Assembly (NCBI RefSeq): GCF_003346815.1
Contig: NZ_CP031217.1
Span: 1,240,001-1,304,000 of the forward strand
DNA from: Halarcobacter bivalviorum
GTDB taxonomy: Bacteria > Campylobacterota > Campylobacteria > Campylobacterales > Arcobacteraceae
Length of the DNA: 64,000 nt
Reading direction: 5' to 3'
This document shows, piece by piece, positions 1-64,000 of the stretch. The position numbers and the translations under genes are program-made. The notes below the pieces were generated by a model. That model saw nothing but the letters and a program-made list of their open reading frames with translations. It was not told the DNA's origin and did not search any database. Position 1 is the first letter of the stretch, and each line of letters begins with the position of its first letter.

Positions 1-213
1 TTTAATCCAGAGGGAACAGAACCCTTAAATAAAGTAACTATTCATACACTAAGGCACACATTTGCAAGTCAACTAGCTATAAATGAAACACCAATACTTA
101 CAATTAAAAAACTTATGAATCATAATGATATAAATGCAACGATGAGATATGCAAAGTTAAGTAAGAGTAGTGGAGAGAAGCATGTGGATGCTTTTATTAA
201 TAATATACTATAA
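1..213 (+). CDS. Tyrosine recombinase/integrase, C-terminal fragment
   Basis: The reading frame is open from the left edge of the window and gives the last 70 residues of a tyrosine recombinase. The fragment contains the HTLRHTFAS box (H-x-x-R at fragment residues 15-18), then LMNHNDINATMRYAKLS, with the second conserved histidine at about 41 and the nucleophile tyrosine at about 50. These are the catalytic residues of the XerD/phage integrase family, which cuts and rejoins DNA through a 3'-phosphotyrosine. The N-terminal DNA-binding part is outside the window. It sits next to defence genes, so it is more likely the integrase of an island than chromosomal XerH or XerD, but the fragment cannot prove this. 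Confidence 0.9.
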   Translation, partial: FNPEGTEPLNKVTIHTLRHTFASQLAINETPILTIKKLMNHNDINATMRYAKLSKSSGEKHVDAFINNIL

Positions 214-560
214 AACAATTTTATAAGTTTTATAACTTGACTACACTAAATGAAACATAGAAATTAAAACTATAAAGTCCGTATAGATGAATTAAAAAAG
301 GAGTTGTCTTTTTTGAAGATAATCAATATATTATTGTCTCTAGGAATGATTTTATTGGTTTATAGAATTTAATAATATTTAAAAGTATAAATATAGCCTG
401 TATGGTCAATCCTGTATAAGTTGTTTTTAGATATAATATTAACCTAATTACAATTAGTATTTTTAAATTGTACAAAATACTTAACAAAATGTAATATTTT
501 TTAAAAACTAGTTAAAAATTTGTTATATTTTCTTTGAGAAAATAAAAAAGGCAAAATATT
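214..560. other. Non-coding leader upstream of the hsdM operon
   Basis: This is 347 bp without a convincing gene. Near its right end a -10-like TATATT (524-529) and an AAGG ribosome-binding site (548-551) precede the hsdM start at 561. A 19-codon ORF with a TTG start (313-372) lies behind AAAGGAG (297-303) and would encode a very hydrophobic peptide. It is too short to call as a gene. Nothing else is recognisable. Confidence 0.5.
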
Positions 561-2153
561 ATGACAATGCAAGTAAAATCAAAATTATTTCAAAATAAAA
601 CTTTAGGTGATTATTATTGGGCTTATTCTGATATTCTTAGAGATATAGGTATTAATGAATCAACTTATGACCAAAGAATTTTGGCTTTTATGGCTTTAAA
701 ACTTTTGATTGATAATAAAAAATTAAAATTTAATTTCGAATATGATAACAAATTTGGTTTAACAACTGCACTTTATAATAAATATAAAAAAGATAATACA
801 AAGTCTACATTTTTAAATATAGTTCAAAATATTGAAAGCTTTGGACAAAATCTAAATTATTTTAAACAAGAAAGCAAATATAATCCAGATATTTCTACAA
901 ATATATTAACTTATTTAAATCATTTTAAAACATTTGAGCTTGAAAGATATATTCAAGAACTACCAAATGACTATCTTGAAAATGTATTAGATATTTATAC
1001 ATGCAGGGCTAATTTTAAAGATTATCCAAAAGAGTTATATAAAGACTTATATGAAACTACAATATCTAGAATGAAAAAACTAAGTGGTGATTTAACAGGT
1101 CAACATTTTACACAAAAATCAATTATTCATTTGATGTGTGAAGCATCATCAATAGATGTTCGTACGAGAGAAAAAATTGCGATATATGATCCAACATGCG
1201 GGACTGCAAGTATGTTGATTGAATCAGCCCATTATTTTTATAACAAAAATAAAAAGCAAGATATAGAAGTATATGGACAAGAACTTCACGGACAAACATG
1301 GCTATTAGCAAAAATATTTCTAGAAATTAGTTCTATTGATGGTAAAAAACAAGGAATTAAAAATACTATTGCTTATGGAAATACTTTAACTAATCCTGCC
1401 TTTGCAAAAGGAATTGACAATCATAAAAGTTTCGATTTCATCATAGCTAATCCGCCATTTGGTGTAGACTGGAAACATAACTATGAAGATATATTTAATA
1501 ATATGAAAAAAGATTCTGAAAGTGATTTTTTTGTAATAAAAGATAAAAATAAAATTATAACTCCTAAAAAATCAGATGGACAATTTTTATTTATGCAACA
1601 TATACTTAAACTTATGCAATCTGAAAAAGGCAAAGGTAAAAAAGCTCAAGCAGCTATTATAAGTTCATCTACACTTATAAGTACAGGGAGTGAAACAAGT
1701 AGTGAAGCAAAGATAAGAAAAGCAATATTTAATACTGGTTTTGTAAATGCTATTTTAGAACAACCTAATGCAATGTTTACAAATACAGATATTAGCTCTC
1801 ATATTTGGTTCCTAGATAGTGACAAAAGTGATTCTATAAAGATAGTAAAAGCAGATACAAAAGAAGATGAACTTTTTAGTGGACATCCTATGCCAAAAGA
1901 TAAGATGAAACATAGCTATAGTGAAAAAAATATTAAAGATATCATAAAATATATTCAAAGAAAAAAAGATTATGAACATATTTCAAAAACTATAAAATCT
2001 AAAGACAGATATGAGATAAATATATCAAATGAAATAGGCTTCAAAGATGATAGTGAAGATGTAAGTTTTGATGAACTTACAAATGAGTTAAATATGCTTA
2101 TGAAACAGATGTGTGATGAGTTTCAAAATAATCCACTATTTGGGATAAAGTAG
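561..2153 (+). CDS. hsdM: Type I restriction-modification N6-adenine methyltransferase subunit HsdM
   Basis: The product is the 530-residue modification subunit of a type I-like system. With HsdS it transfers a methyl group from S-adenosylmethionine to adenine N6 in the target DNA. Its length matches HsdM of classical type I systems. An N-terminal helical HsdM_N-like region covers about residues 1-140. The methyltransferase domain follows, with the SAM-binding motif D210-P-T-C-G214-T and the catalytic N297-P-P-F300. The start at 561 has AAGG nine bases upstream; an ATG two codons later is possible. The stop is followed directly by the hsdS ATG, so the two are translationally coupled. No hsdR lies in the window; the next genes are McrB- and McrC-like instead. 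Family assignment is firm, target sequence unknown. Confidence 0.95.
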   Translation: MTMQVKSKLFQNKTLGDYYWAYSDILRDIGINESTYDQRILAFMALKLLIDNKKLKFNFEYDNKFGLTTALYNKYKKDNTKSTFLNIVQNIESFGQNLNYFKQESKYNPDISTNILTYLNHFKTFELERYIQELPNDYLENVLDIYTCRANFKDYPKELYKDLYETTISRMKKLSGDLTGQHFTQKSIIHLMCEASSIDVRTREKIAIYDPTCGTASMLIESAHYFYNKNKKQDIEVYGQELHGQTWLLAKIFLEISSIDGKKQGIKNTIAYGNTLTNPAFAKGIDNHKSFDFIIANPPFGVDWKHNYEDIFNNMKKDSESDFFVIKDKNKIITPKKSDGQFLFMQHILKLMQSEKGKGKKAQAAIISSSTLISTGSETSSEAKIRKAIFNTGFVNAILEQPNAMFTNTDISSHIWFLDSDKSDSIKIVKADTKEDELFSGHPMPKDKMKHSYSEKNIKDIIKYIQRKKDYEHISKTIKSKDRYEINISNEIGFKDDSEDVSFDELTNELNMLMKQMCDEFQNNPLFGIK

Positions 2154-3545
2154 ATGATAGGTACTTTAGATAGTCAAGTTATTGAAAAGTTTAAAGAGTT
2201 CCAAACTGAAACGAACCAGTATAATGATTTGAATATTGAAGATGTTGAGTTTGACAAGAAAACAATCAGTGATGTTATTGATGAATTTATTAAAGGTTCA
2301 ACTCCAAAATATTCATCAATTTCGACAAATACTATTGTGATAAAATCAGGACAAGCTAGAGGTAATTACAATGTGTTTGATTTTAAAAATACAGCTTATT
2401 TAGATTTAACCAAAGTAAAAAATCCAAAATATTTACAGAAAGGTGACATTTTAATCAATACGACAGGTGTTGGTACCGCAGGTAGAGTAACTCTTTTTGA
2501 TCTTGACGGGGGTTATGTATCTGATAGCCATATTACAGCTCTGAGATATGATTTAAACAGTTTTAATAAATTTTATTTGCTTCATTTTTTTGTGAATTAT
2601 GGTTTTAAAAAGCTTGAGGCTATGGCTGAAGGTTCTGGTGGACAAGTAGAGTTAAGTATGGATAAGATTAAGCCTTTAGTGATTCCAGTTCCAAAAGACT
2701 ATAATGAAAAATGTAAATCAATAGATATTCAAAAAGCTATCGTTGAATTTTTAGAGTTTTGGAAAATAAACTATACAGATGTTTTTAGACAAACCGTTAC
2801 ACACCAAAAACCAATATTAGAAAAAATAAAAAAAGCTTTAATTCCTGCAACTTTTAGACATGACAAAACTATTGTAAAAAGTTTTAATGAGTTTACAAAA
2901 TCAAATAATTATAAAATAAAACTTGAAGAAGTTACGTTCAAAAAAATAGATTTTTTTAATATTAAAAAAAATGATTTACTATCTCCTAAAAAACTAGAGA
3001 AAAATCAAGATTTAATCTTACAAAACTCTTCAAATAATGGTTACCCAGTCTATTCTGGTGCTATAGAACAATTGTGTAAAGTTGATGAATCAAAGTATCC
3101 AAATAAAATATTTGTACCAAATTATCAAAATCCAGATATTTCCTTTGCAAATAACGGTGATGGCTCTGCAGGTAGAAACTTTTTTGTACATACAGATAAA
3201 TACTTTGTTAATCAAGAGAGAACAGTTATATCATTTAAAAATGATAATGACTTTTATAGTTTATATATTTTAAATCAAATCATTAACATGAGAGATAAAT
3301 ATAGTATGAATCGTGAAAATCGACCAACACCAAAAGATTTACCAAAATTTGGTATAGAAATAACTCTTCCATCTCACAATACACTTTCTTCGTTTGATAT
3401 ACAAAAAATATTAGTTGAATTTTGGGAAATGATTTTAAATAATATGGATGAAAGATTTACAAAATTTGATAATATAGAAAGATTGACAGATAAAGTTGAT
3501 GAAGCTTTTTTATATAGAACTTTTAGCAAAATAGAATGGAGATAA
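2154..3545 (+). CDS. hsdS: Type I restriction-modification specificity subunit HsdS
   Basis: This 463-residue protein is the DNA sequence-recognition subunit that should direct HsdM to a bipartite site. It has the two-fold layout of type I S subunits. TRD1 covers about residues 33-190 and TRD2 about 255-412. Each is followed by a helical conserved region opening with a related motif: DIQKAIVEF at D191 and DIQKILVEF at D415. The 224-residue spacing shows the internal duplication. The ATG abuts the hsdM stop codon with no gap. Its TAA overlaps the ATG of the next gene as TAATG, so all four operon genes are tightly coupled. It appears full length with no frameshift. TRD sequences are highly variable, so no recognition sequence can be predicted. 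Confidence 0.93.
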   Translation: MIGTLDSQVIEKFKEFQTETNQYNDLNIEDVEFDKKTISDVIDEFIKGSTPKYSSISTNTIVIKSGQARGNYNVFDFKNTAYLDLTKVKNPKYLQKGDILINTTGVGTAGRVTLFDLDGGYVSDSHITALRYDLNSFNKFYLLHFFVNYGFKKLEAMAEGSGGQVELSMDKIKPLVIPVPKDYNEKCKSIDIQKAIVEFLEFWKINYTDVFRQTVTHQKPILEKIKKALIPATFRHDKTIVKSFNEFTKSNNYKIKLEEVTFKKIDFFNIKKNDLLSPKKLEKNQDLILQNSSNNGYPVYSGAIEQLCKVDESKYPNKIFVPNYQNPDISFANNGDGSAGRNFFVHTDKYFVNQERTVISFKNDNDFYSLYILNQIINMRDKYSMNRENRPTPKDLPKFGIEITLPSHNTLSSFDIQKILVEFWEMILNNMDERFTKFDNIERLTDKVDEAFLYRTFSKIEWR

Positions 3546-3547
3546 TG

Positions 3548-5347
3548 ATGGCAAAAGAAGAAATATATAGCCAAATAGACAAATTCAATATTAATATAGT
3601 AAATTCAAAAGAAACTAAAAACAATAAATATTACTATATTAATTCAGATGAAGCATTGATAAAATCACAATTTATAAATGAAATACAAAATGATACAGTT
3701 ATTAAAGAAAAATTAGATTCTATAGAAACTGTGATGGATTTATGTTTTGGTAGTGGGAATTTAACTTCACATATATTGCTAGAAAATCAAATAGAATATC
3801 AAAATATTATTTTAAATGATTACTTTTTAGATGAATGTAATCAGGAATTAGAAAATTTATTAGAAAATTGTGAATTGAACCAATGTAATTTTTTTAATTC
3901 TGATTGTTTTGAAGAAAATAGTGTTGATTTGCTTATTTTTAATCCTACTCATGGCGGTAAACCAACAAAAAAAGACTTTATTAATAAAGAAAATAAAGAT
4001 TTTGATGCTTTAAATAAAACATTATCTAAAATATTAAAGCCTAATTCACTTGTTATTTTTAGAGGTTGGAAAGAAGATTTTCAAGAATTGATATTCTCTG
4101 AATTTAAATATAAAAAAATATATTTAGATGGAAGTCAGTCTTTATATGTTTGCTACGACATAGAGGCTGAAGAGAAAGTTTGCTATGAATATACAAATAA
4201 TGAATTTATAGAAAATGAAAATTGTGAAATAGAAAAAAGTTCTAATGAAGAAGATTTAGATATTGGAGAACTTATGGAAGAACTAGAAGAAAATAAAACA
4301 GAAAATGATTTTAATGGTGTTCTTAAAACTGAATCGACGAATGTGAATAAAATTCAATTAGACAATACAAAAATAAAAAAAAGAAAATTTTCAGATGAAG
4401 TAAAAGGTAATTTAAATTTTCCGTATAAAAACATTCTTTTCAAAGGTGTTCCAGGTACAGGGAAAAGTAGAGCTATAAATGAGATTATCAGAAACAAATT
4501 AGAACTAGCAAAAAATGATAAAAATGTATTGAGAATTAATATTCACTCTGCATCTTCAAATAGTGATCTAATGCAAGGTATAGGAATATCTACAACTAAT
4601 AATGGAAATATAAAATATAGTGAAAAACAAGGTCTTATTCTAGATATCATTAAAAGAGCTACATTCAATCCAAATCAACCTTTTGTTTTAATACTTGAAG
4701 AGATACAAGAAAATAGTCTAAATGAGCTTATTGGTGATTTAATTTATTTAATTGAAGATGATAAAAGAGCAAAATTAATTGCAGACAATCTAGAATATGA
4801 AACTTATGAAGAACTTGTAGATAAATTAGTAAAAAAAGATGATACTTTAGATTATGTTGAAATACCTTATCTTGTAAATGATAGCACAGATTATAAGAAA
4901 ATGATAATGCCAAATAATTTATATATTTTCTGTACATCAAATTATAGAGATGATAAAAAGGTCATAGAAGATAATTTATTAAGAAGATTTGAAGTTATTG
5001 AAATTTATCCAAAGGAAACTATTGTTAATGATTATGCAAAAGATTTTTTTGATAAATTAAATAAATCAATTAATACTATTATGGAAAAACAAGGAGAAAT
5101 TCATCCTGATAGATTTTTAATAGGTCATGCTATTTGGAAAGATGTTAAAGATAAAGAAGCATTTTATAAAGCATTTTCTAAATTGATAATAGAGTTTAAG
5201 GACATAAGAGAAATAGAATTTGACATTTTTAAATCTATCGTTGAAGATTTGCCTTTTCCAGCTGATCTAAGTATTAATGTTGAAAATAGTTACTATGAAA
5301 TGATTAAAGATATACAATCGAAAATCAAATATGAATTCATCGATTAA
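3548..5347 (+). CDS. McrB-like AAA+ NTPase with N-terminal methyltransferase-like domain
   Basis: The product (599 residues from this start) joins two domains. Residues ~55-190 look like a Rossmann methyltransferase: D64-L-C-F-G-S-G-N resembles SAM motif I, and N132-P-T-H-G-G occupies the place of the catalytic NPPY/F motif but is altered. An acidic linker (~195-265) leads to an AAA+ domain of the McrB type. That domain has Walker A G300-VPGTGKS, Walker B LILEE at 384-385, and N465-Y-R-D468 where McrB has its NTAD signature, followed by LLRRFEV. McrB motors hydrolyse GTP and drive the McrC nuclease. Upstream ATGs exist at 3536 and 3545; 3548 is preferred because GGAG at 3538-3541 sits 6 nt before it. 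It overlaps or abuts both neighbours. The methyltransferase half could be an inactive DNA- or SAM-sensing domain; domain identities are from motifs only. Confidence 0.82.
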   Translation: MAKEEIYSQIDKFNINIVNSKETKNNKYYYINSDEALIKSQFINEIQNDTVIKEKLDSIETVMDLCFGSGNLTSHILLENQIEYQNIILNDYFLDECNQELENLLENCELNQCNFFNSDCFEENSVDLLIFNPTHGGKPTKKDFINKENKDFDALNKTLSKILKPNSLVIFRGWKEDFQELIFSEFKYKKIYLDGSQSLYVCYDIEAEEKVCYEYTNNEFIENENCEIEKSSNEEDLDIGELMEELEENKTENDFNGVLKTESTNVNKIQLDNTKIKKRKFSDEVKGNLNFPYKNILFKGVPGTGKSRAINEIIRNKLELAKNDKNVLRINIHSASSNSDLMQGIGISTTNNGNIKYSEKQGLILDIIKRATFNPNQPFVLILEEIQENSLNELIGDLIYLIEDDKRAKLIADNLEYETYEELVDKLVKKDDTLDYVEIPYLVNDSTDYKKMIMPNNLYIFCTSNYRDDKKVIEDNLLRRFEVIEIYPKETIVNDYAKDFFDKLNKSINTIMEKQGEIHPDRFLIGHAIWKDVKDKEAFYKAFSKLIIEFKDIREIEFDIFKSIVEDLPFPADLSINVENSYYEMIKDIQSKIKYEFID

Positions 5348-7535
5348 TATAATCTTTTTAAGAGAAAATGAAAAAAATATTTTCCAGACTCTTAAAGAAC
5401 AAGGGATAGATTCTTCTAAATTTGAGCATCATTTCATTGATTTATTCAATAAAATGTATAACAATGAAGTGGGCTATTATATCTTTGAACAAGATGAAAA
5501 GATTTATAAAATTATTGTTTTACCTAAAACTATAGAAGAAAAAAATCCTACTGCTCAAAAAGAATTTGTTGATTATTTACTTCACTATTATAGAGTAAAT
5601 AATAAATACAAATTTGATAAAACAAAGCAAATACCAAATTCACTTTTAAGTTTGGCGTTTGAATCAAACAATCAAAAAGAAAATAATGCACATAATCCAA
5701 TAGAAGTATTTGAATACTATAAATACAAATCTATTATTGATAAAATAGAAATATTTTTTAAGCGACATAAAAACTATAAAAGAGTTCAAGTTGATTATAA
5801 ATCACAAGACATAAAATATAAACTAAATCTATCAAAAAATATAAAAGAACTAGATAATACAAAAATACATCAAGTTCAAAATAGAGATTTAATGTATTCA
5901 GAAATAGCAACTATATGCTATGGGGCATTAAAATTGTTTTCAAAAAAAAGAATAGAAGCTATTAAAGATAGTAAATATCAAAAAGAACTACATCAAAACA
6001 CCCAAAAAGTTGTGTCCTTTATAGCTAAAAAATATAGTTTTGATAAAGGGTATAAATTTACTTTATCAAAACTAGGTAATTTTAAAACATCAAAAATATT
6101 TAGCAAGAAAAGTGATATGAAGCTTTTATTAGTAGATATTAAATCATTATTTGGTTTTGAGCAAATGTATGATGATAGTGAGATAGCAGTAACAAATAGA
6201 TATGATCTAAAAACAACATCATTTTTTATAAATCCTACAAGTTTTTATGAATGGTATGTTTATGATATATTAAAAGATTTTGCTTATAAAAATAGTTATA
6301 AAATTTTATTTGATAAGCATAGTAATAAGGAAAACAAAACAACCGTTGAATATGATTTAATTTCAAATGAATATGGCAAAGATAAAGAAAGAAGTGCAAA
6401 TCCTGATTATGTATTATTAAATGAATCAAAAAACATAAAAATAGTACTAGATGCAAAATGGAAAAGTATTAATAGCTTAGGAAAAATTGATTCAAATGAC
6501 TTCTTAAAATTACAAAGAGATGCTTTATTGTTAAAAAAACTAGAATCAAAAATAATTCCTTATTTAATATATCCATATTACTTGAATAATCAAGATCATA
6601 TTAGTATTTTAAAAGATGATGATTCATTGTTTAATTTTGGTATTTTACAAATAGATATGAATTTTACTGAAGAAAATAATAGTATAGATTTTAAATATGA
6701 TTTTGAAGAAATAGAAAAACAGATTGAATTAGATAGTAGAGAAGCTATTATAAAAGAATCTACACAAGAATTTATTGAAGATATTGAAGATAAAAGAAGT
6801 GAAGTAATAACAAAGCTATTAAATAGTGAAAATTTTGAAGATAAGGAAGAAATTTTTGCACAACTTGATGATGCTTTAATTAAATCATCAGATAAATTAT
6901 TAGAATCACTAGAAGAAAAAATTTCCCCTGAAGTACAAAATATTCTAGATATTTATGAAAATGTATTAGAAGAAGATAGTATAAAATTCCTAAAATCATC
7001 ATCTTCTATTTATAATTACTATAAAGATAAAAATTTTGAACATTTTGATTATTCTATGCCTGCTAGTGGTTTATGGAAATTAGTAGAATTAGAGCTAAAT
7101 ACATCTTTTTCATGGTTTCTTAGAATAAAAAGTAATGTATGTGATAATACTTGTCCATGGACAAATATATCTAATTCAAGAAGAAGTATTACTCAAGATT
7201 TAGAAAATGGGAAAAGAGTAAAATTAAATCAATATGAGTATAATGATAATACTAAACTGCAAGGTTTGATGTTAGGTAGTATTAGTTTATTATTACAAGA
7301 TAACAATACGATAGTTGAATTTGATGAAATAACTAATATTGATAGAACTTTTTTTGTATTGGAATTAATTACTTTTATGAAAAAAGTTATAAATTTACGA
7401 AATGAACATGCACATATAAAATCCATGTCTTTAGTAAAATATGAAGAGTTATATAATCTTCTTTTTAATGATAAAAAGGTAAATAGATTACTTGATATGA
7501 AAAAAACAATAATAAAAGAAATTAAACAATTATAA
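5331..7535 (+). CDS. McrC-like PD-(D/E)xK nuclease with C-terminal HEPN-like domain
   Basis: The product is a 734-residue partner of the preceding McrB-like protein, overlapping it by 17 nt. The middle of the protein carries the McrC/DUF2357-type nuclease core: P358-D359, then D374-A-K376 after a short beta segment, matching PD-x(n)-D-x-K. McrC is the nuclease and activator of McrB. An acidic helical region (~440-570) follows. The last ~120 residues contain GLWKLVELELN, LQGLMLGSISLLLQ and L-R690-NEHA-H695. This matches the helix-rich HEPN fold and its Rx4H ribonuclease motif with a polar residue after the arginine. Standard McrC (about 350 residues) lacks such a tail. The nuclease call is fairly strong; the HEPN call rests on motif and helix pattern. 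Confidence 0.8.
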   Translation: MNSSINIIFLRENEKNIFQTLKEQGIDSSKFEHHFIDLFNKMYNNEVGYYIFEQDEKIYKIIVLPKTIEEKNPTAQKEFVDYLLHYYRVNNKYKFDKTKQIPNSLLSLAFESNNQKENNAHNPIEVFEYYKYKSIIDKIEIFFKRHKNYKRVQVDYKSQDIKYKLNLSKNIKELDNTKIHQVQNRDLMYSEIATICYGALKLFSKKRIEAIKDSKYQKELHQNTQKVVSFIAKKYSFDKGYKFTLSKLGNFKTSKIFSKKSDMKLLLVDIKSLFGFEQMYDDSEIAVTNRYDLKTTSFFINPTSFYEWYVYDILKDFAYKNSYKILFDKHSNKENKTTVEYDLISNEYGKDKERSANPDYVLLNESKNIKIVLDAKWKSINSLGKIDSNDFLKLQRDALLLKKLESKIIPYLIYPYYLNNQDHISILKDDDSLFNFGILQIDMNFTEENNSIDFKYDFEEIEKQIELDSREAIIKESTQEFIEDIEDKRSEVITKLLNSENFEDKEEIFAQLDDALIKSSDKLLESLEEKISPEVQNILDIYENVLEEDSIKFLKSSSSIYNYYKDKNFEHFDYSMPASGLWKLVELELNTSFSWFLRIKSNVCDNTCPWTNISNSRRSITQDLENGKRVKLNQYEYNDNTKLQGLMLGSISLLLQDNNTIVEFDEITNIDRTFFVLELITFMKKVINLRNEHAHIKSMSLVKYEELYNLLFNDKKVNRLLDMKKTIIKEIKQL

Positions 7536-8281
7536 TAAATTGACTCAAAACTAAATTAATCGAGTGTTTAGATAACAAGTAATAAATTTACAAGCATAGG
7601 TTGTTAAGATTCCCACCTTTTTTGTCTCAGTTGTCTTCACTTATTCAAGTTAATTTTGCCGTTCATCTTTGGCCATGTCAAAATGATTTGGTAGGGAATG
7701 GCTCCGAAGTGAAGACAACTTGCCCTTATACTACTTTGAATTTAACAAAGTAGTATAGGACAAGTTAGTCTATAATGTGCTAATGACTCGGCTTTTGCAG
7801 GACACTACGCTACGACTTAAGTAGATTATTGTTCAGCTCTTAATCTACAACATAATTACACTAGACGGCTCCCCTTATCTAATAACCTATATATTTAAAA
7901 ATCTAGTAAAAGTGTCATTACTTCTTTAAAAACCTCTGTTTTATATATTAACTAGTAAATATATAGGAATGTTCTTGCTACTGCTTTCGCAGATGAGCGG
8001 GCATCTCCAAGGTGAATCGTACCACATACACTTCCTCACACCTTGCTGATTTGGTCTCTTATTTATTTGGCTGTGATTATTTTCGGTGAGTTCATTCTCA
8101 CCTTATGCAAGTTTTTATTTTTTATTGTAAGATTTCGCTTACTGTACAGTCCTTACATTCTACCGCTTATATAGTTTTTATGAACATTGCTTTATCCTCA
8201 ACATTTAAGTTGATTTTTTTGAAATTTTTTGGATTAAAAGCTTGAAATTTATTTAGATATTTGTTAAGATGTTATACTTTT
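7531..8281 (+). ncRNA. Candidate long structured RNA (hairpin-rich, GC-elevated)
   Basis: No credible ORF crosses this region, yet GC is high for the genome: counted by eye, 22/60 at 7621-7680, 24/60 at 7681-7740 and 31/60 at 7981-8040, against 14/60 in a sample line of the upstream gene. Inverted repeats are 7630-7641/7708-7719 (12 bp), 7718-7738/7746-7765 (about 20 bp, 7-nt loop), 7821-7828/7841-7848, 7886-7896/7957-7967 (11 bp), 8085-8090/8097-8102 and 8127-8131/8138-8142. A palindrome ACTGTACAGT lies at 8141-8150. A hairpin plus T7 at 8198-8220 would end a plus-strand transcript. TATAAT at 7531-7536 could be its -10 box. Alternatives are an oriT/att region or a decayed element. Confidence 0.4.
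8198..8220 (+). terminator. Rho-independent terminator candidate
   Basis: TCAAC at 8198-8202 pairs with GTTGA at 8209-8213 around a 6-nt loop and is followed by seven Ts. It would terminate plus-strand transcription from the McrBC-like operon or from the structured region. Confidence 0.55.
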
Positions 8282-8336
8282 TAGCAATTCTTATAGTCGC
8301 CAAACTAACAAGGAAGAATTGCTAGAACCTCCTTGT
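8282..8336. repeat. Inverted repeat with overlapping alternative pairing
   Basis: TAGCAATTCTT (8282-8292) and AAGAATTGCTA (8314-8324) form a perfect 11-bp inverted repeat. ACAAGG (8308-8313) can pair with CCTTGT (8331-8336), which crosses the first stem and would make a pseudoknot or a switch between two folds. It lies just downstream of the minus-strand HTH gene. No T-run follows, so it is not a standard terminator. Confidence 0.45.
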
Positions 8337-8345
8337 CTTGAGATA

Positions 8346-8597
8346 TTAATAGTCCACTTTTATACATTGTTTACTTTTCTCAAGTTGATAATTAACTACA
8401 TTTTGAACAGGAAACATAATCCCTTTTTTTGCTTCAATGAATTCTGGACAGTCAATTGCTGCTTTTCTTCTTTCATCAAGAGTTCTTGTACTTATTCCTA
8501 AAGCTTCAGCACAATCTTTTGATGTAAGCATTACTCCATACTTGGAGATTAAAGCTTGTAGCATTGATGTAAAAATGATTTCAGATGAAATATTCAA
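8346..8597 (-). CDS. Small AlpA/excisionase-like HTH protein
   Basis: This 83-residue protein has a central helix-turn-helix reading LTSKDCAEALGISTRTLDE (about residues 24-42), followed by a short basic stretch and a wing-like segment, FIEAKKGIMFPVQNVVNY. This resembles AlpA or Xis-type MerR-like DNA-binding proteins, which bend DNA at attachment sites or activate genes on mobile elements. The start is TTG at 8597, supported by AAGG about seven bases upstream; the first in-frame ATG would delete eleven residues. It sits between a large inverted repeat and a hairpin-rich non-coding stretch, and shares the region with an integrase fragment. A role in excision or element control is therefore reasonable but inferred. 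Confidence 0.65.
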   Translation of the reverse strand: MNISSEIIFTSMLQALISKYGVMLTSKDCAEALGISTRTLDERRKAAIDCPEFIEAKKGIMFPVQNVVNYQLEKSKQCIKVDY

Positions 8598-8672
8598 AAC
8601 ATTACCTTGTACATAAAAATGAAATTAAGTTTTGAAATTGAAAGTAAGTCGGCAAACTCATAATTCAATTGT

Positions 8673-8746
8673 AAATACTTAGAGCTCAACAATATCAGGC
8701 GATATTGTTATAAGAGCCTTATTCGCTTGCCGAGCTCTAAATATTT
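8673..8746. repeat. Large nested inverted repeat (cruciform-like)
   Basis: The outer arms AAATACTTAGAGCTC (8673-8687) and GAGCTCTAAATATTT (8732-8746) match at 14 of 15 positions. Nested inside, AACAATATC (8688-8696) and GATATTGTT (8701-8709) form a perfect 9-bp stem with a 4-nt loop. The structure lies between the HTH gene and an orphan gene, both on the minus strand. There is no T-run, so an operator, attachment site or processed RNA is more likely than a simple terminator. Confidence 0.55.
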
Positions 8747-8796
8747 ATGGATGAGAGAAGTTTAATAAGTTTAAAGATTTAAAAATAGGGGATTAT

Positions 8797-9534
8797 TTAT
8801 AAATTTTTATCTAATTCAATTTGGGGCTTTTCTGTAAGCTGTTTAAAAAAGCTTTTCTTATCTTTTTCTTGAAGGATTCGTTTAATATCAGAGTTGTATT
8901 TATATACAGTAGATACAATATTCTTATTAATAGTTTTAGTGATTTGAGTGTTTGAATATTTTCCAATAAAGTGATAATAAGCTATATAAATATAATATTC
9001 TACTTTTTCAATTAGTTCATCATAAGATTTAACTGTATTCAAAAGTTTTGGATAAAAAACTACTTCTTTTTGTATTTTCTCATCTATATTTTTACTGTTA
9101 CCATTAATAAGTTGCGCACAAAAGAATTTAGTCATAAATGTAGGAATCCTAGGGTACTGTTCTATTTCATTTTTAAATTCATCGTCAAAACCTTCTTTTC
9201 TTGTTGAAAGAAGTACTTCTTCTATATTTGTACCTGTTAAATTATTATCTAAAATTAGTTGTATAATAATTCTAAATTCTTCAAAGGTTAGTAAAATCTT
9301 TTTTAATTCAGTGTGCTTGATTGATATAGGTTTATTAAAATATGAAATATAATCAGTACGATAATAAAAGTTAGATTTTAAAAGGTTTGTTAAAAAGTTA
9401 ACTTTTTTCTGATGTTCTAAGCTATCCCAATATAAATCAATAGCAAGTAAATCTTTTTCATTTTGAAATACTTCATGCTTATCTAATTCACATAATAAAA
9501 AGTCTCGTAAAATTGGCTCTATATCTTCAAACAT
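8797..9534 (-). CDS. Hypothetical protein of the island
   Basis: I do not recognise this protein. From the chosen start (MFEDIEPILRDFLL) it has 245 residues. It looks soluble and mostly helical, with charged helices throughout, no signal peptide, no membrane segment and no clear catalytic motif. The frame extends upstream to an ATG at 9618. GGAG lies seven bases before the ATG at 9534 and nothing comparable precedes the longer start, so the shorter form is preferred. A segment near the C-terminus, YSNTQITKTINKNIVSTVYKYN (about 193-214 of this form), could be a helix-turn-helix. It is divergent from the coiled-coil/kinase pair at 9687 and may share a promoter region with it. Function unknown. 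Confidence 0.7.
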   Translation of the reverse strand: MFEDIEPILRDFLLCELDKHEVFQNEKDLLAIDLYWDSLEHQKKVNFLTNLLKSNFYYRTDYISYFNKPISIKHTELKKILLTFEEFRIIIQLILDNNLTGTNIEEVLLSTRKEGFDDEFKNEIEQYPRIPTFMTKFFCAQLINGNSKNIDEKIQKEVVFYPKLLNTVKSYDELIEKVEYYIYIAYYHFIGKYSNTQITKTINKNIVSTVYKYNSDIKRILQEKDKKSFFKQLTEKPQIELDKNL

Positions 9535-9686
9535 TAATATTCTCCAAAATTTTTGTAAAAAATCATAACTTATAATGTTTTTTATTGCAATCGTCATATA
9601 GCGATATTTATGTTGCAATATGTAATAATTTTAAAATGACTTAGAAAAATAGTGTAAAATTGATTTAATAAATCAAAGGGGTCAAA

Positions 9687-9950
9687 ATGCAAGAAGAAAT
9701 ATCACTAAAAGAAGCATCAAGTTTTATGTCAAGTTGGGTTTCAGATTATAAAAAAGAACAGAAACAAGACAAATATCAATCTATGCTAGATAAATTTAGT
9801 AAAGAAGACTTAGTGAAAAACTATGAAGAGCTATTATATGAAAAATTTATACTAGAAGATAAAATAAATTCTTTAGAAGATGAAAACAAGATCTTAAAAG
9901 AAGAGAATGAACGACTTAAAGTAAGTTTGTTAGTTTCTACTAATAGTTAG
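9687..9950 (+). CDS. Small coiled-coil protein, possible antitoxin
   Basis: This 87-residue, highly charged protein has a heptad-rich C-terminal half (DKINSLEDENKILKEENERL), giving a clear parallel coiled coil, while the N-terminal part has a short helical segment. A good ribosome-binding site (AAAGGGG) precedes the ATG. It lies 72 bp upstream of a P-loop kinase resembling zeta toxins, on the same strand. Small, charged upstream genes are typical for antitoxins of that family, but no sequence match to a known epsilon or PezA antitoxin is visible. The antitoxin role is therefore inferred from position only. It could also be a structural or regulatory partner. Confidence 0.65.
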   Translation: MQEEISLKEASSFMSSWVSDYKKEQKQDKYQSMLDKFSKEDLVKNYEELLYEKFILEDKINSLEDENKILKEENERLKVSLLVSTNS

Positions 9951-10022
9951 TGTTAAATAAAACTTAAACAAGTGCCATTTTTCACTAATTTTCATCAGAA
10001 ATTAAAATAAGAAGAAAATCAA

Positions 10023-10835
10023 ATGAAAGAAAAAGATTTAATCAACTACGCAAAAACTTTACTAAATAATACTCTAACACTTGATGAAAAAACTATAAGT
10101 GAACTTGCATATGAAGAAATAAAATCTAAGAAAGCACTTTTAGAAGATGTCTTTCTTAGAAACAAAAATAAAGACAAGAAAGCATTTTTCATATTTGGTG
10201 GATATGGTTCAGGTAAAAAAGAGTTTGCAAGTGCATTAAATGAACTTTATCAAATTGATTTTATAGAGCATACAGAAATTAAAAAATATTGTAAATACTA
10301 TAATGGTTCAAATTCACATTTATTTGATAAAGCAAGTTTAGAGGGTGTTAATATTCTTATGGATACTGTTTTAAATAAAAGGTACTCTTTTATTTTAGAT
10401 GGTACTTTTTTTGAGTTTATAGATAGTGCGTTAGAAAAGAATTATGATATTGAAATAAATTTTGTATATAGACCTTTAGATATTGCAATAAAGAGTATAG
10501 AGATACTTGAAAACACTTTTTACAGTGGGTTCATAAGCTCTATAAATGCTGTAAATACAATAAAAGAAAAACACTCAAATGTAAGAGTAAATTTTTATGA
10601 TCTTCATAATGATCTAATTTTGAAAAATATTAATAGTTTAGATGAAGTTATTAACAAGAGTGAAGTTATGCAAAATGATATTAAATTTGCAAAAGATTTT
10701 TTATTAAAAAATTGTGATTTGGCTTTTAGAAAGCTGCAAGAGGTAATAAATACAGATTATCCAATAAAGAAAATAAAGTTATCTGATACTATGAAAAAGA
10801 ACTTAGATAAATTAGGGATAAAATATAGTGAGTAA
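10023..10835 (+). CDS. Zeta-toxin-like P-loop kinase
   Basis: The product is 270 residues. It has an N-terminal helical region (1-50), then a beta strand and P-loop, AFFIFGGYGSGKKE (G59 to E67). A later strand, SFILDGTFFEF, resembles the substrate-binding strand of zeta/PezT kinases, which phosphorylate UDP-N-acetylglucosamine and block wall synthesis. The residue after the P-loop lysine, normally Ser or Thr for magnesium, is Lys66 here, so activity or metal binding may be altered. Two metallophosphoesterase genes follow closely. It could instead be a nucleotide or polynucleotide kinase. P-loop kinase is well supported; zeta toxin is a moderate call. Confidence 0.65.
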   Translation: MKEKDLINYAKTLLNNTLTLDEKTISELAYEEIKSKKALLEDVFLRNKNKDKKAFFIFGGYGSGKKEFASALNELYQIDFIEHTEIKKYCKYYNGSNSHLFDKASLEGVNILMDTVLNKRYSFILDGTFFEFIDSALEKNYDIEINFVYRPLDIAIKSIEILENTFYSGFISSINAVNTIKEKHSNVRVNFYDLHNDLILKNINSLDEVINKSEVMQNDIKFAKDFLLKNCDLAFRKLQEVINTDYPIKKIKLSDTMKKNLDKLGIKYSE

Positions 10836-10859
10836 AAATATTGAAAAAAGAAACAAAAA

Positions 10860-11699
10860 ATGAAAATAGATATATTAAGTGATTTACATATAGATTTTTA
10901 TTTTAATCCTAAGGAAAAAATAGAAGATGCACAAATAAAAAAACTATATGAACCTATTATTAAAAAAGATAATAGAGAAATAGGTGATGTTCTTATTGTT
11001 CCAGGAGATATAGGACACTATAATCATCAAAATATAAAAGTATTAAAATACTTTAAAGAACACTATTATAAATATATAATCTGTATTCTTGGAAACCATG
11101 ATTATTATTTAGTTTGTAAAGATTCAAAACTTCAATTTAAAGATTCATTTGCAAGAACTGAAGAAATGAGATTAAGAATTAATAGAGAAGATAACTTATA
11201 TTGTCTTGATGGAAATATAATAGAAATAGAGGGAATTAAATTTGGTGGTTGTGATTCTTGGTATAACGATGGTTATTTAAAGAGAAAATATCCTAATGAA
11301 AATTTTCCAGTTAAATCAACTAATCAAATGTGGCATAACTGTATGAATGATTCTAACTTTATATTAGGTATAGAAAATTTTAATGACATATTTGAAATTG
11401 AGAAACCTAAGATTGAAGCAGTTTATAAAAATTGTGATGTAATGATAACTCATATAAATCCATCATGCAAAGATGAAAACATAAGTGAAAGATATCAAAA
11501 GAATCAAACAAATACATTCTTTACTTTTGAAGGAGAAGAGTATTTAAAAAATGGTTCTATGAAATATTGGATATTTGGCCATACTCATGAAGAACTTGAG
11601 TATGAAGAACATAATGTTAAATGTATCTGTAGTCCATTTGGATATCCTAATGAAAGTGGATTTGGTGTATGGGTTAATATTAGACAAATAGAGGTTTAA
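10860..11699 (+). CDS. Calcineurin-like metallophosphoesterase
   Basis: The product is a 279-residue cytoplasmic hydrolase with the complete set of calcineurin-fold metal ligands in order: SDLHID at the N-terminus (D8, H10), PGDIGH, LGNHDYY, a histidine in MITHINPS, and FGHTHEE near the C-terminus. Such enzymes hydrolyse phosphomono- or diesters using a dinuclear metal centre. No signal peptide is seen. It lies 24 bp after the zeta-like kinase and one base before a second phosphoesterase of a different subfamily, so the three genes form a transcription unit. The substrate cannot be told from sequence. A role opposing the upstream kinase is possible but unproven. Confidence 0.9.
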   Translation: MKIDILSDLHIDFYFNPKEKIEDAQIKKLYEPIIKKDNREIGDVLIVPGDIGHYNHQNIKVLKYFKEHYYKYIICILGNHDYYLVCKDSKLQFKDSFARTEEMRLRINREDNLYCLDGNIIEIEGIKFGGCDSWYNDGYLKRKYPNENFPVKSTNQMWHNCMNDSNFILGIENFNDIFEIEKPKIEAVYKNCDVMITHINPSCKDENISERYQKNQTNTFFTFEGEEYLKNGSMKYWIFGHTHEELEYEEHNVKCICSPFGYPNESGFGVWVNIRQIEV

Positions 11700-11700
11700 G

Positions 11701-12411
11701 ATGAATAAAGAACCAATTTATATTATAGGTGATGTTCATGGCTGTTATAAAAGTTTATTAGCTTTAATAGAACAGTTTCCAAATAAACAAAACTCCAAAA
11801 TTTGTTTTGTGGGTGATTTAGTTGATAGAGGATCTAATTCTAAAGCTGTACTAGATTTTGTAAGAGATAATAACTATGATTGCGTATTAGGAAATCATGA
11901 AAAATACTTTATTGAATACTCTCAATATTTAGAGAAAAGATTATCATATTTTGACATAAAAAGTTGGTTTGGTAAAAATGGTGGGAAAGAGACTATTAAT
12001 TCATATAGAGTAAATGGGATATTAGATGAAGCAGCTCATTTAGATCATGCAAAATGGTTACAATCATTACCTTTATATCTTGAATACAAAGATATGAAAA
12101 TTAAAAATAGATATCTGGTTGTTTCACACTCACATGTTTTTGATAAATGGAAATATAAAGATTATCCAAAAGATTCAAAAGAGTTTATGTCTTTTGAAAA
12201 TACAGTTTTAAATTCAAGATTTAAAAATTGTGATAATTTAGAAATATTTAATGTTTATGGACATACTCCTACTCAAAATCCAATATTAGAAGATTATAAA
12301 GCTAGCATTGATTTAGGTTGCTGTTATAAAGATATAGATGCTAATGCTAAGCTATGTGCTTTAGAATTTCCAAGTATGAAGATTTTTATTCAAGAGAATA
12401 TAGAAGAATAG
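11701..12411 (+). CDS. PPP-family metallophosphatase (lambda phosphatase/PrpE-like)
   Basis: This 236-residue protein carries the PPP-family signatures GDVHG (residues 10-14), GDLVDRG and GNHE in order, then a histidine in SHSHVF and VYGHTPT. This pattern belongs to bacterial serine/threonine phosphatases of the lambda/PrpA type and to diadenosine tetraphosphatases such as PrpE. Its end, IDLGCCYKD, also fits the family's IDxG motif. One base separates it from the preceding metallophosphoesterase. It is followed by a short hairpin at 12416-12430. Substrate (phosphoprotein, Ap4A or RNA ends) is unknown. Having two different phosphatases next to a kinase is unusual. Confidence 0.9.
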   Translation: MNKEPIYIIGDVHGCYKSLLALIEQFPNKQNSKICFVGDLVDRGSNSKAVLDFVRDNNYDCVLGNHEKYFIEYSQYLEKRLSYFDIKSWFGKNGGKETINSYRVNGILDEAAHLDHAKWLQSLPLYLEYKDMKIKNRYLVVSHSHVFDKWKYKDYPKDSKEFMSFENTVLNSRFKNCDNLEIFNVYGHTPTQNPILEDYKASIDLGCCYKDIDANAKLCALEFPSMKIFIQENIEE

Positions 12412-12415
12412 TGCT

Positions 12416-12430
12416 AGGTAAAAATTACCT
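12416..12430 (+). terminator. Short hairpin after phosphatase gene
   Basis: AGGTAA (12416-12421) pairs with TTACCT (12425-12430) around AAA, five bases after the stop codon. The following sequence is only moderately T-rich, so this is a weak terminator. Confidence 0.4.
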
Positions 12431-12490
12431 GATATGTTGTTGTTTTTATTTCAAAATGTAATTTTTTTGATAAAAAAGAAAGATTAATGT

Positions 12491-12514
12491 TATAATTTAT
12501 AAAAATTATAAAGG
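12491..12514 (+). promoter_or_regulatory. -10 box and RBS of the 12522 gene
   Basis: TATAAT at 12491-12496 is followed by AAGG at 12511-12514 and the ATG at 12522. The upstream DNA is T/A-rich, as is usual for promoters in Campylobacterota, which lack a strong -35. Confidence 0.5.
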
Positions 12515-12521
12515 TTATCCT

Positions 12522-12749
12522 ATGGACGAATTAGAACCAAATTATGAAATTCAAGTATTCAAAAAAGGTGAACACTATTGTATAAATAGTTATTATACTT
12601 ATAGTGATAATGAAACTACTGCATTAAGTGAAGGAATTGAACATTTTAAAGATATTTTTCCAGTTGATTCTTATGATTTTATAGTAGAATATTGTGGAGA
12701 ATTTCAAAGCGATAGAGCTTATGAAATGTCTCTTGATTCAAATCTTTAA
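12522..12749 (+). CDS. Small hypothetical protein
   Basis: This is an acidic 75-residue protein (MDELEPNYEIQVFKKGEHYC at its start) that I do not recognise. The pattern suggests an alternating strand-helix fold: an aromatic-rich N-terminal half (YYTYSDN), then EGIEHFKDIF. It has its own likely promoter (TATAAT at 12491) and an AAGG ribosome-binding site. A second tiny gene follows 11 bp after its stop behind AGGAG, so the two form a pair. A pair of tiny genes with separate promoter control in a defence island could be a regulator or toxin-antitoxin set, but no motif supports either. Confidence 0.6.
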   Translation: MDELEPNYEIQVFKKGEHYCINSYYTYSDNETTALSEGIEHFKDIFPVDSYDFIVEYCGEFQSDRAYEMSLDSNL

Positions 12750-12760
12750 AAGGAGCTTTT

Positions 12761-12934
12761 GTGATTAAAAATTTAGATTTACTAAAAGAAGTATCTTTTA
12801 ATCAAGAGAAAGATCTTCAAGAAGCAAATAGAATGCTTATTGAAGTTCAAAAATCTGATTTACCACAAAAAGATAAAGAATTAAAAACTAAAGTTCTAAA
12901 AGATATCATTAGAAATATAAAAGAGGTTTTTTAA
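12761..12934 (+). CDS. Small hypothetical protein, GTG start
   Basis: This 57-residue product begins at GTG 12761, with AGGAG (12751-12755) five bases upstream, and ends at a TAA inside a terminator hairpin. It is rich in Lys and Glu and predicted helical (LKEVSFNQEKDLQEANRMLI). Its distance of 11 bp from the preceding small gene points to a two-gene unit. I find no family match. The good ribosome-binding site, the sensible codon content and the terminator placed exactly at its end argue that it is real. Confidence 0.55.
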   Translation: MIKNLDLLKEVSFNQEKDLQEANRMLIEVQKSDLPQKDKELKTKVLKDIIRNIKEVF

Positions 12935-12946
12935 TATCTCTTTTAT
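12917..12946 (+). terminator. Terminator of the small-gene pair
   Basis: ATAAAAGAG (12917-12925) pairs with CTCTTTTAT (12938-12946) over a 12-nt loop. It overlaps the stop codon of the 57-residue gene and continues into T/A-rich sequence. Confidence 0.5.
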
Positions 12947-13008
12947 ATTAATTATCTATAAAATTAATACAAACACTATAATAAGAATAAAAAATAGATA
13001 TAGAAATA

Positions 13009-13719
13009 CTAAGTTTTAGCTAATGTTTCTAATTTTTTGTATATTCTACTAAGTTGTTGTGATTTAACTGTTATATCTGGAGCAAAAAAGGATATTGATT
13101 CCCTTATTGATATGATAAAACATAAAAAATCTATGGATCCAATAACTTTATAAAAATTTATTGGTTTACCATAGTCCCCATCACTGTATTCACCATGTAA
13201 TATACCATGACGATTAGTCTTATCTTCTAATGAATATTTTTGAGATTTTATGTATAAGTTATTTGTTGCAAAGTTCTTAAAAGATTCTAACATAGGTATT
13301 ATTTCTGAGACCATACCTAACTGGTTTTTTTCAACATCATTTTTTGTGTGTTCTGATAATTTTATAAATATCGGTTTAATATATTCCTCTTGAATACCTT
13401 TTGATTCAGCTATTTTTCTAGCTACACCTTCTACCACAGGTATTAGTCCTGAAACAGCAATATGATGTAGACCAAGAAAATGAGCTTTAATTGATTCACT
13501 AATAATTTGAGAATATTCAGATATTATTGGAACAAAGGGGTATCTATGCACAACCATTGCTGATAACCCATCAGCATTATAAATATGAGAAAGTAATTCT
13601 TCTAAGTTATTATGTTCATTTAGATTTACATCCTTAATAATATCTATAAGATAACCAATCCTAACATATGGTGGGATGAACCAACCTACATCATTGAATG
13701 TTTTTTGAAAAAAATCCAT
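13009..13719 (-). CDS. HEPN-motif protein, possible abortive-infection RNase
   Basis: The product (236 residues from MDFFQKTFND) is mainly helical and soluble. Near its end it has the motif N-R-H-G-I-L-H-G-E, an Rx4H signature (R170, H175) with His after the arginine, as in many HEPN ribonucleases. A hydrophobic helix, IGSIDFLCFIISI, follows. HEPN proteins often cut RNA in toxin or abortive-infection systems. An ATG six codons upstream (13737) exists, but GGAG lies six bases before the ATG at 13719, so that start is preferred. It stands alone, convergent with the tiny genes and divergent from the 12-bp repeat array. The nuclease function is inferred from the motif. Confidence 0.65.
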   Translation of the reverse strand: MDFFQKTFNDVGWFIPPYVRIGYLIDIIKDVNLNEHNNLEELLSHIYNADGLSAMVVHRYPFVPIISEYSQIISESIKAHFLGLHHIAVSGLIPVVEGVARKIAESKGIQEEYIKPIFIKLSEHTKNDVEKNQLGMVSEIIPMLESFKNFATNNLYIKSQKYSLEDKTNRHGILHGEYSDGDYGKPINFYKVIGSIDFLCFIISIRESISFFAPDITVKSQQLSRIYKKLETLAKT

Positions 13720-14084
13720 TATATTCTCCAACATCATTATATTTATTAAATTATATATAAAATAGCCTAAAACCTATTAAATAATATTTATAAAAATATT
13801 ATTTTAATTTATGATATATATATTAAAATCAAAACTTAAATAAATTTTCAAAATTTTATAAAATATTGCGGTACAAATTACGGTGATAATTTGGGTGCAA
13901 AAAGAGGTGTCAAGTTGGGTATAAATTGCGGTAGAAATTTGTGGCCACACTTGGCAAACTCGCTTACTCTTTTTTATAATATCTTTTATGGTTAAATTTT
14001 ATTTCATAAAAAATACCCTTTATTTATCTTCTAAAAATTTATAATATTTTGCTACTTAGTTTTTTATTTTCAAGGAAGGTAATT
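13720..14084. other. Non-coding region with tandem 12-bp repeats
   Basis: This is 365 bp without a supported gene. The part next to the HEPN-motif gene is plain AT-rich DNA that would hold its promoter. The middle holds the 12-bp repeat array described separately, ending in the palindrome GTGGCCAC (13941-13948). The last 100 bp lead to AAGGAAGG and the ATG at 14085. Confidence 0.5.
13864..13947. repeat. Tandem 12-bp direct repeats (iteron- or operator-like)
   Basis: Seven adjoining 12-mers run from 13864 to 13947. The first six keep GGT in exact 12-bp register at 13870, 13882, 13894, 13906, 13918 and 13930. Examples are TATTGCGGTACA, AATTACGGTGAT, AATTTGGGTGCA and AATTGCGGTAGA; the consensus is about AATTNCGGTRNA. 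The fourth unit is the most diverged and the seventh is degenerate. The array is next to a small basic protein gene and close to the island's right edge. It could be iterons, integrase/Xis arm sites or an operator array. Confidence 0.6.
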
Positions 14085-14495
14085 ATGCAACAAAAAAGAA
14101 ATAAGAGAAAGCCTAAAGAAGAACTTTTATCTAGTATTAGTGATTCTATAATATTACTTTTAAATCATTTGTATCCAGTTTCAGAACAACTTAGAATTAT
14201 AAATAAGACTTTACCTAAGAACTGTAGTGTTTCTGAAAAAACATATTTAAAGTATTTAAAAACTTATCTCAAATCTGACTATATAAAATATAAAAAGAAT
14301 ATATTTTTTGCAAATAATATGCAAGAGATGATAAGAGTTATTCTTGCTTTTAAAACATATGAAGAACAATTTGAGAATTTTAAGTTTAAAAAATTTAGAA
14401 GTGGTAATACTGAATTCAATCTATCATTAGAAGACTACATATACTTTTTTGAAGAATATTTTGAAAAAGAAAAAGATATTTATATAAAAAAATAG
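14085..14495 (+). CDS. Hypothetical basic protein next to the repeat array
   Basis: This 136-residue protein starts at 14085 (MQQKRNKRKPKEELL). The frame continues upstream to 14049, but AAGGAAGG lies just before 14085, so the shorter form is chosen. The N-terminal dozen residues are strongly basic. A segment around CSVSEKTYLKYLKTYLKSDY (about 52-71) resembles a DNA-binding helix-turn-helix, and the C-terminus is acidic and aromatic (YIYFFEEYFEKEKD). I do not recognise the family. Its place directly downstream of the 12-bp repeats makes it a candidate repeat-binding or replication/partition protein of the island, which is inference only. Confidence 0.6.
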   Translation: MQQKRNKRKPKEELLSSISDSIILLLNHLYPVSEQLRIINKTLPKNCSVSEKTYLKYLKTYLKSDYIKYKKNIFFANNMQEMIRVILAFKTYEEQFENFKFKKFRSGNTEFNLSLEDYIYFFEEYFEKEKDIYIKK

Positions 14496-14525
14496 TTCCA
14501 TAAAAATTTACTAATTTCTATATAT

Positions 14526-14545
14526 GGGTAGCTATAGGGTAGCTA
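14526..14545. repeat. Short direct repeat at the island/core border
   Basis: GGGTAGCTA occurs at 14526-14534 and again at 14537-14545, 11 bp apart, just before the end of aroE. It could mark the attachment site or be chance; the left end of the island is not in the window for comparison. Confidence 0.3.
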
Positions 14546-14556
14546 AGAAGAGAATT

Positions 14557-15360
14557 TTACTCTCCTCTTAATCCTTTTCTCATTGCTTCAAGTACTGAAT
14601 TATCGGCTTTTGTATTAGTAAATAGCTCAAATGCAAGTAAGCCCTGAAATAAAAGCATATCTTCCCCATCTTTTATTTCACAGTTATTCTCACGTGCCAA
14701 AGCTAAAAAGGGTGTGATTTTTCCATATACACAATCAAAAGCATACGAAGCTTTTTTCAGTATTGGCTCTAAAATCTCTCTATCACAAGGTAAGTATTCA
14801 TCTTTTAATCCAGCGCTTGTTGAGTTTACTACTAAATCATAATCTTCTGCTTGAAAATCATCCCAAGAATAAGCAAGGATATTCTCTTTTTTAAAGAAAT
14901 CAAGTTTTCCTTCACTTCTATTTAACACAGTTACTTTAATACCTTTTTCTTGAAGTGCTAAAGCAATAGCTTTTGCAGTACCTCCTGCCCCTAAAAGTAG
15001 GACATTTTTTACAGTACCAAAAGATTCAATTGCTTTTATAAAACCTGGAGCATCTGTATTATAAGCAATAACTTTTCCATTTTCATTTATATAAGTATTT
15101 ACAGCTTCTATTTTTTGTGCTATTCCTCTAACTTCATCTGCATTTCTATATGCAAACTCTTTATGAGGGACAGTAATATTTGCACCTTTATAGTTGCTTT
15201 GTAAAAAAACTTCTTTTATTTTATTTCCATCTTCAAGATGATGTTTTTGATATAGTCCATTAAAGTTGATTTCTTTTAAACCTGCATTTTGCATTTGAGG
15301 TGATTTTGAATGTTCAACTGGGTTTCCAAATATTGCAAATAAATTTTTATTTTCACTCAT
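14557..15360 (-). CDS. aroE: Shikimate dehydrogenase
   Basis: AroE (267 residues) reduces 3-dehydroshikimate to shikimate with NADPH in aromatic amino acid synthesis. The N-terminal substrate domain shows FGNPVEHSKSPQMQN (shikimate-binding SKSP) and NITVPHKE with the catalytic lysine. The Rossmann part has LLGAGGTAKAIALAL, then NRSEGK for NADPH. The C-terminal motif GEDMLLFQG is present. AAGGA stands before the ATG at 15360. The length is typical. It is transcribed towards the island and is the first clear core gene. Confidence 0.97.
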   Translation of the reverse strand: MSENKNLFAIFGNPVEHSKSPQMQNAGLKEINFNGLYQKHHLEDGNKIKEVFLQSNYKGANITVPHKEFAYRNADEVRGIAQKIEAVNTYINENGKVIAYNTDAPGFIKAIESFGTVKNVLLLGAGGTAKAIALALQEKGIKVTVLNRSEGKLDFFKKENILAYSWDDFQAEDYDLVVNSTSAGLKDEYLPCDREILEPILKKASYAFDCVYGKITPFLALARENNCEIKDGEDMLLFQGLLAFELFTNTKADNSVLEAMRKGLRGE

Positions 15361-15464
15361 ACTTATCCTTTATTATGGGGATTTTATCAGAAATAATATT
15401 AGAATAGATTAAAGTTTAATCTTCACATAGTAAAATAAAAAAGAAATAACTACTAGGAAAAATT

Positions 15465-16136
15465 ATGTCAAAAATTGAATATTTTTTTACAGATAAAAAT
15501 GATGGTAATTTAGCTTACCATGTAAATGATGATAAAGATAATGTTGATAAAAACAGAAAGAATTTAGAAGAAAAATATAATATTAAAATTGAAAATCTAT
15601 TTTATATGAATCAAGTACATGGGAATAATGTAGAGCTTATAGATGAAAACTCAAATAGGGTTATAGATAGTTGTGATGGAATTATAACTGCTTCAAAAAA
15701 CTTAACACTTATGGTAATGGTTGCAGATTGTATACCTATTTTATTTATGGATAGAAAAAAAGATGTAATTGCAGCTGTACATGCAGGAAGAAACTCTACT
15801 TTTCAAAAGATTGCTCCTCTTACTGTAGAGAAGATGATTAAAAACTTCTCTTGTAAGAAAGAGGATATTGAAGTAATAATGGGACCAGCTATAAATAGAT
15901 GTTGCTATGAAGTGAATGAAGAGTTAAAAAGTATTGTTGAAAATAGTTTTTCAAAGGAGTTTATTTTTGGTAACAATATTGATTTACAAGGTATAAATAA
16001 AATGTTACTAAATGATATAGGAGTAAGAAATATAAGTATATCTAATACATGTACTAAGTGTTCAGGTAAACCATATTTCTCATATAGAGTGGATAAAAAG
16101 TGTGGTAGGTTTGCTGGTCTAATTACCATCAAGTAG
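15465..16136 (+). CDS. pgeF: Peptidoglycan editing factor PgeF (YfiH/laccase-domain family)
   Basis: This 223-residue cytoplasmic protein belongs to the YfiH/DUF152 family, long labelled multicopper polyphenol oxidase. Members correct wrongly incorporated L-Ser in peptidoglycan precursors or act as purine nucleoside phosphorylase/deaminase. The metal-site motifs MNQVHGNNV, ADCIPILF, VHAGRNST and GPAINRCCYEV are all present in the usual order, and FSYRVDKKCGR closes the domain. A ribosome-binding site AGGAAA precedes the ATG. It is divergent from aroE and followed by an operator-like repeat array before malic enzyme. Confidence 0.9.
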   Translation: MSKIEYFFTDKNDGNLAYHVNDDKDNVDKNRKNLEEKYNIKIENLFYMNQVHGNNVELIDENSNRVIDSCDGIITASKNLTLMVMVADCIPILFMDRKKDVIAAVHAGRNSTFQKIAPLTVEKMIKNFSCKKEDIEVIMGPAINRCCYEVNEELKSIVENSFSKEFIFGNNIDLQGINKMLLNDIGVRNISISNTCTKCSGKPYFSYRVDKKCGRFAGLITIK

Positions 16137-16140
16137 TCAA

Positions 16141-16184
16141 TTATGTAAAAATTATGTAAATATCATGTCAAAATCATGTACCTT
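16141..16184 (+). promoter_or_regulatory. Four 11-bp direct repeats upstream of malic enzyme
   Basis: Four adjoining 11-mers start at 16141, 16152, 16163 and 16174: TTATGTAAAAA, TTATGTAAATA, TCATGTCAAAA and TCATGTACCTT. ATGT recurs at exactly 11-bp spacing (16143, 16154, 16165, 16176). This is one helical turn, the spacing of OmpR/PhoB-type regulator sites. Possible -10 boxes lie downstream: TATAAT (16215-16220) and TACAAT (16249-16254). The regulator is unknown. Confidence 0.55.
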
Positions 16185-16285
16185 AAACTTAAATTAAAGT
16201 TAATAAGCTGAAATTATAATTATTTAAAATTTTTAAGTTTCATTTAGTTACAATTGCACTTCAATTTATATATAAAGGTTATGTA

Positions 16286-17542
16286 ATGAGTGTAAAAGTA
16301 ACTAAGACAGAAGCATTAGACTATCATAGAGTGCCAAATCCGGGGAAAGTGGCAATTTCTACGACAACTGAGTTAAATACTCAAAGAGATTTATCTTTAG
16401 CATATTCACCAGGAGTAGCTTATCCTTGTGAAGAGATTAAGTTAAATCCAGAATTAGCATATGAATATACTTCAAAAAGAAATCTTGTAGCAGTAATTTC
16501 AAATGGTACAGCTGTACTAGGACTAGGTGACATTGGTGCCCTAGCTTCAAAGCCAGTAATGGAAGGTAAAGCTGTATTATTTAAAAAGTTTGCTGCAGTT
16601 GATTCATTTGATATTGAAATTGATGCAACTGATGTTGATAAATTTTGTGAAGCTGTAAAAGCTATCTCTCCTACATTTGGAGGAATCAATTTAGAAGATA
16701 TTAAAGCACCTGAGTGTTTTGAGATTGAAAAAAGATTAATTGAAGAGCTAAATATTCCTGTAATGCATGATGATCAACATGGTACAGCTATTATTACTAC
16801 AGCTGCACTTATGAATGCAAGTGAAATGATGAATAAAAATGTAGAAGAGATGAAAGTAGTTGTTGTTGGTGCTGGGGCTTCAGCAATTGCTTGTTCTACT
16901 ATGTATAAAGAGTTAGGTGTAAAAAATCTAATTATGTGTGATTCAAAAGGTGTTATCCACAAAGAAAGAACTGATTTAAATAAATATAAAAAAGATTTTA
17001 TGGTTGATGAAGTTATGACAATGGAAGATGCTTTTACTGATGCAGATATGGTTTTAGGTCTATCTAGACCTGGAACTTTTACAAAAGAGCATATTGCTTT
17101 AATGAGTGAAGAACCAATTATTTTTACTTTAGCTAATCCAACTCCTGAATTATTTCCAGAAGAAGTAAAAGAAGTAAGACCAAAAGCAATTGTTGGTACA
17201 GGAAGAAGTGATTTTCCTAATCAAGTGAACAATGTACTTGGTTTCCCTTTTATTTTTAGAGGTGCATTAGATGTACAAACTAGAAAAATTAATATGACTA
17301 TGAAAATGGCAGCAGCTAAAGCAATCGCAGATTTAGCAAAAGAGCCTCTTGCAGATGAACTTAAAAAAGAGTTTGGAGATTTAACTTTTGGTAGAGAGTA
17401 TATTATTCCAGTACCATTTGATAAAAGACTTTTCATTGAAGTTTCTAGTGCAGTTGCAAATGCAGCAGTAGAAACTGGTGTTGCAAGAGTAAAAGAATTT
17501 GATTTAGAAAGTTACAAAGATAAACTATCTAAAATGATTTAA
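16286..17542 (+). CDS. NAD(P)-dependent malic enzyme
   Basis: The product (418 residues) decarboxylates malate oxidatively to pyruvate. It is the short bacterial form without the C-terminal phosphotransacetylase-like domain of E. coli MaeB. N-terminal motifs include DLSLAYSPGVAYPC and RNLVAVISNGTAVLGLGDIG. The metal and substrate site is seen in GINLEDIKAPECFEIE and VMHDDQHGTAI. The nucleotide-binding fold reads VVVGAGASAIAC. FTLANPTPELFPEE is conserved. AAAGG precedes the ATG. Four 11-bp repeats in the upstream intergenic region suggest control by an OmpR-type regulator. It links C4 metabolism to pyruvate. Confidence 0.96.
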   Translation: MSVKVTKTEALDYHRVPNPGKVAISTTTELNTQRDLSLAYSPGVAYPCEEIKLNPELAYEYTSKRNLVAVISNGTAVLGLGDIGALASKPVMEGKAVLFKKFAAVDSFDIEIDATDVDKFCEAVKAISPTFGGINLEDIKAPECFEIEKRLIEELNIPVMHDDQHGTAIITTAALMNASEMMNKNVEEMKVVVVGAGASAIACSTMYKELGVKNLIMCDSKGVIHKERTDLNKYKKDFMVDEVMTMEDAFTDADMVLGLSRPGTFTKEHIALMSEEPIIFTLANPTPELFPEEVKEVRPKAIVGTGRSDFPNQVNNVLGFPFIFRGALDVQTRKINMTMKMAAAKAIADLAKEPLADELKKEFGDLTFGREYIIPVPFDKRLFIEVSSAVANAAVETGVARVKEFDLESYKDKLSKMI

Positions 17543-17559
17543 ATCTTTATTTTGCTATT

Positions 17560-17623
17560 ATTCCAATCTTTAAATAAATTGGAATTAACAAGTTCCTTTA
17601 GAAATTCTATTTTTAAAGGAACT
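17560..17623 (+). terminator. Double hairpin between malic enzyme and purU
   Basis: ATTCCAAT (17560-17567) pairs with ATTGGAAT (17578-17585). AGTTCCTTTA (17591-17600) pairs with TAAAGGAACT (17614-17623). The second ends 16 bp before the purU start, so this may be a terminator or a leader structure for purU. Confidence 0.5.
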
Positions 17624-17639
17624 TTATATTAGGAACAAA

Positions 17640-18473
17640 ATGAAAGAATATATACTTTTAATTGATACTCATGACTCTAAGGGACTTGTATACAATGTCT
17701 CTAAAATCCTTTTTGCAAATAACTTAAATATTGAAACAAATGCTGAATTTGTTGATAAAGATACAAATAAATTTTTTATGAGAACTGTTATTTCAGGAGA
17801 TGTAAATCCTAATTTACTTCTTAAAGAGCTAAATGAAGCTTTACCAAAAGATTCAACAATTAAATTAAATCAAAAATCTAAAAAAGATATTGTTATTTTA
17901 GCAACAAAAGAGTCTCATGTATTAGGAGATTTACTTATTAGATATATTGATGGTGAGTTAGATGCAAATATAAAAGCAGTAATTGCAAATCATGAGTATT
18001 TAAGAGATTTAGTTGAGAAGTTTGATATTCCTTTTCATTGTATTAGTGCAGATGATATGGAAAGAGAGACTCATGAGGATTTAGTTATTGAAAAAATTCA
18101 AGAGTATACTCCAGAGTTAATTGTACTTGCTAAATATATGAGAATTTTAACTCCTAAGTTTGTAAAAACTTTTCCTAAACAAGTATTAAATATTCATCAC
18201 TCATTTTTACCAGCATTTATTGGAGCTAATCCATATAAACAAGCACACCATAGAGGTGTAAAAATTATTGGAGCTACTGCACACTATGTAACTGATGATT
18301 TAGATGAAGGTCCAATTATTTTTCAAGATGTTGTAAATGTTGACCATTCTTATTCTTGGCAAGATATGAGAAGAGCAGGTAGAAATGTTGAAAAAATTGT
18401 ATTATCAAATGCTTTACAGCTTTTATTAGAAGATAGAGTATTTGTTTATGAAAATAAAACGGTAATTTTATAA
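17640..18473 (+). CDS. purU: Formyltetrahydrofolate deformylase
   Basis: PurU (277 residues) hydrolyses 10-formyl-tetrahydrofolate to formate and tetrahydrofolate, balancing one-carbon pools and supplying formate for purine synthesis. An N-terminal ACT regulatory domain covers about residues 1-80 (DSKGLVYNVSKILFANNLNI). The formyltransferase-like catalytic domain has VLNIHHSFLPAFIGANPY with the catalytic His, and GATAHYVTDDLDEGPII with the catalytic Asp. The length is typical. Its stop codon overlaps the ATG of trmL by one base (TAATG), so the two are co-translated. Confidence 0.96.
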   Translation: MKEYILLIDTHDSKGLVYNVSKILFANNLNIETNAEFVDKDTNKFFMRTVISGDVNPNLLLKELNEALPKDSTIKLNQKSKKDIVILATKESHVLGDLLIRYIDGELDANIKAVIANHEYLRDLVEKFDIPFHCISADDMERETHEDLVIEKIQEYTPELIVLAKYMRILTPKFVKTFPKQVLNIHHSFLPAFIGANPYKQAHHRGVKIIGATAHYVTDDLDEGPIIFQDVVNVDHSYSWQDMRRAGRNVEKIVLSNALQLLLEDRVFVYENKTVIL

Positions 18474-18949
18474 TGTTTAATATTGTACTTCACGAACCAA
18501 GAATTCCAGGAAATGTAGGAACAATAGGAAGACTTGCTTTTGCTTTAAACTGTAAACTTCATCTTATAAAACCATATGGTTTTGGTGAAATTACAGAAAA
18601 AGAAGTAAGACGTGCAGGACTTGATTATTGGTTTGATTTAGAAGTTTATGAATATGAAAATATTGAAGCTTTTTGGGCAAAGCACCCTTTAAATGAGAGA
18701 CATTTTCTAGCTACTACAAAAACAGATAAACTATATTTTGAAGCAGAATATGAAGCTGATGATTATTTTTACTTTGGAAGAGAAGATGCAGGACTTCCTG
18801 AAGATATTTTAAATAAGCATAAAGAGGGTTGTATTACAATTCCAATGACAAATAATGCAAGAAGTTTAAATATCGCAAACTCTGTATCAATCGTAGCTTA
18901 TGAAGCTTTAAAACAAAACTTTGGGCAGTTTAGAAAAGATTTTTCTTAA
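18473..18949 (+). CDS. trmL: tRNA (cytidine/uridine-2'-O-)-methyltransferase TrmL
   Basis: This 158-residue SPOUT-class (trefoil knot) enzyme methylates the ribose of the wobble nucleotide 34 in tRNA-Leu isoacceptors. N-terminal motif 1 reads PRIPGNVGTIGRLAFAL. Motif 2 is YFYFGREDAGLPEDIL and motif 3 is IPMTNNARSLNIANSVSIV, all as in TrmL/YibK. The size is that of the minimal TrmL. Translation is coupled to purU. The 3' end overlaps a small convergent ORF by 20 bp. Confidence 0.95.
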   Translation: MFNIVLHEPRIPGNVGTIGRLAFALNCKLHLIKPYGFGEITEKEVRRAGLDYWFDLEVYEYENIEAFWAKHPLNERHFLATTKTDKLYFEAEYEADDYFYFGREDAGLPEDILNKHKEGCITIPMTNNARSLNIANSVSIVAYEALKQNFGQFRKDFS

Positions 18950-19163
18950 GCTTTTTTATAAGCTTTTTAACTGCCTTTAATTTTTTTTCTAACTCTTTTT
19001 TTTCATCACAATCATCACATTTTTTAGCTTTTTTATTTAGAGTTTTTCTTTTTTCGAGGAGTTTTTCTTTTAACTCTTCTATCTCTTTTTTATTCTCTTT
19101 TATCTCTTTTTCATCCCATTGAAGAATATCTTCAAAAGAGTCAATTATTTTACTTAACTTCAT
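18930..19163 (-). CDS. Small lysine-rich coiled-coil protein with CxxC
   Basis: This 77-residue protein is almost entirely charged helix (KEIKENKKEIEELKEKLLEK). One C-D-D-C pair in its middle could bind a metal or form a disulfide. It overlaps the end of the upstream Na/Pi cotransporter gene by 14 bp on the same strand, so it is probably co-transcribed, and it also overlaps trmL by 20 bp on the other strand. A palindromic AAGCTT pair near its 3' end may be a terminator for trmL. I cannot assign a function. Low-complexity coding means it could be spurious. Confidence 0.5.
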   Translation of the reverse strand: MKLSKIIDSFEDILQWDEKEIKENKKEIEELKEKLLEKRKTLNKKAKKCDDCDEKKELEKKLKAVKKLIKKLKKNLF

Positions 19164-20928
19164 CTAATTCTCCTAGTTCTCTTAGGTTTTTATCTCTAAT
19201 AAACATTACATTGGCAATATTTAAAAGGTTTGTACAAATAGTATATGCTGTTGATGTATCATTTATAATTGAAGTAGCCATTTTTGAAGTGATTTTTTCA
19301 TCTTTAATTAAAGAATCTATTCTTCCATTATGAATTACATCTAGTTTTTGTAATCTCTCTTTATCAACTTGAATTTGAGTAGAAACTTCTAATTCATCAG
19401 TTTCACTATCACTTTCAAAATCTTTTTTTAATTCATTTACTTCAAAAATAAAAGTAACTAACTCTTCTTTAATAAATCTATACTCTTCTTTAATATACTC
19501 ATTTTTACTATTTAAATAGAAGTTTACATTTTTTTGAATGTCTCTTGTATCTTTTAGTGTTTTAATTATTAGATTAGAGATAATTTTTAAATCTGTTACA
19601 TATTTACTTTGTTCTTGATTCATATTTTGTTGAGAAATAAGAGCATACTCAATAATATCACTATATAAAGATTTTAACTCTTTTTGATAGATATCATCTA
19701 AGTTTGTATCAATTTTAGAGTTTTGGTTTACTACTTTTGCAATATCTTCTTTTGTATTTAGTTGACTTGTATGTACAGATAAAGCATGAAGAATTGCTTT
19801 TTGTGCATTGTCATATAATCTAATAGTCTCTTTTTGAATTGAAACCATTGCATTGTATGGTATTTTGATATTTGCTTGTGCAAGATAAAGAGGTTTTGAA
19901 CTCTTTTTATATTTATCACTTATAAGTTTTTCTGCAAGAGTTACAATCTTTGAGATAAAAGGATATAAAACAATAATACCAAGAAGATTGAATAGAGTAT
20001 GAAATAGTGCTAACTTCATAGTATAGTTATCTGCCGCAATGCCTAACATTGGAGATAAAAATTCAACTAAATCTCTTAATGTATAGATTAATACAACAGC
20101 AAGTAAACCTGTGAAGATATTAAATACAAAGTGAGCAAAAGCAAGTCTTTTTCCATTTTCATTTGAAGTTAAAGACCCAATTACAGCAGTTACCGTTGTA
20201 CCAACATTTGCTCCAATTGCAAGAGCTAAAGCATCGATATATAAAATATTTGCACCAGCAAGTGCTGTAATAATGATTGCCATTGTGGCACTACTTGATT
20301 GTATTACTACTGTTGCAATAGCACCAATTAAAATATAAATAAAAATCCCTAAATAACCACCTACTGAATAAGCTGCTAAATCAATAGAATCTTTTAAAGT
20401 ATCAAACCCTTCTTTCATATATGAAATACCAAGGAAGATAAATCCTAAACCTAAAAGAATATTCCCTAAACCTACATAAGTACTATTTTTAGAAAATCTA
20501 AAGATTACACCAAAGATAATCATTGGCATTGCATAAATAGAGATTTTTAGATTTAATCCAAAAGAAGAGACAATCCAAGCAGTTGTTGTACTACCTAGGT
20601 TTGCACCAAAGATTATAGCAATACCTTTCGCTAGCGAAATAAGTTCTACAGATAAAAAAGAGATTACTATAACAGATATTAATGAAGAACTTTGTACTAT
20701 TGAAGTTGTAATAAAACCTGTTGTAAGTGCTCTTGCATTTGTGCTAGTAAACTTTTCTAAGATCTTTTCTAAAGTTCCACCAGAAAAAAGTTTAAAGCCA
20801 TCTTCCATAAAGTGCATACCAATTAGGAAAATCGCGATACCAGAAAGAATGATTTTTATGTTATCTTCAGAAATAACAAAATATGCTATGATAAGCAAAA
20901 TTGAGATAATTAACGTTTTTTTAACCAT
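19150..20928 (-). CDS. Na/Pi cotransporter family protein (NptA/YjbB type)
   Basis: This 592-residue inner membrane protein has about nine hydrophobic segments in residues 1-330 and a soluble C-terminal PhoU-like helical domain (~350-592). The transporter part shows the internal duplication of the family, each half with a QSSS motif: SIVQSSSLISVIV and VVIQSSSATMAII. These motifs bind sodium and phosphate in the SLC34 family, so sodium-driven phosphate movement is the likely function. No Shine-Dalgarno precedes the ATG; instead TATAAT on the coding strand (20939-20934) ends five bases before it, suggesting a leaderless mRNA. The small lysine-rich gene follows it. Confidence 0.92.
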   Translation of the reverse strand: MVKKTLIISILLIIAYFVISEDNIKIILSGIAIFLIGMHFMEDGFKLFSGGTLEKILEKFTSTNARALTTGFITTSIVQSSSLISVIVISFLSVELISLAKGIAIIFGANLGSTTTAWIVSSFGLNLKISIYAMPMIIFGVIFRFSKNSTYVGLGNILLGLGFIFLGISYMKEGFDTLKDSIDLAAYSVGGYLGIFIYILIGAIATVVIQSSSATMAIIITALAGANILYIDALALAIGANVGTTVTAVIGSLTSNENGKRLAFAHFVFNIFTGLLAVVLIYTLRDLVEFLSPMLGIAADNYTMKLALFHTLFNLLGIIVLYPFISKIVTLAEKLISDKYKKSSKPLYLAQANIKIPYNAMVSIQKETIRLYDNAQKAILHALSVHTSQLNTKEDIAKVVNQNSKIDTNLDDIYQKELKSLYSDIIEYALISQQNMNQEQSKYVTDLKIISNLIIKTLKDTRDIQKNVNFYLNSKNEYIKEEYRFIKEELVTFIFEVNELKKDFESDSETDELEVSTQIQVDKERLQKLDVIHNGRIDSLIKDEKITSKMATSIINDTSTAYTICTNLLNIANVMFIRDKNLRELGELDEVK

Positions 20929-20978
20929 CGGGTATTATAATATATTTTTTTATAAAAATAAAGATTTAGGATTATTTT

Positions 20979-21638
20979 TTGTTAAAGATACTAATTTTAG
21001 AAGATGATGAACTATTTTTAGAGACCTTAGAAGATTTTTTAAGTGATGAAGGTTTTGAAGTAAAGTGTGCAATTGATGGAGAAGAAGTACTAGATTATTG
21101 TTTTGAAGAAAAGTATGATTTATATTTACTTGATATTAATGTTCCTAAAATAAGTGGAATAGAGCTATTAAAAAGATTAAGAGAAGCAAATGATACTACC
21201 CCAACTATTTATCTAACTTCACACAAAGATAAAGATATGCTTACAAAAGGTTTTTTAAGTGGTTGTGATGATTATTTAAAAAAACCTGTAGATTTAGATG
21301 AACTTCTTTTAAGAATAAACTCTTTATTAAAAAGAAGTGGAAAGTTTAAAGAAGAGATTTTTTTAAAAGATGAGTTAGTTTTTGATGTAAAAAATAGAAG
21401 GCTTTTAAAGGCAAAAGAGGATTTAAACCTTACTAGTAAAGTAATTGATTTATTAGAACTTTTTTTAGAGAAAAAAGATTGTATCGTTACAAAAGAGATG
21501 ATTATTAGTAGATTATGGAACTATAATGAAGATTATAGTGAAGGCTCAATTCGTGTTTATATCAATAATTTAAAAAAGATATTTGGAAAAGATACAATTA
21601 AAAATCTAAAAGGAATAGGGTACAAATTTGAACTTTAA
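20979..21638 (+). CDS. OmpR-family response regulator
   Basis: The product is 219 residues. The receiver domain (1-115) has the acidic pair EDDE, the phosphoacceptor in YLLDINVPKISG, TSHKD, and the conserved lysine in LKKPVDLDE. The C-terminal winged helix (~125-219) ends in GIGYKFEL, as in OmpR-class DNA-binding domains. The start is TTG at 20979 with AGGA upstream. It overlaps the downstream histidine kinase gene by 11 bp, so the two form a classical pair. The TonB receptor gene 82 bp after the kinase carries four 11-bp repeats in its promoter and is the likely target. Confidence 0.94.
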   Translation: MLKILILEDDELFLETLEDFLSDEGFEVKCAIDGEEVLDYCFEEKYDLYLLDINVPKISGIELLKRLREANDTTPTIYLTSHKDKDMLTKGFLSGCDDYLKKPVDLDELLLRINSLLKRSGKFKEEIFLKDELVFDVKNRRLLKAKEDLNLTSKVIDLLELFLEKKDCIVTKEMIISRLWNYNEDYSEGSIRVYINNLKKIFGKDTIKNLKGIGYKFEL

Positions 21639-22488
21639 AAAAAGAAATTTTCTTATTACAAACTCTATTGTAATAGTTTTTGTACTTCTATTATCACTAT
21701 TTTTAAATTACTACTTAACCTCATTTTTTGGTCTAAATCAAAATACTTTTTTATTTATTACTATTACTGTTTTATTTTTTGGATTAGTTTTATATTTACT
21801 TCTTAGTAAATCAATTTTTGAACCTCTATTTAAAAGTGATGAAAATTTGCAAAAAACGGTAAAAGAGACACTTCATGAACTTAATATTCCAATCTCAACT
21901 ATTAATTTAAATACTCAAATGCTTGAAAAAAAAATAAGTGATGAAAAGACTTTAAAGAGATTAAATAGGATTAAGAAAGCTTCAGATGATTTACTTAAGC
22001 TTTATGAAAATATGGAGTACCAAATAAAAAAAGAGATTGATAAAATAGATATTGTAGAGTTTAGTTTAAAAAATATTATAAATGATAGTTTAGAAAAATT
22101 TGCAGATATAAAAAGAGATATAAAAATAGAAGTAAATTTAGAAAATGATATTTTACTTAAAAGTGATATTAATGGTTTTGAAAAAACTATTGATAACTTA
22201 TTATCAAATGCATTGAAATATAATCTTGAGAAAGAAGGAATTGTAAAAATTACATTAGAAGAGACTTATCTTACTTTTTATAATACAGGCAAAGAGATAG
22301 ATACAAAGAATTTATTTATTGTATTTGATAAATATTTTCAAGAAAACAATAGTAGTGATGGCTTTGGTTTAGGGCTTTCAATGGTAAAAGAATTTTGTGA
22401 TAAGAATCTAATTACTATTAAAATTGAACCTTCAAAACAAGGAAATAAATTTATTTTAAATTTAAAAAATATAGTATCACAAAAGTAA
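21628..22488 (+). CDS. Sensor histidine kinase
   Basis: This 286-residue membrane kinase has two transmembrane helices near its N-terminus (about residues 9-30 and 40-60). They are separated by only a few residues, so there is almost no periplasmic sensor domain. The dimerisation/phosphoacceptor helix contains the histidine in KETLHELNIPIS. The ATPase domain shows the N box DNLLSNALKYN and the G box DGFGLGLSMV. It begins at TTG 21628 inside the end of the regulator gene. With so little periplasmic sequence it may sense within the membrane or the cytoplasm, or through a partner such as the TonB complex. It likely controls the adjacent TonB locus. Confidence 0.92.
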   Translation: MNFKKRNFLITNSIVIVFVLLLSLFLNYYLTSFFGLNQNTFLFITITVLFFGLVLYLLLSKSIFEPLFKSDENLQKTVKETLHELNIPISTINLNTQMLEKKISDEKTLKRLNRIKKASDDLLKLYENMEYQIKKEIDKIDIVEFSLKNIINDSLEKFADIKRDIKIEVNLENDILLKSDINGFEKTIDNLLSNALKYNLEKEGIVKITLEETYLTFYNTGKEIDTKNLFIVFDKYFQENNSSDGFGLGLSMVKEFCDKNLITIKIEPSKQGNKFILNLKNIVSQK

Positions 22489-22490
22489 AA

Positions 22491-22545
22491 TTTAACAAAT
22501 ATTTAACAATTATTTAATTATTAATTAACAAATCTAGTTTAAAAT
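22491..22545 (+). promoter_or_regulatory. Four 11-bp direct repeats in the TonB receptor promoter
   Basis: TTTAACAAA (22491), TTTAACAAT (22502), TTTAATTAT (22513) and ATTAACAAA (22524) start exactly 11 bp apart. The last ends at 22532, just upstream of a likely -10 TAAAAT (22540-22545). This is the arrangement expected for OmpR-type activators binding one face of the helix. The regulator encoded immediately upstream is the obvious candidate. Confidence 0.6.
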
Positions 22546-22570
22546 CCTAATAAAAACTTAAGGATTTGTT

Positions 22571-24685
22571 TTGAAAATCAGATTATCATTAATCACTTCA
22601 ATTATTTTAGCAACTTCATCTTTTTCAAATGAAGTTGTAGAATTAGAAAAAATGTCAGTAACTGCTACAAAAGTACAAACAGCCTCAAAAGATGTTTCTC
22701 AATCAATTGCTATTGTTGATGAAAAAGAGATAGCAGATAAAAATATTTTAAATATTCAAGAAGCTATTGACCATATTCCAGGTGTACAAGCTGAATCATC
22801 AAGTAATTCTCAAAGTCCTAGATTAATCATAAGAGGAGCTGGTCTTAAAGCAAGATATGGTGTAAGAGAGATTATGGTTATGAAAGATGGGGTTCCTATG
22901 ACTGACCCTGATTCTTTTACAAGATTTGATTATATTGATATGCAAGATGTAGAAGCAATTGAAGTTCAAAAAGGTCCTGGTTCTATTAATGCTTCAAATA
23001 CTACAGGTGGAGTAATTCAATTAATTACAAAATCTGTATTTAAAGAAGATAAAAATAGTATAAAAGTGGGAGCAGGGAATGATAATCAAAGAAATCTAAA
23101 TTTTAAACTTAGAAATGCTTTTGATGATTCTAACTTTATGTCTTTCTCTTTTTCTTCAAGAAAAAATGATAATAGCTGGAGAGAAAATAATGAGTTTGAT
23201 TCAACACAAGGAAGTTTAAAATATGGACATATCTTTAGTGATGATTCAACTTTTGAAACAGAACTTTCATATACTGAATCAAATGTAAATCTACCAGCTT
23301 CAATGACTTTAGATGAATTTGAAGAGTTTAAAGCAAGTGGAACACAAGAAGATACAAGTAGTCAATGGCAACATAGTGCAAGAGACTCTAAAATCTTATC
23401 TTTAAATGCAAAATATGAAAAAGAAGTAGGAAATATTACTTATAAACCAAGATTTTACTTTAATAAATGGGAACACTTTCACCCTGTAACTGGAATGATT
23501 AATGATAGTGATGATAATAAAGTTTATGGTACTGATTTAGAGTTAAATTTTAAACATTCTCTTTTCTCAAATGATGCAATGTTTGTAGCTGGTCTTACTG
23601 CAAAAAGAGATAAAACAAATGATTCAAAAAAATATACATATGAAGATTATAGTACAAAAACGCAAATGACTTGGATGGGTCCAGTTTCAAAGATTGAACA
23701 AACACTATCAAATGATAAAGGTGATTTAGCTGGAATTGAAAATAGTGATACAAAACTTTATGGCCTTTATGTAATGGAAAGATTTAAACCTATTGAAGAT
23801 TTATCTATTGATATTAGTGCAAGAGTTGATAAATTAAAATTTGATATTGATGGAAATGAATTAATTAAATATGATTATAGTAAAGAAAATTATGCTACTG
23901 GAAAAGGTGAATACTCTTTACAAAAAGATTTTACTTTAAGTTCTGCAAAATTAGGACTAAATTATAGTTTAACTGATAATACAAATATTTATACTTCTGT
24001 TGCAAAAGCAAATCAAGCTCCTACAGGAAGTGAGTTACAAAGTGCAGATGATGATGGAATTGATTTAGAAAAAACAAATAGTATTAATTATGAGATTGGG
24101 TTAAAATCAAGAACAAAAACATATGCTTATGATATGGCTTTATATCAAAACAATGTAGAAGATGAAATCATTCAAGTAAAAAATGCAAATGGTGATACTA
24201 TCTATAGTAATGCAGGTGAAACAAAGAAAATAGGTTTTGAAGTAAGTGGTATTTACAATATAAATAAATATATTTCATTTGGAGCAAATTATGCTTATAG
24301 TAAATTCAAATTTAAGACTTTTGAAGAGCAAGTAAGAGGTACTACAGAATCAAGAGATGGAAATATTTTACCATATATTCCAAAACATCAATACTCTTTA
24401 TTTACAACACTTAATTTAGATAATGGTTTAAAAGCAAGACTAAGTACTAAAACTTGGGGAAGTTATTATATGGATAATGCAAATACTGAAAAGTATGAAG
24501 GATACAAGTTTGTAACAGATTTAATGTTAGGTTATGAGAAAAAAGATCATTCCCTTCAATTAAATATTAAAAACTTAACAAACAAATATTATGCAATGGA
24601 AGCAAGCAAAGATGTTTATGGAAATGAAACATATAAAGCAGCCGCTCCAAGAAGTTTTATGATTACATATGTATATAAATTTTAG
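22571..24685 (+). CDS. TonB-dependent outer membrane receptor
   Basis: This 704-residue outer membrane receptor has a signal peptide (about 1-19, cleaved near SFSNE) and a TonB box-like EKMSVTATK. The plug domain covers ~45-155 (IPGVQAESSSNSQSPRLIIRG, then VEVQKGPGS-type IEVQKGPGS). The 22-strand barrel ends in aromatic F (MITYVYKF), as outer membrane proteins require. It begins at TTG 22571. It imports a ligand using energy from TonB-ExbBD, which is encoded four genes downstream. The ligand (siderophore, haem or copper chelate) cannot be read from sequence. A two-component system upstream and a polyferredoxin downstream suggest metal uptake with a reduction step. Confidence 0.94.
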   Translation: MKIRLSLITSIILATSSFSNEVVELEKMSVTATKVQTASKDVSQSIAIVDEKEIADKNILNIQEAIDHIPGVQAESSSNSQSPRLIIRGAGLKARYGVREIMVMKDGVPMTDPDSFTRFDYIDMQDVEAIEVQKGPGSINASNTTGGVIQLITKSVFKEDKNSIKVGAGNDNQRNLNFKLRNAFDDSNFMSFSFSSRKNDNSWRENNEFDSTQGSLKYGHIFSDDSTFETELSYTESNVNLPASMTLDEFEEFKASGTQEDTSSQWQHSARDSKILSLNAKYEKEVGNITYKPRFYFNKWEHFHPVTGMINDSDDNKVYGTDLELNFKHSLFSNDAMFVAGLTAKRDKTNDSKKYTYEDYSTKTQMTWMGPVSKIEQTLSNDKGDLAGIENSDTKLYGLYVMERFKPIEDLSIDISARVDKLKFDIDGNELIKYDYSKENYATGKGEYSLQKDFTLSSAKLGLNYSLTDNTNIYTSVAKANQAPTGSELQSADDDGIDLEKTNSINYEIGLKSRTKTYAYDMALYQNNVEDEIIQVKNANGDTIYSNAGETKKIGFEVSGIYNINKYISFGANYAYSKFKFKTFEEQVRGTTESRDGNILPYIPKHQYSLFTTLNLDNGLKARLSTKTWGSYYMDNANTEKYEGYKFVTDLMLGYEKKDHSLQLNIKNLTNKYYAMEASKDVYGNETYKAAAPRSFMITYVYKF

Positions 24686-24694
24686 GAATAAAAA

Positions 24695-26164
24695 ATGGTA
24701 GAAAAAATAAATAGAGAAAAAAGTGATATCTATGGTATACCAGTTTTAGGGTTTTTATTTAAAAACCCTAGATTTTTATTTATTTTAAAACTATCAGTTT
24801 TTGCACTGTTTTTATATGCAATGACTTATGGTTTTATAAATAATTCAACTGATAATTTATTTACAAAAGGTATTTTCTGGAATCTTTTTTGGCCATTTTT
24901 TATGGTTATAACTTTAGGAACATTTGGAAGAATTTTTTGTGGAATTTGTCCCCATGGATTTATTGGTAAATATCTTACAAAATGGGGACTAAATAAAAAG
25001 ATGCCAAAGTTTTTAGCTAATCCTTTTATAGGTTTATTAGTTTTATTCTTTGCTTGGTGGCTTGTGTATTATATGTACCCATCTTTTTATAAAACACCAG
25101 TATCAACCGCTCTAGTTTTTTTAGTTTTAACTATTATTGCAATTATTACTTTTTTTGTTTTTGAAAAAATGGCATATTGTAAATCTCTTTGTCCTATAGG
25201 TGCTGTTACAAATGCTTTTTCAAAAGTAGGTTTTACAAAACTAGAAACATACAAAGACGCCTGTAGTTCATGTAAAACATTTGATTGTGCTAAGGCTTGT
25301 TCTTATGATTTAAAACCTTTCACTTTTGAAAAGAAAAACTCTATGGCAGATTGTACTTTATGTATGGATTGTGCTAGTTCTTGTGAAGCAGTAGCTTTTA
25401 AAGTTACAAAACCTTCATCTTCATTATTTAAAAAATTTAAACCAAGAAAAGCTGATGTTTGGGCACTAATCCTTCTAACAGGTGCAATCTCTATTACTAT
25501 GGGATTTCATCATGCTTTAGGAAGAAGTGCAATTGTAGAAGAGTTTATTTGGACTAAAACAGCAAGATATTTTGAGAGTTTTATAAACTTTGGAACTATT
25601 GATACAATAGGTCTTTTTGCTTTTTCATATGCAATACTTTTTGTAATAATTACAAGTGTAGTAGGAATGTTTGTAGCTTCAAGGATTTTAAAAGTTGATT
25701 ATGAAAAAACATTTTATACTTTAGGTTATGCTTTTGCACCTCTATTTATCATTGGTGGTTTATCTCATGTTGTTGAGTTTTTCTTTTTACATTATGCTTC
25801 AAATATAGTAAATGGATTTGTTCAAGCTTTCTCTTTAAATATAAATTATATGGAACCACTTGCTACAAGAAAGGACTCTTGGTTACATATTTTCAAAATG
25901 TTTAATCATCTTGCTTATATCTGGGCTTTTATTATTATGATAGGAAGAATTAAACTTTTAGAGTCAACAACTTTTAGAAAAGTAGTTGCTTTTCCTTTTG
26001 CCTCAGCTCTTATAATCTTTTATATGGGTTTAAATTTTTATACTGGTTATATTTTTAAAACATATGGTGCTCAAAAAAGAGGAGGGCATAATCATATGCA
26101 GCAACAAAAACAAGCAAATCATTCCTCTTTGAATATTATTATCATAAAAGAGAATAAGGGGTAA
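24695..26164 (+). CDS. Membrane polyferredoxin (NapH/CcoG/NosR-like 4Fe-4S protein)
   Basis: This 489-residue inner membrane protein combines N-terminal helices, a Cys-rich hydrophilic part and further helices. Cys motifs are FCGICPHG (~90), CKSLCPIG (~160), CSSCKTFDCAKAC (~190) and CTLCMDCASSC (~215). The last two fit two 4Fe-4S clusters, and the first two match the CxxCP loops of NapH/NosR-like redox proteins. A second membrane part (~250-460) and a His-containing tail, GGHNHMQQQKQANHSS, follow. It starts 9 bp after the TonB receptor and ends 2 bp before exbB. A role in reducing a metal or chelate imported by the receptor is inferred. Confidence 0.85.
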   Translation: MVEKINREKSDIYGIPVLGFLFKNPRFLFILKLSVFALFLYAMTYGFINNSTDNLFTKGIFWNLFWPFFMVITLGTFGRIFCGICPHGFIGKYLTKWGLNKKMPKFLANPFIGLLVLFFAWWLVYYMYPSFYKTPVSTALVFLVLTIIAIITFFVFEKMAYCKSLCPIGAVTNAFSKVGFTKLETYKDACSSCKTFDCAKACSYDLKPFTFEKKNSMADCTLCMDCASSCEAVAFKVTKPSSSLFKKFKPRKADVWALILLTGAISITMGFHHALGRSAIVEEFIWTKTARYFESFINFGTIDTIGLFAFSYAILFVIITSVVGMFVASRILKVDYEKTFYTLGYAFAPLFIIGGLSHVVEFFFLHYASNIVNGFVQAFSLNINYMEPLATRKDSWLHIFKMFNHLAYIWAFIIMIGRIKLLESTTFRKVVAFPFASALIIFYMGLNFYTGYIFKTYGAQKRGGHNHMQQQKQANHSSLNIIIIKENKG

Positions 26165-26166
26165 GA

Positions 26167-26583
26167 ATGAATATTGAAACATTAAAGATTTTAGTAGATT
26201 ATGGGGTAATTTCTGTACTTATTTTTATGAGCTTTATTGCCTTTATGCTTTTTATTGAGAGATTACTTTTTTATAGAAAACTTGATGTAAATAGTTTTGA
26301 GTCAAAAAAAAGATTAGATGTTGCCTTAACAAAAAATCTTACTTTCATAGGAACAATCGCTTCAAACTCTCCTTATATAGGATTATTAGGAACAGTATTA
26401 GCAATAATGCTTACTTTTATGACAATGAGTGAAGGGGATATAGAAGCTACAAAGATAATGGCTTCTTTAGCCCTTGCACTAAAAGCTACGGCAATAGGTT
26501 TAGTTGTAGCAATTATTTCAATGATTTTTTATAATATTTTATCAAGATATGCAGAAGTTTTAGAGAGTAAATATGAAGATTAA
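26167..26583 (+). CDS. exbB: ExbB/MotA-TolQ family proton channel
   Basis: This 138-residue inner membrane protein is a short ExbB of the kind common in Campylobacterota. It has three hydrophobic helices: ~12-32, ~60-85 and ~100-125. The conserved GTIASNSPYIGLLGTVLAIM and LALALKATAIGLVVAI segments line the channel. With ExbD it uses the proton gradient to energise TonB. It overlaps exbD by 11 bp and follows the polyferredoxin by 2 bp, so one operon spans receptor to tonB. Confidence 0.95.
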   Translation: MNIETLKILVDYGVISVLIFMSFIAFMLFIERLLFYRKLDVNSFESKKRLDVALTKNLTFIGTIASNSPYIGLLGTVLAIMLTFMTMSEGDIEATKIMASLALALKATAIGLVVAIISMIFYNILSRYAEVLESKYED

Positions 26584-26953
26584 AAAGTTTGATTCAATTA
26601 ATGTGATACCTTTTATTGATGTTTTATTAGTACTTTTAGCAATAGTTCTTATGACTTCAACTTTTATTGCAAAAGGAGTAATTCCTGTCTCTTTACCAGA
26701 GACTAAAAGTGCTCAAAAAATGAAAGAAAAAAAAGAGTTTACAATTTATATTGATTCCCAAAATTTTTATTATACAAACAAAAATAAAATCTCTTTTGAA
26801 GAGCTACAAATAGAGCTTTCAACTAAAGAGAAAAATTCATTAATTTTAATTAAAAGTGATAAAAAAGCTGATTTCGAAACTTTTGTATCTCTCTTAGATT
26901 TTTTAAAAACCTTAGAATTTTTAAATATCTCTATAGTGACAGAAAATGACTAG
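26573..26953 (+). CDS. exbD: ExbD/TolR family energy transducer
   Basis: This 126-residue protein has a short cytoplasmic start, one transmembrane helix (about 10-32, VIPFIDVLLVLLAIVLMTS) with the proton-carrying aspartate in IPFIDVLLV, and a periplasmic domain. It forms the stator of the TonB motor with ExbB. It overlaps exbB by 11 bp and tonB by 8 bp. Confidence 0.95.
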   Translation: MKIKKFDSINVIPFIDVLLVLLAIVLMTSTFIAKGVIPVSLPETKSAQKMKEKKEFTIYIDSQNFYYTNKNKISFEELQIELSTKEKNSLILIKSDKKADFETFVSLLDFLKTLEFLNISIVTEND

Positions 26954-27605
26954 ATATATTTTCTCTTTTTTTATAACCTTAGTTTTATATACTTCCGCTT
27001 TTGCTTTAATTTTTTTAAGTTTTAGTAGTTTTGAAACAAAGAAAATTAATAAAAAAGAGAAAAAGATTTCTTTAAATTTTGTTCAGCTAGAAAAAGAGAA
27101 ACAAATAGCTCCAATAGTTCAAGAAAAAAAAGTAATAAAAAAAGAAGAGGTAAAGAAAAAAGTCGAAAAGAAGATTCCTAAAAAAATTAAACCTAAAAAA
27201 ATTTTAGAGAAAAAAGTTGTAAAACAAAAAGAAGAGATAAAAGAGCTTGTAAAAGAAAATAAAGCAGAAGAACTAAAAGTTGATACAGAAGAAAAAAAAG
27301 AGCTTTCTAAACCTAAATATAGTTATGAAGAAGAGTTTTTAAAAGAGCATCTTTTAGCAATTCAAAGAATTATACAAAAACATGTGAAGTATTCAAACAA
27401 AGCAAAAAGATTGAATATTGAAGGTGAAGTTTTAGTAAAATTTAAATTAACTAAAAATGGAATAGAAGGAGATATTTTAACTCTAAGTGGGCATAGACTT
27501 TTAAGAAAAAGTACTATAAAAGCTATCATTGAAGCTTCTGCATATTTTCCAGAAGTTAAAAAAAATATTATAATAAAAGTCCCTATTACATATAAATTAA
27601 TTTAA
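26946..27605 (+). CDS. tonB: TonB energy transducer
   Basis: This 219-residue protein spans the periplasm. It has an N-terminal transmembrane anchor (about 5-27), a long Lys/Glu/Pro-rich rigid linker (~35-125, many KKEEVKKK-type stretches), and a C-terminal TonB domain (~130-219) with VKFKLTKNGIEGD and the terminal strand VPITYKLI. It transfers energy to the TonB receptor encoded upstream. The gene ends the operon. A 7-bp hairpin (27607-27624) follows it. Confidence 0.94.
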   Translation: MTRYIFSFFITLVLYTSAFALIFLSFSSFETKKINKKEKKISLNFVQLEKEKQIAPIVQEKKVIKKEEVKKKVEKKIPKKIKPKKILEKKVVKQKEEIKELVKENKAEELKVDTEEKKELSKPKYSYEEEFLKEHLLAIQRIIQKHVKYSNKAKRLNIEGEVLVKFKLTKNGIEGDILTLSGHRLLRKSTIKAIIEASAYFPEVKKNIIIKVPITYKLI

Positions 27606-27606
27606 T

Positions 27607-27624
27607 ACTGAATTAATATTCAGT
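27607..27624 (+). terminator. Hairpin after tonB
   Basis: ACTGAAT (27607-27613) pairs with ATTCAGT (27618-27624) around TAAT, right after the tonB stop codon. There is no strong T-run, so termination is likely but weak. Confidence 0.45.
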
Positions 27625-27649
27625 TAAATAATCATTAATATCTTCATGT

Positions 27650-27678
27650 TATAATTTGACATATATAAAAAGGAGAGG
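27650..27678 (+). promoter_or_regulatory. -10 box and RBS of the EF-hand gene
   Basis: TATAAT at 27650-27655 is followed by the strong ribosome-binding site AAGGAGAGG just before the ATG at 27682. The EF-hand gene therefore has its own promoter apart from the tonB operon. Confidence 0.55.
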
Positions 27679-27681
27679 ATT

Positions 27682-28038
27682 ATGAAAAAAGTTAAACTTA
27701 TAGCAGCATGTTTTTGTTTACTTGGTGCAACTAGTTTTTTAGTTGCTGAAAATTTACCTACAAGAGGTCCTTTACCATTTTCTGCTTATGATAAAGATAA
27801 TAACAATCTTATCTCTGAAAAAGAGTTTGATGCTATTAAACAATATAGAATGAATCAAAAAGCAAATAATGGAATGCCAATGAGAAATGCAGGAAACTCA
27901 CCTTCTTTTTCTGATATTGATGTTAATAATGATGGTTCTATTTCAAAAGAAGAACTACAAAAACATCAAGAAAAAAGATTTAATAGTAATAAAATGATGA
28001 ACAATCAAGGAAAAGGGCAAGGAAATAGAGCCTTTTAA
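27682..28038 (+). CDS. Secreted EF-hand protein
   Basis: This 118-residue protein has a signal peptide (1-22, cleaved after VAENL or similar) and two EF-hand calcium loops: DKDNNNLISEKE (~36-47) and DVNNDGSISKEE (~79-90). Both have the acidic residues in positions 1, 3, 5 and 12. The tail is Asn/Gln/Gly-rich. It is periplasmic by prediction. It probably binds calcium, but EF-hand-like proteins in bacteria are often of unknown role. It is next to the tonB operon but has its own promoter. Confidence 0.85.
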   Translation: MKKVKLIAACFCLLGATSFLVAENLPTRGPLPFSAYDKDNNNLISEKEFDAIKQYRMNQKANNGMPMRNAGNSPSFSDIDVNNDGSISKEELQKHQEKRFNSNKMMNNQGKGQGNRAF

Positions 28039-28042
28039 GATA

Positions 28043-28068
28043 TAAGAGGAGAATTCGTTCTCTTCTTA
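28043..28068. terminator. Bidirectional terminator with TTCG loop
   Basis: TAAGAGGAGAA (28043-28053) and TTCTCTTCTTA (28058-28068) pair with one wobble around TTCG. It lies between the convergent EF-hand and HAD genes and serves both. Confidence 0.65.
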
Positions 28069-28692
28069 TTAATTAAACTTTTGAAAAATTCTTTGTTCTA
28101 ACTCTTCTATTGTTTCAATAGCATCTTCTTTATGATTTGAAAATCCCCAATTTACTAAAACAGAATCAACTCCAGCTTTAGTTGCTGCCATAATATCTTT
28201 ATGGGAGTCGCCTATTAGTTGGGCTCGTGTATTTTTTATATTATGTTTATCTAAAATTTTATTAACCATCTCAGGATGTGGTTTAGGATTTATAACACTA
28301 TCGTAACCTAAAATAGTATTAAAATAATGACCCACTTCTAAGTGCTCAAGCATCTTTTTTGCAAAAAAAGAGTTAGCATTTGTTGCAACTGTTAAAGTAA
28401 ATTCAGAGCTTAAATCATCAATAAGTTTTTTTATTCCTGAATATAGTTCTAAACCATTTAAACAATTTGCATCATAATACTCTTCAAATAGTTTTTGTTG
28501 CTCTAAAGTAAAATCTGCTGTCCCATAAAAAAATTGAGCAGCATTTATTTTAGGGTCATTTACACTTTCTAAAATTAGTTCTCTTTCAAGTGTATCAAAA
28601 CCAAGATTTTCTCTTACATAATTTATTGTATTTACTAATGGAGTACTACTATTAATTAACGTACCATCCATATCAAACATTATAAGTGCCAT
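28069..28692 (-). CDS. HAD-family phosphatase (phosphoglycolate phosphatase-like)
   Basis: This 207-residue cytoplasmic hydrolase has the HAD nucleophile motif FDMDGTLINSS (D8, D10), motif II VATNAN, motif III lysine in NPKPHPEMV, and motif IV IGDSHKDIMAATKAG. The helical cap (~15-80) is of the Gph/PGP type. Phosphoglycolate phosphatase is the best guess, but HAD substrates cannot be fixed by sequence. It ends 13 bp downstream of a response regulator gene on the same strand. Confidence 0.9.
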   Translation of the reverse strand: MALIMFDMDGTLINSSTPLVNTINYVRENLGFDTLERELILESVNDPKINAAQFFYGTADFTLEQQKLFEEYYDANCLNGLELYSGIKKLIDDLSSEFTLTVATNANSFFAKKMLEHLEVGHYFNTILGYDSVINPKPHPEMVNKILDKHNIKNTRAQLIGDSHKDIMAATKAGVDSVLVNWGFSNHKEDAIETIEELEQRIFQKFN

Positions 28693-28704
28693 TTATTTCC
28701 TAGC

Positions 28705-29442
28705 TTAGATAAATTTTTTATATTTAAGTTTATAACCATGACCATAAATAGATTCAAAAAGTTCACAATTAAGTTTATTTTTTAATCTTGATACTAAGTT
28801 TCTAACTCTTTTGTTTGTATCACTAAAATCATTAAAAATATAGTTATCTATTTCATCATAAGTTTTTAGTGAACCTTTTGATTTTATAAATAATTTAAAT
28901 AGTTTAGTCTCATTTTTAGTTAGTTTTATTGGTTCTTCATCTTTGAATAATACTTGTTCTTGACTATTCCAAATAAAGTCATCATGTAGATGAATAATAT
29001 GCTCGTTTGTTGGCATAAGTTTATTCTTATCAATAATGTTATTAAGTGAATTAGAAATTTGTTCAATATTATATGGCTTTAAAATATATCCATCAATTCC
29101 TGCATTAATTGATTTTAAAAAGTAATCAGTATTACTATGTGCAGAAAAGATTAAAATAGGAATATCACTATCAAATTCTCGTATTGTAGTAATCATAGAA
29201 ATACCATCTTTTTGAGGCATCTCAATATCTGTAATAATTAAGTCATACGAAGTAGATTCAAATTTATTATTTTTTTGAAATTCTTCTAAGCCTTGTTGAC
29301 CATCAACTGCAACAGTAATATCATCGAAAAATATTTGAAGCATTTTAAGAGTTTGTTCTCTTACATCTTCATTATCCTCGATATATAATAATCGTAAGTT
29401 TTTAGTTGATTTTATAATATTTTGAAGATTATCTTGATTCAT
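28705..29442 (-). CDS. OmpR-type response regulator
   Basis: The product (245 residues) has a receiver domain with IEDNED, the phosphoacceptor in DLIITDIEMPQKDG, FSAHS and the lysine in ILKPYNIEQ, followed by a winged helix (~165-245) ending GHGYKLKYK. The frame extends to a TTG at 29466, but the ATG at 29442, with AAGGA upstream, is the simpler start. No cognate kinase is adjacent. Orphan regulators of this build recur in this window at 44109 and 56419. Confidence 0.92.
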   Translation of the reverse strand: MNQDNLQNIIKSTKNLRLLYIEDNEDVREQTLKMLQIFFDDITVAVDGQQGLEEFQKNNKFESTSYDLIITDIEMPQKDGISMITTIREFDSDIPILIFSAHSNTDYFLKSINAGIDGYILKPYNIEQISNSLNNIIDKNKLMPTNEHIIHLHDDFIWNSQEQVLFKDEEPIKLTKNETKLFKLFIKSKGSLKTYDEIDNYIFNDFSDTNKRVRNLVSRLKNKLNCELFESIYGHGYKLKYKKFI

Positions 29443-29522
29443 CTTATAACTATCCTTCACAAGCAAATTATAGTCTGTTTTAGATTTTAAAAATATTAAG
29501 TAAAGTTTAAAGAGAGGATAAA

Positions 29523-29544
29523 GATTAAGTCCTAAGACTTAATC
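29523..29544 (-). terminator. Terminator of ccsBA
   Basis: GATTAAGTC (29523-29531) pairs perfectly with GACTTAATC (29536-29544) around CTAA, directly after the ccsBA stop codon. On the coding strand it runs into T-rich sequence. Confidence 0.65.
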
Positions 29545-29545
29545 C

Positions 29546-32296
29546 TTATTGTTTAGCATGACAAACGTCATCTTTTAGATTTCTATTATTGTATGCTAAA
29601 GCAATTGTAGCAAATACTAAAGCAGTTACATAGTAAACCCACATCGGGATTGGAACAGGATCACCTGTTGCATAAGAGTGAAGTCCTGATAAGTAGAAGT
29701 TTACTCCGAAATATGTCATTAAAATAGATGCAAAAGATAATAATGATGCTACTGAGAAAGCATATGGATTATTAAGTTTTTTTACAAATCTCATATGTAC
29801 TACAAGTACATAAATTACAATTGAAACATAAGCCCAAGTCTCTTTTGGGTCCCATCCCCAATATCTACCCCAAGACTCATTTGCCCAAACACCACCAAGG
29901 AAGTTACCAATTGTGATTGCACTAAGACCAATGATTAATGAGATTTCATTAATAGCTGTAATATGTTTAATTGTTTCATCTAAGTGAGGCTTTTTCTTTC
30001 TAAAAATAAATAGAATAAGAGCCATGAATCCTAAGATTGCACTAAGACCAAAGAAACCATAAGAAGCTGTTAATATTGAAACGTGAATAGTTAACCAGTA
30101 TGATTTTAAAACTGGAACTAAGTTTGTAATTTGTGGATCAATACTTGTTAAGTGTGCAGTAAACATAAAAATAGCTGCGACAATAACAGAAGCACTTAAT
30201 GCAAGTAATGATTTTCTAAAGAATACAACTCCTGCAAATACTGCTGACCAAGAGATATACAATAGAGATTCATAAGTATCAGACCAAGGTGCATGTCCTG
30301 AAATAATCCATCTAAATCCCATACCAAAAGTATGTGCTGCAAATAATAAACTTAACATAATAAAGAAGAATAGTGTTGTTTTTCTTGGTTGAATTTTTGG
30401 ATTAAATACAACTGTAAAGGCAACAACAAGCATGATAAATCCAACAAATAAATATGCTAATGTTAATTTTTCAAAAATTTGTAATCCATTAAATGCAATC
30501 TCTCTATCAATTTGAGCTTTTGGAGGCATAACCTCTTTTCCTACTTGAGTTTGATACTCTTGCATCATATCAATAAATTTATTAGCAATATCCCATTGTT
30601 CACTAATAACTGAATTTAAGAAACCTCTAATTAGTGTTTCTATAGCTTTTTGATTGTCTCCTTCAAATGCTTGCATAGCTTCTAAAGGTGCATACCATTT
30701 ATTGTTTTCTGCTTCATGTGCATTTGTTTTTGGGAAGATATTAAATAGACTACCATTGTAAACCATATATGAAATACTTAATCTTTCATCAAGTCTTACA
30801 ATATCTTTTTCATAAGTTCCTCTTTGGTTAGGACTAATCATAGATACTTTTTGTGTCTCTTCTTGTAAAATATATTTATTCTCTTTAAAAACTTCAGTAA
30901 AAGCAATATATTTTCTATCTTTTTCTACACCTAAAAATTCTTTTAGTTTTGGTGTTGTAACTTTAATCATTTTCATGTTTCGCCAAACTTCTGGTCTAGT
31001 AAGCATTCCTAGTATAACTTGATCTGCGTTCATACCAAACATCTCTTTTTTACCAGCAAGTTTACTTAGAATTTCATGATTTAAAGTATCCATTGGCTTC
31101 ATTCTTCCACCATTACTTTGAACAACTAATTTAGAGAATCTATCAGCTGTCTCTAAAGAGTCTTTTTTAAATCTTTCTAAGTATTGTTCAATCTCTGCTT
31201 TTTCTGGTGTTACATTTGCAAGTTTATCTTCTGCTTGTAAGTTTAAACTTCCAAAAGAGATTAAACAGGCAGCAACAATTGAAGCTACATTTTTAGTACT
31301 TACATATTTAGTAAGTTTCCAAAATCTTGATTTTTTATCAAATAAATTCCAAATAAGACCTAAAGTAAGTAAGAAATACCCTAAATAAGTTGGCCATTTC
31401 CCTGGGTCATTGTTTACTGACAATACAGTTCCTTTTTCATCTGGATCATAAGAACTTTGGAAGAATAAGAAGTTTCCTTCATGTAGTGTTCTATTCATGA
31501 AAATTCTATAATCATACTTTTTCCCATCTTGTTTAATAACAGTTACTTCAGAAGCATAAGAAGATGGAGCCATACTTCCAGGATATCTATCTAGTTGGAA
31601 GTCATTAAGTCTAATTGCAAAAGGAAGTTCTAATGTTTTTGAACCATATTCTAAAGTTACAACAGTATCTCCAAAATCTTCAACCTTTGGAACACCTTTC
31701 ATTCCTCTTTTCCCTGGTAGTTTAATAGTTTTTGTTTCTCCATTTAAAGTAACATCAACAGTTAAAATCCCCATATCACTTTTACCTTTTTTTGCATAAA
31801 AGTAATTGTTATAATCAACTTTTAATTCTTTATCTTTAAAAGAGATTGAATGAGAGAAACTATTGCTTCCTAAAGCACCAAATTCCATTGGATACTCTTT
31901 ATAGTAAGTCGCATCTTTTTGAGTAATTTTTACTTGTAAATAAGGTTCTAAAGAGAGCATTCTATTCTCAGTTTGACCTTCTCTAATTTGCATAATTCCT
32001 TCATATCCTACATATCTTGTCACTGCAGCACCAATTAAAATTACTACAAATGAAGAGTGAAAGATAAATCTTGCCTTGTGTTTCCACATTTTATATTTAA
32101 AAATAATACCAGTAAGATTCACAGTAGTAAGAACTAATACTGCTTCATACCAAAAATGATTATAAACAAGAACTCTTGCAGTTGATGTACCAAAATCATT
32201 TTCAATGAAAGTTGCTACTCCTGCGCCAATTGCTAGAATAGCTAATAAAATAAGTGTTGTCTTGAAGGAGAACAAGACGTCAGTTAGCTGTTTCAA
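29546..32296 (-). CDS. ccsBA: Cytochrome c biogenesis protein, fused CcsB-CcsA (System II)
   Basis: This 916-residue inner membrane protein carries haem across the membrane and attaches it to CxxCH of apocytochromes c. It is the fused form typical of Campylobacterota. The N-terminal CcsB (ResB) half has membrane helices at ~10-30, ~45-65 and ~70-90 and a periplasmic domain. The C-terminal CcsA half has the WWD haem-handling signature WGRYWGWDPKETWAYV and several histidine-containing helices. The start is TTG at 32296 with AAGGA six bases upstream. It indicates respiration with several c-type cytochromes. Confidence 0.95.
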   Translation of the reverse strand: MKQLTDVLFSFKTTLILLAILAIGAGVATFIENDFGTSTARVLVYNHFWYEAVLVLTTVNLTGIIFKYKMWKHKARFIFHSSFVVILIGAAVTRYVGYEGIMQIREGQTENRMLSLEPYLQVKITQKDATYYKEYPMEFGALGSNSFSHSISFKDKELKVDYNNYFYAKKGKSDMGILTVDVTLNGETKTIKLPGKRGMKGVPKVEDFGDTVVTLEYGSKTLELPFAIRLNDFQLDRYPGSMAPSSYASEVTVIKQDGKKYDYRIFMNRTLHEGNFLFFQSSYDPDEKGTVLSVNNDPGKWPTYLGYFLLTLGLIWNLFDKKSRFWKLTKYVSTKNVASIVAACLISFGSLNLQAEDKLANVTPEKAEIEQYLERFKKDSLETADRFSKLVVQSNGGRMKPMDTLNHEILSKLAGKKEMFGMNADQVILGMLTRPEVWRNMKMIKVTTPKLKEFLGVEKDRKYIAFTEVFKENKYILQEETQKVSMISPNQRGTYEKDIVRLDERLSISYMVYNGSLFNIFPKTNAHEAENNKWYAPLEAMQAFEGDNQKAIETLIRGFLNSVISEQWDIANKFIDMMQEYQTQVGKEVMPPKAQIDREIAFNGLQIFEKLTLAYLFVGFIMLVVAFTVVFNPKIQPRKTTLFFFIMLSLLFAAHTFGMGFRWIISGHAPWSDTYESLLYISWSAVFAGVVFFRKSLLALSASVIVAAIFMFTAHLTSIDPQITNLVPVLKSYWLTIHVSILTASYGFFGLSAILGFMALILFIFRKKKPHLDETIKHITAINEISLIIGLSAITIGNFLGGVWANESWGRYWGWDPKETWAYVSIVIYVLVVHMRFVKKLNNPYAFSVASLLSFASILMTYFGVNFYLSGLHSYATGDPVPIPMWVYYVTALVFATIALAYNNRNLKDDVCHAKQ

Positions 32297-32445
32297 TATA
32301 TATCCTTTTTAAAAAGTTACAGGCTAATTATACGACTTAATTATATAATTAACGTGTAGTAAGAATTTTTTACAAAATTTCGTTATTATAACCAAAAAAC
32401 TTTACTTGAACTTGATTTAAAACAAGTTTTTAAATAAATTAAGAT

Positions 32446-32460
32446 TATAATTCAAGAATG
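32446..32460 (+). promoter_or_regulatory. Leaderless-type promoter of cmoB
   Basis: TATAAT at 32446-32451 ends six bases before the ATG at 32458, and no Shine-Dalgarno lies between. Transcription would begin at or within the start codon. Confidence 0.45.
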
Positions 32461-33372
32461 AATTTAGATGAACTTAAAAAGAAAAAAGACGATTGTCGAA
32501 AATGGAAAAATGTTGAGCCTTGGTATACTCAAATATTAAAGGTTTCTGACTTAAATGTAAAAGCACCTTTCATTAGTTATTCTGACTGGTTTACAGTAGG
32601 TAAAAGAGAAAATTTAACTGATAACGAATTTGCTTTAATAGAAGAAACAGCTAAAAAACTTATTCCTTGGAGAAAAGGGCCTTTTAATCTATTTGGTCTT
32701 GAAATTGATAGTGAATGGCAAAGTAATATAAAATATAATTTAATAAGACCTCACTTTAATTTAAAAGATAAGGTAGTAGCTGATATTGGTTGCAATAATG
32801 GTTATTATATGTTTAGAATGCTTGAAGATAAACCTAAAAGATTAATAGGTTTTGACCCAAGTCCTTTAACATTACATCAATTTGAGTTTATAAATTATTT
32901 TGTGAAGTCAGATATTATTTATGAAATGTTAGGAGTAGAGCATTTAGAGTTTTACAATCATCAATTTGATTTTATCTTTATGCTTGGCGTTTTATATCAT
33001 AGACCAGATCCTGTTGGAACTTTAAAATCATTAGCAAGAGGATTAAACTCTAAAGGAGAAATTTTAATTGATACTTTTATGATTGATGGAGAAGATGAAA
33101 TTTGTTTAACACCAAATAAAAGATACTCAAAAATTCCAAATATCTATTTTATTCCAACTATTCCTGCTTTAAAAAATTGGTTAACAAGAGCTGGGTTTGA
33201 AGATATTGAGGTTATTGCTACTACTACAACGACAAGTGAAGAGCAAAGAAAAACTAAATGGTCTTTTGATCAAAGTTTAGAAGATTTTTTAGATAAAGAT
33301 GACCCAAATAAAACAGTAGAAGGTTATCCTGCACCTAAAAGAGTGTATATGAAAGCAAGAAAGATACAATAG
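32458..33372 (+). CDS. cmoB: tRNA U34 carboxymethyltransferase CmoB
   Basis: CmoB (304 residues) uses carboxy-S-adenosylmethionine to convert 5-hydroxyuridine at tRNA position 34 to the 5-oxyacetic acid form, widening codon reading. The N-terminal family region shows WRKGPFNLFGLEIDSEWQS. The Rossmann domain has VVADIGCNNGYYMFRM, FDPSPLTLHQFE and MLGVLYHRPDPVGTL, all CmoB hallmarks. The length is slightly shorter than the E. coli protein. No Shine-Dalgarno is seen. A cmoA partner is not in the window. Confidence 0.95.
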   Translation: MNLDELKKKKDDCRKWKNVEPWYTQILKVSDLNVKAPFISYSDWFTVGKRENLTDNEFALIEETAKKLIPWRKGPFNLFGLEIDSEWQSNIKYNLIRPHFNLKDKVVADIGCNNGYYMFRMLEDKPKRLIGFDPSPLTLHQFEFINYFVKSDIIYEMLGVEHLEFYNHQFDFIFMLGVLYHRPDPVGTLKSLARGLNSKGEILIDTFMIDGEDEICLTPNKRYSKIPNIYFIPTIPALKNWLTRAGFEDIEVIATTTTTSEEQRKTKWSFDQSLEDFLDKDDPNKTVEGYPAPKRVYMKARKIQ

Positions 33373-33373
33373 A

Positions 33374-34348
33374 TTAAAATAAATCTATTGTGTCATCAGG
33401 AGTTAAATCTTTATAACTAAACTTTTGACTTCTACCTCTATTTTTAGCCTCATAAAGAGCAATATCTGCATTTTTAATTGTTTTATCTATAGTATCACTT
33501 GTATTAGTTGTTTCATAAACATCATAACCAATACAGACTGTTTTTTGTAAAGTATGTCCAAAATCATTTACAGTAACTTTTATTTCTGCAAAATCTTTTA
33601 TTATGTTATCTGCTATTTTTGCAACTTCAATCTCATTTGAAGTACTTAACATAGAGATTAAGAATTCATCTCCACTAAGTCGTGCTACCATATCAAACTC
33701 AGAGATATTTGAGTGAATAATTCTTGCTAGTTCAACTAATACTTGGTCTGCAATTTCATGGTCAAACTCATCAATAACTGCTTTAAAATGGTCTACACCC
33801 ACCATAAGAAAATAAATTTTCTTATACTCTTTTTTAGATAGAGTAATTTGTTTATTTAAATTTTCAATTAAGTAGTGTCTATTATAAACTTTTGTTACAG
33901 AATCTAAAGATAAAGACTCAATAAAGTTCTTTTTAATTATTCCATTTTGAATGATTGGTGAAATTTGAAATAGGGCAGACTCTATTACGTTATATTGTTT
34001 AGATAATACATCATGATGCTCTTTTGAAGAGGCACAGAAAGATACGATAGCATTTAGGTTTGTATGTGTATTAATAATAAAGAAAAATGATAAAGAATCA
34101 TCTAGATAAAATTCATCACCTTCAATAAAAATATTCTCTCTACTATTTCTTTCTATATCAAATAGAGCAAAAGTTACATTATCTACTTCAAAGTTAGTAT
34201 GTAACCAAAGGTATATATCTTCTGCCATTTGCTTTAAATTTGAAGAATATTGAATCTGGTCATAAAGTTTATAGATATTTTCTAGTGCTTTAAAGTCTTG
34301 TTCATTTGTTCTTGCTGATTTTACTAATTCTAATATATTATTCTTCAT
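33374..34348 (-). CDS. Diguanylate cyclase (GGDEF) with N-terminal GAF-like region
   Basis: This 324-residue cytoplasmic protein has an N-terminal region of about 150 residues that looks GAF-like but diverged. Residues ~155-315 form a GGDEF domain. The active loop is SGDEF (RLSGDEFLISML), a variant that can be active, so synthesis of cyclic di-GMP from GTP is likely. The related gene upstream at 34357 shares whole segments (DHFKAVIDEFD and NADIALYEAKNRGRSQ), which indicates tandem duplication. The two are 8 bp apart on the same strand. Confidence 0.9.
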   Translation of the reverse strand: MKNNILELVKSARTNEQDFKALENIYKLYDQIQYSSNLKQMAEDIYLWLHTNFEVDNVTFALFDIERNSRENIFIEGDEFYLDDSLSFFFIINTHTNLNAIVSFCASSKEHHDVLSKQYNVIESALFQISPIIQNGIIKKNFIESLSLDSVTKVYNRHYLIENLNKQITLSKKEYKKIYFLMVGVDHFKAVIDEFDHEIADQVLVELARIIHSNISEFDMVARLSGDEFLISMLSTSNEIEVAKIADNIIKDFAEIKVTVNDFGHTLQKTVCIGYDVYETTNTSDTIDKTIKNADIALYEAKNRGRSQKFSYKDLTPDDTIDLF

Positions 34349-34356
34349 TTTAATCC

Positions 34357-35265
34357 TTAAAAAAGCTCTATTGTATTTGTTTCTTCTTTTTTAAATTTAA
34401 AAAACTGGCTTCTTCCTCTATTTTTTGCTTCATATAATGCAATATCTGAAGACCTAAAAATCTCTTCAATTTTACTTGCATCATCAGGAAACATAGAAAT
34501 ACCTGCACAAATGGTTTTCATAAGTGTTTGGTTTGTTATATTATTTACAATAACTTTTTTCTTCTTAAAGTTTTCTATGATTTTTTGAGCAACTTTGATT
34601 GTATTCTCTTCACTATCTACATTATGTAAAACTACTAAAAATTCATCAGAATCTATTCTTGCAACAACATCTGAAGATCTAACTGAATTTTTTAAGCTTA
34701 CTGCTAATTCTTGTAATACTTTATCACCAATATTATAATCAAACTCATCAATTACTGCTTTAAAATGGTCAATACCAATTTTTAAAAAAGCAATTTTTTT
34801 CTTCTCTCTATTTGATAAAGGAAGTATTGTTTTTAAGTATTCATCGATATATTGTCTATTGTATAAACCAGTTAAAGAGTCTTTTAAAGAGAACTCTTTT
34901 ATTTGATATGTTAAATATTTATTATAAATTGTTTGAGAAATTAGATTGAAGGTAGTTTTGATAGCTTCGACACTAGATTCAATTTTTTCTTGTTCTAAAC
35001 TTGAATCATAATAAAAAGTTACTTCTAATTTGTCATTTTCATTTAGTTTTATAAATAAACTCTCAGCTTTGTTATTTTCTATTTCAGTTACATTTGAATA
35101 GATTTTTCGATGATTAATAGAAGCTTCAAATTTATTAATTCCAAAATCTTTATTTAAATAATATGATAAATATGAAAATATATCATCTAATTTTTTTAAA
35201 GTTTTAATATGGTCATTTAAAGCAATAATCATTTGAAAATTATAAGAGTTTAATTTATATTTCAT
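34357..35265 (-). CDS. GGDEF-domain protein with altered active loop
   Basis: This 302-residue paralogue of the downstream GGDEF gene has a helical/sensor-like N-terminal half (~1-130) and a C-terminal GGDEF domain. The signature is DSDEF (ARIDSDEFLVVL) instead of GGDEF. The first glycine is replaced by Asp and the second by Ser, which likely lowers or abolishes cyclase activity. The other core segments, DHFKAVIDEFDYNIGD and SSDIALYEAKNRGRSQ, are kept. AGGT precedes the ATG. It may act as a partner or receptor for its active neighbour. Confidence 0.88.
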   Translation of the reverse strand: MKYKLNSYNFQMIIALNDHIKTLKKLDDIFSYLSYYLNKDFGINKFEASINHRKIYSNVTEIENNKAESLFIKLNENDKLEVTFYYDSSLEQEKIESSVEAIKTTFNLISQTIYNKYLTYQIKEFSLKDSLTGLYNRQYIDEYLKTILPLSNREKKKIAFLKIGIDHFKAVIDEFDYNIGDKVLQELAVSLKNSVRSSDVVARIDSDEFLVVLHNVDSEENTIKVAQKIIENFKKKKVIVNNITNQTLMKTICAGISMFPDDASKIEEIFRSSDIALYEAKNRGRSQFFKFKKEETNTIELF

Positions 35266-35286
35266 TCTTTTACCTAACGTATTATT

Positions 35287-35880
35287 TTATAAATAATTTT
35301 TCCAGTTAATTAAAGAGTCTCTTTCACTATTTAAAGTTGTTGCTGAACCATGTCCTGGATAAATTCTTATATCTTTTTCCCATTTTAATATTTTGTCAAT
35401 ACTCTGTTTCATTTTTTCTGGGCTAGAAAAAGGAAAATCAGTTCTTCCAATTGAATTTCTAAAAATAAAATCACCTGAAAATAAGTGTTTATCTATTTCA
35501 ATTGCAGAACATCCTGGAGTATGACCAGGAAAATAGTGAAATTTTACTTTCACTCCATCAAAATCAAACTCCTCATCTGGCTCAACTAAAATATCAGCAC
35601 ATGAAGGAGTCATTCCAAATCCATAGGGATCTTTTTCTAACATAAAATTATCATCTTTTGGCGTATAGATTTTTAAACCAAGTTTATCACTTAGTTCTTT
35701 ATTTGACCATACATGATCAAAATGTCCATGTGTATTTAAAATGGCAACGGGATTATTTACATTTTGTAAAACCCATCTTGTTGCATCTACACCTGGATCG
35801 ATTATAAAATCTTTTCCTTCAACAGTAATAATATAACAGTTAGTTTGGTAGTCACCCATTGGTTGGACTTTTAACGACAT
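35287..35880 (-). CDS. MBL-fold metallohydrolase (glyoxalase II-like)
   Basis: This 197-residue hydrolase carries the metallo-beta-lactamase zinc signature NTHGHFDHVWS (HxHxDH), a later histidine in FPGHTPGCSA, the bridging aspartate in LFSGDFIFR and a final GHGSAT. The compact form resembles YcbL-type glyoxalase II, which splits thioesters such as S-lactoylglutathione, or other acyl thioester hydrolases. The substrate is uncertain because the C-terminal glutathione-binding domain of GloB is absent. Confidence 0.92.
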   Translation of the reverse strand: MSLKVQPMGDYQTNCYIITVEGKDFIIDPGVDATRWVLQNVNNPVAILNTHGHFDHVWSNKELSDKLGLKIYTPKDDNFMLEKDPYGFGMTPSCADILVEPDEEFDFDGVKVKFHYFPGHTPGCSAIEIDKHLFSGDFIFRNSIGRTDFPFSSPEKMKQSIDKILKWEKDIRIYPGHGSATTLNSERDSLINWKNYL

Positions 35881-35946
35881 AATTTTTTAATCCTTAGTTA
35901 GATAAAATTTACCTTAGTATATTAAAAAATAACTGTAAGGAAGATT

Positions 35947-36765
35947 ATGCATTACCATTTAAGGCTAGAAAGTATCGTACTTGAAGCTGAGCCCAAGAAA
36001 AAAATTAGAAACTTTAAAGCCTTTTATAACGATTATCTGAATAATAATTTACAATTCGATTACAATTATACCCCATATGAGATAAAAAATCCATCTTATA
36101 TAGATTTTTTGAAAATTGTTTTACCTAAAAGTGTAAAAAAAACTAAATATTTTGATACAAATGAGGGGAAGATTATTTTATTACATACAATTGCTCATAT
36201 TGAATATAGTGCAATTGATTTAGCTCTTGACGCAGCTTTGAGATTTAAAGATTTACCAAAAGAGTATTATGATGATTGGTTAGAAGTTGCAAATGATGAA
36301 GTAAGACATTTTGAAATGCTTGAAAAGTTACTAACTGAACTAGGTTCTTATTATGGAGAGTTAGAAGTTCATACAAACCTTTTTGAAGCTATGAAAAAAA
36401 CTCCAGATTTTTTATCTAGAATGGCAGTTGTTCCAAGATATTTAGAGGCAAATGGCTTAGAACAAAATCCAAAAATAATGGAAAAACTAATATCAAATCC
36501 AGATGAGTTTAATAAAAAAATATTAAAAGCTTTAGAGCTTATTTTAGAAGAAGAGATAGACCATGTAAGTAAAGGGGATAGATGGTTTAAATATGAATGT
36601 GAACGACTAAATTTAGAAGTAGAAAAAACATATTTTGAACTACTTGAAAAGGTTTACCCTGGAAGCACTTCAAAAAAATATCAACTTAACTTTGAAGCAC
36701 GAAAGAAAGCTGGCTTTTCTTGTGATGAACTTAAATTTTTATCTAAACAAAAAGATTGTAATTAA
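35947..36765 (+). CDS. DUF455 family ferritin-like protein
   Basis: This 272-residue protein is of the DUF455 family, distantly related to the di-iron tRNA hydroxylase MiaE and to ferritin-like proteins. Helical motifs with candidate iron ligands are HTIAHIEYSAIDLALDAAL, ANDEVRHFEML and EEEIDHVSKGDRWF. The second and third have the E-x-x-H pattern of di-iron four-helix bundles. An oxidase or hydroxylase role is plausible, but the substrate is not known. AAGGAAG precedes the ATG. Confidence 0.9.
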   Translation: MHYHLRLESIVLEAEPKKKIRNFKAFYNDYLNNNLQFDYNYTPYEIKNPSYIDFLKIVLPKSVKKTKYFDTNEGKIILLHTIAHIEYSAIDLALDAALRFKDLPKEYYDDWLEVANDEVRHFEMLEKLLTELGSYYGELEVHTNLFEAMKKTPDFLSRMAVVPRYLEANGLEQNPKIMEKLISNPDEFNKKILKALELILEEEIDHVSKGDRWFKYECERLNLEVEKTYFELLEKVYPGSTSKKYQLNFEARKKAGFSCDELKFLSKQKDCN

Positions 36766-36791
36766 TCAATTTCTTTACTAATTTTTATTTT

Positions 36792-36817
36792 CTAGGCAAG
36801 ATTTCTAACTTGTCTAG
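36792..36817 (+). terminator. Hairpin downstream of the DUF455 gene
   Basis: CTAGGCAAG (36792-36800) pairs with CTTGTCTAG (36809-36817) with one G-T wobble around an 8-nt loop. No clear T-run follows. The remaining 200 bp before the next gene hold only a possible 23-codon ORF (36890-36961). Confidence 0.4.
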
Positions 36818-37020
36818 ATAACTTGTAATCCTTTTGTAATAATGCTCTTTTATACTTTTATTAGTTTAAAATAGAAGTTGGGATTAATAATGGTTACAAT
36901 ATATAGAAGTATCTTACACCTTGAAGTTAGATATGATGAAAAAAATAGAAAAATAAAATAGTTTATAATAACTCAAATGTTAAAGTAACAAAGTAAATTT
37001 AAATATTAAAAGTGGGTAAT

Positions 37021-37551
37021 ATGGATGATAAAATAATTTTAATTATTGGTCCAAGTGGAGTTGGTAAAGATACTTTATTAAAGTCAATAAAAAAAGAGTA
37101 TAAAGATAGAGTAAACTTTGTAAGAAGGTATATTTCTCGTATCCCAGATAAAAATGAAGATAACTTTTTTATAGAAGAGAGTGCTTTTAGCATTTTACAA
37201 ACAAATAATTTTTTCATTTCTTCTTGGCAAGCCCATGAAAACTCATATGGAATCTCAAAAACATCTATAAAAAAAGGAGTAAATATAATATCTATTTCAA
37301 GATCTAAAATAAAGGATTTTGAAGAGAATTATGAAAAAGTATTTACTGTAAATATTAGTGTAAAAAGAGAAGTTTTAAAGTCTCGATTAGAGAAAAGAGG
37401 AAGAGAAACAAAAGTGGAGATAGAGAAAAGACTAAATAGGTCTTATGATAAAATAGAGGCTAGAAATTTAATTGAATTTGATAACTCTTTTTCTGAAGAA
37501 GAATCAAAAAAAGAGTTTATAAAATTGCTTGAAAAAATTATAAATAATTAA
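37021..37551 (+). CDS. PhnN/guanylate kinase-like P-loop kinase
   Basis: This 176-residue kinase has Walker A IIGPSGVGKDTLL near its start, with the Asp after Lys as in ribose 1,5-bisphosphokinase PhnN, rather than the GKS/T of guanylate kinase. RRYISRIPDKNEDNFFI and an RLEKRGRET lid follow. PhnN makes PRPP from ribose 1,5-bisphosphate in phosphonate use, but no phn genes are nearby, so the physiological substrate is uncertain. The frame can start at GTG 37012; the ATG at 37021 is chosen. Confidence 0.8.
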   Translation: MDDKIILIIGPSGVGKDTLLKSIKKEYKDRVNFVRRYISRIPDKNEDNFFIEESAFSILQTNNFFISSWQAHENSYGISKTSIKKGVNIISISRSKIKDFEENYEKVFTVNISVKREVLKSRLEKRGRETKVEIEKRLNRSYDKIEARNLIEFDNSFSEEESKKEFIKLLEKIINN

Positions 37552-37560
37552 ATTTCTCTT

Positions 37561-38706
37561 TTAACTAAATAGTTTCTCTTTTGGATGTACTTTATTATAT
37601 TTATTTATTAATAAGAGTGTAAAAGCAACTATTTCCAATGTAATGATAAATAAATACCCATATCTTGTTAATATATTATATTCTAATATTCCTGCTAACA
37701 TTAGTGTAAAAAGTATTGCTGCAATAAAATATAAGAATACTACTAAAAAATAGTATTTACTATTTGTATTTCCTTTTTTATATGTGTAAAAAGAAATAAA
37801 AAGTAATAGTAAAAAAATAAAAGTAATCAATGTGTTTAATAAGATATTCCAAGGATTATATTCTATTAAAATCATAAAAGAAATCAAAAACATTAGTATG
37901 GCTGAAATATCAATTATGATAGCTATTTTCTTTAAATATTTTTTTATTTCTAATATCTCTTTTGAAAAAAGAATAAAAAAACCCACTGCAATACCTGTTA
38001 TAAAATGAAATTGATAAATATACTCTTGTAAATTTAGATAAACAATAAAACTACTCATTTTAAATATATATATTGCTAAAAAAAGAGTATAAAGCATGTA
38101 ATAAATATATATTTTCTCTTTTTGTCTAGAATATATTATTGTAGAAATTATAAAAGCAATTAATAAAGAGATTATTGTAAATAGATGTAAATAATCATAA
38201 TTTTTTAATCCTAATAAATAGTAATTTCTTGGATAAATATTCATTTTTCCAAAATGAGAATATTTTGATTTGAATTTTATATAGAAAATTTTATTTGAAT
38301 TTTTATTTGCAGAAAAACTAAATACAGGGTTTACAGTTGGAATATCTCTATATGAAAGTTTTTTATTAAGTTGATAGTTTTTTTCTAACCAAGTACCAAA
38401 TACTTGTTCATAAAAGGTTACTTTATCATAAAAAAACTCATTTAATTCTACAAAAAATTTATTTGAAGCTTGATTGTTATAGAATTTTATTTTTAACCAA
38501 CTATTACCTTTTTTATATCCCAATGAGAAGTTTTTATTAATTTTTTCAAATTCTTTATTCTCTATATCTTTTAATGAAAGTGTACTACTAGGGTCATTGT
38601 AGTAATACACTTCATAACTATTTATTGTTGCTTGTGCAAAAGAGATAAAAAAAAGAAAAACTAAGAATAAAAGTTTTTCAATAAAAAAGTTTTTAGAATT
38701 TTGCAT
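37561..38706 (-). CDS. 7TMR-DISM membrane sensor protein without output domain
   Basis: The product (381 residues from [10 protein letters not shown]) has a signal peptide, a periplasmic 7TMR-DISMED2-like jelly-roll domain (~30-165; [10 protein letters not shown] is typical) and seven hydrophobic helices (~180-375). It ends shortly after the last helix. Proteins of this family usually continue into a histidine kinase or GGDEF domain. This one has only a dozen cytoplasmic residues, so it must work with a separate partner or have lost the output. The frame extends to TTG 38727 within trpB. It overlaps the trpB end by 14 bp and is probably co-transcribed. Confidence 0.8.
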
Positions 38707-39907
38707 TAGGAATTGGAAAGTTCTCAACTACAAAATCAATATCTTTATCTCCTCTGCCACTTAAGCTTACTAAAATTGTTTCATTTTCTGGTAATTCTTT
38801 TGCTAACTTCATTGCAAAACCTACTGCATGAGCTGACTCTAGTGCTGGAATAATACCTTCAAGTTGAGAAAGTTTATAAAAAGCATCAACTGCTTCTTCA
38901 TCATTGCAAAGGCCAACTTTTGTTCTACCAATATCTTTTAAGTAAGCATGTTCTGGTCCAACTGATGGATAATCAATTCCTGAACCAATAGAGTGAACAG
39001 CAGCTGGTTCTCCTTTTTCATCTTTCAACATAATTGAATTAAAACCATGCATAATACCTTCTTCTCCATATGTTAATGTTGCAGAATGTTCTCCTATTTT
39101 TTCACCTTTACCCATTGGCTCAACACCATAAAGATTTACTTCTTTATCATCAATAAAACCAGCAAAAATACCCATTGCATTTGAACCTCCACCTACACAA
39201 GCAACAACATTATTTGGTAGATTCTCTTCATGTTCAAAAAATTGTTCACGAGATTCAATTCCAATAATACTTTGAAAATCTCTTACCATCATAGGAAACG
39301 GATGTGGTCCAACAACAGAACCTATACAGTAAATTGCAGTATCAGCTTGTGAAATATATGATTCAAAAGCAGAGTCAACTGCTTCTTTTAAAGTTTTTAA
39401 GCCATGTGTTGCTGGAATTACCTTTGCCCCAAGAATTTTCATTCTTACAACATTTGGATGCTCTTTAGCAATATCAACTTCTCCCATGTGGATTTCACAC
39501 TCTAATCCAAAATAAGCAGCAGCAGTTGCAAGTGCAACACCATGTTGTCCAGCACCAGTTTCAGCAATAACTTTTTTGTATCCCATATGTTTTGCTAGAA
39601 TTACTTCAGCCATACAGTGATTTAATTTATGTGCACCAGAGTGGTTTAAATCTTCTCTTTTTAAATATATCTTTGCTCCAGCACAAAATTGAGTTAAATT
39701 TTTTGCATAACTAATAGGAGTAGGTCTTCCTTGGTAGTGTTTTCTTACATATTTTAATTCTTCTATAAAATTAGGATCTTTTTTAATTTTTTCATATGCT
39801 TTTTTAATATCTTCAAAAGGTTTTTCTAAAATTGGGGGAATAAAAGAACCACCAAATCTTCCAAAGTATCCATTTTCATCAGGTATATTTTCTAAATAGT
39901 TTGACAT
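38693..39907 (-). CDS. trpB: Tryptophan synthase beta subunit
   Basis: TrpB (404 residues) condenses indole with serine, using pyridoxal phosphate. The PLP lysine lies in [34 protein letters not shown] and the phosphate-binding loop [10 protein letters not shown] are conserved. [12 protein letters not shown] is the C-terminal family signature. No trpA lies beside it; trpD is 8 kb away, so the trp genes are dispersed here. AAGGAAA precedes the ATG. Confidence 0.97.
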
Positions 39908-40023
39908 CTATTTCCTTCTTGTGTGTAGTAAAATTTTTAGAGTTTTGTTATTTATTATAATTATATTTATATTTTTTTTAATAATACTTTATATTCAGGG
40001 CTTTATGCAAATTATTGAAGAGT

Positions 40024-40051
40024 TCTTATTTGGTACGAATACCAAATAAGA
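40024..40051 (-). terminator. dnaJ terminator hairpin with UUCG loop
   Basis: TCTTATTTGGTA (40024-40035) and TACCAAATAAGA (40040-40051) form a perfect 12-bp stem. Read on the dnaJ strand the loop is TTCG, an extra-stable tetraloop. It begins three bases after the dnaJ stop codon. There is no long T-run. Confidence 0.65.
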
Positions 40052-40053
40052 GT

Positions 40054-41184
40054 TTAAGAGAACCATTTTTTAACTTTATCAAACATTCCTTCTAAGTTTG
40101 ATTCGTGAGGCTTACTCTCTAAACCAAAACTCTCTTGAAGTTTTTCTAATAGCTCTTTTTGTTCATTATTTAAAGAAGTTGGATAGTTGATTTTTATTTG
40201 AACTATTAAATCTCCTTTTCCATAACCTTGAACAGATTTTACACCTTCTCCATGAAATTTAAATTGCTCTTTATCTTTTGTTCCTGCAGGAATTTTAAGC
40301 TCTAATTCTCCTCTTAAACCAGGAATTTTAATTGTTGCTCCTAATGCTACTTGTGTAAAGAAAATAGGAACTTCTAAATAGATATCATCATCGTGTCTAA
40401 CATAATGAGAATCCTCTTTTACTCTAATTTGTAAATATAAATCACCTCTTGTTCCATCAGGTGCAACATTTCCTTTATTTGAAATTCTGATTCTATTACC
40501 ATCATTTACACCTTCAGGAATACTTACTTCAAAAGTCTCTTTTACTTCATCGTATCCTGTTCCAGAACATGTATTACATTTACTAGTTACTGTTTGGCCA
40601 GTTCCTGAACAATGAGGGCAAGTTTGTGCAAATGTCATAAATCCTTGTCTCATATGAATTTGACCATGACCTTCACAATGAGGACAAGTATTTAGCTTAC
40701 CATTTTTTGCTCCAGTACCTTTACAATCATTACAAGCATTTTTGTATGAGTATTTAATCTCTTTTTTTGCACCAAAAATAGCTTCATTGAATTCAACTGT
40801 TAGTTCGATGGCAATATCTAAATTATAGTTATAGTTTTTTCTTTCTCTTCTTGAGCTTGAACCAAAACCACCAAAACCAGAACCACCAAACATCTCTTCA
40901 AAAATAGAACTTAAGTCATCAAAACCACCAGAGAAACCTCTACCTCCTTGACCATGTCCTTCTAATCCTGCTTTTCCGTATCTGTCGTAAATTGCTCTTT
41001 TTTCTTCGTCGCTTAGAACTTGATAGGCTTCATTTACAGCTTTGAATTTTTCTTCAGCTTCATTATCATCTGGATTTTTATCTGGATGATATTTCATAGC
41101 CATTTTTCTGTAGGCTTTTTTTATAGTACCCTTATCACTGTCTCTAGCAACTTCTAATAATTCGTAGTAATCTATTTCAGTCAA
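40054..41184 (-). CDS. dnaJ: Chaperone protein DnaJ
   Basis: DnaJ (376 residues) is the Hsp40 co-chaperone of DnaK. The J domain (1-70) contains the HPD motif in [12 protein letters not shown] Gly/Phe-rich region (~75-115) follows. The zinc-binding domain has four CxxCxGxG-type repeats ([32 protein letters not shown]). The C-terminal substrate-binding region is complete. The start is TTG at 41184 with AGGAGA upstream. dnaK and grpE are not in the window. Confidence 0.97.
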
Positions 41185-41242
41185 TTGCTATCTCCTATGT
41201 ATAATTTTTCGCGATTTTATCTAAAATAGGATTAATTTTTGA

Positions 41243-41257
41243 TATAATCTTTATATG
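41243..41257 (+). promoter_or_regulatory. Leaderless-type promoter of recR
   Basis: TATAAT at 41243-41248 ends six bases before the recR ATG at 41255. No Shine-Dalgarno is present in the 15 bases upstream. The start of transcription probably coincides with the start codon. Confidence 0.45.
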
Positions 41258-41827
41258 AAGAAAGGTTTAGAAAAGTTTTATAATTTAGTTGAAGCCTTTG
41301 AGTCTTTACCAACAATTGGTAAAAAGTCTGCATTAAGATTAGCTTATCATGTAACAATGACTGACAATTATTGTGGTATAAAAATAGCTCATAGTATAGA
41401 AAGTGCATTAAAAAGTATAAAAAGATGTGTTAAATGCGGTTCTATGAGTGAACATGAAATATGTGAAATATGTTTAGATGAAAGAAGAGACTCAACAAAG
41501 GTTTGCATTGTACAAAGTGCAAAAGATATATTTTTAATTGAAGATTCAAAGCAATTTGATGGTTTATATTTTGTAATAGAAGAGCTTGAAATAGATAATA
41601 TAGAGAGATTAATTAAATTTGTTTCAGATAATAGAACAAAAGAGGCTCTTTTTGCAATAACACCATCATTATCAAACGATGCATTTATGTTATATATAGA
41701 AGATAAATTAAAAGAGTTTGAAATTACTTTTTCAAAAATTGCCCAAGGTGTTCCTACCGGAGTTAGTTTAGAAAATGTAGATATGTTATCTTTAGCAAAG
41801 GCTATACAAAGTAGGGTGGATATATAA
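41255..41827 (+). CDS. recR: Recombination mediator RecR
   Basis: RecR (190 residues) works with RecO (and RecF) to load RecA on SSB-coated gaps. It shows an N-terminal helix-hairpin-helix (LPTIGKKSALRLAYH), a C4 zinc finger (CVKCGSMSEHEICEICLD), a Toprim domain (VCIVQSAKDIFLIED) and the C-terminal VPTGVSLENVDMLSLAKAI. A 58-codon gene follows at once. Confidence 0.96.
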   Translation: MKKGLEKFYNLVEAFESLPTIGKKSALRLAYHVTMTDNYCGIKIAHSIESALKSIKRCVKCGSMSEHEICEICLDERRDSTKVCIVQSAKDIFLIEDSKQFDGLYFVIEELEIDNIERLIKFVSDNRTKEALFAITPSLSNDAFMLYIEDKLKEFEITFSKIAQGVPTGVSLENVDMLSLAKAIQSRVDI

Positions 41828-41828
41828 G

Positions 41829-42005
41829 ATGAATGAAAGAATAGTTTGTCAAAAATGTATTCATTACTTTGTAACTTGGCAACAAGGAAAACCTCATGGA
41901 TGTAAAGCATATGGTTTTAAATCTCAGATAATTCCTTCTATTGTTGTTAAAAATAGTAGTGGTTTTCCCTGTGCTTTTTATCAATTAAAAAATCCAGAAA
42001 GATAA
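41829..42005 (+). CDS. Small cysteine-containing conserved protein
   Basis: This 58-residue protein starts one base after the recR stop codon. It contains C-Q-K-C-I-H-Y near the N-terminus, HGCKAYGFKS in the middle and SGFPCAFYQL near the end. The four cysteines are arranged like a small metal site. Similar short proteins, sometimes mislabelled as uracil-DNA glycosylase fragments, are common next to housekeeping genes in Campylobacterota as far as I recall. Function unknown; zinc or Fe-S binding is an inference. Confidence 0.7.
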   Translation: MNERIVCQKCIHYFVTWQQGKPHGCKAYGFKSQIIPSIVVKNSSGFPCAFYQLKNPER

Positions 42006-42066
42006 ATATTTTTTGTAAGTTAGTTTAGAGTATAATCTAAGTTTTAAGTTAGTTTAGGAGTTATAA

Positions 42067-42987
42067 TTGTTATATAAAGATATGAAAGATAGTATCAAAG
42101 TTCTTGGTTTCCTTTCTATTGAAGATTTTGTACACTATATTGGTGTTACACCTTCTGATATTTTAGAATGGGAAGAAAAAGATGAAGTTCCTTATACAGT
42201 ATCATTAATTATTCATCTTTTAAAAGGTGATAAAAACTTGCCAAATAATGAGACTCTTGATAATTTAGTAGAAGAGTGTTTACCTTTAGCAGAACTTTTA
42301 GAAGAAGCATCATCTTTTCCTCATAAGTTAGAAGAGATGTTTTTATTACAAAAAGAGTTAAATGATTCTACAAATGGTAAAAACTGGGAATTAGGAAGAA
42401 ATAAATATGGAAAAGAGATTAATTGGTTAAGATGTATTCATATGGAAGTTGCAGAATTAATTGATTCAACTCCATGGAAACATTGGAAAAATATTAACTC
42501 TGAGCCTGATATGAATAATATTCATGTTGAGTTAGTAGATATTTGGCACTTTTTAATGTCGTATATTTTACAAGAAACAAATGTACCAAGAGCAGTATCT
42601 CTAGTAAATACTCATTGTATTTATGAAGCGTTAGAAGATATTGATGTAAAACTTATGGTAAAAGAAGCTGAAAAACTTTCTTATATCTCTTTAGCAATAG
42701 AAACTGGGAATATGCCAACTTTTAGTGGTATTGAAAGATTTATCGATCAATTTTTTAGATGTTGTAAAATTTCTGGACTTTCTTTTACTTGGCTACAAAA
42801 ACTTTATATTGGTAAAAACTGTTTAAATAAATTTAGACAAGACCATGGTTATAAAGAGGGAACTTATATTAAAACTTGGAACAACGAAGAAGATAATGTT
42901 GTGATGGTTAGAGTTTTAGAAGAGATGGAAAATGTAAGTTTCAAAGAGTTATATGAAAAGTTAGAAGAGAGCTATCCTTCTAAATAA
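42067..42987 (+). CDS. Dimeric dUTPase (MazG-like fold) with N-terminal HTH-like extension
   Basis: This 306-residue enzyme hydrolyses dUTP to dUMP, keeping uracil out of DNA. The catalytic domain (~90-300) has the magnesium-binding pairs of the all-alpha dUTPase family: HMEVAELIDSTPWKHWK (ExxE) and HVELVDIWHFLMS (ExxD). The first ~60 residues (LSIEDFVHYIGVTPSDILEW) look like a helix-turn-helix or Cro-like domain not needed for catalysis. The start is TTG at 42067, with AGGAG at 42055-42059 six or seven bases upstream. The trimeric Dut type is not in the window. Confidence 0.88.
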   Translation: MLYKDMKDSIKVLGFLSIEDFVHYIGVTPSDILEWEEKDEVPYTVSLIIHLLKGDKNLPNNETLDNLVEECLPLAELLEEASSFPHKLEEMFLLQKELNDSTNGKNWELGRNKYGKEINWLRCIHMEVAELIDSTPWKHWKNINSEPDMNNIHVELVDIWHFLMSYILQETNVPRAVSLVNTHCIYEALEDIDVKLMVKEAEKLSYISLAIETGNMPTFSGIERFIDQFFRCCKISGLSFTWLQKLYIGKNCLNKFRQDHGYKEGTYIKTWNNEEDNVVMVRVLEEMENVSFKELYEKLEESYPSK

Positions 42988-43014
42988 CAAAGTAAAGAGA
43001 AATTCTTTACTTTG
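42988..43014. terminator. Bidirectional terminator, dUTPase/histidine kinase
   Basis: CAAAGTAAAGA (42988-42998) pairs perfectly with TCTTTACTTTG (43004-43014) around a 5-nt loop. It starts at the dUTPase stop and covers the stop of the convergent kinase gene. Confidence 0.65.
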
Positions 43015-44044
43015 AAATTGTTATCTCAAAACAAGCCCCCTCATTTTTATTAGAGGCTTTTATTTTTCCTTCAAAATGTTTTTCAATAATTGTTTTACAC
43101 ATATATAAACCAATACCTGTACCATTTTGATTATCTTTAGTAGAAAAATAAGGGTCAAATATTTTTTCTAATATCTCTTCTTTAATTCCTCCTGCATTAT
43201 CACTAATAATTATTTTTTGAACTTTTTTTAACTCTTTGTATTCTATTGTAATTTGATTTTTTTTATCTTTTTTATTGATAAAAGCATCTTTTGCATTTGT
43301 TAAAATATTTATAATTACTTGTAGAAGTTCATTTTTATATAAATAGATATTTTCAATTTTAATATCATTTTTATTTACTATTGAAATATTGTTTCTTTCA
43401 AAAGCTTCTTGAATCATATCTAAAGCAATACTTGTGATATATTGTATATTTACAAGTTCTTTTTCTTTGTCTCTTTTAAAGAAGTTTCTAAAGTCATCAA
43501 TAGTGGCAGACATATACTCTAAATACTTTTCTACATCATCTAACTTTTTTTCAAAAGTTTTTTCATCATATTTTTTTATATTTATACGAAATTTTAAATT
43601 TGAAATAGCTGTACCAATTGAGGATAAAGGTTGTCTCCATTGATGAGCTATCATAGAAATCATCTCTCCCATTGCAGCCATTCTTGATTGTTCAATTAAG
43701 AGACTCTCTTTCTCTTTTAATTCTGTTAAGTTTTGAATAAAAACCATTTTATATTTTTTATTATTCTCTTTTATATCTTTTATTCTAATAATTGCAGGAA
43801 TAATATCTCCATCTTTAGAAATAAGAGAAATCTCTTCAAAGGTTGCATTATTATATTCAAGATATTTATGATGAATTGTTGGGATTAATATACCCGTTGC
43901 TAAATTACCTATTATTTCACTTTTGTTTGTATATTTTAGAATATCTAACATTGCTTGATTTATATTAATAATAAATCCATCTTCTATAATAAGAATTCCT
44001 TCTATCGTGTTATCAAAAAAACATTCAAATTGTTTAGTATCCAT
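43007..44044 (-). CDS. PAS-domain sensor histidine kinase
   Basis: This 345-residue cytoplasmic kinase has an N-terminal PAS domain (~5-110; EGILIIEDGFIININQAML), then a short coiled linker. The H box is MIAHQWRQPLSSIG (the HQWRQPL type common in this group). The ATPase domain has N box INILTNAKDAF, G1 DNAGGI and G2 GTGIGLYMCK. No membrane segment is seen. It is divergent from a response regulator at 44109, which is a plausible partner. Confidence 0.92.
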   Translation of the reverse strand: MDTKQFECFFDNTIEGILIIEDGFIININQAMLDILKYTNKSEIIGNLATGILIPTIHHKYLEYNNATFEEISLISKDGDIIPAIIRIKDIKENNKKYKMVFIQNLTELKEKESLLIEQSRMAAMGEMISMIAHQWRQPLSSIGTAISNLKFRINIKKYDEKTFEKKLDDVEKYLEYMSATIDDFRNFFKRDKEKELVNIQYITSIALDMIQEAFERNNISIVNKNDIKIENIYLYKNELLQVIINILTNAKDAFINKKDKKNQITIEYKELKKVQKIIISDNAGGIKEEILEKIFDPYFSTKDNQNGTGIGLYMCKTIIEKHFEGKIKASNKNEGACFEITISK

Positions 44045-44108
44045 TATGTACCTAATTAGAATAAAATATCTTTATAGTATAATTTAATAACACTGTTTAG
44101 GAGCTAAA

Positions 44109-44855
44109 ATGGTTGATTATATTTTATTGGAAAAATATGCAAAAGATAAAAGTGTTCTCTTTGTAGAGGATGATAAAGACATTATAAAAGAGACGAGTGA
44201 ACTTTTAGAATTAATTTTTTCTAAGGTTGATGTTGCTTATGATGGACAAGAAGCAATAGAAAAATATAAAGACTATTATAAACATACAAACTCATATTAT
44301 GATGTAGTGATAAGTGATATAAAAATGCCAAATATGGATGGAATAGAGCTTTCTAAACAAGTTTATAATATAAATAAAGAACAACTTTTAATAGTTTTAT
44401 CTGCACATAGTGAATCACATTATTTATTAGAGTTAGTAAATATTGGTATTTCTCATTTTATTACTAAGCCATTAAATTATGACTCATTTGTTCATGTTCT
44501 ATATACAAAGTTAAAAGAGTTATATGACAATAATAATAAAGACAATAATATAAATAGTAATATTTTAAAGATAAATGATAATCTTTCTTGGAATAAAGAA
44601 ACAAAGCAATTATTAAAAAATCAACAAAGTATTAAACTTACAAAAAAAGAGATACTTTTAGTAGAACTTCTTTTAAAGTATTGTGAAAAAACTCATACTA
44701 TTGAAGAATTATTATCTGTATTATGGGCTGAAGATGACGAAAAAACACCAAATATCTCAAATCTGAAAAATATCATTTCAAGACTTAGAAAAAAGATACC
44801 AGAGTTAGATTTAGAAAATGTTTATGGCTTTGGATATAGGATTAATTTAAAATAA
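44109..44855 (+). CDS. OmpR-type response regulator
   Basis: This 248-residue regulator has a receiver domain with VEDDKD, the phosphoacceptor in DVVISDIKMPNMDG, LSAHS and ITKPLNYDS. A C-terminal winged helix (~165-248) ends FGYRINLK. TAGGAG precedes the ATG. It is divergent from a PAS kinase and followed by a single-domain receiver, so the three may form one phosphorelay. Confidence 0.93.
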   Translation: MVDYILLEKYAKDKSVLFVEDDKDIIKETSELLELIFSKVDVAYDGQEAIEKYKDYYKHTNSYYDVVISDIKMPNMDGIELSKQVYNINKEQLLIVLSAHSESHYLLELVNIGISHFITKPLNYDSFVHVLYTKLKELYDNNNKDNNINSNILKINDNLSWNKETKQLLKNQQSIKLTKKEILLVELLLKYCEKTHTIEELLSVLWAEDDEKTPNISNLKNIISRLRKKIPELDLENVYGFGYRINLK

Positions 44856-44907
44856 TGATACTTTTTTAGTACTTTTAATCAGTATAATTTTTTATTGGAG
44901 GTGTATC

Positions 44908-45291
44908 GTGTTAAATACATCAAATAATTATAAGAAATATACTGTATTATATGTAGAAGATGAAAAAATTGTTAGATCAAATGTTGAAGTATGTTTAAAT
45001 TATCTTTTTAATGTAATAATTGCTGAAAATGGAAAAGATGGCTTAGAAAAATTTAAAAATGAATGTGTAGATTTAGTTATTACTGATGTTAATATGCCTT
45101 TAAAAGATGGAATTACAATGTTAAAAGATATTAAAGAAATTAATCCAAATGTTCCATGTATTATAACTTCTGCACTTGATTTAGATATGATTGAAAAAAT
45201 TAAAAGTTTGAATGTTTGTAAATGTATTTCAAAACCTTTTGATATGAGAGAATTATTAGATAATAGTATGGAGATACTAAAGTTAGAATAA
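44908..45291 (+). CDS. Single-domain response regulator (CheY-like receiver)
   Basis: This 127-residue protein is a receiver domain only: VEDEKI (acidic pair), phosphoacceptor in DLVITDVNMPLKDG, TSALD and ISKPFDMREL. The start is GTG at 44908, preceded by GGAGG. It could pass phosphate in a relay with the adjacent kinase and regulator, or bind another protein. No output domain is present. Confidence 0.92.
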   Translation: MLNTSNNYKKYTVLYVEDEKIVRSNVEVCLNYLFNVIIAENGKDGLEKFKNECVDLVITDVNMPLKDGITMLKDIKEINPNVPCIITSALDLDMIEKIKSLNVCKCISKPFDMRELLDNSMEILKLE

Positions 45292-45302
45292 GGAGATTTC
45301 TA

Positions 45303-45488
45303 ATGAAAAAGTTTTTATTAAGTTTATTTGCCTTTTCTTTTATAGGAGTATTTTTTATTTCTTGTGCAAGTAATGATGTAGTTACAAAAGAAGAGTGTCA
45401 AGCTTTAGGTTTAAAATTCAAAAAAGAGAAAGTACTTAATTTTAGAACTGGTGAATATGAAATTAGAAGTTATTGTAAACAAAACTAG
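45303..45488 (+). CDS. Small putative lipoprotein
   Basis: This 61-residue product has a signal sequence with a lipobox ending at Cys (VFFISCAS, Cys ~21), so it is likely a lipid-anchored protein of the cell envelope. The mature part is about 40 residues with two more cysteines (EECQALG and SYCKQN) that could form a disulfide. AAGGAG precedes the ATG. It follows a receiver gene by 11 bp. Function unknown. Confidence 0.8.
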   Translation: MKKFLLSLFAFSFIGVFFISCASNDVVTKEECQALGLKFKKEKVLNFRTGEYEIRSYCKQN

Positions 45489-45504
45489 AGTATTAAAATA
45501 CTCT
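45487..45504. terminator. Bidirectional terminator, lipoprotein/gamma-CA
   Basis: AGAGTAT (45487-45493) pairs with ATACTCT (45498-45504) around TAAA. It lies between two convergent genes and is followed by a T-rich tract on each strand. Confidence 0.6.
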
Positions 45505-45509
45505 AATTC

Positions 45510-46010
45510 TTAGCAATAATCATTTTTATAATCTACATAATGAGCTGCGTGTTTTATTAGTTTCTCTACATCTTCTTGTGTTAATTCTTTTACAACTTTT
45601 GCAGGACTTCCCATAATCAAACTTCTTGGTGGAAACTTTTTACCCGAAGTTACAAGAGAGTTTGCTCCTACTATACTTCCTTCTGAAATTACAGCATGAT
45701 CTAAAATAGTTGCACTCATACCAATAAGACAATTATCTTCTATTGTACAGCCATGAAGCATTACTTTATGTCCTACTGTTACATTATTTCCTATAATTGT
45801 TTGAGAATCAACGTCTGTATGAATCATAGATAAATCTTGAATATTTGTGTTTTTTCCTATTCTTACTTTATTTACATCTGACCTAATAACACATTGAAAC
45901 CATACTGAAGAGTTTTCTCCAATTTTTACATCTCCTATAACATCAGCACTATGTGCAATCCATGCTGTAGGATGAACCTCTGGATAATGTTCTTTGAATT
46001 TTAATAACAT
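45510..46010 (-). CDS. Gamma-carbonic anhydrase-like hexapeptide protein
   Basis: This 166-residue protein folds as a left-handed beta helix from hexapeptide repeats (VIGDVKIGENSSVWF, VRIGKNTNIQD, TIIGNNVTVGH). Histidines in MIHTD and GHKVMLHGC are in the places of the zinc ligands of gamma-carbonic anhydrases (Cam/CaiE/YrdA family). Carbonic anhydrase activity is possible, but many members have none detected. Length is normal for the family. Confidence 0.9.
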   Translation of the reverse strand: MLLKFKEHYPEVHPTAWIAHSADVIGDVKIGENSSVWFQCVIRSDVNKVRIGKNTNIQDLSMIHTDVDSQTIIGNNVTVGHKVMLHGCTIEDNCLIGMSATILDHAVISEGSIVGANSLVTSGKKFPPRSLIMGSPAKVVKELTQEDVEKLIKHAAHYVDYKNDYC

Positions 46011-46118
46011 ATTATTTCTCCCTAATAGTAGTATTACTTTTTATCAATAAATTATAACTATTGGAAATGAAAAATTCAAGGGAATTAAAAAGAAAGTTTG
46101 TTTATTTTTATTTGTGAG

Positions 46119-46146
46119 TAAAAAAGCCAAGTTTTACAACTTGACT
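46119..46146 (-). terminator. argG terminator
   Basis: On the coding strand AGTCAAGTT and AACTTGGCT (46146-46138 and 46133-46125) pair with one wobble around a 4-nt loop and run into a stretch of Ts, ten bases after the argG stop codon. Confidence 0.8.
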
Positions 46147-46156
46147 TTTTAAAGGT

Positions 46157-47395
46157 TTATTTTTTTTGATTTTGACCAGCAATAATAAATCTTAATGCAT
46201 TTAGTCTAATGAAACCTTCTGCATCTTTTTGATTATATACTTCATCTTCTTCAAAAGTAGAGTGTGCTTCAGAGAATAAAGATTTTTCAGACTCTCTTCC
46301 AACAACGATTACATTTCCTTTATAAAGTTTTAACCTTACAGTTCCCTCTACATTTTCTTGTGTTTTATCAATTGCTGCTTGAAGCATTTCTCTTTCTGGT
46401 GAGAACCAATATCCTTGATAGATTAACTTAGCATATCTTGGCATCATCTCATCTTTTAAATGAGCAGCTTCTCTATCAAGTGTAATAGATTCGATTGCTC
46501 TGTGAGCTTTTAACATAATAGTTCCACCTGGAGTTTCATAACATCCTCTAGCTTTCATACCAACATATCTATTTTCAACAATATCAATTCTTCCGATACC
46601 GTGTTTGTTTCCATATTTATTTAAAGTTTCTAAAATAGTTGCAGGAGACATCTCTTCACCATTGATTGCAATAGGATCTCCATTTTTATATGAGATAGTG
46701 ATGTATTCTGGCTCATTTGGAGCTTCTTCAGGAGAATTAGTCCATAACCACATATCTTCTGAAGGCTCTTTTGATGGATCTTCTAAAGATAATCCTTCAT
46801 ATGAAATATGTAAAAGGTTTGCATCCATAGAGTATGGACTTACAGCTGGATTTCCATTTTCATCAATATGTTTTTTATCAATTTCAATACCATGCTCTTT
46901 TGCATATGCTAATAATTTTTCTCTTGAATTTAAATCCCATTCTCTCCATGGAGCAATAACTGTAATATCAGGGTTTAATCCTAAATATCCAAGTTCAAAT
47001 CTAACTTGGTCATTTCCTTTTCCAGTTGCACCATGTGAAACAGCATCTGCACCCATTTTATTAGCAATTTCAATTTGCTTTTTAGCAATAAGTGGTCTAG
47101 CAATTGAAGTACCTAATAGGTACTCTCCTTCATAAATTGCATTTGCACGGAACATTGGGAACACATAATCTTTTACAAATTCTTCTTTAATATCTAAAAT
47201 AAAAATATTTTCTGGTTTAATTCCACAAGCTAAAGCTTTTGCTCTTGCAGGTTCAACTTCTTCACCTTGACCTAAATCAGCAGTAAAAGTTATAACTTCT
47301 GCGTTATACTCATCTTGAAGCCATTTTAAAATAGTAGAAGTATCTAGCCCACCACTGTAAGCTAAAACAACTTTTTTTACATCTTTTTTACTCAT
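46157..47395 (-). CDS. argG: Argininosuccinate synthase
   Basis: ArgG (412 residues) joins citrulline and aspartate with ATP to make argininosuccinate in arginine synthesis. The ATP pyrophosphatase P-loop is [17 protein letters not shown] near the N-terminus. [33 protein letters not shown] and [13 protein letters not shown] are conserved. AGGAT precedes the ATG. A strong terminator follows. The arginine gene argF is 15 kb away on the same strand. Confidence 0.97.
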
Positions 47396-47528
47396 TAACT
47401 TATCCTATGATTATCATAATTTTAAGAGAGATATAATAGCTAATTTTAAATATAATTCTGTTTAATTATTTAATAGAAAATATTTTAATTTAATTATTTA
47501 TCCCCTGTTTATTTTAGTACTCTTTAGA

Positions 47529-47544
47529 TATAATCTACACTATG
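47529..47544 (+). promoter_or_regulatory. Leaderless-type promoter of the S4 protein gene
   Basis: TATAAT at 47529-47534 ends seven bases before the ATG at 47542 with no Shine-Dalgarno between. Transcripts probably start at the initiation codon. Confidence 0.45.
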
Positions 47545-47793
47545 AGATGTGATAAATTTTTAAATGCAGTTAATATAACAAAAAGAAGAGCAGTTGCTGA
47601 AGACATGCTTGAACATAAAGTAGTTTTTATAAATGGACAAGCCGTAAAAAAAGCAAAAGAGGTAAAAGTTGGGGATATTATTGAAATTAGATATCTTGAA
47701 AAAACTGATAAATTTGAAGTTTTACAAATACCAACAACAAAATCTACTCCTAAATCAAAGATGGATGAATACGTAAAAAGATTACAAGGATAA
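47542..47793 (+). CDS. S4-domain RNA-binding protein (Hsp15-like)
   Basis: This 83-residue protein is a single S4 RNA-binding domain: MRCDKFLNAVNITKRRAVAEDML is the S4 helix pair, and VFINGQAVKKAKEVKVGDII the following strand-turn. Hsp15 and its relatives bind ribosomal 50S-tRNA complexes released by stalling. It precedes trpD by 4 bp on the same strand, so the leaderless-type promoter ahead of it may drive trpD, tsaE and lptB too. Confidence 0.9.
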   Translation: MRCDKFLNAVNITKRRAVAEDMLEHKVVFINGQAVKKAKEVKVGDIIEIRYLEKTDKFEVLQIPTTKSTPKSKMDEYVKRLQG

Positions 47794-47797
47794 CTAG

Positions 47798-48781
47798 ATG
47801 TTTAATATAGCTAAATTAAAGTTTGATGATATTTTTGAAAATAGATTACCCCAAGAAGAGGTAAGAGAATATCTAATTGAACTATATGAAAGAGGAGAAA
47901 CTGCGGCAGAAATAGCTGGTGCAGCAAGTGCTATGAGAGAGCATTTAATCCCTTTACCTCTTCATTATGAATTAAAAGAAAAAGCAATTGATGTAGTAGG
48001 AACGGGTGGAGACAAAAGTTATAGTTTTAATATTTCAAGTACAGTTTCAATTGTTTTAGCAGCAGCAGGTTCTTATGTTGCAAAACATGGAAATAGAAGT
48101 GTAACTAGTAAAAGTGGAAGTGCTGATATGCTAGAGGCATTAGGAATAAATCTAAATCTTTCATTAGAAAATACAGCAAAAATGTTAGAAGAGACAGGAT
48201 TTTGTTTTATGTTTGCACAAAATCATCATCCTGCAATGAAATATATTATGCCTATTAGAAAATCAATTGACCATAGAACAATTTTTAATATTTTAGGCCC
48301 TTTATCAAATCCAGCAACTGTTTCAAAACAGTTAATTGGAGTTTTTGATAAATCATATATAAATAAAATTGCTACAGCTCTAGATTTACTTGAAACAAAA
48401 AAATCTATTGTTGTATCTTCAAGAGATGGAATGGATGAAATCTCTATTTCAGATATTACTTATGCTACAAGATTAGATAATGGAAAGATAGAAGATTTTG
48501 AAATTGATCCTCAAGCATATGGTCTAAAACTTGCTCCAATAGAGGCAATTATTGGTGGAGAAGCTGAGCAAAATGCACAAATTACAAGAGATATTTTATC
48601 AAATAAACTTGATGGTGCAATGTTAGATATTGTTTTAATAAATGCAGCAGCAGCACTTGAAGTTGATGGAAAAGCAAGAGATATTAAAGAGGGATTAGAA
48701 ATAGCAAGAGAGACTATTCAAAGTGGTAAAGCAAAAACAAAACTAGAACAAATCATTGATATTTCATCAAAATTAAATTAG
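47798..48781 (+). CDS. trpD: Anthranilate phosphoribosyltransferase
   Basis: TrpD (327 residues) transfers phosphoribose from PRPP to anthranilate. Motifs are DVVGTGGDKSYSFNIS (PRPP-binding GTGGD), KHGNRSVTSKSGSADMLEALG, and the NILGPLSNPA core. It is not fused to a glutamine amidotransferase. AAGGA precedes the ATG. It is flanked by the S4 gene and tsaE, so the trp genes are dispersed in this genome. Confidence 0.96.
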   Translation: MFNIAKLKFDDIFENRLPQEEVREYLIELYERGETAAEIAGAASAMREHLIPLPLHYELKEKAIDVVGTGGDKSYSFNISSTVSIVLAAAGSYVAKHGNRSVTSKSGSADMLEALGINLNLSLENTAKMLEETGFCFMFAQNHHPAMKYIMPIRKSIDHRTIFNILGPLSNPATVSKQLIGVFDKSYINKIATALDLLETKKSIVVSSRDGMDEISISDITYATRLDNGKIEDFEIDPQAYGLKLAPIEAIIGGEAEQNAQITRDILSNKLDGAMLDIVLINAAAALEVDGKARDIKEGLEIARETIQSGKAKTKLEQIIDISSKLN

Positions 48782-48789
48782 GCTATAGT

Positions 48790-49200
48790 TTGATTTTACC
48801 TTTAACACAAATTAATAAAATAGTTGACAGTATTTTTTCTTTAACACAAAAAAGAGATAATAACTGTATTGTTATATTACGAGGTGATTTAGCTAGTGGA
48901 AAAACTACATTTGTAAAACATTTTGTAAAGAAGTTAGGTTTAGATGATGAAGTTACATCACCAACTTTCTCCCTACAATCAATCTATTCTAATAGAGTTT
49001 TTCATTATGATGTTTATAATAAAAGCTTACAAGAGTTTATCTCTTTAGGATTACTTGAAGAGTTTGAGAAAGAGGGTATTCATTTTGTAGAATGGGGTGA
49101 TGAAAAATTAGAAGAGTTATTAAAATCTTATGGATTTGAAGTATTTGTATTAAATATAAAAAAAGAAGATGATAAAAGGCAATATACAATAAATGAGTAA
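48790..49200 (+). CDS. tsaE: tRNA threonylcarbamoyladenosine synthesis ATPase TsaE
   Basis: TsaE (136 residues) is the ATPase that with TsaB and TsaD places threonylcarbamoyl on A37 of tRNAs reading ANN codons. Walker A is [27 protein letters not shown] and FHYDVYN, then FVEWGDE, are conserved. The start is TTG at 48790 with AGG upstream. It overlaps lptB by 8 bp. Confidence 0.94.
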
Positions 49201-49915
49201 ACTTAGAATTGAAGATATTAAAAAGAATATTAAAAAAACACAAATTTTACATGGTATTTCTTTAGAGGTAAACTCAGGAGAAATCGTAGGTTTATTAGGA
49301 CCAAATGGAGCAGGGAAAACAACTACATTTTATACAGTATGTGGATTAGTAGCTCCAACAAGTGGTAAAGTATTTTTTGATGAAGAAGAGATAACAAAAC
49401 TTCCTTTACATAAAAGAGCTTTAAAAGGTATTGGTTATTTACCACAAGAATCATCTATTTTTAAAGACTTAAGTGTAGAAGAAAATCTTTTATTGGCTGC
49501 TGAAATTATTACAAAAGATAAAGATGAGCAAAGAAAAAGAGTAGAGGATTTACTAGAAGTATTTAATATTGAACCTATTAGACAAAGAAAGGGTATCTCT
49601 TTATCTGGAGGGGAACGAAGAAGAACGGAAATAGCAAGAGCTTTAGTATCTAAACCAAAGTTTTTACTTCTTGATGAACCTTTTGCTGGAGTTGACCCAA
49701 TTGCAGTAAAAGATATTCAAGAGATTATTAATGAGCTAACAAAATTTGGCATTGGTATTTTAATTACAGACCATAACGTAAGAGAGACTCTTCAAATTTG
49801 TCATAGAGCTTATGTAATGAAAAATGGAGCACTATTAGCTTCAGGAAATGCTGAAGATATAAAAAGTGATGGTAGTGTAAGAGAACACTACTTAGGAGAG
49901 AGTTTTAGTTTTTAA
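49193..49915 (+). CDS. lptB: Lipopolysaccharide export ABC ATPase LptB
   Basis: LptB (240 residues) powers the extraction of lipopolysaccharide from the inner membrane. It has Walker [12 protein letters not shown], the Q loop [10 protein letters not shown], the ABC signature [10 protein letters not shown], Walker [14 protein letters not shown] and the switch histidine in ITDHNVRET, in the order and with the sequence typical of LptB. It is probably co-transcribed with tsaE. The permease genes lptFG are elsewhere. Confidence 0.96.
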
Positions 49916-51228
49916 TTAACTATAACTCTATTCTTTCCTTCTGCTTTTGCTTTATATAAAGCCTCATCAGCTTTTCTTAAAATTGAAATTTCATCATCAT
50001 CTTTTTTTAGTCTTGTAACACCAAAACTTGCAGTAATTTGTCTTGGTATGATTTCACTTTCATACTCTTCTATTGCTGTTCTAATCTTTTCAGCAACATT
50101 TTTAGCACCTATTTCATCTGTTTGAGGTAAGAGGACTAAAAATTCTTCTCCACCCCATCTTGCAACAGTATCATGCTCTCTTATATTATTGAGAACAACT
50201 TTTGAAATAACTTTTAATACCTCATCCCCAATATTATGTCCAAAGTCATCATTAAAGTTTTTAAAATTATCAATATCAAAAATAATTAAAGAGAGATTAT
50301 TTTCATATCTTCTTTCTCTTTTAATCTCTTTATTAAAAATTTCATTAAATTTTTGTCTATTAAAAAGACCTGTAAGTTGATCATGATTTGCTTGATACTC
50401 TAAAAGGTTTGACTTTTCTTTTAATTCTGTAATATCAGTAAAAGAGAGAACATAGTGTTCTCCTTTTTGCTCATAATCATCAATATTTATTGTAAAGATT
50501 CTATCTTCACCATTTTTATTTTCTATTTTTACAGTTCTATCTATTTCATTTAACTGAGAAAGTTTAGTTATCCAATTATTAGTCTCTTCAAATATTTTTT
50601 TATTTGAAAGACTATTATCTTTTTTGAAGACCTCTTGAATTGAACTATATTTATTTAGAAATGCCTCTAAACTGTCAACTTGAAAAAATTCAAAAAACTT
50701 TTTATTTGCATCAATAGGATTTTCTAAATCAGTCAAAATAACCATATTATCTTGGGCATCTAAAATAGACTTTGTTTGTCTTATTGCTTCTTCTACTTTA
50801 TTCTCTAAAGTTAAATTAATATGTTCAAGTTTTTTTCTTAAAAAAATTGGTTCTACAGCTTTAATCATACTCTCTAAAAGATGATATAAATCAATAGGTT
50901 TCATAGCATAAGCACTAACTTTTACATCAATTGCTTTTTTTAAGAAATCTGGGTCACTATGGGCACTTGTAATTACAATGGGGACTTCATTATCTACTTT
51001 TCTAATTTCAGCACACATTTCAAGACCACCCATTTTGGGCATATTTATATCTGTTAGAATTAGATTGATATCTCTATTTTCTAAAAATTTATCAAGTCCT
51101 TCTTTTCCATTTTTTGCTGTAATTACACTATTTACTATAGTACTAATTGTTTTACTTGTAAACTCTCTTACATCTTCTTCATCTTCTACATATAAAACAT
51201 TAATATCTTTTAATATCTCTTTATTCAT
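49912..51228 (-). CDS. Response regulator-diguanylate cyclase
   Basis: This 438-residue protein links an N-terminal receiver domain (1-125; VEDEEDV, phosphoacceptor in [26 protein letters not shown]) to a PAS-like region (~145-265) and a GGDEF domain (~275-438). The loop is GGEEF ([12 protein letters not shown]), the active form, so it is expected to make cyclic di-GMP under control of a phosphorelay. A diverged RxxD inhibitory site is not obvious. It is convergent with lptB, with a 4-bp overlap of ends. Confidence 0.94.
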
Positions 51229-51283
51229 AAATAGTGCCTTTGTATTTATACTTTAATATTATTTTGTTACATTATAGCAAGTT

Positions 51284-52009
51284 TTACTTGTTAAAAATTT
51301 TAAGGGCGTTTTGTAAATCCTCTTGAGTATCAATACCAAAAGATTTTGATTGTACTTCTACCATAGCAATTTTGTGTCCATTGTCTATAGCTCTTAACTG
51401 CTCTAATTTTTCTATATTTTCTAAACTTGAGGCTTTTAAATTGCAAAAAGCATTTAATGATTTTTTAGTAAAACCATAAATTCCTAAATGTCCATAGTAT
51501 TGAGAGTTTTCATAATGGTCTCTATGATATGGCACTTTTGCCCTTGAAAAATAGATTGCATTTTTATTTTCATCTAAAACAACTTTTACATGGTTTGGAT
51601 CATCTGCTAATTCAGAAGTGATTTTTTTATAGCAGCTAGTAATCATAATATCTTCATTTTCTTCACTTACTTTTTGAACTCTATTTATTACTGCTTTAAT
51701 AACTTCTTCTTCTATAAAAGGTTCATCTGCTTGAACATTTACAATAATTTCATCATCTTTTAAATTTAATTTATTTACGGCTTCATTAATTCTATCTGTA
51801 CCACTTTGGTGTTTTGATGAAGTCATTACTGCATCAAAACCATGCTCTTTTGCTAAATCAATAACTTCTTGTGAGTCTGTTGCAATAACAACTTTATCTA
51901 ATGCACTTACTTGTTTAGCAGTTCTAATTACCATAGGTAAACCTAAGATATCAACTAATATTTTATTTTCAAATCTACTAGAGTTTAATCTAGCTGGTAT
52001 TATTATCAT
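51284..52009 (-). CDS. kdsB: CMP-KDO synthetase
   Basis: KdsB (241 residues) activates 3-deoxy-manno-octulosonate with CTP for lipopolysaccharide core synthesis. The nucleotide-binding N-terminus is IIPARLNSSRFENKIL. Conserved segments are KHQSGTDRINEAVNKL, VNVQADEPFI, YFSRAKVPYHRD, GIYGFTKK and LEQLRAIDNG. Its start overlaps the end of the upstream histidine kinase gene by 4 bp, a coupling probably without functional meaning. Confidence 0.96.
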   Translation of the reverse strand: MIIIPARLNSSRFENKILVDILGLPMVIRTAKQVSALDKVVIATDSQEVIDLAKEHGFDAVMTSSKHQSGTDRINEAVNKLNLKDDEIIVNVQADEPFIEEEVIKAVINRVQKVSEENEDIMITSCYKKITSELADDPNHVKVVLDENKNAIYFSRAKVPYHRDHYENSQYYGHLGIYGFTKKSLNAFCNLKASSLENIEKLEQLRAIDNGHKIAMVEVQSKSFGIDTQEDLQNALKIFNK

Positions 52010-53517
52010 TTAATTAAATCCTCTTCTATTGGTATGGAAATTTTTATTTTAGTATTTTCATTTTCACTTATAGCTGTTATTATACCATCTAAGTGTAAAT
52101 TAACAATCATCTTACAGATATATAAACCTAACCCCACACCATTTCTCTCTTCTTTCGTTGAAAAATAGGGTTCGAATATTTTATTTATGATAGAGTCTTC
52201 TATTCCTCCAGCATTATCTTGAATATTTAAATAGAGTCTTCCATTTTCAAAGTTTTGAATTATATCAATTTTTTTATTTGTTATTTTATTTTTATGGAAA
52301 TTTTCTATTGAATTATTCAAAATATTTATGAATAGAGTTTTAAAATCACTTTTGTAAGACATAAATCTTAAATTTTTATTTATCTGAATATTAAAATCAA
52401 TATTCTCTTCTTTAAATTTATTTGAAAAATCTAATTTAAGTTCATCAAAAAACTCTTTTAAATCAAGAGAACTCTTTTGAGAACTTGGTTTTAAGAAGCC
52501 TTGAAACTCTTCTATTGTATTGGAAAGGCTATTTGCTTTGTTTTTTATATTATCTAAGACATCTAGTGTTTCATCTGTTGTAGGCTCATTACCTAAAGAG
52601 TACTCTAACTCTAATTTTTGTGCTTGTATTGAAATATAATTTAAAGGTTGTCTCCACTCATGAGAGAGTCTTTGTAGAGTTTCACTCATAATTGAAAGTT
52701 TAGATTGCTCTTTAATTAATCTATTTTTTATTTCAATCTCTTTTTTAGATGTTTCAACTTGTTCGTTCAAAATATTTTTTTCATCATTTAGAGTAACTTC
52801 ATTTGTAACATCAAAAAGTAAATAAGTATATCCTGTAATATCTCCATATTTATTAAATATTGCTTTAGCTTTTATATCTAACCATAAAGCTTGCTTTAAA
52901 TGGTTATAGCCTTTAAGTTTCCCACTATATTCTTGATATGTTTGTAAAGATTTACTTATATTTTTAAATACAATTGGGTCTATATCTTTATGTATGATTT
53001 TACTATAGTGTTCTGCAATTAAAGAGTTTTTCTCAAAACCAAAAAATTCAATAAAAGCTTTACTTACATTTGTAATATGTCCATGTAAATCTGTGTGCAT
53101 AGAGATTACATAATCATCAATAATTTGTTCATCAGAGATTAAAGATGTAATATCTTTTGTATTTATTACAAAAAGATTTTTATTTAACATCGAAGAGATA
53201 GTTACTTTTAAAAAGATTTTTTGTTTATCTTTTCTTATGCAGGCAATATCAATTTCAGCTTTATATTTTTTTTCTTGAAAATCTTTTATTAATAAATCTT
53301 TGAAAGGTTTTTTATATTCCTCTTCCATAAAATCAATAAACTTTTTTGATTTAAGTTCGTCTTTATTATATCCAAGCATAGGAATAAAGGCATTATTTAG
53401 ATAAACTAATTGTGTATCATAGTCTAAAATACCTATACCATCCCAAGAGTTATTAATAATTTCTTGTAGTTCTTGATTATTTCTTTTTAGTTTCTCTAGT
53501 TCTAACATAATTAACAC
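52006..53517 (-). CDS. Double-PAS sensor histidine kinase
   Basis: This 503-residue soluble kinase has two PAS domains (~15-130 with WDGIGILDYDTQLVYLNNAF, and ~140-255) and a coiled linker. The H box is RLSHEWRQPLNYIS, and the ATPase domain has N box INILNNSIENF, DNAGGI and GVGLGLYICK. The start is GTG at 53517 with AAGG upstream; ATG at 53508 would remove three residues. No response regulator is adjacent on this strand. The stimulus is unknown. Confidence 0.9.
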   Translation of the reverse strand: MLIMLELEKLKRNNQELQEIINNSWDGIGILDYDTQLVYLNNAFIPMLGYNKDELKSKKFIDFMEEEYKKPFKDLLIKDFQEKKYKAEIDIACIRKDKQKIFLKVTISSMLNKNLFVINTKDITSLISDEQIIDDYVISMHTDLHGHITNVSKAFIEFFGFEKNSLIAEHYSKIIHKDIDPIVFKNISKSLQTYQEYSGKLKGYNHLKQALWLDIKAKAIFNKYGDITGYTYLLFDVTNEVTLNDEKNILNEQVETSKKEIEIKNRLIKEQSKLSIMSETLQRLSHEWRQPLNYISIQAQKLELEYSLGNEPTTDETLDVLDNIKNKANSLSNTIEEFQGFLKPSSQKSSLDLKEFFDELKLDFSNKFKEENIDFNIQINKNLRFMSYKSDFKTLFINILNNSIENFHKNKITNKKIDIIQNFENGRLYLNIQDNAGGIEDSIINKIFEPYFSTKEERNGVGLGLYICKMIVNLHLDGIITAISENENTKIKISIPIEEDLIK

Positions 53518-53608
53518 ATAAACCTTATTTCAGTTCTTTTTATTATAATATAAAATCTTTAAACAAGAGTACTTTATTAAAAAAATATAATTTTGAGAGA
53601 AATATTTT

Positions 53609-56314
53609 ATGAAAAAAACAATTACAGTAATTGATACCTTTGGATTTTTATTTAGAGCATATTATGCTTTACCACCTTTAAAATCAAAAAATGGTTTTCC
53701 TACAGGACTTTTAACAGGATTTATGAATTTTATTTCAAATATAGGAAGAGATTTTCAAACAGATTATTTAGTATTTGCCTTAGATTCAAAAGGAGATACT
53801 TTTAGAAAAGAGATTTATAATGAGTATAAATCACATAGACCAGATGTTCCAGAAGATTTATTAAAACAACTTCCAGTGGCAATAGAGTGGATTGAGAAAA
53901 TGGGTTTTCAAATTGCAATGGAAGATGGATATGAGGCAGATGATGTTATTGCTTCAATTGCAAAAGATGCAAAAGAAAAAGATTTAGAAGTAAGAATTGT
54001 TTCTCATGATAAAGATTTATATCAACTAATTGACGATAATAAAGTATATCTTTTTGACCCTATTAAAAAAACAGTGGTAAATGAAGAAAAATGTTTTGAA
54101 AAATATGGAGTAACTCCTTTACAGTTTACAGATTATCAATCTTTATTAGGAGATAGTGCGGATAATGTTCCAGGAGTTAAAGGTGTTGGTGCTAAAACAG
54201 CAGAGGCTTTAATAAAAGAGTATGGAAGTTTAGATAATATTTATGAAAATATTGAAAATATTGAAAAAACAAGATGGAAAAATCTTTTAGTAGAAGGTAG
54301 AGATTTAGCATATGTTTCTAAAAAATTAGTAACACTTTATACAGAATGTCACTGCATTGATGATATTGATAAGTATGTATTACCAGAAGAAAATCCTATC
54401 TTAAAAATAGCAGATACTTTAATAGAATATGATTTAAACAGAATTATTACAAAAGTTGAAAAAGATGGATTAAGTTATAAAACTTCTGTACCTAAAGGTT
54501 ATGAAGAAAAAACATTAGAAACAAAAAAAGAGATAAAAACAGAATTTATTCTTTTAAATGATGAAAAAGAGCTTTTAAAAATAGTAGCATCAATTCCAGA
54601 AATTGCAATAGTTGCTTTTGATACAGAAACGACAGATTTAGATGTACGACATGCTTCTTTAGTGGGATTTTCTTTCTCTTTTGAAGAAGGCAAAGGTTAT
54701 TATGTCCCAATAGGACATTACTATTTAGGTGTTCCAAATCAAGTTTCAAAAGAAGTAGCAAAAGAGGCTATAGAAATTTTAAATAAAAGAAAACTAGTTC
54801 TTCAAAATTTTAAATATGATTATGCAATTATAAAAAATCAATTAGGAATAGAGTTAAATCTTTATGCTGATACAATGATTTTAGCTTGGCTTTTAGATAC
54901 AAGTTCAAAAGTAGGGCTAGATGCTTTAGCTTTAAAATATTTTGACCATGAAATGATAAGTTTTAAAGATGTGGTAAAAAAAGGTGAAAACTTCTCAAAT
55001 GTAGATATAAATGAAGCTTGTAAATATGCAGCAGAAGATGCTCTAATAACTAGAAATATCTATTTTAAACTTCTTGATGAATTTAAAGAGAAAGAGTGCG
55101 AGCATTTAATCCAACTAGCTCATGATGTAGAGTTTGATTTTATTTATGTTTTGGCAAATATGGAAGAGAATGGAATAAAATTAGATGTTAAAAAACTTGA
55201 AGAGTTAAAAGAAAAAAATAATTTACATATTCAAGAGTTAAAATCAAAGATTTATAGTAGTGCAGGGTGTGAATTTAATATAAACTCTCCTAAACAGCTT
55301 GGAGAAGTACTTTTTGATACTTTAAAACTTCCTCCTTCAAAAAAGACAAAAAGTGGATATAGTACAAATGAAGTAGTTTTACAAAAGCTATATAATGAGC
55401 ATGAAGTTGTTCCTTATCTTCTAGAATATAGAGAGGCATTTAAACTTCAATCAACATATATTGAACCTTTAATTGAGTTTGCTTCAAAAGATGAAAATAA
55501 TAGAATTTATACTTCATTTTTACAAACAGGAACTGCAACGGGAAGACTTAGTTCAAAAAATCCAAATTTACAAAATATTCCAGTAAGAACAGAAGCTGGT
55601 GCTCAAATTAGAAGTGTATTTATTCCAAAAGAAGGGTATAAACTAGTAGGTATTGATTATTCTCAAATAGAGTTAAGACTTCTTGCTCATTTTAGTAAAG
55701 ATAAGGCTTTAGTTGATGCTTTTAACAACAATTTAGATATTCATCATCAAACAGCAGTTAAAATTTTCGGGGAAGAAGAAGCAAAAGAGAAAAGATCAAT
55801 TGCAAAATCAATTAACTTTGGATTGCTTTATGGAATGGGAAGTAGAAAACTTGCTGATACTTTAGGTATTTCTACAAAAGAAGCTAAACAGTATATTGAT
55901 TCATATTTTAAAGCTTTTGTTAGCGTAAAAGATTATTTTAAATCAGTAGAAGATGGTTCTTTAGATAATGGGTATGTAGAGACTTTACTTAAAAGAAAAA
56001 GATTATTTGATTTTGATTCAGCTAATGCGATGATGAGAGCAGCATTTTTAAGAGAATCTGTAAATACACTTTTTCAAGGAAGTGCTGCAGATTTAATAAA
56101 ACTTTCAATGATTAAAATCTACAAAGAGTTTAAAAATAGCGAAGATATAAAAATGCTATTACAAATTCATGATGAACTTATATTCGAAGTAAAAGAGACA
56201 GAAGTAGATAAAATAACTAATCGATTAGTTGAAATAATGGAAAATATTTATACTTTAGAAATACCGTTAAAGGTGTCAAAAAGTGTAGGTTTAACTTGGC
56301 AAGAATTAAAATAG
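53609..56314 (+). CDS. polA: DNA polymerase I
   Basis: PolA (901 residues) removes RNA primers and fills gaps. The N-terminal 5'-3' exonuclease (~1-290) has DTFGFLFRAYYALPPL, EADDVIA and GDSADNVPGVKGVG. The 3'-5' proofreading domain (~310-480) keeps FDTETTDLD, DTMILAWLLD and YAAEDALIT, so proofreading looks intact, unlike in many relatives with decayed exonuclease sites. The polymerase domain (~500-901) has GIDYSQIELRLLAHF and the C-terminal HDELIFEV. A full-length protein, no intein. Confidence 0.97.
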   Translation: MKKTITVIDTFGFLFRAYYALPPLKSKNGFPTGLLTGFMNFISNIGRDFQTDYLVFALDSKGDTFRKEIYNEYKSHRPDVPEDLLKQLPVAIEWIEKMGFQIAMEDGYEADDVIASIAKDAKEKDLEVRIVSHDKDLYQLIDDNKVYLFDPIKKTVVNEEKCFEKYGVTPLQFTDYQSLLGDSADNVPGVKGVGAKTAEALIKEYGSLDNIYENIENIEKTRWKNLLVEGRDLAYVSKKLVTLYTECHCIDDIDKYVLPEENPILKIADTLIEYDLNRIITKVEKDGLSYKTSVPKGYEEKTLETKKEIKTEFILLNDEKELLKIVASIPEIAIVAFDTETTDLDVRHASLVGFSFSFEEGKGYYVPIGHYYLGVPNQVSKEVAKEAIEILNKRKLVLQNFKYDYAIIKNQLGIELNLYADTMILAWLLDTSSKVGLDALALKYFDHEMISFKDVVKKGENFSNVDINEACKYAAEDALITRNIYFKLLDEFKEKECEHLIQLAHDVEFDFIYVLANMEENGIKLDVKKLEELKEKNNLHIQELKSKIYSSAGCEFNINSPKQLGEVLFDTLKLPPSKKTKSGYSTNEVVLQKLYNEHEVVPYLLEYREAFKLQSTYIEPLIEFASKDENNRIYTSFLQTGTATGRLSSKNPNLQNIPVRTEAGAQIRSVFIPKEGYKLVGIDYSQIELRLLAHFSKDKALVDAFNNNLDIHHQTAVKIFGEEEAKEKRSIAKSINFGLLYGMGSRKLADTLGISTKEAKQYIDSYFKAFVSVKDYFKSVEDGSLDNGYVETLLKRKRLFDFDSANAMMRAAFLRESVNTLFQGSAADLIKLSMIKIYKEFKNSEDIKMLLQIHDELIFEVKETEVDKITNRLVEIMENIYTLEIPLKVSKSVGLTWQELK

Positions 56315-56418
56315 TACCTAAATAATGTATAATAAATTTATTTTTTAATAATTTTTCTTTGACAATTGTAAAGATTTTAGATAAAATAATGGAAATTTAA
56401 TAAATAAAGAGTGATATT

Positions 56419-57117
56419 ATGCTTAAAACTTTAAAAAACATAAGAAAACTATATAATGCAAAGCTATTAGTAGTAAGTAACGATGACGAAGTTAAAACTA
56501 GTATAGAAGCAGAATTTGATGATTACTTTAAAGAATTAGTATTAGTGAAAAGTTCAAAAGAGGCTGTTTCTTTAATGAAAAATAACAGCTTTGATATGGC
56601 AATAATTGATACTAATATTGAAGCAAAAGATTTTGATGAAGCATGCTCAAGTATTACTCAAGTAGCACCTACTTTACCTAAAATAATTATTTCTGATAGA
56701 GGAAGTAATGAAGATATTGTTACTGCAATAAATAACAGTGCATATACATTTTTAACTAAACCATTAAGACCTGAAGATATTAGGTTATCTGTAATTATGT
56801 GTTTAAACCAAACAAAAAGAGGAGATAAAGTAGAATTCAATAATGGAATCTATTTTGATGAATATAGAGATCAATTTTTTAAATCAGGTGGTAATCTTAT
56901 AGATTTCACAAGATTAGAAAAAGGATTTATGAAACTTCTTATTGCTAAAAGAGGTGAAGTTGTAGATTATGATACAATTAAAAGTGTTGTTTGGAAAGGT
57001 AAGAATATGTCTATTTATACAATGAGAAATATTGTAAATAAAATTAGACAAAAAACTTATTATGAAATTGTTAGAAATCATTCTAATAAAGGGTATACTT
57101 TAGAATTTAAAGATTGA
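56419..57117 (+). CDS. OmpR-type response regulator (diverged receiver)
   Basis: This 232-residue protein has a receiver domain in which the acidic pair is SNDDEV, the phosphoacceptor lies in DMAIIDTNIEAKD, and the lysine in LTKPLRPED. The usual MP-x-x-G after the phosphoacceptor is missing, so the receiver is diverged and may not be phosphorylated in the standard way. The winged helix (~145-232) ends KGYTLEFKD. It starts a run of small genes ending in a receiver-PAS protein. Confidence 0.85.
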   Translation: MLKTLKNIRKLYNAKLLVVSNDDEVKTSIEAEFDDYFKELVLVKSSKEAVSLMKNNSFDMAIIDTNIEAKDFDEACSSITQVAPTLPKIIISDRGSNEDIVTAINNSAYTFLTKPLRPEDIRLSVIMCLNQTKRGDKVEFNNGIYFDEYRDQFFKSGGNLIDFTRLEKGFMKLLIAKRGEVVDYDTIKSVVWKGKNMSIYTMRNIVNKIRQKTYYEIVRNHSNKGYTLEFKD

Positions 57118-57153
57118 TATTTTTAAATTGATATTTTTTATATGAAGTAGAAT

Positions 57154-57354
57154 ATGGAAGAACAAATATTATCTAAAAGTGAATTAATTCAACTTTTTGA
57201 AGATGAAGTTATCATTGACTCAGGTAAAGCTTGGTTAATGAATGGCAAAGAGATTGAAATAATTGCTTTACATGATGTTGAACCCAAATATTTACAAGAT
57301 GTATCTAACGCAAAATTTTATAAAGTAATACATAAAGAAGAGAGGAGAAGATAA
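57154..57354 (+). CDS. Small conserved-looking hypothetical protein
   Basis: This 66-residue protein (MEEQILSKSELIQLFEDEVI at its start) has no recognised motif. It is acidic at the N-terminus and basic at the end (HKEERRR), with an alternating strand pattern (GKAWLMNGKEIEIIALHDV). It is 36 bp after the regulator and 2 bp before a zinc-ribbon gene, so it is probably part of a four-gene unit. The GAATATGG context gives only a weak ribosome-binding site. Confidence 0.65.
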   Translation: MEEQILSKSELIQLFEDEVIIDSGKAWLMNGKEIEIIALHDVEPKYLQDVSNAKFYKVIHKEERRR

Positions 57355-57356
57355 TA

Positions 57357-57617
57357 ATGTCACATTGTCCATATTGTGGTAAAAAAATTGCAATGAGTAA
57401 GGCTTTTTGTTCAAGAAGCTGTAAAGAGAATTATTTTCAATTAATTGCAATTCAAGTACCTAAACCATTTTTAAAAAGAATCTTTGTTTTCTGTACGCCT
57501 GAACAAAGAGAAGTGGAAATAGAAAACTTCGGGAATAGACATGGCTGGAGAATTGATCTATTGCAGAAAAAAATTGAAGAATTGGCAATAGAATATGGAT
57601 ATATCGAGTCAAATTAA
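57357..57617 (+). CDS. Small zinc-ribbon protein
   Basis: This 86-residue protein opens with a four-cysteine zinc site, C-P-Y-C-G (residues 4-8) and F-C-S-R-S-C (17-22), like the treble-clef fingers of YacG or FCS-type proteins. It ends in a helical, charged tail. Its last 23 bases overlap the next gene, a receiver-PAS protein. It may be a regulator, or bind nucleic acid or a signalling partner. Function unknown. Confidence 0.7.
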   Translation: MSHCPYCGKKIAMSKAFCSRSCKENYFQLIAIQVPKPFLKRIFVFCTPEQREVEIENFGNRHGWRIDLLQKKIEELAIEYGYIESN

Positions 57618-58881
57618 AAATTATTCTGACACTATTTTAAATCAATCAACAATACTTTATTTAGAAGCTGATGAATCTATAAGAAAAGAAACTCTTTCAA
57701 TATTTGAAAAAATATTTGAAAAAGTTTTGGTTGGAGCTGATGGAAAAGAGGGGTTAGATCTATTTAATCAACATAAGTCAGAAATTGACTTAATCTTAAC
57801 AGATATCGAGATGCCTATTCTTGATGGAATAAATTTTATTTCTAAAATAAGAGAAGTTGATTTAGATATACCTGTTCTTGTAGTTACAGTTTTTAACGAC
57901 ATAAATCAATTATTAAACACTATTAAATTAAAAATTACTGACTATATTGTAAAACCTATGCAATTAAATACAACTCTTAAAATCATGACTAAGATTTTAG
58001 AGGATATTGCAAATCAAAAATTAGTAGAAAAACAAAGAAATGAACTAGTTATTTATAAAGATATTCTAGATAAAGAGAATTTAGTTAGTGAAACTGATTT
58101 AGATGGTAATATCACTTATGCCAATGAAATTTTTTGTAAAATATCTGGGTATACTCAAGAAGAATTAATTGGTAAACCACATAATATAGTTAGACATCCT
58201 GATGTTTCTAAAGAGTTATATAAAAATCTTTGGGAAACTATTCAAAGTAAGCATACTTGGAAAGGTAAATTAAAAAATCAAGCCAAAGATGGTACTACTT
58301 ACTATGTACAAGCTACAATTTTTCCTATTTTAGATGCAGAAGGTAATATTGAAAAATATGTAGGAAGTCGATTTTTAATTACAGAACAAGAAGAAGAAAA
58401 GCATAAACTAAAAAAATATATTATGCATCAAAAGTCTCAAAAAGTAAAACATGAAAAACAGCTACAAGAAGAGTTTCATGATGCAGTACATGCTGCGAAA
58501 ATGGAAAATGATGAGAAAATGGCTAAATTTATTCAAGGACTTAATGAACAAATTAAAAGTCTTAGAGAAAAGCATACAGATGATAAAGGTAGAATCTTAT
58601 CTTTAGAAAGAAAATATAAAGAATCAACTGAAAAACTTGATAATATGCAAAAATTATATCAAGAAAAAGTCGAGAAACTTCATAAAACAGCAATTATATC
58701 TTTAGAAAAATATAATAGTTTTAAAAAGAAAAATATACTTATTACTGAAAAAATTGAGAAATCACAAGAAGCAATTAAAACCTTACAAGGTTATATTGAT
58801 GAGTATAGAAAAAAGATAGCAGATTTAGAAGATTTAATAGAAGCCTATGAGAAACAATATGGAAAGATTACCGTTAGGTAG
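57595..58881 (+). CDS. Receiver-PAS-coiled-coil signalling protein
   Basis: This 428-residue protein has an N-terminal receiver (~15-135; LEADES, LILTDIEMPILDG, VVTVFND, VKPMQLNT). A PAS domain of the aerotaxis (Aer) type follows (~160-270, with GKPHNIVRHPDVS as in Aer-like FAD- or haem-binding PAS). A long coiled coil (~275-428) ends the protein. No kinase, cyclase or methyl-accepting module follows, so the output must be through protein interaction. It overlaps the zinc-ribbon gene by 23 bp. Confidence 0.88.
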   Translation: MDISSQIKNYSDTILNQSTILYLEADESIRKETLSIFEKIFEKVLVGADGKEGLDLFNQHKSEIDLILTDIEMPILDGINFISKIREVDLDIPVLVVTVFNDINQLLNTIKLKITDYIVKPMQLNTTLKIMTKILEDIANQKLVEKQRNELVIYKDILDKENLVSETDLDGNITYANEIFCKISGYTQEELIGKPHNIVRHPDVSKELYKNLWETIQSKHTWKGKLKNQAKDGTTYYVQATIFPILDAEGNIEKYVGSRFLITEQEEEKHKLKKYIMHQKSQKVKHEKQLQEEFHDAVHAAKMENDEKMAKFIQGLNEQIKSLREKHTDDKGRILSLERKYKESTEKLDNMQKLYQEKVEKLHKTAIISLEKYNSFKKKNILITEKIEKSQEAIKTLQGYIDEYRKKIADLEDLIEAYEKQYGKITVR

Positions 58882-59692
58882 TCTTTCTTTTTTTATCTAC
58901 AATAAATAAAACACTTAAACTAAATATTGCAAATATTCCTGAGATTAACATTCCCATTGTTAACCAATCACTATAAATAAATCCCAATTGAACATCAGGT
59001 TCTCTAAATAGTTCCGCAATAATTCTTGCTAAAGAGTATAATACTCCATACATGATTGCTAACTGTCCATCAAAGCTCTTTTTATTTCTTATTATATAAA
59101 GAATAGCAAAAATTAAAAGACCCTCTAAAACTGCTTCATATAGTTGAGAAGGATGTCTTAATATTCCATTTACATAAATTCCCCAAGAAACATCTGTAGC
59201 TCTTCCTACTAACTCTTGATTAAAGAAGTTCCCAATTCTTCCAAAAACATATCCTGCACTAATACCTAATACAGCAATATCAGCTAAAAACCAAAAAGAT
59301 ACTTTATGCTTTTTACAAAATAGTAATGAAGCAATTAAGAATCCTATAAAAGCTCCATGATAACTCATACCAGAGATACCTGTAAACTCTCCATTAATGA
59401 AAGGATTAAATATTTGCCAAGGATGTGTTAAATAGTACATAGAATTTGGATCATAAAAAATTATATATCCTAATCTTGCACCTAAAATAACACCAATTTC
59501 AACCCACCAAATATATGAATCAAAAAGGTCATTTGAAATAGGTAGCTTATCTTTTTTAATTAACCATTTAGCTACAAAAATAGCAGATAAAAGGGCTAAG
59601 GCATACATGATTCCATACCAGTGTACGGCTATAGAACCAAGATTAAAAGCTACGGGGTCAAAATGAGAATATATATTTTGCCAAAGTTCCAT
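58874..59692 (-). CDS. lgt: Prolipoprotein diacylglyceryl transferase
   Basis: Lgt (272 residues) moves diacylglycerol from phosphatidylglycerol to the lipobox cysteine. It has seven transmembrane segments and the signature GRIGNFFNQELVGRATDVSWGIYV, with the essential arginines. HWYGIMYALALL near the N-terminus and SYHGAFIGFLIA are conserved. It overlaps the end of the upstream Fe-S gene by one base and the convergent gene by 8 bp. Confidence 0.96.
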   Translation of the reverse strand: MELWQNIYSHFDPVAFNLGSIAVHWYGIMYALALLSAIFVAKWLIKKDKLPISNDLFDSYIWWVEIGVILGARLGYIIFYDPNSMYYLTHPWQIFNPFINGEFTGISGMSYHGAFIGFLIASLLFCKKHKVSFWFLADIAVLGISAGYVFGRIGNFFNQELVGRATDVSWGIYVNGILRHPSQLYEAVLEGLLIFAILYIIRNKKSFDGQLAIMYGVLYSLARIIAELFREPDVQLGFIYSDWLTMGMLISGIFAIFSLSVLFIVDKKRKTT

Positions 59693-60987
59693 TAGTCTAG
59701 TGCTTCCGCTATTAATTCTATTGGGTTTTTAAACTGTACGTCTACATCTGCTTGATGTAAAGAGTTTGTAATTTGCATTCTACATGCAGAACACTCAGCA
59801 CTAACAATTTGTGCTTTTGTATCTTTAATCATTGCAGCTTTTGGCATACCAGCAGCTTTTGCAAAATCATATTTTTCTGTTTGCATTGTAACTCCACCAA
59901 ATCCACAACATCTATTTGAGTCACTCATCTCTTTTAATGTATAGTTTTGCTTTAAAAGATTTCTTGGTTCTTGCCAAACACCTTGCATTTTTTTAGCATG
60001 ACATGGATCATGATAAGTTACAAGTTCATCCATTTTTTTATTAGATTTTGCAAGTAAATCTTTTAATTGTGTAGAATTTTCAAGCCATTTTGTAGCCATA
60101 AATACTTTTTTAGAGATTTTAGCTGCTCTTGCTTTCCATTCTGGTTGGTCATGTAAATAGTGTTCCCAATCTTGATTAATCATTGCTGAACAAGTTGCTT
60201 CAGGAATAATAATTGCATCTACATCATCAATCCAAGTTTCAAAATACTCAATATTATGTTTTACAAGAAAATCAACAGTATCAAAAGCTCCTGTAAAATA
60301 TGCAGGTGCTCCACAACATAGCTGTTTTTTAGGAATAAAAATATCTAGCTCTAATTTTTTTAAGATTTTTACTAAAGAATCACCTGTATTAGTGTAAGTA
60401 TAGTTACTCATACAACCAATAAAAATAGCAACTTTATTTTTTTTCTCTTCTTCTTGTTTTTTGTGTTTTGCAAAAATTGTTTCTGGATATTTATTTAAAA
60501 ATGATTTTGAGTCAGCATAAGGTAAAGCTCTATCTTTTTTTACAATTGGTAGAGAAAATCTAGGAAGTGCTGATTTTTTTGTTTCATTGATTTTTAAAGC
60601 ACAAGTTTGGAACATCCAACCAAGTTTTGATAAGAAATCCATAGTTTTTCTATGTCTTAAAAGGAAGAAAAACAATCTTTTATACCAAGCAATACCATAT
60701 TTTTTTGCAATATCACTTCTTACTTGCTCAATAATCATATCTGTTGGTAAATCATTTGGACAGGCTTCTACACAGTTTGTACATAGAAAACATGACTCAA
60801 AAATATCTTTTGCATTTTTATCAAGCTCTAATTCATTTCTTTCATATGCACCTAATAAATCAATAAATCCTCTAGGACTTGTCGCTTCATCTTGATTGAT
60901 ATTAAAAATAGTACATACAGGTTTACATTTACCACATTTCACACATTCATCTGAAATTGAAGTATAGTCAAATTTTTTTGTAGCCAC
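59692..60987 (-). CDS. Fe-S reductase subunit with CCG domains (GlpC/GlcF-like)
   Basis: This 431-residue protein has two 4Fe-4S motifs near the N-terminus (CVKCGKCKPVC and CFLCTNCVEACP), then two cysteine-rich CCG domains (LCCGAPAYFTG and CCGFGGV) as in heterodisulfide reductase HdrB, GlpC and the glycolate oxidase subunit GlcF. It carries electrons from a flavin dehydrogenase to the quinone pool. Its flavin partner (GlcD or LldD type) is not in the window, so the substrate is undetermined. Confidence 0.88.
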   Translation of the reverse strand: MATKKFDYTSISDECVKCGKCKPVCTIFNINQDEATSPRGFIDLLGAYERNELELDKNAKDIFESCFLCTNCVEACPNDLPTDMIIEQVRSDIAKKYGIAWYKRLFFFLLRHRKTMDFLSKLGWMFQTCALKINETKKSALPRFSLPIVKKDRALPYADSKSFLNKYPETIFAKHKKQEEEKKNKVAIFIGCMSNYTYTNTGDSLVKILKKLELDIFIPKKQLCCGAPAYFTGAFDTVDFLVKHNIEYFETWIDDVDAIIIPEATCSAMINQDWEHYLHDQPEWKARAAKISKKVFMATKWLENSTQLKDLLAKSNKKMDELVTYHDPCHAKKMQGVWQEPRNLLKQNYTLKEMSDSNRCCGFGGVTMQTEKYDFAKAAGMPKAAMIKDTKAQIVSAECSACRMQITNSLHQADVDVQFKNPIELIAEALD

Positions 60988-61088
60988 TTTTTATAACCTT
61001 AGTTATTTATTTTAAAATTAATTATATTTCTTAAATTGTGGGGATTATACTATAAAAAGTGTTAATACTTTGTAAGAAAAGTGCATAA

Positions 61089-61116
61089 TTTTCTAAGACT
61101 AAATTGTCTTAGAAAA
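61089..61116 (-). terminator. hemN terminator
   Basis: TTTTCTAAGAC (61089-61099) pairs perfectly with GTCTTAGAAAA (61106-61116) around a 6-nt loop. The hemN stop codon is inside the structure, and the coding strand ends in a run of T within the stem. Confidence 0.6.
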
Positions 61117-62466
61117 TCTTCTTTTGTTTTCTGGAATTTTATTTAAATATGCATCAAATGGCATACAAATATTTCTAATTAGCATTGTTCCAGTAGTTGA
61201 AACTTGGATTTTATCTTCTGTAATCTCAACAAGTTCTGCCTCAACAAACTCTGCTAAGGCTTCAAGAGCATCATTGAAATACTCTTTAAAAGAGATGTTA
61301 AATGTCTCTTCAACTCTTTTAATATTTAAAGAGAAGTTACTCATAAGTTCCATAATTACATATTGTCTTAAAATATCATCATCACTTAATTTATAACCTT
61401 TAAAAATTGGTAAATCACCATTATCAATAGCTGCTTCGTACTGTTTTAAATCTTTGAAGTTTTGTGCATAATAATCTACACCATTTCCAATAGAAGTTAC
61501 ACCAATACCAATTAAATCAGCACCACCTTTTGTTGTATAGCCTTGAAAGTTTCTATGAAGTTCACCTTTTTCAATTGCTTTAAAAAGTTCATCTTCTGGT
61601 TTAGCAAAGTGATCCATCCCAACCATGTTATAACCATTTGTAGTAAAAAACTCAATAGTATCTTTTAAAATTTCTAATTTTTCAGATGGAGGAGCAAATG
61701 TTGATTCATCAAATTTTCTCATTGTTTTCATAAGCCATGGAACATGAGCATAATTAAATACAGCTAATCTATCTGGATTTAACTTGATTACTTGCTCAAT
61801 TGTCTCATGAAATGTTTTTTTATTTTGATGAGGAAGTCCATAAATTAAATCTATATTTATAGATTTAATTCCTGCTTCCCTTGCTATATTCATTACATTT
61901 TGTGTAGTTTCATATGGTTGAATTCTATGAATTGTTTTTTGAACCTCTTCATTTAAATCTTGAACACCAAAGCTTAGTCTATTAAAACCACCAGCTTTAA
62001 GTACATTCATATGTTCTTTAGTAAAATATCTTGGGTCAACTTCACATGAAATCTCAGCATCTTCACTAAAATTAGGGAAAACAGTTTTTATCATAGAGAT
62101 TACTTCTTGTAGCTGAGTAGGAGAGAAATATGTTGGAGTTCCTCCTCCAAAGTGCATTTGTGTTACAACTCTTTTAGTATTCAAGTGTTTTTTTAAAATA
62201 TTTAACTCTTTTTGCAAATACTCTAAATATCTTACTTTTTTATCTTCTTTTGATGTAAAAATAACATTACATCCACAGAAATAACAAGCAGACCTACAAA
62301 AAGGTAGATGTACATATAAAGATAAACTTCTAGTATCTTCTTGATTTTTAAAGTAGTTAATTAAATCATCTTGAGTGAACTCTTCAGAAAACTCAGGTGC
62401 AGTTGGATATGAAGTATATCTAGGTCCTGGTCTTGAATATTTTTCAAATTTTTTAAAATCAATCAT
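61099..62466 (-). CDS. hemN: Oxygen-independent coproporphyrinogen III oxidase
   Basis: HemN (455 residues) is a radical SAM enzyme that decarboxylates coproporphyrinogen III in haem synthesis without oxygen. The cluster-binding motif is [10 protein letters not shown] (CxxxCxxC with the extra Cys of true HemN). GGGTPT and the N-terminal [11 protein letters not shown] are present, which distinguish HemN from the haem chaperone HemW. It overlaps the 3' end of argF by 8 bp. Consistent with microaerobic growth. Confidence 0.96.
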
Positions 62467-63397
62467 TATTTTTCTTTTCTAATAGGTTATTTAGCCAAAC
62501 CATTACACCTTTTTGAGCATGTAATCTATTTTCAGCCTCTTCAAATACTAAGCTTTGGTTTCCTTCAATTACATCAGGACTTACTTCATAACCTCTATAA
62601 GCTGGTAAACAATGTAAGAAAATTGCATTTGAAGTTCCTAATTTCATCATCTCTTCATCTACAATATATCCATCAAAATCTTTTAATCTTTGCTCTTTTT
62701 CATCTTCTTGACCCATAGAAACCCAAGTATCAGTTGTAATAATAGTAGCATTTTTACATGCTTCTTTAGGATCATTTCCAACAATAATTTTAGCACCAGA
62801 TTCTTTTGCAAAAGTTAGAGCATCATTTAAAATATTTTCATCTACTTCATAACCTTTTGGAGTAGCTATTCTAAGTTCAAATCCTAGTTTTGAAGCTAAC
62901 ATAAGCCATGAATGAGCTAGATTATTTCCATCTCCAATATAAGCAACTACTAAATTTTTTTCTAGTCCTGCTTCTTGTATTGTCATATAATCAGCCATAA
63001 GTTGTACCGGATGATATTCATTTGTAAGTCCATTAATAACTGGAACTTTAGAATATTTAGCAAATTCTTCAATTTTTGATTGTTCAAAAGTTCGAATCAT
63101 AACCATATCAACCATACTAGATACAACTCTTGCTGTATCTGACATAGGTTCTCCTCTTCCTAATTGAATATCATTTGAAGATAAAAAAAGACCAATTCCA
63201 CCTAATTGGTAAATACCTACTTCAAAGCTAACTCTTGTTCTTGTACTTGATTTTTCAAAAATCATCCCTAATGCTTTTTTAGGCATATAGTCTTTAAAAA
63301 CTCTATTTTTAGTCTCTTTTTTTATTTTATGTGCTACTTCTAAAATCTCTAAAATTTCTTCTTTTGAATAATCTTTTAATGTTAAAAAATGTCTCAT
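62459..63397 (-). CDS. argF: Ornithine carbamoyltransferase
   Basis: ArgF (312 residues) makes citrulline from ornithine and carbamoyl phosphate. The carbamoyl phosphate site is [15 protein letters not shown]. The ornithine-binding motif is [12 protein letters not shown], with [19 protein letters not shown] between. AAAGGGG precedes the ATG. It sits between hemN and purE, not in an arg operon. argG is 15 kb away. Confidence 0.96.
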
Positions 63398-63463
63398 CGG
63401 GTACCCCTTTATAATAAAAGCACAAATTATATATTAAGTGCCTTTACTTTAACTTATATTGTT

Positions 63464-63994
63464 TTATTTTTTTTTAGGCATTTGCTCTAAATATTTTTTG
63501 TATTTTAATTCATCTAGTTTTTCAATTTTTGCATTTACTTCATCTAGCATCTCTTGTTTATATTCAGCTACTTTTTTTCTAATCTCTTTAGATTTAATAC
63601 CAATCATTTGTGCAGCTAAGATACCTGCATTTTTAGCTCCATTTACTGCAACAGTTGCAACTGGAACTCCCCCTGGCATTTGTACAATTGATAATAAAGA
63701 ATCCATTCCTTCTAAGTTAGAACCTTTAACTGGAACTCCTACTACTGGAAGTGCTGTCATTGAAGCTACCATACCTGGTAAGTGTGCTGCTCCACCAGCT
63801 CCTGCTACAATAACTCTTAAACCTCTTTTTTCTGCACCAGTAGCATAATTAACTAATCTTTCTGGTGTTCTATGTGCTGAAACAATTGTTACTTCATATT
63901 CAATTCCAAATTTTTCACACATCTCTGCGGCAGCACTCATAACTGGTAAGTCAGAGTCACTTCCCATAATAATTCCTACTAGTGGCTTACTCAT
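63464..63994 (-). CDS. purE: N5-carboxyaminoimidazole ribonucleotide mutase PurE
   Basis: PurE (176 residues) rearranges N5-CAIR to CAIR in purine synthesis. The start at 63994 reads [20 protein letters not shown], the family N-terminus with the phosphate-binding [33 protein letters not shown] and VGVPVKG are conserved, and the C-terminal helix is slightly longer than in E. coli. The gene is complete, six bases inside the right edge. Confidence 0.96.
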
Positions 63995-64000
63995 ACTTTT

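Follow-up and report, generated by a model that had tools for sequence, protein, structure and literature searches.

An operon of Halarcobacter bivalviorum that joins a Type I methylase and an exchangeable specificity subunit to a McrBC-type engine

The window analyzed here, a stretch of 64,000 nucleotides from the Halarcobacter bivalviorum chromosome, contains a four-gene operon in which a Type I methylase devoid of HsdR is joined to a McrBC-type engine; that these form one conserved unit with an exchangeable specificity subunit is well supported. We read the operon as an HsdR-less restriction-modification system in which HsdMS would mark self DNA, a methyltransferase-like domain at the N-terminus of the McrB-like protein (X) would dock the McrBC-type engine on HsdS, and unmethylated sites would be cut, and we assign this reading a probability of roughly 0.6.

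Operon architecture and gene products

The coupling of four genes claimed in the initial annotation (HsdM, a two-TRD HsdS, a McrB-like and a McrC-like protein) is borne out by the open reading frames, which occupy positions 561-7535, all on the plus strand. The hsdM and hsdS genes abut with 0 nt between them, hsdS and mcrB overlap by 10 nt, and mcrB and mcrC overlap by 17 nt. Promoter and terminator scans at the operon gave results at chance level, and PADLOC has no model that recognises the McrB or McrC protein of the window. The features, by position in the window, are:

1-213, plus strand: 3' end of a tyrosine integrase gene that starts upstream of the window (L009:11110-12213)
561-2153, plus strand: hsdM, 530 aa, m6A methylase subunit
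2154-3545, plus strand: hsdS, 463 aa, specificity subunit with two TRDs
2718-2852, plus strand: HsdS conserved scaffold region CR1, between the TRDs, co-varying with X
3390-3542, plus strand: HsdS conserved scaffold region CR2, C-terminal, co-varying with X
3536-5347, plus strand: McrB-like protein, 603 aa, N-terminal methyltransferase-like domain X followed by an AAA+ domain
3536-4270, plus strand: domain X (aa 1-245), class I SAM-methyltransferase fold, predicted to be catalytically dead
3737-3763, plus strand: motif I of X, SAM loop DLCFGSGNL, kept
3941-3958, plus strand: motif IV of X, NPTHGG instead of NPPY/F
4445-4468, plus strand: Walker A motif GVPGTGKS of the AAA+ domain
4940-4951, plus strand: McrB signature NxxD (NYRD)
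5331-7535, plus strand: McrC-like protein, 734 aa, PD-(D/E)xK nuclease core (about aa 1-440) and C-terminal extension
6402-6458, plus strand: nuclease residues PD (6402-6407) and DAK (6450-6458), invariant in six homologues
6651-7532, plus strand: helical C-terminal extension of McrC, with the HEPN-like motif RNEHAH at 7398-7415
14565-14664, minus strand: aroE 3' end, repeated (77%) just upstream of the integrase, probable other island boundary

The X domain, the McrC extension and the integrase immediately upstream of the operon were absent from the initial annotation.

The methylase half is of Type I character. HsdM matches N6_Mtase (165 bits), has EcoR124II M as its closest solved protein, and carries motif I (DPTCGTAS, from 1188) and an intact motif IV (NPPF, from 1449). 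HsdS matches the PADLOC Type I specificity models and Methylase_S, with two TRDs and two conserved regions. Two defining features of Type I systems, an HsdM with N6-methylase motifs and a two-TRD HsdS with conserved spacer regions, are accordingly present; a further one, an HsdR with SF2 motor and nuclease, is lacking from the host chromosome.

The restriction half bears the hallmarks of the McrBC family. The AAA+ domain of the McrB-like protein matches AAA_5 and finds E. coli McrB as its best solved match (6e-13), the NCBIfam McrB match of the protein lying far under its cut-off; the Nx(x)D signature of McrB-type AAA+ proteins, a motif class described in PMC11090510, is present as NYRD. The McrC-like protein of the window gave no direct Pfam match. 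Its assignment as a McrC partner with a PD-(D/E)xK nuclease comes from the invariant PD and DAK residues and from an alignable McrC homologue at locus L064 that passes Pfam McrBC (PF10117, 34.5 bits).

The C-terminal extension of the McrC-like protein raises a different possible output. Spanning about 290 residues in the proteins of the window, L058 and L075, the extension is 66% identical and retains RNEHAH in all three, and HEPN domains occur in the CoCoNuT relatives of McrBC (PMC11090510); the extension might therefore be a HEPN ribonuclease, so that the system would cut RNA or abort infection instead of, or besides, restricting DNA. RNEHAH is an Rx4H motif with N after R, of a kind that arises in 5% of shuffles, the structure model of the extension is poor (pLDDT 42) because its homologues are too few, and a family search with it gave no match; for these reasons the HEPN identity is only a lead. 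The extension is moreover absent from the McrC proteins of L064, L066 and G040, the last being the nearest relative of the engine, and so is not core to the system. As an account of the operon, RNA cutting is very improbable.

The structure model of domain X (about 245 residues, mean pLDDT 76, pTM 0.80) is a class I SAM methyltransferase, with M.TaqI and M.BseCI, two DNA adenine methylases, among its Foldseek matches; a B3 domain, the other candidate for this region, was rejected since the model is a methyltransferase. Motif IV of DNA adenine methylases is NPPY/F. In X this motif is degenerate, NP(T/Q)(H/I)GG, in 11/11 aligned homologues, and the SAM loop FGSGN is retained. From the degenerate motif IV we infer that X is a catalytically dead domain, possibly still SAM-binding.

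Absence of HsdR and recurrence of the operon

The statement that no hsdR accompanies the operon, made originally for the window, extends to the whole host chromosome. Neither the HsdR motor (PF18766) nor HSDR_N (PF04313) has a match on the complete chromosome, searched as one contig of 2.68 Mb, and control genomes do match both. A hidden HsdR elsewhere in the host is therefore rejected, and with it the possibility that an intact hsdR at a distance accompanies this hsdMS. The three host ResIII matches inspected are Mfd, a DEAD helicase and a PLD-helicase, none of these three being HsdR, and a second host hsdMS locus, at 381 kb, likewise has no adjoining HsdR. Three relatives (G328, G381, G210) do encode HsdR, on other contigs or far off, each next to its own hsdS.

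A contig scan of 84,980 species with an HsdM alignment returned 13 loci, 11 titled Campylobacterota and 2 from one unclassified bin; because its patterns were built from four sequences of Campylobacterota, the scan would miss distant relatives. All sufficiently long contigs with an undecayed operon show the order hsdM-hsdS-X-AAA-nuclease. X and the AAA domain form one protein in the window, L058, L064-L067 and L075; in L061/L070, L071, L072 and L073, X is a separate gene ahead of a diverged AAA protein and a PD-(D/E)xK protein. No hsdR adjoins the operon at any of the loci from the HsdM scan, several of whose contigs end early.

When 397 genomes of the phylum and three families were searched with an X profile, strong matches came from about ten genomes. 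The ones inspected adjoin this HsdMS directly downstream, without a neighboring HsdR; matches in G414, G584, G588, G676, G735 and G737 were equated with HsdM-scan loci by match positions and lengths. Weaker X matches in G161 (E 1e-10), G130 and G229 were set aside, as their genomic context shows other systems. Contig scans with the McrC protein alone, searches of viral contigs and plasmid searches with X and McrC yielded nothing informative; phages gave short AAA matches only, and on plasmids HsdM has no match closer than about 26% identity. The operon is rare, occurring in about one genome in a hundred.

The genomic surroundings indicate mobility. Operon copies lie on Tn7-like elements in L058, L059 and L072, and partial ones in L069 and L075. 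For the operon of the window, the 100 nt that immediately precede the integrase gene match the aroE 3' end with 77% identity and encode the same C-terminal peptide. This repeat points to an island of about 15.7 kb inserted at the aroE 3' end, with the operon as its probable first cargo after the integrase. Judged by these flanking sequences, the operon recurs on different mobile elements across Campylobacterota.

Defense genes collect on such elements, and the operon could on this account be a set of chance neighbors, an hsdMS that lost its hsdR standing beside an unrelated McrBC. That is the least probable of the readings considered. The same order, with no hsdR beside it, is found in about ten other genomes from several families and on different elements; the genes overlap; and X co-varies with the HsdS scaffold (below). 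Nor are the two halves unlinked in relatives: the strong X homologues were found downstream of HsdMS, and the searched genomes yielded no X-McrBC locus with a strong X match but without HsdMS.

Domain X, the HsdS scaffold and the proposed mechanism

The specificity subunit had been described as changeable, and homologous loci indeed display TRD shuffling. TRD1 is common to the window, L058 and L075 (78-81%), TRD2 differs in all three, and L064 has TRDs in common with L067 and L075. The HsdS TRDs are freely exchanged between loci.

X behaves differently from the TRDs. Across the seven fused loci, distances between X sequences follow those of CR1 (r 0.92, permutation p 0.002) and CR2 (r 0.85, p 0.003) in distance permutations without a tree-based control. 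They do not follow TRD1 (r 0.19), TRD2 (r 0.14), HsdM (r 0.11) or the AAA domain (r 0.33) in the same seven loci. Two mosaic loci agree with this pattern. L075 combines a window-like HsdM (78%), TRD1 (79%) and AAA domain (70%) with a segment of the other class running from CR1 through X, its X being 32% identical to that of the window and 52-57% to those of L067 and L066. L064 shows TRDs common to the other class together with a scaffold and X of the window's class. We read the tracking of CR1 and CR2 by X, together with the two mosaics, as putative docking of X on the HsdS scaffold. CR2 adjoins X, and one recombination tract could therefore carry both.

In the mechanism we propose, HsdM and HsdS would together make an m6A methylase of Type I kind, marking host DNA at whatever site the two TRDs specify. 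Restriction would fall to an engine composed of the McrB-type AAA+ ring and the McrC-type nuclease, and X would act as an adaptor docking X-McrB on the HsdS scaffold, in place of HsdR's own contacts. An unmethylated site would then license motor activity, the AAA+ ring acting on DNA and McrC cutting. The complex itself, its docking surface, the sense of methylation and nucleotide-driven translocation are predicted parts of this scheme. Restriction of unmethylated sites, one of the two senses allowed for in the initial annotation, is favored because HsdM is intact and cutting of self-methylated DNA would be suicidal, and also by analogy with LlaJI. We know of no precedent for a motor recruited via HsdS; LlaJI.R1 uses an N-terminal domain of its own to bind its site. 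Broken hsdS genes beside open mcrB and mcrC, in both G328 copies (2-nt insertion) and in L075 (split by TAA), fit S-dependent cutting. The stronger deduction that cutting needs S is weakened, since these genes might encode half-S proteins or contain sequencing errors.

A close variant of the docking mechanism places X differently, as a second M-like subunit that takes one HsdM position on HsdS or senses SAM or the methylation state there, the choice between methylation and restriction then falling to an M-X-S complex. The methyltransferase fold, the SAM loop and the distances following the HsdS scaffold all accord with this placement, and the solved relatives of this HsdM include 7vru/7vs4, which we take to be an assembly of one S with two distinct M subunits. 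HsdM itself, however, shows no CR1/CR2 co-variation in the same loci, so X may use a different surface, and motif IV of X is lost. We consider this variant unlikely, if the strongest of the four alternatives.

Less probable again is a Type IV enzyme, in which X-McrB would read modified DNA (m6A or phage bases) in its methyltransferase-like pocket, with HsdMS as a regulatory or separate marker. Modified DNA is indeed what canonical McrBC cuts, McrB proteins have a variety of reader domains (PMC12707154), and deletion of mcrB in Campylobacter jejuni relieved phage resistance (PMC8713573). With an active m6A methylase encoded in the operon itself, however, self DNA would presumably become a target. 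The linkage to HsdMS is also fixed, and the closest relative of the core belongs to a methylase-paired, LlaJI-like operon.

Relation to known systems and significance

In LlaJI, McrBC-like restriction subunits (R1/R2) operate with two C5 methylases and target unmethylated DNA in vivo, and E. coli McrBC recognises methylated DNA unaided (PMC1459862). The initial annotation drew an apt comparison with LlaJI/BsuMI, since the core has its nearest relative in a C5-methylase/McrBC operon: the engine of G040, 58% identical to that of the window in the AAA domain and about 37% in the McrC core, has two C5 methylases and a Vsr-like gene upstream of it. One type of engine apparently serves different methylases, as in LlaJI. 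Like LlaJI/BsuMI, the window combines an AAA+ McrB-like motor and a PD-(D/E)xK McrC-like nuclease with cognate methylases in one operon. Unlike LlaJI, its partners are HsdM and HsdS, of m6A type, rather than C5 methylases, and its motor begins with a methyltransferase fold, whereas LlaJI.R1 recognises its own site through an N-terminal B3 domain (PMC12707154). Use of the motor in this operon is uncertain because R1.LlaJI showed no GTPase activity in vitro (PMC1459862).

The operon resembles Type I systems (HsdRMS, EcoR124I-like) in its HsdM near EcoR124II M, its two-TRD HsdS with TRD exchange and its M-S-engine order. Unlike those systems, an AAA+ McrB and a separate McrC replace HsdR. Among five annotated HsdM loci outside the group, a helicase/HsdR gene comes next in three (Halorussus, Cupriavidus, Halobacterium), Polaromonas has none after S, and Aquabacterium has no annotated S; the McrBC pair thus occupies HsdR's frequent place. 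With Type IV McrBC and the branches of Bell et al. 2024 (PMC11090510) the operon shares an NxxD AAA+ motor with a McrC nuclease. Unlike E. coli McrBC, the pair here would stand in for HsdR. Type IV systems cut modified DNA and lack a cognate methylase; cognate methylase genes are present in this operon.

The McrBC-like restriction subunits of LlaJI and associations of McrBC with methylases are already noted in the literature. According to Bell et al. 2024, who leave the details to a later paper, certain McrBC branches are found with Type I systems and with methylases; the excerpt of that paper contains no account of a pseudo-methylase domain linked to HsdS (PMC11090510). A full-text search of literature outside subscription journals and REBASE, its matches judged by titles and abstract openings, gave no published description of the four-gene operon. 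It is tempting to see in the operon a new restriction class, in which a pseudo-methyltransferase adaptor would couple an exchangeable HsdS to an AAA+ McrBC engine and some members would add a C-terminal ribonuclease-like domain; this larger claim is tentative, and we hold it more doubtful than probable.

If the proposed mechanism is true, HsdR is replaceable, and a ring motor-nuclease of quite another kind can be guided by the same exchangeable specificity subunit. X becomes a candidate adaptor, and methylation sensing via HsdS becomes testable by part swapping. The operon also suggests that some hsdMS loci dismissed as orphans for want of hsdR are complete systems with another engine.

Probable genomic island at aroE

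The operon of the window is carried within a stretch that is probably a genomic island inserted where aroE ends (3' side):

window -1175 (L103:826-925, host DNA just upstream of the window) to window 14664: probable genomic island, ∼15.7 kb

At the upstream end, a 100-nt repeat of the aroE 3' end adjoins the integrase, while aroE itself is intact at the opposite end. The cargo of this island also includes two phosphoesterases of calcineurin-like type and a kinase resembling zeta toxin (window 10023-12411).

The host's second hsdMS locus (L021:8186-11183) is placed behind a different integrase, and HsdR is likewise absent there. A 1354-aa protein with no Pfam match is encoded nearby (L021:13709-17773).

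Variation among relatives

A single chromosome of genome G328 contains two identical 16.6-kb copies (L058:404-17034 and L059), each combining tnsABC-tniQ with the operon and each bearing the same 2-nt insertion in hsdS. The G328 McrB protein (L058:10959-13115) has ∼115 additional residues separating X, the N-terminal methyltransferase-like domain, from the AAA domain; these are missing from the window protein. In genome G210, the X gene (L062:5804-6607) looks decayed or mis-sequenced, as judged from its in-frame TAG stops. In the operon of another relative, a RhuM-family gene (L064:1711-2625) is inserted between hsdM and hsdS.

Nearest relative of the restriction engine

The nearest relative of the window's McrB-like and McrC-like engine belongs to a LlaJI-like system in genome G040:

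L060:8248-14759: LlaJI-like locus, in which a Vsr-like gene, the genes of two C5 methylases, a gene for a 243-aa product without a family match, and the McrB-like and McrC-like genes lie together
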